Origin: Tilletia caries
Taxonomy: Eukaryota; Basidiomycota; Exobasidiomycetes; Tilletiales; Tilletiaceae
Direction of reading: 5' to 3'
Assembly: GCA_032718865.1 (NCBI GenBank)
Contig: JALUTQ010000003.1
Coordinates: 216,001-280,000, forward strand
DNA: 64,000 nucleotides
A model generated the notes under the pieces. The model was not told the origin of the DNA. It made no database searches and worked only from the letters and a program-made list of their open reading frames with translations. The position numbers and the translations under genes were made by a program. Positions 1 through 64,000 of this stretch are shown piece by piece. Positions within the stretch are counted from its first letter, which is position 1. Every line of letters begins with the position of its first letter.

Positions 1-325
1 CTGACTCTTCCATCCTCATCATTGGTGCCATTGCTTTCGGAATCAGTGATTTCAGTGATACTTTCCAGCTTGATCCCTGCGTGCATATAAGGACGTCAGC
101 GACCCAAATCATTCTTCACCTGGCCGCCGCGGTCTGCCTCACTGCACTCTGCATCCCTGCCTTCGGGATCTGAGGGACGGCGGGCCCGGCGGATCATTCT
201 CGGGTCTCAGCTGGCCAGACCTATTTAGGTCTCTTACTATGCACGTGTATCTTTGGATCCACGTTTTCCTTTCTCTATCAATGAGTCTACTCAGAACGTC
301 GCACCGCACGGAGCAAGGCCGAGGG
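1..325 (+). mobile_element. 3' terminal region of a DIRS/Ngaro-like retroelement
   Basis: There is no gene here. From about 155 on, the sequence matches the 3' tail of the DIRS element at the other end of the window (63180-63280): a CCTTCGGGAT stretch, a GGCGGGCC stretch, an AGACC...GGTCT hairpin (217-232) and then ATGCACGTGTATC. The last 141 bp (185-325) recur identically at 7586-7726. I read this as the noncoding 3' end of an element whose body lies left of the window. Confidence 0.5.
185..325 (+). repeat. 141-bp direct repeat, left copy (possible B1 of a split repeat)
   Basis: Identical base for base to 7586-7726. Without the hAT element 566-7412 the two copies would be about 400 bp apart. 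That spacing suits the B1-A2-B2 terminus of Ngaro-type elements, with 326-565 plus 7421-7585 as A2. The A2 role is inferred, because the matching A1 would lie outside the window. Confidence 0.7.
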
Positions 326-557
326 TGTCGCGTCAGATGAGATGGAATCGCTGTCGCTCGGCCTCGGCTGCAGTGAGGACGTGACGCGTAATGCCAAGAC
401 ACATGGCACCGCGTCGCGTCGGGATCGGGAGTGGAAAATCTTCTCATAAGTCGGCCCGACGCGCGTCGGTGCCTCTGACGGACGACCACATCATCAGTCG
501 TCCTCACTCACGTCCTCACTGCTATCCTCTCATAGGTGCGCAGTTGAGTAGTTCATT

Positions 558-565
558 GATTCAAT
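558..565 (+). repeat. Target site duplication GATTCAAT, left copy
   Basis: Identical to 7413-7420. The two copies directly abut the CAGTGCTT termini of the hAT element. Confidence 0.9.
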
Positions 566-1227
566 CAGTGCTTTTCAAAGGTCATATGACCTCTATTTTG
601 AGGCCTGGTCATATGACATGACTCCTATTTGAATTTCGCTCCGGACCCTGGTCATATGACATGACTCCTATTATAGGTCATATCGGGTCATATTCACCAA
701 ATCGCCTGGAAAACGCTGTTTTACGCTCGAAATCCTCCCTTGTCGGCCTGTGCAAGTCCTTCAGAGCAACCAAAGTCCATTCAAACGAGAAAAATTTCGT
801 CAAAAAGGCCTTACGGCGTCATCGACGGTGTTTCGGAGGTTGAGCAGTGATTAGGATTGATCTTTCCGGTGCGGTGATTATATAAGCACGTCTTTGACGC
901 GTCGTAACGCGCCTGACGCGTCGATTAGCAGCGTGACCTTTGGAACCGACGTGTTTTCACCTCATCTTCCACTCTTCAACTTCATCTGACATCTCCTCAG
1001 TCCTCCGCCGCACTCATCTAATCCGTCGCTTTCAAGACGCACACGACGCCCACTCCCTGTCTGGCAATTTCCCTACGCGCATCGCGCTAGCAGCCTGTGT
1101 CCGTGAGTAGCTACTCGAAGCCGCTACCCTGGCCAACCTGTTACTGACTCAGTTACTCTCTTCCTTCACAGCAGCAGAACCAGGTTGCAATTTGCAGCCA
1201 CCCACCTTCCTCGTTTCGTTCGTCGTC

Positions 1228-4200
1228 ATGACCGAGTCCGTAAGCGCCATGAACCAGGAAGCCGTGCGCGCGGCCATGCAGGCTGAATTGGATGGCGTCG
1301 ACGCCATCGCTCGATTCCGGTTCGACGACGAGTTCAACATCTACTCTTTCGGTCAAGCAATCGACGCCATTCCCAATGCATCGCCGGGGCTGACGGCGTC
1401 TCTGCGCAAGGTTGCATACGCATTCGATGAGCCGGACACCCACGCCGAGGCTTTTCAATCCACACCATCGCTCTCGTTCCCACAGTCTCAAGAACGGTAC
1501 AAGGCACTTCAGGAGCGGCTCAACTACGACGAGTACCTACAATTTACATCGAGCCAGTCACAGCAGATTGGTACGCAAGCAGAATCCCAGTCGCAGTCGA
1601 CAACACAAGCTGCGTCGACGCCATCTGCTTTCCGCGCTCCTCCCTGCGCTCAACCTTCCAAGCTACAGATCCCGAATCGCGAACCTGAAGCACCCAATCC
1701 CAGACGATCTCCTCGCGGCGTCACCCAGTCTCGTCGTCTCTCGGGATACGCTGTTGGAGAAGAGTCAGAGGAGCGTAGTCGCGGCACCCATCGTTCACCA
1801 GTACCAGGCTCGTCCTCGAAGCCCCAAGGCCAAAAAGGTTCCGCGTCCTCCACCAAGATGCTCTCACTGTCGAGCAGCGACTCTGAGGCGGCGCAAAGCG
1901 AGAAAGAAGACTTCGACTCAGGCCGCCCTCGGCCTCGCCCACGACGCGCTCGTCCGGCCTCCAAGAGGTCCGACTTTGTCGTTCCGGACAGCGACTCTGA
2001 GGAATCGGATGTGCCTGTTACCGGATCCAAGCGAACCTCGGGTCCAGTCCATGAAGATGCTCGCGAGCCAGTTTCCAAGAAGGCCGACATCGGCTCTTCC
2101 AAGAACACGTCCCGACAGCCTCCTGTCCCGCCTACACGTCAAGAGCGCGAGCAGCATGACGCTGCGGCCAAGATGAACGCCCCTTCGAAGAGGACACGCA
2201 CTGAGTCCGCTCAATCGGGTGTAGTCACCATCGAGGACGACGATGATGATGACACACCCCGCGCTGGGAGAGTGTTCAACGGGAAGAACGCTCACAAGCG
2301 CTTCATGGAGAACGACATCGCCATCTCCGCTGCCGCCAAGAACAGCATTATCGGCGCTGTGCAAGACTCGGATGCCTACGATGGCTACAAATACCTCAGC
2401 AGCGAATGGACGGACGGTACGAAGACGTGCGTGAAGGAAAAGTGGTGGTGCCTCGTCTGCAAGTCCTCCAAGACGGCATCGAAGGCTGGCAAGCCCACGA
2501 ATCTTCGGACGCACCGAAAACTTTGTCCCATTCCTCCGGAGGGTATTGCCGACGAGGAAGAGATGGGAGAGGCCAATCCGGATTTGGAAAAGCGTCGATT
2601 CAAGCTCAAATGCAAGCCAGCCTCTTTTGCCGCTTCTACCACCCTGGTCGGCAACTCCTACCACGGACCTAGCCTTCACGGATGGCTGAATGGGCAGCAG
2701 CCCATGCACGTAAAGCTGACGCGACGCCTCGGATTGGTCATGGTAATCCAGAACGCCCTTCCCTTTCAACATCTCGCCTCCCAAGCCATGCGCAAAATGG
2801 TCAAGTCCATCGACGCAAAGGCGACGCTTGCGCTCATGTCTGGCGCCACCATCCGACGCGACCTTGCCGTCTTCCACGGCAATCTGGAGTCGGACATGAA
2901 GAAACGGCTGCAAGGTATCGACACACTCTTTTCCGTACAGCACGACGCATGGACGACCAAGGGCTTCCAGTATTCATTCGTAGCCATGCTGGCAACAAAC
3001 GTCGATCGAGACTGGGAGTTCAGCGAGACGCTACTGTCCTTCGATGTCCTCAAGGAGAAGCACACGGGAGCCACGTTCAGTGGGCACTTGACGAGGACTC
3101 TACTAGCCAACGACCTCGGTGACAAGTGGGCTGGATCCGTTACCAGCGATTCCACCGGTACCAACCACAGGATGATGGACGTGCTGGAGTACGCTCCCGA
3201 GCTCGACAAACTCCAACCGAAGGGACGTGGACAAGTCACGCTGGATCGCAAGTCGGCTGCTCAAGTGAAGGCATCGGTCTCAGCTCTGCCTCGCGCCAGT
3301 ATGCGCCAGTCGTTCCAGTGGAAGGCAAACGAGAACAAGATTCTATGCATGAACCACCACATCAACTTAGCAGTGCGAGCGGGCTTTGCGAGCCTGGGCG
3401 TGGCGATCAAGACCAAGACGCAGCGGAAGGTTCTCGACATCAATCCGATCCCGGCCATCGTGGTCCAAGACGAGGAGGGTCGCACTGTGGAGGTCGACTT
3501 CGAACGGTGGTGCCCTGACGACCCACCGCTCTCGGAGGCACCGGCATCTAAGGCGGTCTCTCTTGGAGCGGCTCCTCTCCCTGCTTCGGAAGGAGGAGGG
3601 AAGGGAAAAGCACGAGCAATCGACCCCGAAGTGGACGAGGGTGTCGACCTCGACACTTCATCTGCCTCCATTGTCGATGCCGCGGCCAATCTGGCAGACT
3701 CACAGCCCGAGCCAGACAGCAAAGACGATGCATCGGATGAAGACGAGAGCCCAGGCGACGATGAAGACGACTATGAATCCTCGGGCGAAGAGGACATGGG
3801 TCCAGAGGCAGGCGAGCTGCTCTCCGACGACGGCGGCGGCCCAGAGGTAGATGGGCCCTCCAAGACGCGGATCTCCAAGACCAAGGTCAACGCCGTCACC
3901 AAGCTGGAGGCGTTCACGACGTCTATCCACAGAGGCAGTGAAAGGAGGGACGACTTTCGCACCACCATGGCCAAGAAGTACCACAGGAGGCCCAAGCTGG
4001 CCAAAGCGCCCTTTCCCCCGAAGCCAAATGCTACACGCTGGAACTCCCACTTCCGGATGATCAGGGCGGCGCTCAAGAATCGCGAGGCGATTGACTCCCA
4101 CTGTCGCGCCAATATCGGAAAGAAGAGCGACAAGCTGGGCTCCTACCTGCTCACCGAATCGGAATGGACGATGTTGGAGTTTCTGATGCCGATCCTAGAG

Positions 4201-5022
4201 CTGGCATCGGAGGCAACCAAGGAGCTCGAGAAGGCTCGTGGAACGCTATACATGGTCCTCGATCACCACGCCAGTCTCCGTGACAAGATCAAGGCCACCG
4301 TCGCCGAACTGGACACGGCAGATCTCGGAAAGGAGACGACGGAATCGCTGAAGTCCTTCTTGGCGGCCATGAGCTCAAAGCTCTTGAAGTATCGCACCCT
4401 TGCGCTTCACAATCGATACACGCTCGTCGCAGCGTTGCTGGATCCCGCCAATCGTATGGAGCTCTTCGAATTGGCCTACCCAACGTATGGAAAGGAAGCT
4501 GAGAAGGCGCTGCGGGACATCATGAGCGAATGGCTAGGGCAGGGTCAAGGAAACAATCAGCTGGCTTCCACGGCTTCCATGACAAACGGAGCGGGAACCT
4601 CAACTACGATGCTATAAGAAGCCAAACGACTTCGACAGCAACAGCTTGCGGAGGAAAGACGCAAGAAGACGGACACCGATTCCGATGAGGTGGCACGGTA
4701 TCTCAACATCAAGAACTGTCCTTGGCGAGACTCCGACGAAACACCGTACAAGTGGTGGCGCGACAACGAGAACGTCTTCCCCAATATTGCAAAGATTGCT
4801 CGAGTAATTCTTGGTATCCCAGGAAGTTCATCCTCCGTCGAACGGGTCTTCTCGCAGGCAGCGCTCTTCAGCACCAGCAAGCGCCAAAGCCTGTCTTCGA
4901 AGGCGCTCTCGGAACTGGTCTCGACCAAACACTGGCTCATCCACGGCGCGGACGAGCTCTCTGGACTTCCTGCCGAGGTCAAGCAGATTGCGGAGACGAT
5001 AAACAAGCTACCGGACCTTTGA
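1228..5022 (+). CDS. hAT-family transposase (one in-frame TAA, possibly intronic)
   Basis: Large nuclear DNA transposase. The first ATG of the open frame is 1228. Residues 1-400 are low-complexity, acidic/basic and Ser-rich. A BED-type zinc finger (WWCLVC...NLRTHRKLC) falls near residues 405-435. The catalytic region has SVTSDSTGTN, and the hAT C-x-x-H box reads CMNHHINL near residue 706. The C-terminal hATC dimerisation domain (from WWRDNENVFPNIAKIA through SSSSVERVFS to TKHWL) lies at 4750-4960. A TAA at 4615-4617 interrupts the frame, but the frame continues and includes hATC. A 75-nt intron (GT 4544 to AG 4618, frame-neutral) would remove the stop, although its donor GTCAAG is weak. So this is either a spliced gene or a one-mutation pseudogene. 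Total about 1,265 codons. Confidence 0.88.
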
Positions 5023-5245
5023 GAGAGCTCGGATTCACTGCTGTCCATTCGAACGAGACTTCTGCTAGCAAGCAATCAATCTTTCAAATAGCTTTTAGAT
5101 TGTATCATGATCTCAAAGAACTTCTGGATAGCGGAGGATGAGCACGAGAGCATGTTGAAGATGGAAAGGTCACTGGATTTCTTGATAAGATGGAGGCTGG
5201 AGACTTGAAGGAAACATATCGGAGCACTACCCCTCGTCGGTGGTC

Positions 5246-7019
5246 TCATCGAATTGACGCGTTACTGCGAGGAAGCGTGGGATTGATTCGGTTTGGACGA
5301 GGGTCGGTGGTGAAGAGACTGTGAGGGAAAAAAGTCGCCAGGTGAGGGCGACGATTTGGCTGAAGACAAAGCATCTTCTCGATGATGTCTGCCGCATCCC
5401 CGTCCACGTCCTCAAATATAGCCGATGCCTGAGATTCGAACGGCCTCCAGTCCATGGTTAAGTCGAACGCAGACGGCGGAAACCGAGCTCGTGCAAATAC
5501 GGGTCCTCCTGCATGGCCGGTGAATTGCAGTATGTCTTCCACGGAGCTGGCCGCATCGTACGAGTTGGTGAAGAGGGGCCGGCCAAGAAAGAGATGCGCG
5601 ATTACGCAGCCCGTCGACCAGACGTCGACTTGAAACGTGGGCTTGATGGATCCGAGGAGGCATTCCGGAGCCGTATATCCGAGAGTGCCGTACGTGCGCG
5701 CGTCTTGATTCTGTCCGGCGAGCGCAGAGATGCCGAAGTCCCCGACCTTGATCGTAAAGTCTCGAGTCAGCATGAGGTTGGCGGGCTTGATGTCGAGATG
5801 AATGACCTCCTTGCGGTGGATGAAAGAGACCGCGACCAGAAGCTGCAGCGTCAAGTTCTTCGCCAGACTCGTCTCCAGTTCGCGGCCGTTTGCCTGGTCA
5901 AAAAGATCTTGCAGCGTACCCCAGTAAAGTGGCATGATGATGTCCACCTTGTGTGTTGTATAGCACACATCGAGGAGCTGGGTGATGCCTTTGTGGCCCT
6001 GCAGAGGCGTCAGGGCCTCGACCTCGAAGAGCAAAAAGCGCGGTGGCTCGTTGAGGAACCGAATGCGCTTGCGCGCGCACACCGTGCGGCCGAGAAGGAC
6101 GTCCACAACTCGAGCAAGCTCGACACTGCCGCCACGAGATATCAGCGGAGCGTGGCGGACGCGCACGTAGCGCCCTGGAGGTCGCCATGTAGCCGGGGCG
6201 ATCCAAGCGGAGTCCGATGTGGGTTCGGGTTCGGTCTTGACGGCATCCGGACGTGTTGGTGAAGGAGGTGGTGCTGAAGGAGACGAGGCCTCGCTGGGAC
6301 GAAAGGGCGACAGCGACAACTGGGCAAGCCGACTTGACCCATTGCTGAAGGAGATGTCATCTGTGAAGAGGAAGTTCAAGGAGTAAGGACGTGGTAAGCT
6401 AATCTTTGAGACTTCAGGGTCGCAACGCGCCACAAAACGATAACAAACTGACCTGAAGGAGGCGCGACGTGGATGGCGCTGCTCGCTTGAGGGTCCAGAG
6501 GGTGACCAGAGCTTAGGTCACCGGTCGACGTCGGGCTGGAGATGAGAGTGCGCCCTTCGAGGAGGTTGGCAGACGAGAGTGCTGGTTCTGAAGAGGGAAA
6601 CTTGACCGTTAAAGGATAGTTCTGGGATCTGGGTGCAAATGGGCGCGCTGCAGTTCACTCACCAGCAGAATGAGACGCACGCTGAACAGGCGCATGGCGA
6701 CGATCAGGAGCCTGGATTGAGCTGTGGAACACTTGCAGGGCACGACCTTCTGAGCTTGAGGATGATGAAAAGCAAAAGAAGCTGACAACTGTCAGATAGT
6801 AGCTTCGGAAGGCCTGATAGGTGCCTGGTGCACATTCTGCAATCACTCACCAGTCCCAATGTCGCGACCATGAACGCGTCGTGGGAGCAAGGGGCAGTTG
6901 TTGGAGGCGCGGGCGCGGGTGATGCTGCTGGAGGCGCGGGCGCGAGTGGTGCTGCTGGGTAAGACGTAGGGAAGAGAAGAAGGCGTGCGCCGCTTGCTAC
7001 GCGACATGTTGGGAGCCAT
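5246..7019 (-). CDS. Eukaryotic protein kinase carried inside the hAT element
   Basis: The kinase domain lies in one exon (about 6300-5246). In order it shows an ATP-lysine candidate (VCARKRI), an alpha-C glutamate (FEVEAL), the catalytic loop HLDIKPANLML, a canonical DFG (VGDFGIS), a YTAPE site and VDVWSTGC. The usual HRD is HLD. The GTLGYTAPE and VDVWSTGC spacing recalls CDC7/CDK-like kinases, but I do not assign a subfamily. A basic Ser/Arg-rich N-terminal exon probably starts at ATG 7019 and ends at a GTGAGT donor at 6851. Small exons between 6850 and 6434 are likely but not resolved, so the 5' model is approximate. Both transposon ends lie outside this gene, so it is cargo. All core catalytic motifs are present, which suggests selection or recent capture. 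Confidence 0.75.
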
Positions 7020-7412
7020 CTTAGAGATCCCGAGCTTCGGAGCGTTTTTCCTGTATCGGGAGGGGATGCGGGAGACACGGAAGGTGTCAAAATGCTTAAT
7101 TTTATACTGAAAACGCCGCCACTCAACGCCCGCGCCAGGTCGAAAATTAGAGCTCAAGTCATAATTGGGTCATATTTCAGAGTCTTATTATGACAATAGG
7201 AATCTTAATAGGACCAATCAAAATATGACAGGGACACGGTCATAATCTTGGTCATAATGTCATATTATGACTGGCTCGCCCGGAATCTGGTCATATGACA
7301 TGACCTCCCTGGCCACTCCTATTACCGTTATATGACTTATGACTTTATGACTCCTATTTAGGTCATATGACCTGTAGGACTCCTCCCGGTCATAATATCC
7401 TGGCAAGCACTG

Positions 7413-7585
7413 GATTCAATCCCTTTCTTTCGCCCATTGATTTCCCGCCCACCCTGCTTCAGGATTGGGATTGAGGTAGTTTTGGTTTGTTGCGTGAGGC
7501 AACGTTTTGGAACGGCGTTGGATTGCGCCTCATCTTTCAGCATCATGTTTTTCAGCCAGCTGCTGTCCCACCCAACCGTCCCCTT
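7413..7585. other. TSD and remainder of the interval between the 141-bp repeats
   Basis: TSD GATTCAAT (7413-7420) is followed by non-repeated DNA without a supportable ORF. With 326-565 it forms the ~400-bp spacer into which the hAT element inserted (putative A2). Confidence 0.5.
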
Positions 7586-7726
7586 CCCGGCGGATCATTC
7601 TCGGGTCTCAGCTGGCCAGACCTATTTAGGTCTCTTACTATGCACGTGTATCTTTGGATCCACGTTTTCCTTTCTCTATCAATGAGTCTACTCAGAACGT
7701 CGCACCGCACGGAGCAAGGCCGAGGG
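7586..7726 (+). repeat. 141-bp direct repeat, right copy (possible B2)
   Basis: Identical to 185-325, including the AGACCTA/TAGGTCT hairpin and ATGCACGTGTATC. It abuts GGGCAGGTTCATATCGG. The same junction motif starts the third membrane-protein block at 19479 without any DIRS tail, so the retroelement end sits exactly at the border of the duplicated gene block. Confidence 0.8.
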
Positions 7727-8019
7727 GCAGGTTCATATCGGTTCAGGTTGAAAACGTAGATGACATTGAGACGACCTGGAAGAAAAGACGTGACATTACG
7801 TTCCGTATCAGGAGGTATGAAACCAAAGATACTTGTGTTCTGTCTCGCCCGGCTCTTGTTTGCTTTAGCCTGGAAAAAAGGAGTGTTTCGTTAAGGCATG
7901 TATCGAAAAGATGCAATGCTCTGTTGCGTCTTGCTCGGATGTGATCTGCTTTGGGCTCTTTTTCCACTCTGCACCTCCCGGGGTACGAGAGGGCCTTGCT
8001 TCGCTCTTTCAGCGAAAGG

Positions 8020-11000
8020 TCAGGACGCGCCACGGTTGTCCCGGTTTTCCCGCCGCCGGAGCTCTCCATGGAGGTTCAGGACAGGACAAACCGCATAGCT
8101 GACCAGCTCCTTCGCCACCCGTTTCTCGACATCGTTCAGCGATATTGTGCCCCCTACGACCAGCGTCTGCCTATCTACCGACCGAGGAGGATGAGGATGA
8201 TTCCGCTGTGCTGTCTGCTCGATGTCAGCTTGGCCCGCACCGCCGCTGCTTGTTGTTGCGCTGAGACGAGAAGAATCGTGAGGAGGGTGGTGGAAGGATG
8301 CGAAGAATCGCGCGGGATTCTTGCGATCCGGAGTCGTAGAAGGTGAAGACTCGTCGAACAATGCGTCTTCGACAGGGAGGCCGCCGATGCGCAAAGATCT
8401 GTACACTGTGAGCCAGCTGATGAAGGAGAAGATCAAAAGTTCAGAAGTCCCACCCCAATGCTACGTAAATGTACAAGAGGAAGTGAAGACAGGAAGAAAA
8501 CGTACCTGATTGGGCTCGTAGTTCGTCTTCGTAGACCAGAAGGCAGGCGCGGGACCAAGAGGACGCCCAGCAGACAGCAACCGATGACGACGCCAACAAC
8601 GATGTTCACTGGTCCAGATGCGGGTAGAAAAAGGAGGAGGACAATCTAACGTCAGCTTCTGGTCAGATGGTAAAGTGCTATCGGAAGGTCATACGCACGC
8701 ATATGAACGACGCAAGATGCGCGGGCAATCTGTATCAAATCATAGCTGCGAGCTTCGACCTTGCCACTTCCCACAAGGTATGGCAGGATTAGAAAAGAAC
8801 TGAGGATTGAGGAAGCAGCAGATCGTCAGCAGGAAGGGTAGGCGGAAAACGAAGGAATGGAACGCACTCAACATTCGCAAGCATATCCGCCAACCGCAGC
8901 GGATCCAGAACCCCGTAGCCCGTCGGCCCACCTCCAGCACCGCTGGACACGCTCATCAGCGTGGGATTGGGGACCCACGAATGATCCCGGCCGTTGTCCT
9001 TGATCAGAGCATTTCGTGCACTTTCGTGCGCTAGGATGTACGCTGCGTACTTGCCCTTGGAGCTCAGATTGCTCGTCGTTACAGCAGAGGCTAGCGAGGA
9101 GCGGCGCTGACCGTCATCTAGGGTCAGATCATCCGCTTGGCGAACGATGGACGCGCTTCGAACGCCTGACACCCAACAAATAAGTACAGAGGTATAAATC
9201 AGCACAAGTCATTGTAGGTAAAAGTGGCACTGTTCCTTCAGCACTCACTGTTCAGCCCTTGATCGACCTCCACTACGTAAGGGTCAAGCCGCTCGACACA
9301 TACGGCGATGTCGAAGCCGATGTTCCCGAACCTGCCCTCCTGGTCAGACACATTTGCAACCATGCCGAACTGAGCGCCAGGACCTGCCAGTGTCTGATTC
9401 AGCTGTGGGTCATCAAAGTCTAAAGCGTTTAGCATTCGATGGTATTGCCACTGCGCGCGTTCAATAGATGGAGACTATACTCACGCGGATCAGGATGACC
9501 TCCAGCGACACCCACCCTCGCCCCGCGCTCCCAGGGCTGTACCTGGACGACGCTTCATCCAGCAGGACCTCCTCATCTGACCTTATCGGCTGGGACCAGA
9601 AGGCCTGTGCAACTCCATCCGCTGCGAAGAATTTGGCCACTGCGACATCAGCTGCCTTCAAGCCTGCAGGCAGGACATTGTGGAGATCGCCGTAGGTCGT
9701 GCTCAGATTCGCCGGCTTCTTGTAGCTGGATGGTAAGGAGACGTTAAGTGTCGAAAGCACTGAGCCGAGTACCTCGTGGGTCAGAAAGAAGACGGCCTTG
9801 CGGTCATCGACGGATGCATTTGCGGATTGAGATATGTCTGGCACCAAGTAACGGCTGAGATTTTCAAGGCGTTGACAATGGGTCTGGGAAAGAGAAGACC
9901 ATCATCAGCTTCAGCTAGGGCCAGCGATGACCAAGGTCTCTCGACGGTAATGAAACTATTCACCCGGATTCCCCATCGAGGCCACCTCACGTTTCGTCGC
10001 AGGGGAACCTCGGTTCCGTCATTGAGAATGAGAGTTGTCGACTGATCGCCATTCTTCGACTTATCAGAATCGTCTTGCGCTTGCATGGTCTCGTTCTTTG
10101 ATGCGGTATGCGTGTCGCTGGTGAAAGTGCCGTAGCCCTCATAGTTGGCCATGAAGTGGTCGTGGAGAACTTCGGTGAAGTACACGTATTGGTCTCGTTG
10201 ATCTGGCAAGGGCAGCTTGACGGTCGAAGGGCGGTCGATTGGAGACGTGGACTGCAGAGTCCAGGAGCGGATGTAATCGTCGTAGAAAGGCTGTAAGGCT
10301 TCGGCTGCGGAGATATCTGCACCCGTGAGATCACCTGCAACAGACAGGGCATCGAAGTGCTGGTACTGAATATCAAATTTGGGACGAGATGATTCTGTGA
10401 GCCAGTAAATCTTTGTTGCCAGCTCGTTGAAGAACAACCTACCTGAGGCTGGAGCTGGGCGCGAATGTCGATGGTACCTGTTGATTGTTCACCATTGTTA
10501 GTCACTGTTTCCAGCTCCCAAGGATCCACATGACTCACGGTCTGAGACGAAGCCGAAGGCAAGCGCGAGGAATAAAAGACCCAAAGCGGCTATGATCTCA
10601 GGGATACCCCGAGTTGCCTTGTAGAAGCGTGACATCCGTCCGAGAATACCTGCCCGGTCGCTCTGATCAGCGCGTCGATCTGCACCAGCGAGGCGGCTGG
10701 CACCGGCCCGCAGTCGCAGAAAGAGCAAACGAAAACTAGAAAGCATCCCAATATTATCTGCGATCGCATCGAGGTCGCCCATTGTCATGTCTTCCTCCAG
10801 GATGACGGCCGTCCAGATTGCCGAGTGGACGATGCGGTGTGCGATGTTATGGATAGGCACGCAGACGATGGCACCTGCGACACTGTTGGTTGCAGTGACG
10901 ATGGCACGTGCCCAGTAGAGATCCATGTCGACGTTGTTGGTGATAGCAGAGGGGACGATCCGGATGAGAGCATATGCTATGGAACAGTGAATGAGGAGGA

Positions 11001-11415
11001 GAACAAGGTCGTGTATGGATGGGGACTCGAATGTTGTCTTCCAAGGTCGCAGGAAGCGGGATCCACGCCAGCTGGACTGGTCGTCTTGCACATTCTTCTG
11101 CTGCTGCTCTGAGCAGTGGGGTTGGTGGAGCGGAGGGGGTGGGCGTGTTGCAGCTGTGTGATCTGAAGCGAAGTCGCTTGCCTCGGTTGACCGAGCTTGG
11201 CTGAGTCCAGTGTGCGCAGGAGGTCGGCCATCGTTCGGATGAGATTGGGAACGGACGGGTTGTGCTTGGTGCTCTGCATCGAGCTGCAATGACAGGTGGA
11301 GGTCACTTGGCTGTTGCAAGCTTGAATCGCAATCGCCTTGAGGGCCAGGAGATGGGATGTCCCGAGATGGCCTCTCGACATCAACGGTAGAGTTGTTCTG
11401 TGACACGGAGCACAT
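8020..11415 (-). CDS. Unrecognised multi-pass membrane protein, family copy 1
   Basis: I do not recognise the family. Exon 1 (11415-10539) gives a Ser/Gln/Pro-rich cytosolic N-terminus, then hydrophobic segments (HDLVLLLIHCSIAYALIRI; a second around AIVTATNSVAGAIVC; a third GLLFLALAFGFVS). Exon 2 (10477-10443) follows a short intron. Later exons (about 10400-10000, 9880-9480, 9420-9250, 9170-8880) encode a probable outside domain with Asn-glycosylation sequons (NVS, NAS, NET) and conserved patches such as YIRSWTLQS. Near 8600 a membrane segment (VVGVVIGCCLLGVLLV) is followed by another hydrophobic stretch (FSFISWL) and a polar tail ending at 8020. Downstream exon joins are approximate. Confidence 0.6.
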
Positions 11416-12443
11416 CTCGCAGTCTGCTGTATAGGATGAGGAAGCCTACGCTTGAACGAAAGAAGAGGAATGGTGAGAAGAAGATCAGCGGTCGAAGAGG
11501 ATTTTTCTCAAAGAGGGGGGAGGGGGGGGGGGGAATATTTGACGAGGAAGAAGTCAGAGAGGAGAGTGAGGGGAGAGCGGGAGAGGTCTCGACGTCAGCA
11601 ACTGTTGATCTTGGCTGTCCCCTTTTCAGGCATTCCACTTGGAGCCTGCCTTGAGCCTCAGAGCCGTGAAGGTCGCAGTTGAGCTCGTCGTCGGGAGCAT
11701 AGGTTTGCGCAGCCACATCTCACACTTCACACCTCAGGCCTCAGGAGGCTTTCTGCGCAGCCCGTGAGATTGAGAATCGCCGACTGCAATCAATTGCTGC
11801 GTGATCTATGGCACACTGCTTTTGTACAACATTCCGATGCTATGCAGACTGTCCACTGCTGGTCCTGTCCCACGATGCAGCAGCAGTGCATCGCTTTTGC
11901 TCAAGTGTGCAATCGGCGTGAAGCGTGAAGCGTGAAGCGTGAAGACGCGAAGACGGGAAATGACTTTTCGTGCGGCCACTTTCCGGCTAATTCATGGAGT
12001 CATGGACCTCGCCGCGGATGCGCGGATGTATGGCAGTGAAGACTGTCATTTCCGACTCAAAATATCTCAATGAATCAAGCCGACGAGCGTGTGCGACTGG
12101 AATCATAACGTAACAGGTCAATGGTGCACGTTTATTTCGAGAAGATGAACTGGAAGAATAGATGTGAAATTACGTTCCGCATCAGGAGATACGAAGTCGA
12201 AGGATTCTGGTGATTCGTCTTGCCGGCTTATGATTTGCGGTAGCCTGAAAAAAAGGGAGTGTCTCGTTATGTCGTTATGGCGTTATGGCCTGTATCAAAA
12301 AGAACCGATGCTCGTGTTGTATCTTGCTCAGATGTAATCTGCCTAGGAGGTTTCTTCCGCCTTGCACCTCTCCGAGTGCAGAAGCGCCTTGCTTCTCTTG
12401 TTTCCGGGGCGCGTTTCGCTCCCGCCAGGATCGTCCACGAGTG
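11416..12443. other. Intergenic region between copies 1 and 2
   Basis: No gene seen. A purine-rich stretch with a G-run lies at 11500-11580, and a short tandem repeat (CGTGAAG units) at 11920-11945. From about 12160 on, the sequence matches the 3' flank of copy 1 (around 7780-8000), so this part is copy 2's downstream region. Confidence 0.6.
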
Positions 12444-15400
12444 TCAGGGTATTTCCCGCCGCCGGGTCCCTCCATCAAGGTTTGGGTTGTGAGGAACCGC
12501 GTAGCTGACCGGCTGCTTCGTCAGCCGTTTCTCGATCTCGTTCAGCGTGATCAAGGGACCTTCGGCCCGCGTTCGCTCATCGGACGGCCGAGGATGAAGT
12601 TCATACGCTCCTGGTGCGCTCCGCTCAATGTCGACTTCACCCGCATCGCCTCCGCTTCTTGCTGTACTGAGGCGAGAACGATGGTGGGGATGCTGGTGAA
12701 AGTTTGCTAGGAATCGTGCAGCAGTCTTGCGATCCGGACTCGTTGCGTTTTCCATTGGCAGCTGCGTTGTAGATGTTCTGAACAGTATGTCTTCAACAGG
12801 TGCGCCACCGATTCGCAAGAATTTATACGCTGCCAGCCAGCTGATGCAAGGGAAAATGGAGTGATCAGAACGTTTCGTGTTCGACGCTACGTTGATAACG
12901 ATCAAGCCGAAGTCGAAGCCAGAAAAACGGGAACAGAACCTACCTGATTGGACTCGTGGTTCGTCTTCGTATTCCGCCAGGCAGACGTGGCACGAAAAGA
13001 ATACCCAGCATACAGGAGCCGATTACGACACCAATTACGATGTTCACTGGTCCAGGTGTGGGTGGAGAAAGGAAGACGGCGCTCGGAAGTCAGCTTTTCT
13101 GGTCGATGGAAACGCTATGTTGAAAGGTTATACGAACGCAAATGAACAACGCAGGATGCGCGAGCAATCTGTATCAAATCGTACCTGCGAGCTTCAATCT
13201 TCCCGCGCCCCACAAGGTACGGCAGCAGCAGCCGAGTACTGAGGGGTAAGGAGCAAGCAGCATTAGATTGTCAGTAGGCAGGAGTAGGCGGGAAACGAAG
13301 GAAATTGGAACGTACTCGGCACTCGCAAGCATGTCCGCCAACCGCACCGGATCCAGAACCCCATAGCCCGCCGGCCCACCTCCAGCACCGCTGGACATGC
13401 TAGTCAGCGTTGGATTAGGAACCCAAGCATGATCGCGGCCATTGTCCTTAATAAGAGCGTTTCGAGCATTTTCGTGTGCCACCTCGTACGCTGCGTACTT
13501 TCCCTCGGAGCTCAGCTGGCTCGTCGTTCCGGGAGAGACTAGCAAGGAGCGGCGCTGGCCGCTCTCCACGGTCAAATCATCCGCTTGGCGAATGATTGAC
13601 GTGCTTCGAACACCTGGTACCATCGGGAGAATGCGAAGGAATGCACCTTGGAATTAGCACCAGTCATCACGTTAAGGGAAGCCGGATCCAAGCTCCTCTG
13701 GAACTCACTAGTCAGCCCTTGATAGACCTCCACCACGTAAGGATCAAACCGCTCGACACATACGCCCATGTCGAAGCCGACATTCCCGAAATTGCCGTGG
13801 TCATCAGACACGTTTGCAACCATGCCGAACTGAGCGCCTGAACCTGCCAGTGTCTGATTCAGCTGTCGTTCATGAAGCATGAAAACGGAAACGTTTAGCG
13901 TTCGATGGTATTGCCACTGGCGCGCGTTTGAAGGACGGAAACTGCACTCACCCGGACCAGGATGACCTCCAGCGACACCCACCCTCGTCCTGCGCTCCCT
14001 GGTTTGCTCTCGGGTGGCTCGTCCTCTGCCCACAGTGGTCTGGACCAGAAGGTCTGCGCAACCCCGTTCGCCGCGAAAGGTTTGGTCGCTGCGACATCAG
14101 CTGCCTTCAAGCCCGCAGGCAGGACATTGTGGAGATCGCCGTAGGTCGTGTTTAGATCCGCCGGCTTCTTGTAGCTGGATGGGAACGAGACGTTAAGTGT
14201 CGAAAGCACTGAGCCGAGGACTTCGTGGGTCAGGAAGAAGACGGACTTGCGGTCATCGACGGAGGCATTCCGGGATTCAGCAATGTCTGGCGCCAAGTAA
14301 CGGCTAACATTCTGAAGGCGTTGACAATGGGTCTGGCAAGGAGAAGACCATCTGCTTCAGCTAGGGCCAGCGATGACAGAGGTCTGTCCACAGAGAGGAA
14401 AGTACTCACCCGGATTCCCCATCGGGGCCACCTGACGTTCGCCCTTCGTAAGCTGAATTGTATTCCGTCAATGGTAATGAGGGTCATCGACTGATCACCA
14501 TCCTTCGACTTGTCGTCATCGTCCTGCGCTTGCGTGGTCTCGTTCTTTGATGCGGTACGCGTCTCGTTTGTAAAGCTGCCGTAGCCCTCATAGTTGGCCA
14601 TGAAGTGGTCGTGGAGAACTTCGGTGAAGTATACGTATTGGTCTCGTTGATCTGGTAAGGGCAGCTTGACGGTCGAAGGAAGCTTGAGCGCAGCTGTGGA
14701 CTGCAGAGTCCACGAGCGAATGAAATCTTTGTAGAAAGGTCGTAATGCTTCGGCTGCGGAAACATCTGCATCGGAAAGGTCACCTCCGACAGATACTGCA
14801 TTGAAGAATCGGTTCTGAGCACCGGATTGGGAACGAGGTGAATCTGTTAGTCAAAGGACAATTGATGCACCATTCGCGGCCACAGGACCTTACCTGAGGC
14901 TGGAACTGAGCGCTGATCGTGATGGTTCTGTCCGCGGCGAAACCGAAGGCAACAGCGAGTAACAGAAGACCCAAACCGGCTAGAATTTCAGGGGTGCCCC
15001 AGGTTGCCCTGCGGAAGCGTGACATGCGTCTGAGAATGCCTGCGCGGTCGCTCTGATCGGCGGATCGTTTTTCACCCGCGACGCGCTTTGCACCGGCACG
15101 GAGTCGCAGATGGAGCAGATGGATACCTGAGATGATCCCAACATTACCTCCGATCGCATCGAGGTCGCCCATCGTCATGTCTTCCTCGAGGATGACAGCC
15201 GTCCAGATGGCCGAGTACATGATGCGGCTCGCGATGTTTCCGATCGGCCCGCAAACGATCATACCTGCGATGGTGGTAGTCGCAGTGACGATGGCACGTG
15301 TCCAGTAGAGTTTCAGCTCGACATTGTGAGTGATCGCAGAGGGGACAATCCGGACGAGAGCATATGCTGCGGCACAGTGGACAAGGAGGGCCACCAGGTT

Positions 15401-15808
15401 GTGTATAGATGGGGATTCGAATGTTGTTTGCCACGGCCTCAGGAAGCGAGACCCACGCCGGCTGGACTGGCCATCTTGCACATGTTCTTGCTGCTGCTCT
15501 GACAGCTGGAGTTGGTGGAACGGAGGGGGTGTGCCTGTTGCAGCTGTATGGTCTGATTCGAACTCGCTTGCCTTGATTGAGCGAACTTGGCTGGTTCGAG
15601 TGTGTGGAGGAGGTCGGCCATCGTTCGGATAAGAGTGGGAGCGGACGGGTTGTACGGGCTTGAAGGCCCGGTGCTCTGCGTCGAGCTGAAGTGACAGGCG
15701 AGGATTGCTTGGCTGTCGCACACCGTCAGCTTCAGCAGGGGCAGATGGGACGTCTCGAGGCTGCTTCTCGATATCCACAGGAGAGCTGCGCTGCGGCGGC
15801 GAAGACAT
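12444..15808 (-). CDS. Unrecognised multi-pass membrane protein, family copy 2
   Basis: Same layout as copies 1 and 3. ATG 15808 starts MSSPPQRSSPVDIEK. Exon 1 runs without a break to a donor (CAG|GTAAGG) near 14893, so the intron found in copies 1 and 3 after ...GFVSDR is absent here: the frame reads GFAADRTITISAQ continuously. The N-terminal half is nearly identical to copy 3. The C-terminal cytosolic tail (12444-12860; CISWLAAYKFLRIGG...) is the most divergent of the three. Conserved membrane segments and the outside domain are present. Function unknown; exon joins past exon 1 are approximate. Confidence 0.6.
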
Positions 15809-15889
15809 CTCGCAGTTCGACGTGAAGGAGATCAAGTCACGGTCGCAGGTCAAAAGAAGAGGGATTGGGAAGAATATCAACGGTGAGCG

Positions 15890-17560
15890 TTGCGCCGAGG
15901 CCTGAAAGTTAGGAAGTCAGAGATGCGAGGGGGAGAGAGGGGAGAACACGATCCCAAATTCAGGCAGTGGCGAGGTCGACATTCTCCTTTTGTAGCATTT
16001 GGCTTGAAGACGGCTGCGAAGGTTCGATCGAGTCAGCTGGTTATACTCTTGCACTTGGCCTTTCTATTGGATTTACAGACCCTGAAAATCTCACCAGGCT
16101 GAAGTAGGCTGACGCAGGCTGGAGCAGAGCAAGGGCGTGCAATTTGGATCGAAGACTGTTTGATCGGCTGGGTCCAGACGAAAATCATCGGTATCGAGAT
16201 GAGTGGAAGGGGCGGGAACGGGAAGGGCTTCAAGAGATATGGGAGCATCAGCAGACACGGAATCATCGCGAAGTTGAAGATCCGAGATCAGCAATGAGCT
16301 CGGGATCGACCTGAGCCTTAGGTCCGCTCAAGATTGTTGGGGCCCTTCGCTGGGAGCCCTCTCGCACCCGCATCTGGCATGCTACGTCCTGCACCTGGGC
16401 CTTGCCTGCCAGAATGCTGGGAGCACGCAGGCCGGTAGCTGAGACCTCGAAACGCTGCTTGATCAGCGGAAGGGCGAGAGACGGAGGAAAGCAGTCAGCA
16501 GACATGGTATGAAGGTCGTAGTGGAAGGTCCGCACCGCTCTGCGCTCGGAATCGACATGAGCCTCAGAGCCGCCGAAGACTGATTGTTGGTGCGGTCGTT
16601 GGGAGCTTCCTTGACCAGCATCTGCCGTGCACCCTCCTCCGCTTGTTGCTGGCAGCACCCTGACGAAGAAATGGGAGCATACAGCCTGGGTGTTCAGATT
16701 GCTCCGTCGTCTGGGTCTGAACGAAGGGCACGGGGGAGGGGGTGGGCAGGGTCAAGAGACGAAGGAAGCGATCAGCAGACACGAAATGAAAGTCAAAGTG
16801 GAAGATCAATGGGATTGAGGAATTACGCCAGGGGTGGACTTGAGCCTTAGAGCCGCAAAGCAAAGAATGAGGCTGAGAGCATGCAGGCCGACAGTTGAGA
16901 TCTGGAAAACTTGCTTGTTCGACTCACGACGGGTCCTAGACAGAGGGCATCCATATCGAGATGAGCGGAAGGGGTGGGAGAGGTTTCGAGAGGCAGAGAA
17001 AAACAGTCAGCAGACACGGAATGGATGGCGAAGTGGAAGGTCCGATATGGACCATGCGCGGGATGGCCTTAACATTCGGAGCCACACAGATGTGCGATCG
17101 GTCTGGAGGGGAAAAAGGGCCTTAGGGAAGGGCAGGACACACCTTCGATGGCAGGGGTAGAGAGCAGATGTGCATATTATCGAGCAGGAATATCCGAGCA
17201 TCAGCGTCGAGAAGGAGGGTCGAGACCGATCGAGAGAAGCTGAACGGGGTCTGAGACGAATTTGAGGGAGGAAAAGGGGCGAGGTACTGTGCGAGGGTCG
17301 CGGATGGGTTGCACACTTCGTTAGGTGGTCGTGCAAGATCTTGCAAGCTTCGCGACACCTTGCTTGCGCTGGCCTGCTGATCGCTTCTCTGCGTGTGTCT
17401 CGCATGCGTGCTTGGAGCGTGGCCTTGGCAGGTGGAGGGGAGAAGCAACGAGAGCAAGACAAGCAAGTGGGACGAGGGACGTGAGAGGGACAAGCTTCGT
17501 TTGAAGACATGGGCATCTCTCACATAGCTCTCAACGCTCAACGCTCAACAGTTCTTTATC
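15890..17560. repeat. Upstream region of copy 2 with four diverged ~250-bp tandem units
   Basis: Units share an AGCAGACACGGAATG-like start followed by a GAGCCT(T/C)AGAGCCG-like block. They begin near 16245, 16495, 16770 and 17005. Two related units lie upstream of copy 3 (23640-24010). The end of this region (17410-17520) recurs at 24360-24480 and 35860-36010. Short ORFs here are not conserved as frames, so I treat it as noncoding, perhaps promoter-associated. Confidence 0.6.
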
Positions 17561-17698
17561 TTCCTCTTGTACCCCGAAGTCGTTCACAACTTCGCAAAAG
17601 CAATGGTCCGTTTTTCTGTTCAGATGCCGCACGCACTTTCGTATCCTCGGCCATGAGGCAGGCAGTTGGTAACCAATGACGATATGCAAAGAGTGCTT

Positions 17699-19311
17699 CT
17701 ATAGGTTCATTTTGGAGACAGGGATCAGAAATCTAGGCAAGCTCCAGTACTCGCGTCGGATGCCCCTCCAGACTTCCTCGGTCAGTTGTGGGTGTACGGC
17801 GTGCCATTGGGTGGAGAGGCCGATGGATTGCAGGTCGAGCTCGGAGAGCCGGGTGTAGACATCGTAGAGGAAGTCGTTTGTCCCTGCCAGGCCGTGGACT
17901 GTGCGAAGGAGGACCGCGAGTGGGAGCAAGGAGATGGATGATGAGTTAAATGCGGAAGCGGAAACCAGAGCAAGGAAAGGAAGGAAGGAAGACTCACAGA
18001 ACGAAAAGCGTGCATTCGGCCCATTTAACAGTGCGGGCACCTCATCGAAAAACTTCTTCAAATCTGCAAGTAGGGAGATCGAGAATTTGTTAGCAAGGGT
18101 TGAATCCATGACGGCGATAACCATCGACATCAGACTCACCCTTGTAGTCCTGACTGTACGTGTCGAAATAGACGACATCAAAGCTCCCCAAGTCAGGATC
18201 CAACAAGGCCTCCTCCCACCTCTTCTCCACAATCTCGACCCCTTCCCGATCCGCCCATTCCTTCTGACGGAGAAAGGCAAGCGCGTCCGGGTGAGGCTCG
18301 ACAATGACGTGCCGTCCGGGCCGGTAGGATTGGAAGTAGGTGTCGACGATGCCGAGGCCGAAGCCGATGTTGAGCACGCTGAAGCTGGGCGCGAGGTCGG
18401 TGCAGAGGAGGTGGGCGGTACGGTCCATGATGTCGCTGTCATCGTTCGGCGATTGGGCAGACGGGAAAAGAAGAGTCAGCTTTGTTGGGTTTCGGTGAAG
18501 TCATACAGGAACCTAGGTCCGTCAATCGCACGCACCTTTCCCAAGCTGCCATGACCAAGTTGCTATCCCCGTCGAGGACTCTTTCCTTCCCATCTTTATC
18601 GGTAACAAAGATGAGTCGGCTCTGGAGAAACTTGGCGTTGGAATTGGCGAGTTCGTTGCCTTCGGGCCGGAGGGTGATCGCCCCGGACTCTGCGTCAACT
18701 TCGTCTTCAGCGTCATCTTCGGCTTCGTCGTCGTCCCCAGCTAGCATGTTCATGAGCATCGAATGTCTGACGCCCTCTTTTCGTGGAGCAAATCGAGAAT
18801 TCAGCGAACAATTTCTGATGGGTGTTAGATGGGAGCGACTGACTCACCTTCGAAGAGAAGCTGATAGCATTCCACATAGTTGAGCGACCAAGCCAATTGA
18901 GCGGCAGTGATCCCTCTCGGGTCAACTGTCATATGCAAACCATCATCAGCAAAGCACACTCCAGTGTCTATAAGGTCGTTCTGAGAAAGACATACCTGCG
19001 TTCCAAATGGCCCCTCGTTGAAGCAAGAACTGCAGAAGTTCGGGCGAATTGGCAACGACAGCGAGATGGAGCGCACTCCAGCCCAGACCGTCCTGTTCGT
19101 CCGATTCGAACCTGTTAATTTCTCCAGAACTATGTTTAGCCTTTCATCTCCCCCAGAACAAGAGGCGGGATGTGTTTCCCTCTCACCATGCATCGGCGCC
19201 CGCCTTGAGACATTCCTTAGCAGCGGCCAAGTCGCCGGCCTGGACGACACGGAGGAGAGTGCGGTTAAGGGCGAGCCGCGCGTCGAGCGTGTCTGTGGGT
19301 GCCTCTGACAT
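17699..19311 (-). CDS. RMT2: RMT2-type protein arginine N-methyltransferase with ankyrin repeats
   Basis: SAM-dependent enzyme. In yeast, RMT2 methylates the delta nitrogen of an arginine in ribosomal protein L12. Seven exons: 19311-19187, 19111-18996, 18925-18848, 18776-18536, 18435-18140, 18063-17998 and 17898-17699, giving 373 aa, near the family size (yeast about 410). All phases close. The N-terminus has ankyrin-like repeats (SALHLAVVANSPELLQFLL; ITAAQLAWSLNYVECYQLL), then an acidic linker. The methyltransferase core has motif I (LNIGFGLGIVDTYFQ), post-I (VIVEPHPDAL) and FDVVYFDTYSQDY. The C-terminus (YWSLPRFLIPV) fits RMT2. It is a single-copy host gene between duplicated copies 2 and 3. 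The exon 4 acceptor (AAAAG) is the least certain join. Confidence 0.9.
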
Positions 19312-19783
19312 CTTTCGAACTTTGACTTTGCACTGACTTCGATGCCGTGCCCATGGTTGCCAGATGCCAGACGTACTTTTTTTGCGCCAACAGGCGAAAA
19401 ATTTGCGGATCACAAACATTTGGCATCTAATTACGTAAGAACTTTTCAGCCACACTCTCTGCGAACGTTCCGTCCGTTGGGGCAGGTTCATATCGGTTCA
19501 GGTTGAAAACGTAGATGACATTGAGACGACCTGGAAGAAAAGACGTGACATTACGTTCCGTATCAGGAGGTATGAAACCAAAGATACTTGTGTTCTGTCT
19601 CGCCCGGCTCTTGTTTGCTTTAGCCTGGAAAAAAGGAGTGTTTCGTTAAGGCATGTATCGAAAAGATGCAATGCTCTGTTGCGTCTTGCTCGGATGTGAT
19701 CTGCTTTGGGCTCTTTTTCCACTCTGCACCTCCCAGGATACGAAAGCGCCTTGCTTCGCTCCTTCATCCACTCATTCGAAACT
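19312..19783. other. Junction region and 3' flank of copy 3
   Basis: 19312-19478 is the upstream region of RMT2. From 19479 (GGGGCAGGTTCATATCGG) the sequence is nearly identical to 7723-8000, the 3' flank of copy 1. This is the sharp edge of a segmental duplication; no gene seen. Confidence 0.65.
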
Positions 19784-22700
19784 TCAGGGCGCGTCACGAT
19801 TGTCCCGATGTTCCCGCCGCCGGAGCTCTCCATGGAGGTTCAGAACAGGACAAACCGCATAGCTGACCAGCTCCTTCGCCACCCGTTTCTCGATATCGTT
19901 CAGCGATATCCTGGCCCCTTCGGGCAGCGTCTGCCCATCTACCGACCGATGAGGATGAGGATGATCCCGCTGTGCTGTCTGCTCGATGTCAGCTTGGCCC
20001 GCACCGCCTCTGCTTGTTGTTGCACTGAGACGAGAAGAATCGTGAGGAGGGTGGTGGAAGGATGCGAAGAATCGCGCGGGAATCTTGCGATCCGGAGTCG
20101 TTGAAGGTGAAGACTCGCCGAACAATGCGTCTTCGACAGGGAGGCCGCCGATGCGCAATGATCCATAAACTGCGAGCCAGCTGATGAAGGAGAAGATCAA
20201 AGGTTCAGAAGTCTCACCCCAATGCTACGTAAACGTGCAAGACGAAGTGAAGAGAGAAAGGGAACGTACCTGATCGGGCTCGTACTTCGTCTTGGTAGGC
20301 CGGCAGGTAGGCGCGGCACCAAGAGGATTCCCAGCAGACAGCAACCGATGACGACGCCAATGACGATGTTCACTGGTCCAGACGCGGGTGGAAAGAGGAA
20401 AAGGACAATCCACCGTCAACTTTCCTGGTCGATGGCAACGCTTTGTTGAAAGGTTGTACGCACGCCAGTAAACAACGCAGGATGCACGAGCAATCTGTAT
20501 GAACTCGTAACTGCGAGCTTCGAGTTTTCCGTGCCCCACAAGGTATGGCAGCAACAGCCGAGTACTGAGGGGTAAGGAGTAAGACAACATTAGATTGTTA
20601 CAGGCAGGAGTAGGCAGAAACCGAAGAAAATGGAACGTACTCGGCACTCGCCAGCATGTCAGCCAGCCGCATCGGATCCAGAACCCCGTAGCCCGCCGGC
20701 CCACCTACAGCACCACTGGACATGCTGGTCAGCGTCGGATTGGGAACCCAAGCACTGTCGCGGCCGTTGTCCTTGAAGAGCGCATTTCGAGCATTTTTGT
20801 GCGCTACATTGTACGCTGCGTACTTTCCCTTAGAGCTCAGTTTGTTCGTCGTTTCGGCAGAAACTAGCAAAGAGCGACGCTGGCCACCCTCCAGGGTCAA
20901 ATCATCCGCTTGGCGAATGATGGACGTACTTCGAACGCCTGGTATCATCAGAATAGGACAGAAGTAGGCATCTTGGAGTCAGCACGAGTCAGCACGTTAG
21001 GACAGCATTGTCCAAGTTCATTTAGTGCTCACTCAGCCCTCGGAAGACCTCTACCACATAAGGGTCTAACCGCTCGACACATACACCGAGGTCGAAGCCG
21101 ACGTTCCCGAAGTTGCCCTCGTGGTCAGACACATTTGCAATCATGCCGAAACGAGCGCCTGGACCTGCCAGTGTCTGATTCAGCTGTGGGTCACGAGAGC
21201 CAGTTGCCTTTAGTATCCAGTTGGAATGACCACGGTGCGCCTTGAAAGATGAAGACTACACTCACGCGGATCAGGATGACCTCCAGCGACACCCACCCTC
21301 GCCCCGCGCTCCCTGGGCTGTACCTGGACGACGCTTCATCCAGCAGGATCTCCTCATCTGACCTCATCGGCAGGGACCAGAAGGACTGTGCAACTCCATC
21401 CGCTGCGAAAGGTTTGGCCAAAACGACTTCAGCTGCCTTCAAGTCCGCAGGTAGGATGTCGTTGTTGAGAATTGTTCCATCGGGCGTGGTAAGATTTTGG
21501 GGCACTTTGCAATTGGATGGTAACGAGACGTCGAGTCTTGACAGGACTGAGCTGAGCACCTCGTGGGTCAGAAAGAAGACGGCCTCGCGGTCATCGACGG
21601 AGGCATTCCGGGATTGAGATATGTCTGGCACCAAGTAACGGCTGAGATTTTCAAGGCGTTGGCAATGGGTCTGGCAAGAAGAAGGTCGTCAGCTTCAGCT
21701 AGGGCCAGCGATGGCATAGGTCTCTCGACAGAGAGGAAAGTATTCACCCGGATTCCCCATCGGGGCCACCTCACGTTCCATCGCAGGGTGATCTCTGTTC
21801 CGTCATTGGAAATGAGAGTCGTCGACGAGTGATCACCTTTCTTCGACTTGTCAGAATCGTCTTGCTCCTGCGTGGGTTCGCTCGAGCCCTCAGTCTCGTT
21901 CTTTGACGCGGTGTACGTCTCGTTGGTGAAGCTGCCATAGCCCTCATAGTTGGCGAAAAAGTGGTCGTGGAGGACCTCGGTGAAGTACGCGTATTGGTCT
22001 GGCTGATTTGGAATGGGCAGCTTGACGGTCGAGGGAAGCTTCAGCGCAGCTGTGGACTGGAGAGTCCAGGAGCGGATGTAATCCTCATAGAATGGTAGTA
22101 GGACTGTGGCAGCGGAGGCATCTGCATCAGAAAGGTCACCTCCGACAGATATGGCATCGAAGTGTTGGTACTGAGCATCAAATTGGGACCGAGGCGATTC
22201 TCTGAGCCAGTGAATCTTCGTTATCACAGGTTGTCAAAGAACAACAACACCTACCTGAGGCTGGGTTTGAGCGCGAATGCTGATGGTACCTGTTGGTTGT
22301 TAAATCCTTCACCATGGTAAGTAAATGTTTTCAACTCCCGAGGATTCACATGACTCACGGTCTGAGACAAACCCAAAGGTTTGTGCGAGGAGTAGAAGAC
22401 CTAAAGCAGCTATGATCTCAGGGGTGCCTCGGGTTGCCCTGTAGAAGCGTGATATACGTCCTGGAATGTCTGCTCGGTCGTTCTGATCGGCGGATCGATT
22501 TTCACCAGCGACGCGATAGGCACCGGCCCGCAGTCGCAGAAAGAGCAAACGAAGACCAGAAAGCATTCCAACATCATTTCCGATCGAGTCTAGGTTGCCC
22601 ATCGTGACGTTCTCCTCCAGGATGACGGCCGTCCACATCGCCGAGTAGATGATGCGGTTTGCAATGTGATGGATAGGCCCGCAAATAATCATACCTGCGA

Positions 22701-23235
22701 TGGTGGTGGTCGCAGTGACGATGGCACGTGTCCAGTAGAGTTTCAGCTCGACATTGTGAGTGATCGCAGAGGGGACAATCCGGACGAGAGCATATGCTGC
22801 GGCACAGTGAACAAGGAGGGCGACCAGGTTGTGTATAGATGGGGATTCGAATGTTGTTTGCCACGGCCTCAGGAAGCGGGACCCACGCTGGCTGGCCTGG
22901 CCACCTTGTACATGCTGCTGCTGCTCTGGCAGGTGGGGTTGGTGGAACGAAGAGGGTGGGCCTGTTGCAGCTGTATGGTCTGGTTCGAACTCGCTTGCCT
23001 TGATTGAGCGAACTTGGCCGGTTCGAGTGTGTGGAAGAAATCGGCCATCTTTCGGATAGGAATGGGAACGGAAGAGTTGTATGGGCTTGACGACTTGGTG
23101 ATCTGCTTCGAGCTGCAGAGACAGGCGAGGATTGCTTGGCTGTCGCACACCGTCAGCTTCAGGAGGGGCAAATGGGACGTCTCGAGGCTTCTTCTCGATA
23201 TCGACAGGAGAGCTGCGCTGCGGCGGCGAAGGCAT
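19784..23235 (-). CDS. Unrecognised multi-pass membrane protein, family copy 3
   Basis: ATG 23235 (MPSPPQRSSPVDIEK). Exon 1 is 23235-22359 (877 nt, the same length as copy 1). The next 35-nt exon encodes TISIRAQTQPQ. The N-terminus resembles copy 2, while the C-terminal tail (about 20200-19784) and 3' flank are nearly identical to copy 1, so this copy is a mosaic. Membrane segments include HNLVALLVHCAAAYALVRI and a segment near 20340. The outside domain is Asn/Ser-rich with glycosylation sequons. Function unknown; later exon joins are approximate. Confidence 0.6.
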
Positions 23236-23299
23236 CTCGCAGTTCGACGTGAAGGAGATCAAGTCACGGTCGCAGGTCAAAAAGAGAGGGATTGGGAAG

Positions 23300-24480
23300 A
23301 ATATCAACAGTGAGCGTTGCGCCGAGGCCTGAAAGTTAGGAAGTCAGAGATGCGAGGGGGAGGGAGGGGAGAACACGATCCCAAGTTCAGGCAGTGGCGA
23401 GGTCGACTCTCTACTTTTGTAGCATCTGGCTTGAAGACGGCTGCGAAGATCGATCGAGTCAGCTGGGTACTCTTGCACTTGGCCTTGCTATTGGTTTTGC
23501 AGACCCTGACAATCTCACCAGGCTGAAGCAGAGCAATGTAATCTGGATCGAAGACATATTCGATCAGCTGGGTCTGGACGAAGAATATCCGTATCGATAT
23601 GAGTTGAAGGGGCAGTAAGGGCTCGAGAGATGGGAAGCAGTCAGCAGACACGGCATGGAGGGCGTAGTGGAAGGTCTAGCTGAAGGTCCGCGCCGCCTTG
23701 CGCTCGGAATCGACTTCAGCCGCAGTGCGACCGAAGATTGATTGTTGGTGCGTGGTTAGCAGCCCCCTTGATCAGCATCTGCCGTGCATCTTCATCTCCA
23801 CTTGTTGCTGGCAGAACCCTGAAAAAGGAATGGGAGCATGCAGGCCGGGTGTTGAGATGACTTCATCGTCCGGGTCTGGAAAAAGGGCAGAGGGCAGAGA
23901 GAACGGGTTGGGCAGGTAAGAGACACGGTCAGCGGACATAGAATGAACGTCCGAAGTGGAAGATCAACAGGATTGAGGCATTGCGCTCGGGATGGACTTG
24001 GGCCTCAGAGCCGCAACGATTGGTTGAGAGTCGAGACTGTGTGATCGGTTGATGGGCATGGGGGCAAAGGAGCGAAGAGCAGGGCAGGACACTTCTTCGA
24101 TGGCAGGGGTAGTAGAGAAGCAGATCAGATATGGTGCATTTTGGCGAGCAGGAAGATCCGAACATCTGCGTCGAGAAGGAGGGTCGAGATTGTCGGTAGA
24201 AACAGAAAGGGTCGAGGCGAGTTTGAGAGGTTTACTGTACGAGGGTCGCGGATGGGTTGCACACTTCGTTATGTGGTCGTGCAAGATCTTGCAAGCTTCG
24301 CGACACCTTGCTTGCGCTGGCTGATCGCTCCTCTGCATGTCTCACATGCCGTGCTTGGATGAAGGCTTGTTTGGAGCGTGACCTTGGCAGGTGGAGGTGA
24401 GAAGCAATTGAATGAGAGCAAGGCAAGGAAGCAAGTGGGACGTGGGACGTGGGACGATCATTTGTTTCTGGACCCCATCG
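23300..24480. repeat. Upstream region of copy 3, duplicated from the copy 2 upstream region
   Basis: Matches 15890-17560 in order but is shorter. It has two of the ~250-bp units (from about 23640 and 23925) rather than four. It ends in the block shared with 17410-17520 and 35860-36010. No gene supported. Confidence 0.6.
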
Positions 24481-25527
24481 AACAAACACGTCCCGAAGCA
24501 TCCCAGTTCCCATCGATCTTGGCAGCAAGCTCTTGCATGAGGCATGAGGAGGCACAAACGAGTGCAGATTGCAGATACAGTGCAGGGCCATAAGTCAGAC
24601 CTATGGGTGAACAATGCAGGTGTGTGAATGGGGAGTGTGGGTGATGATGTGACTGAGAGGGCAGGTCGATCTTGAGATGAAGGCGAGGGGAAGCGGAGCG
24701 GAGCGAAGACGAGCACTGCTGTTCTGTGCTGGGGTCGTGGGCATGATCGTATTAATAATCGCAGCGCGGGTCCACGCCCTTCTGCTCGCAGTGCTTGCAC
24801 CATTGCTCGCAGTCACCACCGAACCGTGCTTTGACGTCTCGTTCGTGCATTTCGCAGTGAATGAGGCACCGATCGTGCTGTCAAAAGAAGAGAGAGCAAT
24901 GAGCCCACACCGCTGACCGCATCGACCTGATTTAAACCTGAACGGGAAAGCTGAACTCACCTTAGTAGGGGTTGTCAGATATCCCGGACGATAGGCTGGT
25001 GGTCCGGGCCACTTAGTAGGGGCCGTCAGGCGGTGTTCAGTTGCGGGCGCGCTCACCTTGAAAAATGAGCGCGCGCTCTGTTTTTTTTTTTTGGGCCGAC
25101 ACCCAAGCGCGCACATGTAGCCTCAGAAACTCAGGCTGCCAGTGGCAGGGCGTGTGTCGTGTGTCGTGTCACGTGACCGAGCTTCAAATTGCATTAGAGG
25201 CTTCCGGAGGACCTGCCAAAGGCAGCCTGAGCGCAGATTACTAAGAGCCTTGCTCTCTGTGATGTTCTGCTGATCTTAGTTCCACGTGGTAATGTCAATG
25301 CTGTCTGCTTCCTGTATCTTCGATGCAGGGTTGGGTTCAGAGCACTCTTGGTGCTCGCACGTCGATGCGGCCCGACCCGGTGCGGCTCCCCCTCGCGCAG
25401 CTCCAAGCCGGGTCGGTCCTCACGAAGTGCACCCCCCTGGACGAGACGGAAAAGAAATGATTGAGCGGTGGTGGTAAAAGACGAAAGATCGAGACGATGA
25501 TGACAGAGTGGCATGGATGGAAGTTGT

Positions 25528-26727
25528 TCAGCCGTAGCATAACGTCTGGAGGTCCAGGTCGCTGAACATAGTCGCCTGTCGTACGTAGAGATCCCGCAAG
25601 TACAGCAGGAAGGCGTCCGAGCCCCAACCTCCGCGTAGCTTGATGTCGTCCAGCGGCTTGCCCGCCGCAAACAGAAGCGTGGCTCCGCCAATGCGAAAAC
25701 AGTGGCCCGTGACTCGTTCCCGGTTCCCCTTCGCAAGCCATGTGTTTATCGACCGAGCGAACAGACCCTCCGTCAGCTCGTTCCGGGAGCCCGAGCGGGA
25801 CACGTACGAGAAGGCGCCATGAGCCAAGCCCTCCTCCCCTGGGCGTAACGCGTTGATGAGCAGATGTCGGCGCATCGCCGCGACTGGACAGAGCTCCGGC
25901 ATTTGACGCTGCTCGGCCGCAATGCGGTCCAAGCCGTCGTTGCCATGTACCTTCTCGGTCGGAAGGCGAAGGACGACAGAGGCGGGTCCACCTACTGCAT
26001 GTGAGGGCTGTTCTACGATGTGTGCCCATCGTGCCCGGTCTGTGGGCGGGTCGGAAGCCGAACGAACCGTCACTTCCCCTGGGCGGCACATGGCAAAGAA
26101 GGCCAGTAGGGCAGCAGCCAGAATTGCAACATGTGCGCGGTCGTCTCGGTCGTGATGGTCAACCATTGCCTTGAGGTCCAACAGACGCACCGGTCTGCGC
26201 TTCTCCAGTGCCGGCAACCCTTGAATCTTTGCGGCCTTTGATAAGGCCCGCGAATCCGCCTTGTGGAGAGCCCATGGTAGTCGCTGAACCCTGTGCCAAT
26301 ATAGCAGGGCGTGGGATCGTTTGTCGACGGATCCGGGTCGTAGTGTAGTGATATCCTTCTGCAAGTAAAGGACCAGGATGTTCGCAGCGATCGGAAAGCG
26401 AAAATGCTCGGGGATGCCCAGGTCGTCGCACCACGCGAGGTAGGCGATGATCTTGCGGGAGTAATCGACCTTAGTCTTCTCTTTGACGGAGTTCCAAAAT
26501 GACTCCGACTGACTCTTTGCGACGGTGAGGTCTGCCGTGCCATGCGCGGCGGTGAGAAGGTGTAGCGCTGGGGTCAATAGAAGGGCAGCATGGCTGGGCG
26601 GGGAGATGGCGCACGCGCCGGTATGGGAGATGTCGGATGTTGGTGAATTCGTGGCGTTCAGGGAGGCCCAAACGTCGTCAGGAGGCATCCCCAGGGCAGG
26701 GCGTATAGATCCCGGACGGATGGCCAT
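25528..26727 (-). CDS. DIRS-type tyrosine recombinase (element A)
   Basis: Integrase of a YR retrotransposon; the first ATG of the frame is 26727. The catalytic set is visible: box I arginine (FFAMCRPGEVT), H-x-x-R (GHCFRIGGATL) and the C-terminal tyrosine (LLYLRDLYVRQ). The frame is open over 399 codons. It follows the RT/RNase H ORF on the same strand with no overlap. The rest of the element is damaged, so the reading frame may outlive the element. Confidence 0.88.
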   Translation of the reverse strand: MAIRPGSIRPALGMPPDDVWASLNATNSPTSDISHTGACAISPPSHAALLLTPALHLLTAAHGTADLTVAKSQSESFWNSVKEKTKVDYSRKIIAYLAWCDDLGIPEHFRFPIAANILVLYLQKDITTLRPGSVDKRSHALLYWHRVQRLPWALHKADSRALSKAAKIQGLPALEKRRPVRLLDLKAMVDHHDRDDRAHVAILAAALLAFFAMCRPGEVTVRSASDPPTDRARWAHIVEQPSHAVGGPASVVLRLPTEKVHGNDGLDRIAAEQRQMPELCPVAAMRRHLLINALRPGEEGLAHGAFSYVSRSGSRNELTEGLFARSINTWLAKGNRERVTGHCFRIGGATLLFAAGKPLDDIKLRGGWGSDAFLLYLRDLYVRQATMFSDLDLQTLCYG

Positions 26728-26775
26728 GGGAGTGGCGGGAGTCAAAGGCGCAGTTGGTGCCGGAAGAGTAGATGA

Positions 26776-27964
26776 CTAATGGGTGGCGACCCCCATGAAC
26801 TCCTGCCAGGGGGCGGCCAAAATGAGATTGAGCGGTGAGAACCGCGAGCAGTCGCCCCGCGATGGGGCATCTGCCAAGTTGTCAGCCGAGGCAACGTATG
26901 CCATCGACATTGTGATGTTCGCCGCAATCGCCACCTCTGCGATGCGACGCAGGCAGCGATTGGTCCATCTGCTGCGCGACCTCCCCTTTCGAAACGCGTA
27001 TACGACCCCAAGGTTGTCTACCTGGAAGCGTACCACGCAGTCCCCACTCCCCGGCTCCCATACTGATGCACGCTTCCAACGCCAGCTGAAGCGCCCAAGC
27101 CTCCATGACGCCAATGTCCACCTCGTCGTGGTCGATCATGCCAGGCAACGCCCATCCCTGCGCCTTCCCGTCGATCACAACGCCGCAGCCGAGATTCGAG
27201 GCGTCTGAGTACACCAGGTGCGGAAACGAGGCAGTGGGGGGCCGGAAAGATCGGACGAGCACCGGGGTCTTGAGGAACTTGAGCCAGTCTCGCAGTTCGG
27301 CGGCAGCGGGAGTCGGGATGTCCAGGCTGTGGAAGCGGCGCCTGCGATCGAACCTGTTCCGGAGCGCATAGATGGCGTTCAAGTGGCTGCGCCGTTCCGG
27401 AAAGATGGAACAGACGTGAATCAGAGTGCCGGCTACGCTGGAGGTCTCCTTGTACCGTACTGCTGGCCGAGACAGGACCGCGCTCAACTTCCGAAGGTAC
27501 TTGCTTCTTTTCTCCTCCGTCAGCGCGACCGTCTGCGCGTCCATGTCCCAGTCGAAACCCAGCAAGACGAAGCGACGTGACCACGAGAAGTGCTTGGTGG
27601 CGTGGACCTTCCATCCAAAGCGGGCGACCTCTGCATAGACCTCCTCCGTCGACGGGCAAGGGACCGTGCCGTCGTGCAGCACCAGACGGTCGTCCGCGAA
27701 GTGTCGCGCTCGGACCGAAGGAAAGCAGCGCTCGATCCACCAGCATAGGACATCGCACAGCTGTCCGAACAGTGCCGACATGGTTGCAATCCCGAACATG
27801 CCCACGATCCAAACGAAGAATTCGCCGTCCACCGCAAACACGAAGCGCCGACGCTGCCATGGAGCATTCGGCAGTTGCTGATACGCGTCGGCCAAGTCGA
27901 AGCCCATTGCGCATGCCGTGGAGTGCGCCTGCGACAGCAGGAGCTGTGAATGGAGAGATGTCAT
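26776..27964 (-). pseudogene. DIRS-type reverse transcriptase/RNase H, frameshifted (element A)
   Basis: RT motif A (GFDLADAYQQL), the catalytic box as FADD (RARHFADDRLVL) and an RNase H start (VYSDASNLGCG) are read in one frame down to about 27060. The RNase H remainder (VDNLGVVYAFRKGRSRSR...ASADNLADAPSRG) lies in another frame (about 27060-26776). One indel near 27050 therefore breaks the ORF. The N-terminal RT part is fused to the gag-like ORF upstream and separated by a 330-bp intron-like stretch whose phases do not join cleanly. Confidence 0.8.
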
Positions 27965-28294
27965 ATAAGTCCCGGTTCCTTCTGTAGAATGGATGCAGTG
28001 AATGTCTCCGTGTCCCTCCAGTCCGCATCATCCTTCGGTCTTCATCCTCCCACATCGCGGACAATCATCCCAGAAAATGCAGTGAAAGATGCGCAGCAAA
28101 ATATCGAGGGGGATGCCCTATTGAGACCATTAGGAGATGCCCAAGCATGCGGTGGGGGATGCCCAAGAAATGGGGGATGCCCAAGAAATGATGCGGGAGA
28201 TGCCCAGTGAGGAGTGGGGCCGTGGGGGATGCCCAAATATGGTCTGCGTCCTGCGAGAGAGGGATGGGATCAGGGATTGGAAATGTATACATAC
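27965..28294 (-). other. Intron-like interruption of the DIRS A RT, with a minisatellite
   Basis: It begins with a good donor (AAG|GTATGT at 28294) inside the RT N-terminal region. Between 28130 and 28245 it holds a tandem GGGGATGCCCAAGAAAT-like minisatellite with about five units. The candidate acceptors (CTACAG near 27990, CACAG near 27950) do not restore the RT frame by simple joining. Confidence 0.45.
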
Positions 28295-30103
28295 CTTTAC
28301 CCCGTTGATCAGTAGCCATTCGCATTCCCACTCTTCCTCTTTGAGCTCGTCGTTGATGGACCTAATCCCGATGCTCCCACTCTCGACATTGGTAGGCCAT
28401 GAGGCGTTGAAGCAGACGCGGTTCTTTTCTGCTTTGGTCTCGGTCGCGGGGGTGTGTACCACTGTCAGCGGAACGCACGCAAACGGTCCCACAGAGTCCT
28501 CAATCTCGCGTCCGGAAAATGGTCCCACAGCAAACCCATCCTCCAGGGCCTTGTCCTTCCATGCCGTGATGAGCGGTGCCTGCTCCTTTGAGAAATGTTG
28601 CGGGGCGAGGATCGTGCGAGATGGCATTGCCAATTCGCCCATCGAGAAGCCGTTGTTGACTCCCGGGACCACATGCGCGAGTCGGGCCCGGAATGATACT
28701 GGTAGCTGTTCCAGCGCATGAGCAAAAGCTGACGCTTGGAGAGCCGATCGGCGGAAGAAGGAGAAGGCGGACTGGACTGATGGAGTTGGACTACTTGGAG
28801 TTTGCGCTGGTGCGAAGGTGCTTGGCCGCATGACACCTGCTGTCACCGCAGCAGGAACAGTAGTGACCGTACGTGCACCCGCGTGTGCACTCTCCTCCAC
28901 AGTTGTATCGGTTGCAGAATGGAAGTCCTTGCCGGGGAAATGCCATCCTCCGTTGTATTCCTCGAGGTTCTTCGCGTACGGTCGTCTGCATGAGCGGAAG
29001 TCGTGATCGCTGACCATCTCCAGGCAGCTGGTGCAAAATTGGGGAGTTCGGGCCGGGTAGTAGTCCCTTTCGGCGCGGTATGCTCGCTGTGGCCATGCGC
29101 CGCCGTCGCGCGAGGGGTATGACGGGGGCGCGCGTTGAAAGGGCTGTGGGCCTCGGTCGTAGTCGCGTCGCTGCCAGCTGGAAGGGCCAGCGGACGGGAG
29201 GTTACCACGCGGAGCTCGCTCAGCGCGCGGACCAGAGGGAGGTACAGTGGAAACAGCTGTGTCCCCCGTGCGGATATCGCCAAACGTGGCCGCCCTGTGG
29301 AGTTGATCGATCTCTGCGCCAATGCGTGCGACCTCGCTCCCCTCCGCCCGCAGCAGCTTGCCGACCATCGTGTTGTCCGAGTTGGTGAAGTCGATAGCGC
29401 GCCCCGGTGGGTATTTGCATTCGCGCTCTGCCTCTGCGACGAGGCGTTGATCGATCTCGGCGATGTTCAGGCCAATACCCTCGCCAGGGGCTCGCTCCTC
29501 AAAGATCCAGTCCAACACCTTCTTGGCGTACGCTCGCCAGATCGGCCAATGCTCGTCGACGGCGTGCGAGAGGATCGCAAGGTGCATGTCCTCCAGCAGG
29601 GAGGCTTGACTTGCCGTGCCGGCTGGGGCCTGGGGACCGACGGCGTTCCATAGCGCTATGAAAGCCTGAAGTGCCTGGCTGAATGCGCCGCGCGGCAAGA
29701 AACGGTCCTTCTCGTATGCCGCCGCCAGGTACTCTTGTACCTTCGGTGTCGGAGGGACGGTGACGAACTTGCGGTGCTGGCCAGACGTATCCAACAAACC
29801 CTCCACCGTGAGCCAAATCAACGGAATCTGTACACCGTGCCGAGCCAAGTTGACGATGTCCTTCGGAATCCGAATGGAGGAGTTCGGCCACGGGTGTATC
29901 GCCCGCTCAGCGATCGTCTTGTCGTGCAGCAGCGACATGTGCTTGGATCGCTCGGTAGCCGCAATGGCTCTGTCGCGTCCTCCGGCTTCGTTTTCGCCAG
30001 CGCCAGCAGCTTCTTCCTGTGCTCGACGCTGAGCCTCTTCCTCTCGCTCTGCGCGCCGAGTACGCGCAACCAGGAGCACGATCTCCTCTTCGGTGAGAGC
30101 CAT
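28295..30103 (-). CDS. DIRS A gag-like protein fused to the RT N-terminus
   Basis: ATG 30103 (MALTEEEIVLLVARTRRAER). A charged coiled-coil-like start is followed by an alpha-helical gag-like core. A zinc-knuckle variant CTSCLEMVSDHDFRSC (C-x2-C-x6-H-x4-C) lies near residue 310. The last 110 residues are the N-terminal part of the RT domain (GPFSGREIEDSVGPF...NRVCFNAS...SIND). Family placement rests on the following RT/RNase H and YR ORFs. Confidence 0.7.
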
Positions 30104-30303
30104 TCTGGATTCGATGTTTCTGTGGTGAGTACTGTATGCTGCTTGGGTGCTTTCTTCCCTATCACGGAGGGAGCGCAAGTCGAGTGAAGTGATGGTCTTC
30201 TTCCCGTCTTCGTACTCTCAGAGACCAACACTATCAAATTTCTCTCTTGCGCACCCTCCACTTTCGCAAGGCTCGGCGTCCCGCTCTCCCGCAGCAAGAC
30301 TAA

Positions 30304-30683
30304 CAAGCCTGTTCAACCGGAGCGTCTGACGCGATCCTCCTAAGTGGCAAAATAAGCGCAAATCATGATTCCTTGCGTCGCGTCATGCCTGTTCAGCTGG
30401 CCAGTCAGACTTTCGCGGAGACTTAAATTTTGAGTCATGATCCGCGTCACACATATGAAAAATGAGATGGGGGTCGAGACCTCCATCCCAAGACTCGACG
30501 CACCGCGCCACGCAAAATTCTGATGAGCACCTCTCTCACACATCATCAGCATGGGCCAGCTGAACACCCGGTGATTTGATTTAGACTCGAGAGCGTCAAA
30601 GACGCCCTTTTTTTTGCGGAGACTTTCTCGTGACGGAGAAGTGCGTCAAAACACGCGTCCTGACGCTCCGGTTGAACAGGCTC
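30304..30683. mobile_element. Harbinger-type MITE (380 bp)
   Basis: Terminal repeats AGCCTGTTCAACCGGAGCGT (left, starting CA) and its inverse on the right, with TAA at both sides (30301-30303; 30684-30686). The interior has GCGTCAAAGACGC palindromes and no ORF. The TGTTCA core in the TIR is shared with the other Harbinger ends in the window. Confidence 0.7.
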
Positions 30684-30722
30684 TAATGGGCACCTTGAAC
30701 TGCAACCGCAACCCAACTTAGT

Positions 30723-31322
30723 AGACACTTTACGCACGCTCGTTGCAGGCCACCGGGAGAGGCTCGGAGCGCTTGAATCGCGAAATGAGGTGGGAGGAGC
30801 CATTTTTCAGGCCAACTCCATTAATAGAATTGCAACGACCTTCGTCCCATGCCATCTGCAAGGGACATGAGATCTGCACAGGGAAGACCATTGAACCACA
30901 CAGGATGGACAGCTTTTCAGCTGGTTCTTCAAGAGAAGCCTGCACTTCTTCATTGCTGTTATATTCTTATATGCTGACTTTTCACTCCCTCACACAGGCG
31001 CACAGGCTGAGGATGCAGACAAGCGAAGATGGTCAGTCTTAGGATTTTTTTTTTATAAACTATCGTATGGAAAAATGAGCAAAGAGTCAGTTTGTGCTTG
31101 CACTGGGAAGATGTAAATTTGAAAGACGTCAACGAGCGAGAAAGACGGTCAAACAGCGCTCTCTGACAGGCTTCAGGCGCGATAAGTACAGACTTGCAGA
31201 GCCTCATCTCATCTCCAGGGGTTGCTCTCGCAACGACGTTGCGTAAAGTAAAAAATGAGGTATTCTTCGTTTCAGCGTTCCTGGCCGGGTGGGACGCAAC
31301 GACAGGCGTGCGTAAAGTGTCT
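30723..31322. mobile_element. MITE with AGT duplication and a recoverable empty site (600 bp)
   Basis: TIRs are AGACACTTTACGCACGC and its inverse, flanked by AGT (30720-30722; 31323-31325). The inverted copy of the flanks at 31850-31882 carries the same sequence (CCCAACTTAGTGAAATTTCG) uninterrupted, which is a true empty site and fixes the boundaries. No ORF. Confidence 0.8.
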
Positions 31323-31359
31323 AGTGAAATTTCGACGGGCACCACACGCACAAACTGAC

Positions 31360-32008
31360 CTAGCCTCATATTATCAGGCGTGCGTTGATGACCCTTGTCG
31401 GGTCCGACAGCAAATTGCAAGTGAGACTTTGCGAAGCTGTGCGATAGCACGCCTGATCTCAGATTACTAATGGGCGCCTTGAACTGCAACCGCAACCCAA
31501 CTCAGTGAAATCAGCGCTCGCCCAGCCCCGTCTGAGTGGTAAACCTTAAACTCCCCCTCGCCATCCTCACTCTCATCACCACTGCAAGCACGCACACACC
31601 CACACTGTACCATATCCAAGCACTCAGGCAACCCAGCTTGCAGCGTGCACTCCTCAGCTTCGCGTCTTGATCTCGCACAAGCTGACACACAAGCCGCTAT
31701 CTGGAGACTGGAGGTCAGTCAGTCAGTGAAAGAAGTATGTAGATTACTTAGGGAGGGCCCTGCGAGGTGTGCGCTTGCTGTTGGGAATGTGGGAGCTCGA
31801 TGTTGATGGGTGTGAGCGCGATCCATGGTCAGTTTGTGCGTGTGGTGCCCGTCGAAATTTCACTAAGTTGGGTTGCGGTTGCAGTTCAAGGTGCCCATTA
31901 GTAATCTGAGATCAGGCGTGCTATCGCACAGCTTCGCAAAGTCTCACTTGCAATTTGCTGTCGGACCCGACAAGGGTCATCAACGCACGCCTGATAATAT
32001 GAGGCTAG
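31360..32008. repeat. Long inverted repeat, arms of ~147 bp
   Basis: The left arm (31360-31506) starts CTAGCCTCATATTATCAGG. The right arm (31862-32008) is its reverse complement with only two mismatches seen. The loop (about 355 bp) is T/C-rich with no gene. It is either a long-TIR MITE or a very recent inverted duplication; no flanking duplication was found. Confidence 0.8.
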
Positions 32009-32330
32009 CGCACATGTTCAGTTCCCGGTTTTCAGAGCCGGGGGCTCAAAAATTTCAGAGCGCCCTCACTCAGTTCTGAGCGCGGCGTTGGGCCGACCTA
32101 TTTCGGTCGGCCCACCTCTTCGAGCGCGCGCTCTGGCTCCCGTTCGATTACAGAAGCATCACATGACTTTTGTATTGATCACAAAATCAATACAAACCAC
32201 AAAATGAGAAAGCAGAGGCCGAGCCGGAGAAAGCAGAGCGCACTTCCCGGCGCAAGCGTTGTTCAGTTGCGGGCGCGCGCTCTGAGAAGCAGATTTCCCC
32301 AGACTTTAGTATGGGGTTATATCTGCCCCT
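32009..32330. repeat. GC-rich MITE remnants
   Basis: Contains GTTCAGTT...GAGCGCGCGCTC blocks like those at the two ends of the composite (25029, 34589), including TTGTTCAGTTGCGGGCGCGC at about 32260. A strong hairpin GGGCCGACC...GGTCGGCCC lies at 32083-32107. No gene. Confidence 0.5.
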
Positions 32331-32622
32331 TAGATCTTACGGCCGAGACGAATGTTGCAACATCCCTCGAATAAAATCTTTCAAAACTTCTTGAAATCTT
32401 CTCAAACTTCGCCTGGGTGTCCGTGTTCTAAGCATCCATCGACGCTCTCGATTTCTCCCAGTTTTATTTGTGAAGATAGCATTTTGCTGTTCACATGCCG
32501 TCCTTCCGCCGTTCGTTGCCCGTTTCTGTCTCTCTTCCACCTCCACTTTTCCCACGCCTTCGATAGCCATGGTCAAAAGTCAAAACCCTCCGAGGAAGTT
32601 CATAGCCATATGTAGTCAAAAC

Positions 32623-33272
32623 CAGTGTTGAACAACATACTATAGTATACTGTTTTCAGGGGCTCGGGTAGTATACTCCATACTACCTTTGGTCGTCGGG
32701 AGGGCGAAGGTAGTATATAGGATAGGATAGTATGGTAGTATTTCCTATAATACTACTATACTCCAAGGCCAAAAATGAAAAGGGGGTAGCAATATAGTAT
32801 TATTATGTTACTACTATAGTATGCGCAAATTTTTCATCATACTATAGTAGTATTGTAATACTTAAATACTTCTTTCTCAAACGCAATCCAGGCAAAAATA
32901 ATATACTATAGTAGTACTATAGTAATAGTATATGCATACTATAGTCCTACCATGTATGATGTACTATCGTAGAAGTATAGTATAATTGGCAGGTAGTATA
33001 GTATACTGATGAGTATATGTATACTATAGTACTAATTTGTACTATCGTAGGAGTATAGTACAATTTGCAGGGAGTATAGCATACTATAGATATACTATAG
33101 TACTTTGAGACGACGTGCTCGGGGTCTCGGACCAAAATTGGTACTATAGTATACGATAACCTCCGCCAGATTTTGAAATAGTATATAGTATGTTTTCCAA
33201 AAAAATCTCCCGGGACCCGATAGTATATAGTATGTAGGAATACTCCATACTCCAATAGTATGTTCAACACTG
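32623..33272. mobile_element. hAT-type MITE (650 bp) built of ATAGTATACTATAGT palindromes
   Basis: TIR CAGTGTTGAACA on the left and its inverse (TGTTCAACACTG) on the right. Perfect 8-bp target duplication GTCAAAAC (32615-32622; 33273-33280). The interior is almost wholly ATAGTA/TACTAT subterminal repeats and has no ORF. Confidence 0.9.
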
Positions 33273-33340
33273 GTCAAAACTCAAAACCCTCCGAGAAAGT
33301 TGAAAGGTCTTCAACTTTTTGACCAACGCATTACTGATTA

Positions 33341-33615
33341 CGCAGCTACCGCCTACCAAGTACCAAGTACCAAGTACCAAGTACCAACTGCCCAACTTAC
33401 TCCAGCGTTTACTAACCTTCAACCCTGACCTGCCTACAACTCACAAGTTGTGCCAGTCACCAGTGGTAAGTTGCTTGAGATACACGCCTACATCTACCAG
33501 GTGATGGTGCCCCAAAATGCTACTGACTACTGAGTACTGACTAGTGAGTAGTGACTAGTGAGTACTGACTACTGACTACTGACTACTGACTACTGACTAG
33601 GAGTACTGAGGTCTG
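33341..33615. repeat. Simple tandem repeats
   Basis: TACCAAG x4 at 33352-33386, then a run of TGACTACTGA/GTGAGTACTGACTA units at 33515-33610. No coding potential. Confidence 0.85.
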
Positions 33616-34589
33616 ACTCTCTGAGTGCTGACATTCCTGCGTTCTTTTCTATTCCGATTTTATTCTTGCTGCTGGTACTTGGTAGATGGTAGTCCGGACT
33701 CCGGGGTCCTGAACCCTGATCAGCTTCATTGCTTCTATTTTAATCTCCTACGTTCTACCGGACTTGGCCTTACAATATTGACCCATTGTCATATGCATTC
33801 ATGCTGCATGCTGCATGCATCATCGCGGGCAGCATTGCTTATTTCTGACTTCTCAGAACACTCTTGCAAGAACGAATGCACTCACACACTGAGCGCCATT
33901 CTATCAGATGAATGAGATACTGATCTGCTCATCACGTCATCTGCTCATGGGCTCATCCGCTCATCATATACGTCATGTGTGACAACGTACGGCGGAGAGC
34001 TCGAAGGGTAGCGAAGCTACCCTGAAAACGAGGCGCGATAGGCGTAAGTCTATATTGATCGATGAACTGTGGCCCGTGGGTCACCGATCAGGTATTCAGG
34101 TACGTACATAGTACATACACATGTCACTTTACAACTTTGGGGAGATCTATCTGCATTCTGCTCATCATCTATGTTGTGTGGAAAATCATTGCGGAGAGCT
34201 CGAAGGGTAGCAAAGCTACCCTGAGAGCGAGGCGCGGAGGGCGTCTATGTGATTTGAATGATTGACTGTGCTTCTGGGCCATTGTTTAGGTATGCAATCC
34301 ACATCCGACAGGTCACAGCATTGAGCACGCCTTTTGAGAATTCGAGTCTAAGATATCCAGACCAAGCATCAAGCAACATCAGTCATCAAGAGTCAAGACA
34401 TGCATGTTTCTTGGTAATTTTCATTTCCCGTTCATATTCCAATTTCTATAAACTCATGGCCTCAAAAAGTCTGGGGAACACTCTGGCTCAAAAGCCAGGC
34501 AGGTGGGATTTCAGAGCGCGGCGCGAGGGGCCTCGCGCTCTGTGTTTTGAGCGCCATTTTGGAGCGCGCGCCCGCAACTGAACACCGCC
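33616..34589. other. Non-coding right part of the composite insertion
   Basis: No gene supported. Two ~100-bp related blocks (33990-34090; 34190-34290) each start GCGGAGAGCTCGAAGGGTAGC. The last ~120 bp (34470-34589) has palindromic GAGCGCG blocks and ends in the right TIR. Confidence 0.5.
34006..34042 (+). repeat. Hairpin GGGTAGC-gaa-GCTACCC with conserved tail
   Basis: A perfect 7-bp stem with a GAA triloop, followed by CTGAAAACGAGGCGCG. A near copy lies at 34205-34240 (loop AAA), and a stem-covarying copy at 52044-52080 (GGGTGGC-tgc-GCCACCC). A GGCGGCGAAGCCGCC hairpin occurs in the MITE at about 49200-49216. Confidence 0.6.
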
Positions 34590-34689
34590 TCAGATATCTC
34601 GGACGATAGGCTGGTGGTCCGACCACAACCTGGGCGACGATGCTCGTGGCAGAGAGCCCGCAGAAGAGGGCAATGGTTTTGATGTTCAT

Positions 34690-36559
34690 CCTTGTATGAA
34701 GAAGAAGGAGATCGGGGATGTGAAAGCGGGGAGAAGTATCTGGGGTGTGTGTGTGTGTGTGTGTGTGTGTTTTGGAATTTGGATGAAGGTGCAAGGAGTC
34801 AGTCCTGAGAGAGCAACGGCGCTGCTTATATACGTGCGAACTGGGACGAAGCATACTTGTCAGGCACAGGTACGCCGGACGGAGGAGCTGGTAATCATGA
34901 GGCCGAACGTGCGCTGGCGTATGTAATTTGCTGGCTGTCTCCGCAGACGCCTATCTCTTCCATATGTATCGCCTCATCCGAAGAACAGGTTCCTGACGGC
35001 TGTCGCGAATCGCGAGTCTGAAAAGGAGGATGAGGCGGGAGGCGGTGAAGGGTGTAACACGTTCCAGTCATCGATCCTTCTCACTACCCCCTTTCTCAAC
35101 TGTCGAGGGATGAAATGAAGGTCGTGTATCACGGTGATTGTTCAGAGCTGACAGCGAGCATATGAGTGGGAGGACAGCACGCCTTTCAACTCACCTCTGG
35201 CGAGCTGAGCGAGGCCACAAAGACAGACGAGGACTGGAGCGAGGGCGCAGTGCCATGAAATTAATGATCCATGAACGCAGGGATGAGGGAAACGTCCAAA
35301 GCCGAAAGCTTGTGCTGGCAACACGTGGCGAAGCCACATGGCCAGTTATCTTATCTGTTATCATTATCTTCCTCTCTTCCTTTCCCACACTCCCGCATAG
35401 CAACACTTCCATCCTCCACATTTCCCACGCCATTCTTCCAGTCACCTCTTTTCTCTTCCTCACTTCCCTTTGTACTTAGCCTTCTAATACATCGATGATC
35501 TTCTAGCATACGCAGCTTTCCTACTTACGAACCATTGTGTTCGCACAAAGCTGGACCTGGCCGACAAGCCCAAACAAGGAGGAGAAGCGCCGGGCAGGGG
35601 AGAGAGCTGGGCGGCCGGCGACGACGAGGGATGCCCTGCCGAGGTGGAGGACATCGGAGGTGCTCGAGACTGTTCGTGAGGATGAGGAGAGTTGTCAGGG
35701 TACTCATATGATGGAAGTGCCTGGCTGAGCAGGAAAAAAAGGCGTGATCCTGCAATCCTGTGTGAGACAGACGGGACGGACGCTTGCGCGAAGGTTGTGG
35801 ATCAGTTGTGAGATTGCGCGGTGGTTGTCAATCTTCTGCTCCACTGAAGCAGCCTTGCTCGGAACATGACCTTCGCAAATGCCCCTTTTCCATGGGCAAG
35901 GTGGAGGCGGTGGAGGGGCAGAAGCAACGAGAGCAAGGCAAGCAAGCAAGTGGGACGTGGGAGACGTGAGTCGGACACGAAGGACGGACGATCGTTTTGT
36001 TTCTGGAACCCGTCGGATAAACAGCGTGTGGGCGTGTGGCGTGTGGGCTGAAGCAGGAATTTGCCAGAGAAAGCTTGTCTGCCACTTGTCATTTTGTCAG
36101 TGCGCGCTACAGCGCTACAGCGAGCGCTACAGCGTTCCGCACTCGCCCGCACCTCCCTCCCTTGTTCGAAGCACGAAGCACGAAGCACGGTCACCTTTTC
36201 CCGTCTCCTCACGGACGCCAGTCAATCAGTTGCACACTTGCACCTCGCCTTCGCCAGGTACAGTAAGCCAGCAGCGCAGCCAGTGAGCCAGTTGCCACGC
36301 ACGACATTAGCCTCTCATCCCTCATCTGGTGATATACTGATACATAGCATACATCTCGTACGTAGTTGCTGCACGCCCCCCTCAGCCCATCGACAGTCTC
36401 ATTTCCCCATTCCCCTACTCCTCCTCCCTTCCGTCCTCACCGCCCGCCTACGCTCTGCTGCCAGTGAACCGCACATAAGCTCTTTACTACCTCGACGACC
36501 TCAACACCCAGCCTCGCCGTATCGAATCACACACCCAGACCACAGCATCTCAATTCAAC
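34690..36559. other. Intergenic region between the secreted-protein gene and the MAP kinase
   Basis: No convincing gene. Holds a (GT)n run at 34745-34771, a T/C-rich stretch at 35340-35470, and a block at 35860-36010 shared with 17410-17520 and 24360-24480. Short CGCTACAG and GAAGCAC tandem repeats lie near 36105-36190. The last few hundred bases are presumably the MAP kinase promoter and 5' UTR. Confidence 0.6.
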
Positions 36560-38061
<1,502 letters not shown>

Positions 38062-38746
38062 GCCTGCAAGCTCCAAGCTCTGGGAATATAGAGCGTTGCC
38101 GGGTTGGGGGAGAAGGAAAGGAGACGGGGACGAAGGAGGTGGAGCGCGTAGGAGGCAAGTCACGCGTGTGGTGTTCTTCTCCGATCTCCAAACCACGACA
38201 TGCCCTTCGGCGGATCGGCCCCGACGATGTTAGAAAAGCGACGCGGTGGACGATGTTGAGGGGGGGGGGTTACGACGGACAACCTCAAATCCCAAATCCC
38301 AAATCAAGAAAACAACATACAACGAACGACGAAGAAAATCACGGCTGAATCGACATGAGTGCCTCGTTCCCCACGCGGCTAATAGACCCGAGCGACAACT
38401 TTCCCGAATGCGCGTTCCCTCACATCAAGACCTTTTTACAACTCGACATTTCCACATACCCTTTGGCGGATTTGGGCCCGCTGTTCAGTGTTCACCGCTC
38501 TTCGGGTCCTGCTTCGTTCCCCTCTCTCCCAGGCTGTCGTAGCTCAGATTGCTCCCTTGTTGTACATTCTCCGTTACTCACTTGGCTCCTGTCCCTCGGC
38601 CCTCGCTCGCTCGCCTCCTCACTCATTCATTCAACTGTTCCTTCATCCTTGCCCTTGTCAATCTTGCGAAGACCTCATCATCGGCTCATCGACATCGTTC
38701 ACCTTTTTGTGGAGGGCGATCGAGCATGACGCACAGATCACTCTGA
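38062..38746. other. 3' flank of the MAP kinase
   Basis: Contains a G-run at 38261-38270. An open stretch at 38355-38729 shows no recognisable domain and is likely untranslated. A TGA at 38744-38746 is the left target duplication of the Harbinger element. Confidence 0.5.
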
Positions 38747-39163
38747 GGCCCTGTTCATCGGGCGGCTCTCACGCCAAAATTTCGGCGTGAATTTTTTTTG
38801 GCGTCAGTTCACGCCTGTTCTGTTCACTTGACACTTCTCACGCCGCTTGAGTTCACGCCAGTCGTGAGCTCACGCCGCTGCTACTTAATAGAAAATGGCG
38901 TGGGCCAAATCCAGCATTTTTGGCCGGATTTCATTCACGCCATTGCTGGCGCGGAGCCGAAACCACAACACAGACCCAGTTTTTGCGGCGTCTCAGTGAG
39001 AGTTTTTTTCAGTTTTTTTCCATCAGTTTTTCACCTCATTACAAGCAGGGCAGACGTTAGAGCAGCTCGCTGCTTATTTAGTGCGCTTGCGTGCATACAC
39101 ATACAACAACAAGCATCGAGCATCAAGCAACTACATACAGCACACTCGCTCCTCGCCCGCACT

Positions 39164-40790
39164 ATGGTCAGACGATCCGCTTCTCCGCCAGACAGTCCCT
39201 CCGCTGTCGAGATCGATGTGGCCGCTGAAGCCGCCAACGACGCAGCTTTGATTGCTCGTCTCAGCGCAACTAACAGCGCTGCGATTGCTACTACTCCTTC
39301 CGCACCTACTTCTTCATCTGCTACTGGTGCGAGCCGTGGCACTTCGGCTGCCAGCGCTTCTTCGGCCGTCTCCCCTACCAAAAAGAAAGTCGAAAAAGCT
39401 CAGGCCAATAAGGGAAAAAGCAAAGCTGGCTCCTAAGAAGGGAAAAGCTGCAAAGGATGACTCGAAGGGCACTGGAGCAGGGTCCGTTCGTTGCTTTTGG
39501 AAGCCTGCAGAGGACCGAATTCTCTTGACTAAATTGACCCAGATTAAAGTCGACATGCAGATGGATGGCGCTAACTTCAAGGTGAGTTCAGGCATTATAC
39601 GAGTGTCGGTTCTGGAGCTGACTTATTGCCTCCCGCCATTTTCTGTGCTATAATGCCATCAGGAAAAACACTATCTGCAGGCGGCCAATGAGGTCAATGC
39701 GAAGCACAAGGGCAGTGCTAGGACCTCGAAGCAGGCTCAGACCCGCTGGAAGACAGTACGTGTTCGATGGGATGGACTGTGTGACTTATGCTCTTCTCAG
39801 GGTTCAGGTTAGACTGACGCTCAGGTTGCCCAACATGGGCTACTCGCCTTCCTTTCGTGACCAGCTCAAGTCCACTTTCGGGCCTTTTCGTCGTGTGGTT
39901 CGCCGATCAGGCTTCTCGTGGGACTCGGAAAATAACATGATCGATGCTTCAGACGACTTGTGGGAGACTCTCGCAGAGGTGAGATTGCTGCCATTTAATG
40001 ATGGCTAAATACTATGTTTTTCAATTGTTTGGATGTGTTCACTAATGTTCCTAATCGTGATTTGTATTGCGGATCAATGTCAGGAAGACGCGGCTGCGGC
40101 CGAACTCAGGGACAAGGTGTTCGAGTTCTACGAGGAGGTGGATGCCATCGTCGAGGGGGGCATCGCCAACGGCGAGTTTGCTCTCGACCCTGGTGCGAAG
40201 GCTTCGAAGAATGAAAAAGAGGAGGATTCTGGTACCGACGAGGATTCTTCTGATTCTCCGGCCTCCGACGGTGAGGAAGTCGAAGGAACGCACGAGGACA
40301 GTGACGGACAGACGGGTGGTGAGGGAAAGGTTAGTCCACTGCATACGCTAAGCGCTAGTCGCTACGCGCTACGAATTACAATCTGATCTTGGCTGACAGT
40401 CATCTTTTTCTACGGTAAACTTGGATATATTGTCCATAGAACAAGAAGCAAGGCAAGCGTCGCGCTGATGACGAAGAGTGGCTGGGAAAGCCCAAGCGGG
40501 TCCGAAAGACGCAGGCCGGCGAGCTTACTAAGCTCAACGGTGTAATGCAAGATCTGGCCGACAACTTTAAGCAGTCAGAGGGCGCTAGTGCCGAGGATAA
40601 CGAACTCCAGAACGCAATTAAGTTCTTCAACCTTAACGACAAGGCCCACTTCACGACCATGGAACAGCTCGACATCATCGACTACTTCAACGACAACAAG
40701 AGGGGCCCCTTCACCTACATGGCCATGTCCAAGGCGGACAACGCTGATCTTCGCGTGGACTGGCTTCGTAAGAAGATCTTCTCGACGTGA
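39164..40790 (+). CDS. Harbinger Myb/SANT-like accessory protein (frameshifted)
   Basis: In Harbinger elements this partner binds DNA and brings the transposase to the ends. ATG 39164 opens an Ala/Ser-rich N-terminus and a Lys-rich linker. Between about 39390 and 39440 the frame shifts by one base, probably in A-rich runs. The SANT-like domain then follows over two introns (VRCFWKPAEDRILLTKLTQIK; HYLQAANEVNAKHKG...QTRWKT; LKSTFGPFRRVVRRSGF). An acidic stretch and a C-terminal conserved region ending at 40790 (...DLRVDWLRKKIFST) complete it. Introns at about 39582-39660, 39755-39868, 39979-40083 and 40330-40440 have plausible GT-AG ends. Confidence 0.8.
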
Positions 40791-40918
40791 TGCTTCTGTT
40801 CCTTTGTCTCCACCCATCCATGCTTCCCTCAATCTTTCTTGCTCTGCTTGTTTGCGCTTAGCTGTAGACCGTAGCCTCTTTTTGACTTCTAAAACAATCT
40901 GATTCACTTTAAACCCTT

Positions 40919-42577
40919 TCAAGATGCACTGAGAATGATGGCTGCAGCCTGCATGTTATTACGTATCACCACCTCTACTTGAAAGACCGCCACATTTTTC
41001 CGAGCAATCTTGTCTCTCTGATCCTGCCCACTCTTCCTCTCTGCATCACTGATGCGGCCTGCTGCTGCTCTCAGAGTGCTGTCTGTTGTTCCGTCCATCT
41101 CCATCTCCGCCAGAGCGAAATCGTCCAGAAGGTAAGGGTCGTCGGGATCGTCGCTGATGAGCATGTTGTGTACCACTGCCAATGCCGGAAAAACTGCTGC
41201 TTGGACCTTGAGGTCAAACTGAGACCCCGTGCGAAGCACTTTAAACCGTGCCTTCATGATGCCGAAGGCGCGCTCTATCACGCTGCGGAGGCCGGAGTGT
41301 CGGCGGTTATAGAGCTCTTCCTTGTTTGTGACCCTGAAACAAATCGAGAACTGAGGCGTTAATCGCATGCACGGTCACAGAAGCACAGACACTAAGCCAC
41401 GGCAGATATGTATGCCCATGAACTGTGTACAGTCATACTTACGTTTCAGATCCATCTCCCCACTCATTCAAGTGGTACCGAGTGTTCCGATACGGAGTCA
41501 AGAGCTCGACACAGAGAGGAAAGCCAGCATCTGCGAGATACGTTCGACCTTTCGGAATGAGCCAGGTAGACGTGCGTGCCGCGTGGAAGACGTGACTGTC
41601 GGCGGCGCTGCCTTCCCATCCAGTGAGAATGTAATGGAAGCTGAGATCGAAACCGCAAGCGGCAAGCACATTGAATGTTAAACCAGCCTTACGGTTGCGG
41701 AACCGAGTGGCGTCGACCGCCGAGGGATGTGCAGCCACATGCACCCCATCTACTGCCCCGAGAACAGCCTTGAAGTGCCGCAGTCGATCGTCGCCTCGCA
41801 GTCGCTCGGGTACTTCCGCATCGGAGCCTGGTGCCTTGACAAACATAGTGTATATTTCCCGGCTCGTAAGCGCAGCCACCACTTCTTTGAAGCACCTAAA
41901 GAAGCAGCAAAGAAACGAAAACCAGGGGTAAGGAAATAATAATTAGCCTTCCAATTGCGTTGACCGGCGCAGCAGCCAAGGGTGGCCAGACAGTGCTGGT
42001 GCCTAGTGGTTAGTATTGAGTACCTACTTTGCAACAGTGCCTAAGCCTCTACCGAAGATACTGGCTGTCATTCTACAGGCTGATCCACTGCGAGCCATGT
42101 GCAAGAAGATACCGAGCTTCTCTTCAGCAGACAGAGCCCGTGATCGAGTGCCGTCGCGGAGCTTGCCCTTGTCCTTGAGAACCTGGAGCAAACGTCGAAA
42201 AGAGTTGGGCTTTAAGCCAAGGAAATCCTGACACGTCTGAGGATGAGCATCCTTGCCGGCGTACTGCCGTAGAAACTTTAAGCCGCTAGTCCTGGACCCT
42301 ACTTTGGATTTCTTGAGAACGTAGGTGCGCGCATGTATTGCTGCCACAGTTGCGGTGACACCCATCAAGATAGCCAAGAGCTTCTTGCGGCGAGATGCGC
42401 GTCTGGATCAGGGAAGAGAAAAAACAGGCAGGGAAGAGAAAACAGTATAATTGTTGAGCATCGTCAGCCACCTGCTCGGTTCAAAACGGGAGTCTAATTC
42501 AACCCAGAACTGCTCGCTGCTCAGCTCTGTGAGCACTGCGCTACTAACCTATGTTTCTCGCTGATGTCTCTGGGCAT
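40919..42577 (-). CDS. PIF/Harbinger DDE transposase
   Basis: Cut-and-paste transposase. The likely start is ATG 42577 (MPRDISEKH), followed by small exons to about 42400. Then come exons to 42028, 41895-41443 and 41333-40919, with phases that close (GCA AA|G and GAA AC|G). Conserved features are the N-terminal helical domain (LRDGTRSRALSAEEKLGIFLH), first Asp in GAVDGVHVA, the NVLAACGFDLSF block, second Asp in YLADAGFPL, TPYRNTRYHLNEW, and the Glu in RSVIERAFGIMKARF. All three catalytic acids are present and no stop was seen in the main exons, so it may be functional. Confidence 0.9.
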
Positions 42578-42947
42578 TGTGCCTGCTAAACGCTCAAAGC
42601 TCGACGTCGAGGTACGAGGGATATGTGGGACTTGCTGCTCGCGAGAGAAGAGGATATATGTACGAGTATGTGTCCAGGGTGATCAGCAGATCAGGTAACC
42701 AGGGAGAATTTTTCACCTCATTTCATGTCGAGAGCCAGACGACGTGTGACACCCATACTGACTGACGTGTCGCGTCTCATTTCTGACTGCGCTCACTCAA
42801 TCCGTTCATTTCAAGCCAAACCCGTTCAATTGATAGATGGCGTGAAGTCCCGCGCGCAAGTTCACGCCAATTTGCCTCACGCCGTTGACATTTTGCAGTG
42901 TGAATTGAGGCCAAAATTGAACGCCATTCTGACCAGTGAACACCACC

Positions 42948-43056
42948 TGAGGCGACGCTCGGCCAGGTCTGAGGTCTGCTCCTCGAAGCGCATACTCGTA
43001 CATCTGGAAGACGGTGACCGACCCGCTCTGCTCTGCCTTCACCCGAGACTGACTGT
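42948..43056 (+). promoter_or_regulatory. Residual promoter/5' UTR of the SSADH gene next to the Harbinger end
   Basis: Only 109 bp separate the transposon end (42947) from the SSADH ATG (43057). The native upstream region has thus been displaced about 4.2 kb away, and transposon ends now supply the proximal promoter. Confidence 0.5.
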
Positions 43057-45110
43057 ATGCGCGCTGCCCTGTCTCTTCGCCTGCTCGCTGCTTCACGACC
43101 CTCTCTTGCCTCAGTATCAGCCACCAGCAGAACTCTGCCTCGCCTTCCCAACCACCAACACCCAGCGTCTTTCCACCGCTCCAGTATCGCCGCCATGCCG
43201 CAAATGCCAAAGAACATCATCAAGGGCGGGAAGGAAGAGCTCAAGCTCCAAGAAGCCTCCCTGCTCAAGAACCAGGCCTACATCAACGGCAAGTGGGTCT
43301 CCGGCTCCAAGACGTTCACCGTCTACAACAAGGCGACGAACCAGGAGATCGGAAACGTGCCGGACCTGGGCGCCTTCGAGACCCAGTCCGCCATCGAGGC
43401 CGCCTCCGCCGCGTTCAAGACGTGGTCCAAGACCTCCGCCAAGCACCGCCACGACCTCCTCCTCGCCCTCTTCGCCCAGCTCGAGCAGCACACCACCGAC
43501 CTGGCCCACATCGTGGTGGCCGAGAACGGGAAGGCGCTCGCGGAGGCCAAGGGCGAGATCACGTACTCGAACTCGTTCATCTCTTGGTTTGCCGAGGAGG
43601 CGTTGAGGACGTATGGACATACCGTCCCCGCTCCCACGCCTGGGGTCAGGAACGTCATCATCAGGGAGCCCGTTGGCGTGGCAGGTATCATCACACCGTG
43701 GAATGTGAGTTTCCTTCCGCAGGCGCATTGCAGGTGTAGAGAATGTTGGACTGACAAGCTGTGCATCCACATATCGGAAATAGTTCCCCGCAGCCATGAT
43801 CACACGCAAGCTCGGACCCGCCCTCGCAGCAGGCTGCACAGCTGTGATCAAAGCCCCCGCCGAAACGCCCTTCTCGGCCCTGGCCATCGCCCACCTGGCC
43901 GAGAAAGTCGGCTTCCCGCCCGGGGTGATCAACATTGTCACCTGCGCCAAGGGGGAGAACGAGATCGCGGTGGGGAAGGAGCTGTGCGAGAACAAGAAGG
44001 TGAAGAAGTTGAGCTTCACCGGGTCGACGAGGGTGGGCAAAATTCTGATGAGCCAGTGCAGTGGGACGCTCAAGAAGTTGAGCATGGAGCTGTGAGTACG
44101 ATCCCTCTGATGAGGCGAGGAAAATCGGTCAATTCGTAGTCGCCGCATGCTCATCGTCTTCCTTCCGGTTGTCACAGGGGTGGAAACGCGCCTTTCATGT
44201 GAGTCCATACTGCCAACATTTTCAGCTTGTGCAATTCGCACTGACGCGTCTCTCTGCTTTCCCTGCTTTCCCACAATCAGCGTCTTCGAAGACGCAGACA
44301 TCGATGCAGCAGTAAAGGGCGCCATCGCCTGCAAGTTCCGCGGTTCCGGCCAGACCTGCGTCTGTGCAAACCGAATCTTCGTCCACGCCAACGTCTACGA
44401 CCAGTTCTCCAAAGCGCTCGCGGCCGAAGTCGAGAAGTTTGTCGTCGGATACGGAATGGAGGAAGGTGTCACCCACGGTCCGCTCGTGTCCGAAGCTGGA
44501 CAGAAGAAGGTCGAGGACCACGTGAATGAGTCGGTCGAGAAGGGTGCCAAGGTGCTCGTGGGTGGGAAGAGGGGCGAGGGTCTGTTCTTCGAGCCTACTG
44601 TGCTGGTGGATCTGCCCAGAGGATTGGTGAGTTCATCGGCCCGGTTCTACCTTGATGCATTCGTTCAATAAACCTCCCATACTAAGCTCGCCCCCATCTC
44701 TTCCCAAACAGCCCATGGAGACCGACGAAACTTTCGGTCCCTTGGCGGCCCTGTTCAAATTCACCTCCGAAGAAGACGTCCTCGAGCTCGCGAACGACTC
44801 CGACGTCGGTCTGGCGGGCTACTTCTTCTCGCGTGATTACGCCCGGTGTTGGCGGGTGGCCGAGGCCCTTCAAGTCGGCATGGTCGGGATCAACTGTCCG
44901 ATACTCTCGCAGAACTGCGTGCCGTTTGGTGGAGTTAAGGAGTCCGGGTTCGGGGTGAGTACATCGTTCCTTCTTTGCCAGGTACATCGATTCGTGTCGT
45001 GTTTACTGACGACCCTCTTTTCCCCTTTCTCTTCACAGCGCGAGGGCGGACGAGGCGGCATCTACGAGTACATGAACGAGAAGCTTCTCGCATGGGGTGG
45101 TATCAACTGA
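43057..45110 (+). CDS. UGA2: Mitochondrial succinate-semialdehyde dehydrogenase (NAD(P)+)
   Basis: Oxidises succinate semialdehyde to succinate, the last step of the GABA shunt. Six exons: 43057-43704, 43784-44091, 44178-44198, 44281-44626, 44712-44954 and 45039-45110. They total 1,638 nt (545 aa), with all phases closing. Residues 1-45 are rich in Arg/Ser/Ala without acids, a likely mitochondrial presequence; a second ATG (MPQMPKNI) could give a cytosolic form. ALDH hallmarks: PWN, FTGSTRVGK, the catalytic Glu in MELGGN, the catalytic Cys in FRGSGQTCVCANR (SSADH-like) and the ETFGP block. The symbol follows yeast. The gene looks intact despite the adjacent transposon. Confidence 0.93.
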
Positions 45111-45903
45111 GGTGAGAAAGCGTTCCACCTCGCTGTCTGCGTATAGGCGCGCATTACGGACGCGACCCATCAACGCATCAGCCTTCTCTCTGTATTTCTG
45201 CTTCTGTGACTTTCAAACGAAACCTTGCTTGATCCCTCAGTCGGACTCATACGTCGTATCGAAAGAAGCGATCCCGGTCTTCATGAGGCGATGGGAGGAC
45301 GAGGTTCTAATAACTATGAGGCCAGTTCACGCGTAAGCCTTTTCGTCTCTTCGCTTTGCTTTGCCTCGCATTTCAAGGTCATTTCACTGGTTTATGACAC
45401 GTTTTAAGAATCAAATCAAATCAAAAGGGAATTTCAACGGAGCGGCATCGCGTCATCGGCCAATTTGTAGCCAATTTGTAATTTCAAGTATCCTGGATTA
45501 CAAAGCTCCCCCGATCCCTATACAACACAGCGAAAATCAAGACAGTGAAAATTTTCTTCTTGCGCACCTTCTCTACCACCACAACCCACACCACAGAACT
45601 CGACCTCGACGGCCCACTCGGTGTCGACGACAAAGCCAAGATCGACACCATAACCCTTGCGCCCTCTCCCCTGCTCCCCTGCTCCCCTAACCCTTCTGCT
45701 TTCCCCCCTTCTGCTTTCCCCTGTCTGACGCTAACCCTCCTTCTGCTGCCCTCTCCCCGTCTGCTGCCCTCCCCCTCTGCTTCTCCCCTTCTGCTGCCCT
45801 TTTTTTTCTTCAACCCTCCGTCTGCTACCCTCAGCTTCTGCTTCCCCCTCTCTCCCCTTCTGCTGCCCTCCCCGCTTTTCATCCTCCCCGTCTGCTGCCC
45901 TCC
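45111..45903. repeat. 3' flank of SSADH and a pyrimidine-rich minisatellite
   Basis: 45111-45540 shows no gene. From 45655 there is a run of CTGCTGCCCTCCCCGT-like pyrimidine units. The kinase-bearing hAT element inserted within this run: the TSD TGCCCTCC (45896-45903) is repeat sequence, and the run resumes at 48954. Confidence 0.75.
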
Positions 45904-46359
45904 CAGTGGTCGGCGTGACTATGTGACTTTTAGACTTACTACCTGACTTAAAGTCAAAGTCTAGACTTTTTTGTGACTTTGACTTTGTGACTTATAATGT
46001 GACTTAGACTTAGACTTTTTTTTGGTCGGCGCAGACTTAAAGTCCAAAAAGTCTACTAAGTCTCGACCGAAAATCACCTTTAAAACTGACCTACCACGGC
46101 CAAACATGAATCTGTCATCTGCAAATGGCCATGGATAATCATTTTCGACATCTACGAGCGATACGTGGTGTTTAAATTTCGCGTGAAAATAAGTCGTCAA
46201 TAAGTCGCTTAGTCCGACTAAAGTCAGACTGTAAGTCTTCAGAATGACTTCAGTCAGGACTTATGTCAGACTTTATGTCACATTTAGTCCTTTATCAGAC
46301 TTTAAGTCTGACAATAAGTCAGTAAGTCGCATTACAGATGTAAGAGTGGCAGTGCATTG

Positions 46360-47160
46360 CTACGTGTTTCTACTAAGCAGGAGGCTTCTCATCACTGTGA
46401 TGCTCGGGAAACAAGGGTAGGGGGGGTCCGCATCTTTCCTGTCGAGGCCATAGAATCGATCATTCAAGACCTGATCCATAGTTGGTCGCCGATCCGGATC
46501 CAGAACCAGCACGAATCCCAGAAAGCGGATGAGTCCCGCATAATTGAAGGTGTGCAAGGCAAGACGTTCTGCCAAAGAGCTTGAAGTGGTACTGCCGTCG
46601 GAGTTGAAGAATCGATGTTTACCCCGCCAGAGAGACTTGTACAGCATCTGATCGTCCGGTAAAGCGCCAGGAAAAGAGTCCGAGCCTGGCCAGAGTTCCA
46701 CGCCCATCCGTCCCAGATCTCTCACCTGTTGACACAACAGTTTGTCCGGGCGCCCCGCGTACCAGAGCGGCTGACCATTCGGTTGGAGCATCTGAAGTCC
46801 GACAACCGCACGTCGCCGTCTAGCGAAATCAGTATATTTGAAGGCTTGACGTCGAAATGAGCGACGTTGCACTGGTAGGGGAATGTAATACATCTGTCAT
46901 TGAAAGTTCTTGAATAGCAATGTTATCTGGAGTCCAATTGCTTCACACTTACCTGATGAACCGCCCGCAATCCAGACGCCAGTTGTTTAGCTATACCACA
47001 CACCACTCTTGGAGTTAGCCTTCTGCGCTGACCCTCCTCGTTGAGAACTTGCTGCAGATCGGTGCTGCAGTAGTCCATCACCAGATGGAGCTCGGGGCGG
47101 TCGTTAAACTGCAGAACAAGGACGGCCTCGTCCTTTTTCTTTGGTCGTTGCAGCCACCTT
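46360..47160 (-). pseudogene. Broken protein-kinase-like gene inside the second hAT element
   Basis: From upstream: a hinge-like ELHLVMDYCSTDLQQVL and the helix LASGLRAVHQ to a donor at 46952. Exon 46871 onward has the catalytic loop HFDVKPSNILI and the metal motif as DFR in place of DFG. After that the frame changes and a DLGRMGVELW...SFPGALPDDQ block reads on to 46360. No N-lobe with an ATP lysine was found. It is a decayed CDK/CDC7-like kinase, or at best a pseudokinase. It is the second kinase sequence within a hAT-type element in this window. Confidence 0.65.
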
Positions 47161-48420
47161 GGACTTGGCCTTGGACTTCTTCTTGGACTTGGCCGCCTGA
47201 CCCTTCTTGCCCTGCTTGCGCCGCCGTGAGGTCGGGGAGCTGCTCGGACCTTCCTCGTCGCTTTCCTCTTCGGAAGCTCCGGAAGAGGACATGCTGCTGT
47301 GCTGGTCTTCCTCCACCTGGAACTCATCAATGTCGGATTCATCATCGATCTCGACTACTTCAACTTCTGCTTCGGACTCCGACTCGTCGCTTTCCGGAGC
47401 CCGGCGGCGCATCGCTGCGGTTTTTTCCCGCCGCTCAAGGGCGGACATCGGAGTGGGCTTTTTCGGCTTCTTCGCGGCGCCCTTCTTGGACTTCGACGCT
47501 GAAGTGCTCGCCGCTCCTTTCTTGCTGGAAGTGGAGGCACTGGGGGCCTTGGAGCTGGATGCCGCTCCTTTTTTGCTGGAAGTGGAGGCTCTGGGGGCCT
47601 TGGAGCTGGATGCCATGTCCTTGCCGGGGCCTTTGCTCGGAGGGGCAGTTGGATCGTCGGTTTCGTACTCGTAGTCCGAAAGATGTGACGGAACCGAGCG
47701 CCTGCGCGCGGACTGGCGACCGGCGGCGGCAACTCGTGCAGCGGACCGATCAAAGAAGTCGTCGAGGACTTCCTGTGTCTGTATGGAGATGCGATCCAGG
47801 AGATGCGATCCAAGGGGGTCAGAGAGACCGAAGCAATGCATGAAACGACAGCGGCAGATAGAGCGACTCACCGGTGCTCGTGTTGTGACGGATGCGGAGG
47901 TAGCCTGCAGCGACCGTGCCGTGGGACGCTTGGAAGGTCCGAGAGCGGCGGAAACATTCGTGGAAGTCGGAGCGGAGCTGCGAACGGCAGCTTGGCCAGT
48001 GGATTGCTGAGATGCGTGCTTGCCTTCGACGAGCGCTTTCCACGTGTGGGCCGTCGGGTCGTTGATGAGCTCTTCCCAGCACAGACGCGTTGTCGGATCC
48101 TGGACTGTGGGCTGGATTACGTGTGACAAAGGAGTTAGAACGACGTACTGCTGGGAGCGGAGGAGGGGAAGGGTGTGTCTGCTCACGAGTCGCTTGAGGA
48201 TTTCGCCCGGGACCTGCGGGGATTCGGGGTCGTCCCGGTTCAGGGACTGCTGACATTCTTGTGAGAATTCCGACCATCGCTGGCTCTGGTTCGGAGGAAG
48301 GCCAAGCTCTTCTAACTGCAGCTGGAAGGGACCAACTCCGAGATCTCCAAAGGTGTGCTGTCCGAAGATGTCCAAAATGACGGGGTCTGTTTCCCTTGGG
48401 TCGGGTTGAGAGCCCGACAT
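47104..48420 (-). CDS. Ser/Lys/acid-rich hypothetical ORF inside the second hAT element
   Basis: 438 codons from ATG 48420 (MSGSQPDPRETDPVILDIFG), possibly with a small intron near 47850-47780. The N-terminal third looks globular (LQLEELGLPPNQSQRWSEF). The rest is low complexity: tandem SSKAP-STSSKKGAAS repeats from an internal DNA duplication (47500-47610), a highly acidic stretch, then Lys-rich runs that look like nuclear localisation signals. The 3' end overlaps the start of the kinase-like frame, and one frame change would fuse the two. Function unknown. Confidence 0.5.
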   Translation of the reverse strand: MSGSQPDPRETDPVILDIFGQHTFGDLGVGPFQLQLEELGLPPNQSQRWSEFSQECQQSLNRDDPESPQVPGEILKRLVSRHTLPLLRSQQYVVLTPLSHVIQPTVQDPTTRLCWEELINDPTAHTWKALVEGKHASQQSTGQAAVRSSAPTSTNVSAALGPSKRPTARSLQATSASVTTRAPVSRSICRCRFMHCFGLSDPLGSHLLDRISIQTQEVLDDFFDRSAARVAAAGRQSARRRSVPSHLSDYEYETDDPTAPPSKGPGKDMASSSKAPRASTSSKKGAASSSKAPSASTSSKKGAASTSASKSKKGAAKKPKKPTPMSALERREKTAAMRRRAPESDESESEAEVEVVEIDDESDIDEFQVEEDQHSSMSSSGASEEESDEEGPSSSPTSRRRKQGKKGQAAKSKKKSKAKSKVAATTKEKGRGRPCSAV

Positions 48421-49119
48421 CGGTGGTCGTTGAGGGGTGAGTGGGGCTGTGGGAAGAAAGGGATAGTGGTGGAAGGGTGCACGGGAAGAGGGAAGTGACT
48501 GGTTGCTGGTGAGGAAGATGATGGGGCTGCCTATTCAGGAGCTGCTGGAACCGGCGTGAGAAGCAGACGTGTGAAAAAAACGACCTTGTGACTTAGACTT
48601 TTTACCGTTGAAAGTCACATGATCGGAGACTTGGGGAACTTAAAGTCTGGAAAAGGTCAGGTGACCGTGGGACTTTGAGAAATGAGACTTTCAGTCGTGA
48701 CTGTAAGTCTGACTTTTTTGACTTTAAGTCGGAACATTAGATCATCCGGGATATGTGACTTTTGCTACGACTTTGAGTCTGACTTTAAGTCGGAAAGTCT
48801 CTGCTTCTCGCTCGAGAAACGATGTGACTTAAGTCAGACTTGGCAACTTAAGTCCGACTTAGACTTGACTTTCTGAAAATTTCTAAAATGTGACTTAGAC
48901 TTAGACTTGACTTTTTGAAAAAAATGGCGACTTAAAGTCAGTGCCGACCACTGTGCCCTCCCCGTCTGCTGCCTTCCCCTTTTCTGATTCTCCCTTTTTC
49001 TTCTTCTCTCCCTTGTTCACGCCCACGGGTGTGCGTGGGATGAGCTGGCGCGGGTGGGTTAGCAGGCCAAGCGAACGGTTCACATCCCTCTCCTCAGTCC
49101 CGCTGTCATGTGCCCCATC

Positions 49120-49740
49120 CAAGGCTCGGCAACTATCTTCACTATGTAACTATGATAACTATATAGTTATAACTAATAGTGATAACTTGACTATACTTTG
49201 GGCGGCGAAGCCGCCTAGAAAAAATAGTAGCTATAACTTTTTCAGATCGGCGCGGAGTAACTAATAGTTGAAATAGTTATGAAAAATCGCACCTCGCTGA
49301 TATAGCCACTAGATAGTCGCTATGTAGTAGCTCCAGCTACTCCTAGTCACATATAGTCGCTATCTCAATTACTCATAGCCACATATAGTGACTATTTCAC
49401 CCAAATGTAACTTTTTGTGTTGGACAGGGGCTGGCTGAGACAGCTGCTGGATAGCTACTATATAGTAGTCTGTAGTTCCAGTAACTTATAGCCACATATA
49501 GTGACTATGTCGATCTCACTTTGTGCTGAAACAGTCACAGGTAGCTACTGGAAGTGACTATAGTGGCTATTTCAGCGAAAAGCCAACGAAAATTTTGCAT
49601 GGCTGAAATAGTAACTATGAGTTTTTATAGTAGTTATATCTCACTTGACTATACTATTTCGCGTCGAGGTGACCACTCACTATAACTTGACTATACTATT
49701 TCGCAGAAAAGTGGTAACTCTAGTAGCTTGCCGAGCCTTG
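49120..49740. mobile_element. hAT-type MITE (621 bp)
   Basis: TIR CAAGGCTCGGCAA and its inverse, with perfect 8-bp target duplication GCCCCATC (49112-49119; 49741-49748). The interior consists of ATAGTCACTATATG-type subterminal repeats and a GGCGGCGAAGCCGCC hairpin. No ORF. Confidence 0.92.
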
Positions 49741-49748
49741 GCCCCATC

Positions 49749-51168
49749 GCAGTATGTAATAGTTAGTAGATGCTCCAAATTCAAGTAGAAGTAACCGCCT
49801 AAGGCGAGGAAAAGCGAGGGAAAGCGAGAAATGAAAGCGAAAGCGAGAGGTTTTTGGCTCGCTACCTTCGCCTTTTATGGTCCTTCAAAGCGAGGGAATG
49901 CGAGGGAAAGCGAAACAAAGCGACGAAAAGGCTTACGCGTGAACTGGCCTTATGGTAACCCATCTAGTCCACTCAGCATACATCCCTAGTAACATCTATA
50001 TCCTCGAGACTATCGCTAGATATGTTGCGTATCCAGATTCCAGATTCCAGAAGGATGTGCATGAGTATAGGCCAGTCATAGCCTGGCCGGCCAGCAGTAG
50101 ACTGAGACCCACGAAGTCACCAGAAAGTCATACTCGCCCAGGCGTTCCCGCCACCCAGCTTAAAGGTCCGAAGTAAGCTCCCTCTTCGCAGGAGATGGAG
50201 CGCTGGCGGGAACAGCCTGAAGCATCCTGACACGCAGGACATTACCTCTGTTCAACTTTTACTCGGGAAACAGCGCGCTTGCACTTATACCCATCCTAGA
50301 TCACTCTCACTGTCGCACCGCAGACCTCTAAGGTGTTAAGCACCGCAATATAAACCGCACGCGTATCAGTCAGAATCACCGCAGTCCGCATGATTAGCAT
50401 CTGGAAAGGAGAACTGTGATGAACGAGAGAAGCAAAGATGGAAATCACATCTGTAACAGCCGCTGTTGAACCGGCACCAAACCGCTGAGAGGGTCACGAA
50501 CAGTGCAGACTGCAGACTCACTGCTCACCACAAAATCTTTAACGTTATAACGGAAAGTCGCTTTCCCGCTGTGCCACGTTGCATACACCACATGGCATAC
50601 ACCACGTGTCCTTAAGGTTCACACTCACCAGTCACTACTGCCTATGATGTCCTCGCCCTCTCCAACTTCCATTCAGGATTCCCTTTATTGACTCCGGTCC
50701 ATTGTCCCAACCTCCAACCTCGCATTCCTTTCTCTCAGCTTCTTGATTCTTCAGGCTTCGATCGGCACTCGGAAGTTTCCGTTGTCTCAACTCCCAATCG
50801 CTCAACTTCGACATTTCTTTCTGCCTTTTGTCTGCAGCGGCAGAGCGGGACTGCCCCAGTCGCGACACACGCGGAGCACAAAGGGGTGAGGCAGGCGTGA
50901 GGATTGTCGGCGATAGATAGGATATATAAAGGATGCACACTTCCCCTTCTCCAGCTGGAACTTCCTTCTCTTTTCATTGCGAACTCATCACTCTGTACTC
51001 CCTGCTCACTACTCCCCTTGAACAGTATAGATGTAGATCAAAAAGGAAGCTGGAGTGCTCGACGCTTCTGGAGATTCGGGGATCAAGCCACTGACCGACT
51101 CCTCCATCTCCTCTCTTGTGTTCTATCTAGTTGTATCTTGATGCTGACCTTTGCTCCCTAGCCTCACA

Positions 51169-51170
<2 letters not shown>
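49749..51170. other. Intergenic region with GCGAGGGAAA repeats
   Basis: 49795-49930 holds GCGAGGGAAAGCGA-type repeats, possibly another MITE body; no matching flank duplication was found. 49931-51170 shows no gene or RNA I can support. Confidence 0.5.

Positions 51171-51266
<96 letters not shown>
51171..51266. repeat. (CT)n microsatellite
   Basis: About 96 bp of uninterrupted CT dinucleotide. It creates artificial Ser/Leu and Arg/Glu reading frames. Confidence 0.97.
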
Positions 51267-51267
<1 letters not shown>

Positions 51268-51679
51268 TTCCTCAGAACCTTCTCAGTTCTTCCGGCCTCC
51301 TGCTGCTGCCCTCCGAAAGGGTACTGGTTCAAAAAGCTCGCCGTCAACTGCAACGCCGCTGCTGCAGCGTCTAGCGAGCTGCGGCTCCCGTCAACTGGGC
51401 TTCCCCCGCTGCTGCGGTTCCCGTCCGACGCTGAATGGGCTCTCACCCAGCTCGCACCCCACTTCTAGGAAGCCGTCAGTACTCAATCAGCCAACAAGTA
51501 ATACACGCAGTCGACACACCTCTCCTCGACCCTCACGGACACAGCACAGCTTCTCCAGAAGTCGCTCTCGCCTCGTGCGTACATGTCATGCTGCATTTAC
51601 TCACAGGCCTAATCATGCTCAGCTCGCTCTCTCCCTCTCTCTCTCATCTGGGACGGACGCAGAGAAGAAGCTCGAAACC

Positions 51680-52030
51680 ACAGCACAAGAAGACCAGGCG
51701 AGCATGAACCTCCTCCTCACTCAGGACGAGGACGAATGGGACGTCTCCGCAGCCGCTACCTGCATCGGTCGAATGGCAGCCTGTGTCGGCGACGCCATCG
51801 ACATGCCCGCCATCCACTTCATCGAGGGTAGCATCAAGAGCAAAGACTGGAGAAGGCGCGAAGCTGCATGCATGTGCTTCGGCTCCATCAGGGAGGGTCC
51901 TACACTCCTACCGTTGAAACACTCACTCCTCTCGTTCCCCAGGCAGCCAGGACCGTCCATCTGACCGAGATCGCCCACCATCTGCATCCTTTCCTTCAAG
52001 GTCTCAAGGATGCCCATCTACGGGTAAAAT
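51680..52030 (+). pseudogene. Importin-beta (karyopherin beta-1) fragment
   Basis: The translation LLTQDEDEWDVSAAATCIG...FIEGSIKSKDWRRREAACM-CFGSI matches the HEAT-repeat region of importin-beta (typically DEDEWNVSMAAATCL...REAAVMAFGSI). After GSIREG the match continues in the next frame (PTVETLTPLVPQA...GLKDAHLRVK), so a frameshift is present. No upstream or downstream importin sequence was seen, so this is a relic of one or two repeats. Confidence 0.75.
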
Positions 52031-52374
52031 GTGCGCGGTTGAAGGGTGGCTGCGCCACCCTGATACCGCGTGGCGCGTACGAAGGTACATATACATAACT
52101 AGATTTACACACGCATTTAATTCAGTTTCAATGTCAATACATAGTACACTGTACACATGCCAAGTCCAAAGCTTTCCTCACCAGTGTGTATCGTGTATCA
52201 TACTGTCATACATGTACATCACAGGATTCAAGGAGTTAAGAAGGCAAGAAAACGCAGCCCACTGCCCAGCTCTTCACTGCCAAAATGCCCTATTCATCAA
52301 TTGCCTTGCACAAACTTTGTAGACACACCCTTTGCGGCCGCACATTTATGTGCGGTCGACTTGATCCTTGTGTC

Positions 52375-53023
52375 ATAAATAGGAACTCATATTTATGACA
52401 TGATCATTTATGATACACATGGATATATGACCAGGTTTTGGCGGCCAAATTTGGCACTCATGAATATATGACTTATGAGTTGAGATTGCCAAATATGACC
52501 AAATATGACCATTTATGACCATTTATGACCACGATTTTGGTGGTGGAATTCAACTCATATTTTTAAGATCATTTAAGATAATATATGATCATATATGCTC
52601 ATATCCGAATATGACCTTACTCTCGGCGATCATATAAACTCATGTATTTAAGATCATATAGGAATATATGATCATATATGACATGACCATCTGAAATCAC
52701 GTGACTTAACCACGTGGCCTTTAACTTATCTTATCTAATATTGATCGCGTCGCCGTTCGCTCAACGCGTCAAACTTTATTTCCACGTGGTATGGGTCATA
52801 AATAAATGGGTGATATGATCATTTATGATCTTAAATGATCTGATATGATTCATCAAAAACGTGTTTGGAAATATTTTGGAAATTTAGGTCATATATGAGA
52901 CTAAATGATCATATATGATCATCTCATGTTATTCATATATGAGTTTTCGATTTGGGCAGACACTCATGTGATAAATCATATATGAGTTTGGGTCCATTTA
53001 TGATCATATTTGAGTCATGGTGA
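52375..53023. mobile_element. AT-rich palindromic element (TCATATATGA / CATTTATGATC repeats)
   Basis: Dense TGATCATATATGATCA-like subterminal-type repeats without an ORF, similar in kind to the hAT MITEs here. The right edge is inferred from loss of similarity to DIRS recombinases just after the YLRD codons (53029). A clear left TIR and target duplication were not found, so the left end may be truncated. Confidence 0.55.
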
Positions 53024-53028
53024 GCACT

Positions 53029-54238
53029 TCAGTCACGAAGGTAGACCTTGAAGGACTCCGACGCCCAGTTACCCAAGAGCTTGAGCTCTGGAACTGTTGC
53101 CCCGCGGTGCCAGTAGAAACAGGCCCCGCCGATCCGAAAGGAATGACCCGGAAAAGTCGGTCTTCCTGCCGCCCGCAACGCCGCAGAGGCCAGAGAAGGC
53201 GTCCAAAAAGGTCTTCTTGGTAAGGGGTACCAATCGCCAGTCCCTACCCGCCTTGACCCTGTATGCGAAAAGGGTAGTGGTGGGAGGAATCGCAGAAGCA
53301 ACCGTGTTGAAGGTCAAATGCCATCGCAGCGCGTGAATGGGGTCGAGTAGGCCATCTGCCGTCGAGAGCACCTTGGACCCGCCATCCGTATGCGTCGTCT
53401 TTGTCCAAGGAATTCGTACTTCCACCGTAAGGACGCCCGCAACCTCCCTGAAAGGTTCGATCCGGTCCCTCGTAACGTGCCGAGAGGGATCCACGAACTT
53501 CGCCGAAGGAGAGGTGGTCTCTGACAGCCGGCACACGCCAAAGAAGGAGAAGAGGGCACACGCCCATACCGCCGTGTGGAAGGGGTTTGTAGTTGGTTGG
53601 AGAACCGCACGAACCGCGAGGAGATCAATGATGTCGATCGGAAGTCAGAGAGGCTTCTTCTGAGGCGCGAGCTTCGCCACACCTTTGAGTGCTTGCATGA
53701 CCATCGGAAAGATCCGCCACTGCTGGCCCCACATCCGATGCCAGAACGATAGGGCCGACAGGTACTTCTTGACCGTCCGGGCCGAGCGAACACCACCGCA
53801 GCTGCCCACAAACGCAAGCAGAACCCCTTCAGACACCGGGAAGATGTCTGTGACAGCAAGACCATGATCGAAAGCGAACGCGAGGAAAATGCCGATGCCC
53901 GAGCCGTAGTTTTTTCGCGTGTTCTCCTCGATAGAGGACCGCAACGCCCGGAGCACTTGTGCTTGATGAGTCTTGGAATTCGGGAGATGATTGCCGGAAC
54001 TCGTGAGCAGCGCGAAAGAGAGATTGACGCCAGGCCTCCAAGTTAGGAGCCTTTCCACTGTTGGGACGTTCGGGAAGAGAGACCGCCTGAGCATCAGCTC
54101 AGCAGGGGTGTCCAGTTTGGACCCCGGAGTGGGGATGTATGCTGTTTCCGTGCTAGCACCGACCGCATTGGACCCCCCCAGGTCACGACCGGTTGTCGAC
54201 GAATGAGACGCATCATCCAGAAGAAGTGACCGCATCAC
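53029..54238 (-). pseudogene. DIRS-type tyrosine recombinase, frameshifted (element B)
   Basis: The N-terminal part reads from ATG 54238 (MRSLLLDDASHSS) to about 53650, then the frame changes. Box I arginine (FFGVCRLSETTSPS) near 53520, H-x-x-R (GHSFRIGGACF) near 53140 and the tyrosine (FKVYLRD) at the end are found in more than one frame. At least two frameshifts are needed. The C-terminus is cut by the AT-rich element. Confidence 0.8.
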
Positions 54239-54263
54239 TGTGTTGAGGAGGGTTTCGCTTCAA

Positions 54264-54612
54264 TCAGGAAATGCTTGAGGAGGGGGGGGGGATTTTGAAA
54301 CGCGGCAGCTGTGGTCCAGGAAGGACTTCGCCCCTCGAAAGGGCATCCGCTGGGTTTTTCGCCGACTCAATGTACCGCACGTCCAGCCTGGACACTTCTT
54401 GCCGCTCCTTGTCCAGGACTCTCTTCAGCACCGTGTTGGCTTGCTTGCCAAAGCTCCGCCCCTTCTTGTAGGCGCCAATGACCCCGTGGTTGTCCGACCA
54501 AAAGCGGATCAGAGACCGCGACGCACCGCACGCCAACGCAGCCAGGAAACCTAGCTCCAACGCAACCGCTTTAGCCCAGCCGATGTGCCTACCGTCCGTC
54601 TGCCACCAACTA
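54264..54612 (-). pseudogene. DIRS RNase H fragment (element B)
   Basis: WAKAVALELGFLAAL, FWSDNHGVIGAYKKGRS and ESAKNPADALSRG match the RNase H C-terminal half of element C. The RT and the start of RNase H are missing: similarity stops at a MITE fragment (54613). Confidence 0.8.
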
Positions 54613-54916
54613 TCATGTGAATTCACAGCTCCGTCGGAATTCCGCGGAAATTCCGCCGGAATTGTCACATCATTTTGACGGCTCCGTGCTCCGCGTAAAT
54701 TCCGGCGGAGTCCTCCAGGCGGACTCCGTGCTTTTTTAAGATCAAAAATGTCTCAAAAGTGGGTTCCGCGGTCCGCCTCCGGCGGAGCCCTCCGTCGGAG
54801 GAGTGCGGAGTCCGCAAAACCCCAGCTCCGCGTCAACTCCGGGGACAACCTTAATCTCAAAATCAGCCGGAGTCGGCCGGAGTAGAGGCCCCGGAGTACC
54901 TCCGCGCTCATCCTTA
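54613..54916. mobile_element. Fragment of the CTCCG-rich MITE family
   Basis: Matches one terminal ~300 bp of the element at 55693-57216 in inverted orientation, including the end CGCTCATCCTTA. The other end is missing. Confidence 0.75.
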
Positions 54917-57900
54917 GATCAACGCGCCCGCCCAGAGGTCCAGTCGCTGGGAATTGAAACAGGGTGAGCAGCTGAGCTTTGAGAGAGAAAGAGCATTTAG
55001 TGAACCTGTGAACTCATTACTCACCTCGCGAGGATGCCGGTAGGACATGTTGTCGCTTAGCACGCCCAACCTGATCAGAGTGGTGAGATCGGCGAGCTGG
55101 GCGGTGCTCTTAACCTTGCTGTCCAGCAGGTCGTATCGCTCCTGGAGGTATCCGATCCCTGTGTTCACCTCGTTTCGAATTTCCATCGGCACCACCACAC
55201 CGGTGAGACGACGGCAGCCTCTGTGCCCGCATCGTCGTTTTCCTGCTCGTGGTTGCTGCTGATGAGATCCTGAAGGAAGGTGACGTTGGAAAGAGCCGCT
55301 GTCACAGCAGAGTGCTGCTTGAGCAGTTGGCGGCATTGAGCTTTGGCTCTGCCGGCCTCGCGCCGAATAGAAGCGCACTTCCGGATCCATATAAGGTAGA
55401 GGCGCTGGCGTTCGGCACCCGATGCCGCTTTGAAAGCTGCTTCCATCTCCTTCAAGATGGGCGCCTTTCCCTCCGCCTCTGTGACCTCCTTCGGCGTCAG
55501 AGGCTCCCAGGGCGCCGTCAGCATTGCCGGTGCTGAATTCCACTCCTTTCTCTCTCCTGCAAAGAGGATGATCCCCTGCACGTCCACGTCTGAAGACCTG
55601 GACAAATATGCTCGCTGTAGATTGTCAATCGAATTAGGTCAGCTACCAGACTCTGTCTCTGTCTATGCACTCTGGAAAACGTACGAATCGGGTAAGGATG
55701 GGCGCGGAGGTACTCCGGGGCCCCTACTCCGGCTGACTCCGGCTGATTTTGAGATTAAGGTTGTCCCTGGAGTTGACGCGGAGCTGGGGTTTTGCGGACT
55801 CCGCACTCCTCCGACGGAGGGCTCCGCCGGAGGCGGACCGCGGAACCCACTTTTGAGACATTTTTGATCTTAAAAAAGCACGGAGTCCGCCTGGAGGACT
55901 CCGCCGAAATTTACGCGGAGCACGGAGCCCACTCCTGGGCCCACTGCCCAAAAGTGCGGAGCACGGAGCCGTCAAAATGATGTGACAATTCCGGCGGAAT
56001 TTCCGCGGAATTCCGACGGAGCTGTGAGGTCGCAATCACATGACAGTCGAAAATAGGGGTCACGTGACCTCATTTTGGGTGCGCTCCGCCGGAATTCCGC
56101 AAACGATGCGCGGAAATGTGCGGAATTCCGAGAAAACAGTCATCGTCGAGACCCGCTCAGGGGATCAGACAGGCACCATCATCCGTTGAGAGCTTCAAAA
56201 TAGCACTGGAGTCAATACCGCAACAATGTCGGACGGTGAACTTATAGCTCTGATTGTATTAGAGTCATTCTGAGGGCAACTTATACCACCACTGCGCTCC
56301 GACGGGATTCCGCGCTCCGCATACACGGAGCACGGAGGAGCATTATGAAAACGCACAGAAAAAATGCGGAGCGCGGAGCTGGGATTTCAACTTTTGTATA
56401 ATTCCGTCGGAACGCGGAGCTGGTTTTTTTCAGCTCTGTCTTAGTCTGCGGAGGCGGAGCTCGCCTCAAAAAGTCAAAATTCCGGCGGAATTTGGAAGTG
56501 CGGAGGCGGAGCCCTCCGCGTTACTCCGGGGACAACCTTATTTGAGATGCTTTTTCACGCTCCGTACTCCGCTCATTTTCAGGCAGTCGCCCCAACTCCA
56601 CTCCGCGCTCCGCACAGAATCTCCCCATCTCATTGCGCCAGCTCCGTACTCCGGCTAAATTTAGTAAAATTTTAAAGTCCACTCCGTACTCCGGGGTGAC
56701 GGAGCGCGACTACTCCCCCGAAACTCCGTGCTCCGGGGAAAGTTCGCAGAGGTCCTACAAAACTTGAGAAATGTGGACCCTTTCATTGATTGCCGCTCTT
56801 CCAACCATGTTTTTGTTCGACAGAATCATCGTTGGCGGTCGTAGAGCTCAAAAACACAAAATATGAACCCCAAATGAGAAATCTGAAAAAGAATTCTGCC
56901 AAATTTTTGAAAACCAGAGCAGAATATGCCCATTTCGGACTGAAATGTTCAAAATTGCGACCTGATTTTGAACAAGGCAAGGCCCCGGAGCGCCCCGGAG
57001 TTTCGGGGAAACTCCGCACTCCGTCTGGCATTCGAGCTAGTCACTCCGTACTCCGGGGACATGACAGGCTTGCGCTCCGCACTCCTGCAGAATTCAATCA
57101 GCAGGAGCAAATCCTCGAAAATGCACTCCGTACTCCGTACTCCCCCGGAGTGAGGCCCCGACTAGTTGGGGAACTCCGGGAAACCTACTCCGGGGCTTAC
57201 TCCGCGCCCATCCTTAGAATCGGGTGCTAGTGCCGAGCTTGTGCCCGACGACAAGGTGGGCGCTCTCTGACGTGACGTCGGTGCGGTTGGTCGCACTGAC
57301 CACCATTCTTCGTAGAGTGTAAAAGACCATCTCCTGGTCTGTAGTAGTGGAATTCAGTTGATAGAGGTCAGTCTACACACTGCATCTACACAGGTCGAGC
57401 GCTGCACACTTACCATTGAAATCGGCACAGTGAGCAGCGGCCCGTCGGAGCCTGTTCGCCCGGTCGTATGTCAGGCCGCGTGTGGCGGAGACGACATAAC
57501 TCCTTGATCCTGAAGCCTGCCTAACCGCACGGAACAAACACGTTTCGGAGTATTCGGAGCGGAGGGGCAGCTCGAGCTGCCCGTCCTCCAAGGTGGCGAG
57601 GTGTGCTGGAGAAAGGTTCAGCAGGTCGTCTTGGGTGTCGATCCCAACGAAGGCTTGATCCTCAAGCAGAATTTTGAGGATTGGCACTGTCGGGTCCAGG
57701 CCCGGAGCAGCATCTGGATGAGAATACAGGACGCTTCGACGAAACTTCGAGGCGTCCTTCCGCATACCCCTTCAGCAGACGGAACGTGACTACGATCTTG
57801 AAGGTAAGTCGTCCGTTCTTGGCTAGGGCGACGACGCGAAGGTCCTTTCCCTTGATCGCATCGTTGTCTTTTGCATAAACGTCAGAGACGAAGACCTCGC

Positions 57901-58197
57901 TGGGGCGAGCAGCTGTAAACCTTGAGGCTTCAGGACATCTTGATCGCGTCCTGGAAGTCCCTTCTTGGCGAAGTAGCGGTTGACGAAACCGCGGAGCAAA
58001 TTCTCGGCGCCTTCGTGGAGGCGCTCTGTGGAGGTTGCGAGCTTCTTGGTTGGTTTGTGGGTATCGAGCTCTGTACTGAGCTCGTCAAGCCCATCGAAGA
58101 ATCTGTCCATCTCGGCGCTGGACGCAACCTGTGCTGTGGATTTGCCAATGCCAGGGCCGGCCGGGGGACGCAGGGCGTCGTCCACGTAAATTATCAT
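54917..58197 (-). pseudogene. DUF3435-type tyrosine recombinase gene, interrupted by a MITE
   Basis: Minus-strand exons, start MIIYVDDALRPPAG at 58197. Then LRVVALAKNGRLTFKIVV..., a 55-nt intron, PTVPILKILLEDQAFVGIDTQDDLL, LELPLRSEY...CLFRAVRQ and GLTYDRANRL. After an intron (57412-57365) comes FYTLRRMVVSATNR (Y-x-x-R), then VVGHKLGTSTRF. A 70-nt intron (55684-55615) follows, then RAYLSRSSDVDVQGI. This order and the R/Y-x-x-R/Y pattern recall fungal DUF3435 recombinases (Crypton and Starship captain relatives). The MITE 55693-57216 sits 8 bp before the exon end. The start of the catalytic region (near 57900) is also shifted in frame, so the gene is probably dead. Confidence 0.65.
55693..57216. 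mobile_element. CTCCG-rich non-autonomous DNA transposon (1,524 bp)
   Basis: TIR TAAGGATGGGCGCGGAG and its inverse, with perfect 8-bp target duplication GAATCGGG (55685-55692; 57217-57224). The interior is packed with CTCCG/CGGAG and CCGGAATT motifs in both orientations and has no convincing ORF. The 8-bp duplication suggests hAT mobilisation, although TIRs starting TAAGG differ from the CAGTG ends elsewhere. Confidence 0.9.
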
Positions 58198-58289
58198 CAA
58201 TGCTACTGACAAGAGCGGAGAGATGATGCGGGTGAGGATCGTAGTGATGGTGATGGTAAGGTGATGGTGATATAGGCGCATAAATGCAC

Positions 58290-59757
58290 TAAGGATGGGC
58301 GCGGAGTAAGCCCCGGAGTAGGTTTCCCGGAGTTCCCCAACTAGTCGGGGCCTCACTCCGGGGGAGTACGGAGTACGGAGTGCATTTTCGAGGATTTGCT
58401 CCTGCTGATTGAATTCTGCAGGAGTGCGGAGCGCAAGCCTGTCATGTCCCCGGAGTACGGAGTGACTAGCTCGAATGCCAGACGGAGTGCGGAGTTTCCC
58501 CGAAACTCCGGGGCGCTCCGGGGCCTTGCCTTGTTCAAAATCAGGTCGCAATTTTTGAACATTTCAGTCCGAAATGGGCATATTCTGCTCTGGTTTTCAA
58601 AAATTTGGCAGAATTCTTTTTCAGATTTCTCATTTGGGGTTCATATTTTTGTGTTTTTTTGAGCTCTACGACCGCCAACGATGATTCTGTCGAACAAAAA
58701 AAACATGGTTGGAAGAGCGGCAATCAATGAAAGGGTCCACATTTCTCAAGTTTTGTAGGACCTCTGCGAACTTTCCCCGGAGCACGGAGTTTCGGGGGAG
58801 TAGTCGCGCTCCGTCACCCCGGAGTACGGAGTGGACTTTAAAATTTTACTAAATTTAGCCGGAGTACGGAGCTGGCGCAATGAGATGGGGAGATTCTGTG
58901 CGGAGCGCGGAGTGGAGTTGGGGCGACTGCCTGAAAATGAGCGGAGTACGGAGCGTGAAAAAGCATCTCAAATAAGGTTGTCCCCGGAGTAACGCGGAGG
59001 GCTCCGCCTCCGCACTTCCAAATTCCGCCGGAATTTTGACTTTTTGAGGCGAGCTCCGCCTCCGCAGACTAAGACAGAGCTGAAAAACCAGCTCCGCGTT
59101 CCGACGGAATTATACAAAAGTTGAAATCCCAGCTCCGCGCTCCGCATTTTTTCTGTGCGTTTTCATAATGCTCCTCCGTGCTCCGTGTATGCGGAGCGCG
59201 GAATCCCGTCGGAGCGCAGTGGTGGTATAAGTTGCCCTCAGAATGACTCTAATACAATCAGAGCTATAAGTTCACCGTCCGACATTGTTGCGGTATTGAC
59301 TCCAGTGCTATTTTGAAGCTCTCAACGGATGATGGTGCCTGTCTGATCCCCTGAGCGGGTCTCGACGATGACTGTTTTCTCGGAATTCCGCACATTTCCG
59401 CGCATCGTTTGCGGAATTCCGGCGGAGCGCACCCAAAATGAGGTCACGTGACCCCTATTTTCGACTATCATGTGACGGTGCGACCTCATAGCTCCGTCGG
59501 AATTCCGCGGAAATTCCGCCGGAATTGTCACATCATTTTGACGGCTCCGTGCTCCGCACTTTTGGCCAGTGGGCCCAGGAGTGGGCTCCGTGCTCCGCGT
59601 AAATTCCGGCGGAGTCCTCCAAGCGGACTCCGTGCTTTTTTAAGATCAAAAATGTCTCAAAAGTGGGTTCCGCGGTCCGCCTCCGGCGGAGCCCTCCATC
59701 GGAGGAGTGCGGAGTCCGCAAAACCCCAGCTCCGCGTCAACTCCGGGGACACTCTTA
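58290..59757. mobile_element. Inverted copy of the CTCCG-rich element (about 1,468 bp)
   Basis: Reverse-complement copy of 55693-57216, starting TAAGGATGGGCGCGGAG at 58290. The far end differs: it stops at GTCAACTCCGGGGACACTCTTA instead of the usual terminus, and no target duplication is seen. The two copies form a large inverted repeat around the first exons of the recombinase gene. Confidence 0.8.
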
Positions 59758-59773
59758 GGCTTGAGTGCCCACA

Positions 59774-61588
59774 ATGCACAAGCTTGCGGGGGCAAATCCA
59801 AGTCCGCTTAGCGCGGACGGGTACGAGAAGATGCTCAAGGACCTCGACCTCTTCCACGCCTACAGTGAGGTCGTCGAGGGCCTTCGCTCCGGTTTCGACT
59901 TCGGAATTCCTCCCGTTTCCTCTTTCCGTTCCCCTCCTAATCACGGCTCCGCTACCAACGATTTCGACACGCTCAACGCCTCCATCGACAAGGAGGTCTC
60001 TCTCGGTCGTTCCCTTGGCCCTTTCTCTCAGGATCAAGTGGAAGAAATGCTCGGCCCGTTCCAGACTTCGCCACTCGGCCTCGTCCCTAAACCAAACGGG
60101 AAGTGGCGCATGGTGCAAGATTTCTCCTACCCCAAGAAGGGGGCTTACGCTTCAGTCAACTCTTACATCGAGTCGGACGAGTTCGTCTGCGCTTGGGACG
60201 GTTTCCTCGCTCTCGTTGACTTGGTGAGTTTTCGTTTCACGCTCTTTCCGTTTCCGTCTCCTCGCTCTTGAGATTCGTCTCCGCTACCTCTTTGCCCGCC
60301 ATTGGTCGCTCTCTCGCTCCCGCCCCTTCGTGGGTCGTTTCACGTCTCCGCTTTGCCCTGATGGGTCGTTTCACGCTCCATACCGTTCCTGGTACTGCTA
60401 CTGATACACGCTCGCTCTCGCTCCCCGCCTTTTCAGATTCGTTCGTTTCCCAGCGGCTCTGATGCCGCAATGGCCGATGCAGGGGAAGCCTTCCGGGCTA
60501 TCCCTGCTCGTCCGGACCAGCTGCCCGGTCTCGTCTACAAGACGCCGGATAACCGTTTCATTGTCGACCTTCGTCTCCCCTTTGGCTTGGCCTCAGCCAC
60601 TGGCGTGTGGGGTCTCGTCGCGGACGCCACGAGGGCGATTATCGAGCGCCTTTTCGAGAAGGAGGGTGTCCGGGTGGTCAAATGGGTTGACGACTTCGTG
60701 TTCGTCCGGCCCCCAACCTGCCCGGTGTCCCTGGACGACATCATGGCTGCGACTGCTCCGCTTGGCTTCCCGTGGCATGCCACGAAACGATCCGCTTTTG
60801 CTCCAACCATACGATTCATCGGCTTCCATTTCGACCTACACCACTACACCGTATGGCTGCCTGACGACAAGGCGGCGAAGTTCCTTGATCGCATAAAGGT
60901 GTTCACGACACGCGGACCGATATCGCTCAAGCAGACTCAAGAGGTCATCGGCTCCCTCCAGCACGTGGCCGTCATGGCGCGCGACCTCGCTCCCTACCTC
61001 TCGGAGATGGTCGCCTCCCTTTACGCGTTCGAAGACAAGAACCCGTTCGCCAAGTTGTTCGTTGGCGACAAGGTTAGGAGCGACGCAAAGGAGTGGGTCT
61101 CAGCACTCTCCTCCAACTTCCGTCGGTCCTTCGCTGCTCCCGGTCCTCCATTCGAGTTGCCGATTTACGTTGATGCCTCCACGGAGTGGGGCGTGGGCAT
61201 CCTGGTTGGCGAGCGTTGGGCTGCGTGGCGGCTTCAACCCGGTTGGGAAGCCGATGCTAGCGGGATCCTCTGGGCCGAAGCCATCGCTCTTGAGTTCGGA
61301 ATCCTCGCTGCTCTCGCGCTCGGTGCTGAAGGTCACTCGGTACTCGTTCACGGCGACAACCAAGGCGTGATTGGTTCGTTCCGACGCGGCCGTAGCCGCG
61401 GTCGCCAAGCGAACTCGGTGCTCAAGAGGATCCTCAAGCTGGAACGGACCTGGCGCGTAGAGGTCCGTGTCACGTACATTCGCTCTGCCGACAATCCGGC
61501 TGACGGCCCCTCTCGGGGGGGAGTTCCCGTCCGGCCCACAGTTGGCCCCGTTTCCGATCCCCGCACAAGCCCAACCTTTTCTCAATGA
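59774..61588 (+). CDS. DIRS-type reverse transcriptase/RNase H (element C)
   Basis: Two exons, 59774-60223 and 60437-61588 (534 codons counting the stop), joined in phase across a GTGAGT...TTTTCAG intron (60224-60436). RT: LGPFQTSPLGLVPKPNGKWR, LPFGLASATG and catalytic WVDDFVFV. RNase H has all four acids: IYVDASTEWG, WAEAIALEFG, VHGDNQGVIG and SADNPADGPSRG. The stop overlaps the YR start (ATGA, 61585-61588). The ORF is intact. An intron kept in a retrotransposon RT implies use of unspliced RNA for replication or no recent transposition. Confidence 0.88.
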
Positions 61589-62946
61589 AATACGCCTCAC
61601 TGAATAAGTTCCTCGCGGAACGAAAGCGGCGGGTTCGGGCGAAGGCGATGATCTTGCCGGTCGCGGGGACCAGCAAGGCAAGTTCATCAACGCCTCCTTC
61701 CATTCCCTCTCCGCTCCCATCCCCTGGCGTCCCCCTGTCCACGAAGGGGGGTCCACCTGGTCATGCAGATGGTAAACGTATCAAGAGCATCGATCTCATG
61801 CTTCGCACTGCCGCTCTCGCTGCCCCTCCGGGCCCGCTCCGTTCGCGCTCCGGTTCTAGTTTCGACCCTGACGGCTCTCTTTCGGCAAACGTCTCTTCCG
61901 TTCTTTCGGCTTCGCTTGAACCCTCCACCCGTAGCAAGTATGGCACGGCCGCACGGGCATCAGGAAGTTCCGAGCTTTCTGCGACGCTCTCGACATCCCG
62001 CTTCTCCGAACGTTACCCAATCTCTCGAGATCTTCTTCTCGCCTTCGTCTGTTCTTTCGCTGGCAAGGTTCGACGCAAGACCGTCAGCGACTACTTGACG
62101 GGCTTGGCTAGCTGGCACGCCATGTGGAATCGGCCTTGGATTCGGCATAACTCCATTACCGTCGCCCTTCAAGGTATCGCTCGCCTCGCTCCCCCTCCCA
62201 ACGACGAACGTCTCCCCATCCTCACGGAGGATATGCTTGCGGTCCGAGGCGAGCTCGATATCGACAACGATCCTCGTCATGCTGCCGTGTGGGCCTGCGC
62301 TATGGTGTCCTGGTGGACCTGTTGTCGATTGTAGGAGACCACGCTCCCCGGGCTTTCACACTTCGTTCCCACACGACATCCTTCTCGTTCATCGCTCGGT
62401 CGTCCTCGGCTCATCGCTCCGTCGAACGCGCTTCTCGTGGACGTGTCCTTCCCCTGGACGAAGTCGACCAGGACCGCAGGCATCGTCAAAGCCGTCGTAT
62501 CTGTCGGTGGTCGACTGGACCCGCTTGCGGCGCTCCTTCATCACCTCTCGCTCTCCCCGGTTGATCACGCTCTCGCTTCCTCGACTCCGCTCTTCGCCTT
62601 TCGCTCTAATGACTCTCCTCCCGGCTCGCTTCTTCGTCCGCTCACCAAGATTGAATTCCTGGCGGAGTTTAACGCTGCTCTCGTTCGCGCCGGTCGTGTC
62701 GCCTTCCTGGGGCACTCGTTCCGCATTGGCGGCGCCACTGTCCATTGGCATGCTGGCGCCGCGGTCGCAGACATCAAGCTGCTTGATGGTTGGACCAGCA
62801 ACTCGGTAAATCGGTATCTTCGAGATTACGGTCGCGGCCTCCTCGCCGTCCATCAGCGTACCGCTGCCTCGATTGCCAACGTCTCCTCGGCTCAACCCGT
62901 TCCCCTCGCTCCCGTTTCGCTTCCCGCTCCCGCTCCACGTCCCTGA
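61585..62946 (+). CDS. DIRS-type tyrosine recombinase with one nonsense codon (element C)
   Basis: ATG 61585 overlaps the RT stop. The frame runs to 62946 with a single in-frame TAG at 62332-62334. Box I reads CRL-stop-ETTLPG, where element B has CRLSETTSPS, so a TCG to TAG change fits. After the stop come SFPWTKSTRTAG, H-x-x-R (GHSFRIGGATVHW) and the tyrosine (VNRYLRDYG). Apart from that codon all catalytic features are present. Confidence 0.88.
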
Positions 62947-63305
62947 TCTCTCATCTCGTCTCGCTCCCGCTCACGCTCGCATTCTGTCCTAATGCTTCTC
63001 TCGCTTTTCATGTGATTCATCATTCTTATTCATTCACGACTCGTTTTTTGGATTTCCTCGTTTGCATGTGTACTGAGCGTCGGAGGCATCCCTCCGCGTC
63101 TTCGCCACTGGGTGCTTCGGCTGTCCACCCCAGGCCCTTGGTCCTGCGCTGCCCCCCCGCGTCGCTACGCTCCTTCCTTCGGGATGTCGATCGGCGGCGG
63201 GCCAGCTTGGATTATTGGGTCTCGCTCGTTACTGTGGCCGGTCAGACCCACGAACTTGGGTCTTACACATGCACGTGTATCATTCGATACTCCGTGCTAC
63301 GCTCA
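62947..63305 (+). repeat. 3' tail of DIRS element C with terminal hairpin
   Basis: A T/C-rich untranslated stretch, then a hairpin AGACCCA-N6-TGGGTCT (63244-63263) followed by ATGCACGTGTATC. At 217-232 and 7618-7633 the stem is AGACCTA/TAGGTCT, a paired change, with the same downstream motif. Confidence 0.65.
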
Positions 63306-64000
63306 CGCCTTTAGATTCAGAAGTCTCCCACGAGAAGGGAGCGAGGACACTGATGCTGGCTGTACAGTAGGGTCTCAAAAGTTTGTACCCAAACAACTTT
63401 TGGGACATTTCATGACACCTTCACTCCTTGACAAGATACACAACCACACAACAAGACATACATGAAACTGGTATTCAGCGTTTCCTTGTGTTGTCCTCTA
63501 CTCATTCGTGCCCCAGTCAATATCGCTGGGCCGCAGACTGGCTACGTTACCTTGCTCATAAGTCATAATTTCATATCACGGTGCCCAGATTTCTTGTGAC
63601 CACAGCGCCTTCCACAGAGCACCTACTGGCAATGTTAGAGTCTTTAATGGTAGGTCCTATCCTCTCCTAAAAGTCTTTCACTTTGCGATCTGGGCCTTCG
63701 CAAGGTGGCTGGCGGTTGACAGCCAAGTGAAGTTTCAGCCATGTAAATCGGATCGGAGTCAAAAATTTCATAGGCGTCTAGGAAGGTCTTAACTGACCCT
63801 ACAGACACAGGACTCGACCAGACTATGGCAATGCTACATACCTTTGACTTCTGTAAGAACCGTAGGAAGTTTTTGAGGTACCATATCGAGCTTCCCAAGG
63901 TAAGAATATTTATTCGATGTTGGCTCTTTGCCCTCCTTGTTTTCACACGGCTGCCATTTCAAGGCCCGGACTAAGATCGCATTTCTCAAGAGAGCAATAT
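63306..64000. other. Right edge of the window, nothing recognised
   Basis: No ORF with recognisable features. The sequence is less GC-rich, and I see no repeat of the 3' tail, so a second split-repeat copy for element C is not in view. Confidence 0.5.

What the first reader, a model, noticed from the sequence alone, without database searches (positions are those of the whole stretch)
566..7412. hAT transposon carrying an apparently complete protein kinase gene
Seen: TIRs CAGTGCTT, perfect 8-bp TSD GATTCAAT, and between them a hAT transposase and a spliced kinase with lysine, HLDIKPAN, DFG, APE and DVWS motifs. Known: hAT elements normally encode only a transposase. Inference: the kinase may be a standing passenger (for example to modify transposase or host factors), not a one-off capture, since a second hAT-type element here also carries kinase sequence.
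Basis: partly seen in the sequence, partly recalled or inferred. Interest (0 to 1): 0.87.

Follow-up and report, generated by a model that had tools for sequence, protein, structure and literature searches.

The report
Jumping gene with standing kinase
In a bunt fungus (Tilletia), a family of cut-and-paste jumping genes carries, besides the enzyme that moves it, a protein-kinase gene that selection keeps largely intact and that has been swapped between family members, which suggests that the kinase does something useful for the jumping gene.

Summary
Window 566-7412 is a 6,847-bp hAT element: TIR CAGTGCTT/AAGCACTG, perfect 8-bp TSD GATTCAAT, a hAT transposase (+) with an in-frame stop before its dimerisation domain, and a four-exon CDK-like protein kinase (-), tail to tail. 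The kinase is not a one-off. Of 74 hAT dimerisation-domain matches in this genome, 35 have a kinase within 4 kb and 33 are tail to tail (about 1.8 expected); none of the 20 best-scoring matches is tail to tail with one. Seven full-length elements with perfect TSDs carry it, though most stretches scanned were chosen by their kinase. Catalytic D, N and DFG are kept in 31 of 31 kinase rows counted, and none has the HRD arginine. Nine recent pairs pooled give omega 0.29 for the kinase and 0.46 for the transposase; one further pair is near neutral. Kinase and transposase trees broadly agree, but kinase genes were exchanged between lineages, once as a gene-sized cassette. T. indica has neighbouring kinase and transposase locus tags. 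Most likely a two-gene hAT lineage whose kinase helps the element; the function is inferred. Fungal precedents (TET/JBP, alpha-kinase in IS3EU) make it a new variant of a known kind.

The parts
558..565 (.). target-site duplication, left copy GATTCAAT
566..573 (+). left terminal inverted repeat CAGTGCTT
   Evidence: related termini in other elements
566..865 (.). left subterminal region with GTCATA-type repeats (8)
1228..5019 (+). hAT transposase gene; an in-frame TAA at 4615-4617 separates 1129 aa from the 134-aa C-terminal part
4690..4938 (+). hAT C-terminal dimerisation domain (PF05699), behind the stop
   Evidence: residues 25-107 of the 134-aa frame
5249..6360 (-). kinase exon 4 with the catalytic domain (stop codon 5246-5248)
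6453..6600 (-). kinase exon 3
   Evidence: P0004 mapped on the window; last base by my reading of the split codon
6663..6754 (-). kinase exon 2
   Evidence: first base by my reading of the split codon
6851..7019 (-). kinase exon 1 (begins MAPNMSRSK; same start in Tilletia protein P0012)
6993..7412 (.). right subterminal region with GTCATA-type repeats (16)
7405..7412 (-). right terminal inverted repeat AAGCACTG
7413..7420 (.). target-site duplication, right copy GATTCAAT
45904..48953 (.). second, non-autonomous hAT-type element (TIR CAGTGGTCGGC, TSD TGCCCTCC) with a decayed kinase of another lineage and no transposase-profile match

Best explanation
This is one copy of a two-gene hAT lineage in which a CDK-like protein kinase is a standing second gene, lying tail to tail with the transposase inside the TIRs. 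Shown by sequence: the kinase stands next to many diverged transposases, keeps its catalytic residues in most copies, is constrained, broadly follows the transposase tree, and has been exchanged between element lineages. Inferred: the kinase is active and works in trans for the element's benefit, by phosphorylating a target common to many lineages. Because kinases were swapped between elements with quite different transposases, the target is more likely a host factor (cell cycle, DNA repair or silencing) or a conserved part of the transposase than a partner-specific site. Absence of the HRD arginine suggests activity that does not need activation-loop phosphorylation (general knowledge of non-RD kinases, recalled).
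For: 35 of 74 PF05699 matches have a PF00069 locus within 4 kb, 33 tail to tail, about 1.8 expected in any orientation. Seven full-length elements with matching TIRs and perfect 8-bp TSDs, each with both genes. D166, N171 and DFG in 31 of 31 rows counted; lysine in 27 of the 28 rows with a residue there. Kinase omega 0.09 (0.06-0.14) for window vs C34, 0.10 (0.07-0.16) for C27 vs C4_1035, 0.22 (0.15-0.32) for window vs C40_1829; nine recent pairs pooled 0.29 for kinase and 0.46 for transposase. Tree distances correlate, r 0.56-0.75 by choice of rows. Exchange: window vs C40:1780097 kinase dS 0.11, transposase dS 2.5, with identity high only over about 5,000-7,100; C35 is a chimera joined between the two genes. 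T. indica kinase CF319_g7414 and transposase CF319_g7415 both list a longest contig of 12,068 bases; CF319_g6725 and g6727 both list 16,784. CDK-like by sequence and by predicted fold.
Against: No activity, expression or substrate data. S/T-P sites are not enriched overall in the first 450 residues of the transposases. Lineage H groups differently in the two trees. Kinase and transposase omegas differ only weakly after filtering (p 0.03; 0.09 against the catalytic and C-terminal columns). Three kinase pairs are near 1: C33_778 vs C1_1310 0.93 over 213 codons, and, on very few changes, C40_285 vs C34 1.00 and C25_972 vs C40_1829 0.89; the first was not in the pooled nine. Deep omegas rest on nearly saturated synonymous sites, and four deep kinase pairs gave none. 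Some copies have an open transposase and a broken kinase (C15; C21:45854); the 45.9-kb kinase is dead. C30:718771 may be kinase-less. Paired loci include near-copies and are not independent. The stretches scanned for TIRs were mostly chosen by their kinase match.
Confidence: 0.65

Rival explanations
1. The kinase serves the host rather than the element: the transposon spreads a kinase that is useful (or addictive) to the fungus, and selection on the host keeps it.
For: Kinase at least as constrained as the transposase; in some copies the kinase frame is open while the transposase is broken (window; C40:1780097; C40:1829 region). In the pair C22 vs C40_618 the kinase shows 11 synonymous and 1 nonsynonymous change, the transposase 3.8 and 10.2.
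Against: Kinases occur as many diverged copies beside transposases, some decayed; the reverse case (open transposase, broken kinase) also occurs (C15, C21:45854). I did not search for a single-copy host orthologue. Kept linkage across deep transposase divergence fits benefit to the element better.
Confidence: 0.15
2. The kinase acts specifically on its own transposase, switching transposition on or off.
For: Tail-to-tail linkage; broad agreement of trees; an RRSPR-type site in the N-terminal region of the A-type and several T. indica transposases.
Against: That site was not matched in the B, C and D frames searched (their first exons were not all included); no general S/T-P enrichment; kinases exchanged between elements whose transposases are 63-68% identical.
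Confidence: 0.3
3. A single chance capture, or host kinases lying by accident beside transposons.
For: Some kinase copies are decayed; kinases are numerous in the genome (113 loci).
Against: 33 tail-to-tail pairs against about 1.8 expected in any orientation; kinase inside TIR/TSD in 7 full-length elements; pooled omega well below 1.
Confidence: 0.02
4. Several independent captures of CMGC kinases by related hAT lineages rather than one ancestral capture.
For: One origin of the transposon kinases is not shown; host CDK and MAPK sit in an unresolved fork with them; lineage H conflicts between trees.
Against: Same tail-to-tail position, shared absence of the HRD arginine, broad tree agreement.
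Confidence: 0.3

Closest known systems
TET+ IS3EU elements of rust fungi with an alpha-kinase gene (Kojima 2025, PMC12730594; abstract and passages read)
   Same: fungal DNA transposon with a kinase gene in the orientation opposite to the transposase, in all TET+ IS3EU families of that paper
   Different: IS3EU transposase and alpha-kinase, Pucciniales; here a hAT transposase and a CDK-like eukaryotic protein kinase, Tilletia
TET+ hAT7 elements of Puccinia (same paper, passages)
   Same: hAT transposon with an accessory gene of a kind that passes between transposon lineages
   Different: dioxygenase, 7-bp TSD; here a kinase, 8-bp TSD
hAT superfamily in general (recalled)
   Same: hAT transposase with C-terminal dimerisation domain, short TIR, 8-bp TSD, subterminal repeats
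   Different: normally transposase only; a second, kinase gene here
Cyclin-dependent kinases (CDK2, CDK1, Pho85)
   Same: best sequence and fold matches in the PDB lists shown; a PSTAIRE-like helix in some lineages by my reading of the alignment
   Different: no HRD arginine, 22-28% identity in the fold alignments shown, transposon-borne, N-terminal extension

Membership tests
hAT superfamily of DNA transposons | hAT C-terminal dimerisation domain | tested here: met
   PF05699 E=6.2e-16; behind an in-frame stop in this copy
hAT superfamily of DNA transposons | 8-bp target-site duplication | tested here: met
   perfect in the window and in 6 more elements
hAT superfamily of DNA transposons | short TIR beginning CAGTG (form recalled) | tested here: met
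   CAGTGCTT; CAGTGCTCGGCA and CAGTGCTCACCA in relatives
hAT superfamily of DNA transposons | RNase-H-like catalytic domain with its acidic residues | tested here: inconclusive
   PF14372 at E=3.7e-4, below its cut-off; catalytic residues not assigned
eukaryotic protein kinase, CDK-like | catalytic K, E, D, N, DFG, APE | tested here: met
   Pkinase E=1e-37; residues by row
eukaryotic protein kinase, CDK-like | HRD arginine of CDKs | tested here: not met
   L, F, C or G in 31 of 31 rows; hence CDK-like, not a CDK
eukaryotic protein kinase, CDK-like | cyclin dependence | not testable with these tools
   -
alpha-kinase of IS3EU elements | alpha-kinase family | tested here: not met
   Pfam matches are PF00069, PF07714, PF14531 only; the 50 fold matches shown are mostly CDK2, otherwise other CDKs

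The most novel reading that the evidence does not exclude
A lineage of hAT transposons evolved its own constitutively active CDK mimic and uses it in trans to steer the host cell (cell-cycle stage, repair or silencing proteins) towards transposition; the kinase gene is a shared, swappable module that circulates among otherwise diverged elements.
Probability: 0.3. Interest if true: 0.9.

Novelty: new variant of a known kind. Interest (0 to 1): 0.76.

Why it matters
hAT elements are usually thought to need only a transposase. A conserved, exchanged second gene that encodes a signalling enzyme points to active manipulation of the transposase or the host by a cut-and-paste element. Together with the TET/JBP and alpha-kinase genes of other fungal transposons, it suggests that fungal DNA transposons recruit regulatory enzymes repeatedly, and it makes the question of what such enzymes do testable.

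Tried and rejected
Chance capture: rejected by the genome-wide pairing count. The host MAP kinase at 36560-38061 as the second kinase element: rejected. The first pooled omega comparison (0.33 against 0.68) overstated the transposase rate because pieces in different frames had been stitched in one pair; I refiltered by local identity and quote that. In lineage E the two kinases are separated by a TIR-like sequence and repeats; whether the outer kinase belongs to the same element is unresolved, and using it in the tree correlation was chosen after seeing the tree (r 0.74 with it, 0.60 with the inner one, 0.75 without E, 0.56 for eight deep rows). The profile search with deep transposases (capped candidate list) found one protein, of T. 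laevis; the reach is limited to shared words. S/T-P enrichment: not seen. Rfam: nothing at gathering score in 1-9000. Nine literature searches showed no hAT-borne protein kinase in the rows listed (10-25 asked for; some searches had many more hits than rows); only open PMC papers are held, and Repbase was not searchable. PMC9172201 (Tilletia genomics): passages seen; 'kinase' occurs 0 times in its main text. PMC3562529: passages seen, not relevant.

Rows dropped before counts: the catalytic-residue count leaves out two near-identical C21 tandem copies, the dead kinase at 45.9 kb (H to Q, DFG to DFR), C25:1020348 (HCD, DFG kept) and the Tilletia proteins P0001-P0018 (shown there, not counted). 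The pooled nine pairs leave out C33_778/C1_1310, which has no transposase pair. One search used 150 kinase rows of the 154 matches.
Full report
What is there. Window 566-7412 is a complete hAT-type element of 6,847 bp with 8-bp TIRs and a perfect 8-bp TSD, and GTCATA-type subterminal repeats at both ends and none in between. On the + strand it encodes a long hAT transposase; the dimerisation domain (PF05699, E=6e-16) lies behind an in-frame stop. Copy C21:1097347 has an open frame across that place. On the - strand lies a four-exon kinase of about 507 aa by my exon sum. A Tilletia caries gene model (P0004, listed at 100% identity) matches the window in four exact blocks; that all three introns are GT..AG is my reading of the junctions. 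The host is therefore a Tilletia, T. caries or a close relative; the genome is 38.1 Mb in 40 contigs.

Kinase type. The 60 best PDB sequence matches shown are almost all CDKs. The AlphaFold2 model (mean pLDDT 65.5; kinase domain mostly 70-90, first 100 residues under 50) matches CDK2 best. The 31 transposon kinase rows counted keep D166, N171 and DFG, and none has the HRD arginine that the host CDK row has. Left out of that count are the dead kinase at 45.9 kb and others named under Tried and rejected.

Not a one-off. PF05699 gave 74 matches in the genome. PF00069 gave 154 matches, of which the 150 rows that I entered form 113 loci. 35 of 74 hAT matches have a kinase locus within 4 kb and 33 are tail to tail; chance gives about 1.8 in any orientation. 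These include near-copies, so they are not 33 independent cases. Two more (C24 and C33:750371) have a kinase match on the tail side only. Of the 20 hAT matches scoring 77 bits or more, none is tail to tail with a kinase within 4 kb (one, C40:1829709, lies beside another element's kinase), so the association belongs to part of the hAT elements here.

Full-length elements. A TIR/TSD scan of 37 stretches (the window, two sub-stretches of it and 34 others, many partial and mostly fetched because of their kinase) found seven full-length elements with perfect TSDs: the window; C40:1780097-1789243; C21:45854-52390; C27:899382-905844; C4:1036310-1042676; C40:285981-292368; C5:2026424-2032765. All seven hold both genes, but given how the stretches were chosen this shows that the kinase lies inside the elements, not how often it does. 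An independent look, by the element's 5' end, found five near matches besides the window: two C21 copies, which have the kinase, C13, which is internally deleted, and shorter pieces at C30 and C39. Eight 585-610-bp copies with perfect TSDs and the termini of C40:1780097 (L039, L042, L043, L044, L046, L047, L050, L051, of 20 loci scanned, some overlapping) point to mobility of that subfamily.

Selection. NG86 omega between distant kinases is 0.08-0.22 where it can be computed (window vs C34, C40_285 and C40_1829; C27 vs C4_1035 and C35); four deep kinase pairs were saturated. Nine recent pairs pooled, after filtering misaligned windows: kinase 58 nonsynonymous of 122 changes against 92 expected (omega 0.29), transposase 177 of 297 against 226 (0.46); difference p=0.03, or 0.09 against the catalytic and C-terminal columns. 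Against this, C33_778 vs C1_1310 has omega 0.93 (0.58-1.39), and two pairs with few changes are near 1. On the whole both genes are constrained, the kinase no less than the transposase.

History. Transposase and kinase trees share their main groups, and distances correlate, with exchanges and one conflict (lineage H). Window and C40:1780097 differ in the transposase at dS 2.5 and in the kinase at dS 0.11; sliding identity is 0.61-0.79 up to 4,999, 0.88-0.98 in the windows ending 5,149-7,099, and 0.69-0.76 in the terminal 300 bp, so the kinase gene alone seems to have been transferred. C35 joins a C27-like left half (98.3%) to a C34-like right half (98.2%) between the two genes. In lineage E an A-F-type kinase stands beside an I-like transposase, with a second, I-like kinase further out; whether both lie in one element is open. 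A single origin of all these kinases is neither shown nor excluded.

Other species. T. indica kinase CF319_g7414 and transposase CF319_g7415 carry neighbouring locus tags and the same longest-contig length; CF319_g6725 and CF319_g6727, two tags apart, do too. Their orientation was not seen.

Function. Inferred only. Exchange between lineages argues against a tightly matched kinase-transposase pair; the lack of S/T-P enrichment gives no support for heavy phosphorylation of the transposase. I favour a kinase acting in trans on a shared target.

Novelty. PMC12730594 (abstract and passages read) reports accessory TET/JBP genes in fungal transposons, hAT7 among them, and an alpha-kinase opposite the transposase in TET+ IS3EU elements. 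Nine searches, named under Tried and rejected, listed no report of a hAT lineage with a CDK-like kinase. I rate it a new variant of a known kind.

Noticed in passing
185-325 and 7586-7726: A 141-bp direct repeat, 100% identical, flanks the element on both sides outside the TSDs.
   Followed up: no
32623-33272: A 650-bp candidate hAT-type short element, TIR CAGTGTTGAACA, TSD GTCAAAAC.
   Followed up: no
54600-59600: Several long complementary ends, suggesting large inverted repeats (seen in the TIR scan).
   Followed up: no
36560-38061: A host MAP-kinase gene with introns (class recalled).
   Followed up: partly
G000 C21:1097347-1141226: Three rearranged kinase-hAT copies at a spacing of about 19.85 kb, in tandem or an assembly effect.
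   Followed up: partly
L067/L006, C35 about 425351-425355: Chimeric element joined between the two genes; its right TIR was not found.
   Followed up: yes
1702-1749: RRSPR...GY motif in the transposase N-terminal region, also in the other A-type copies and several T. indica transposases.
   Followed up: partly
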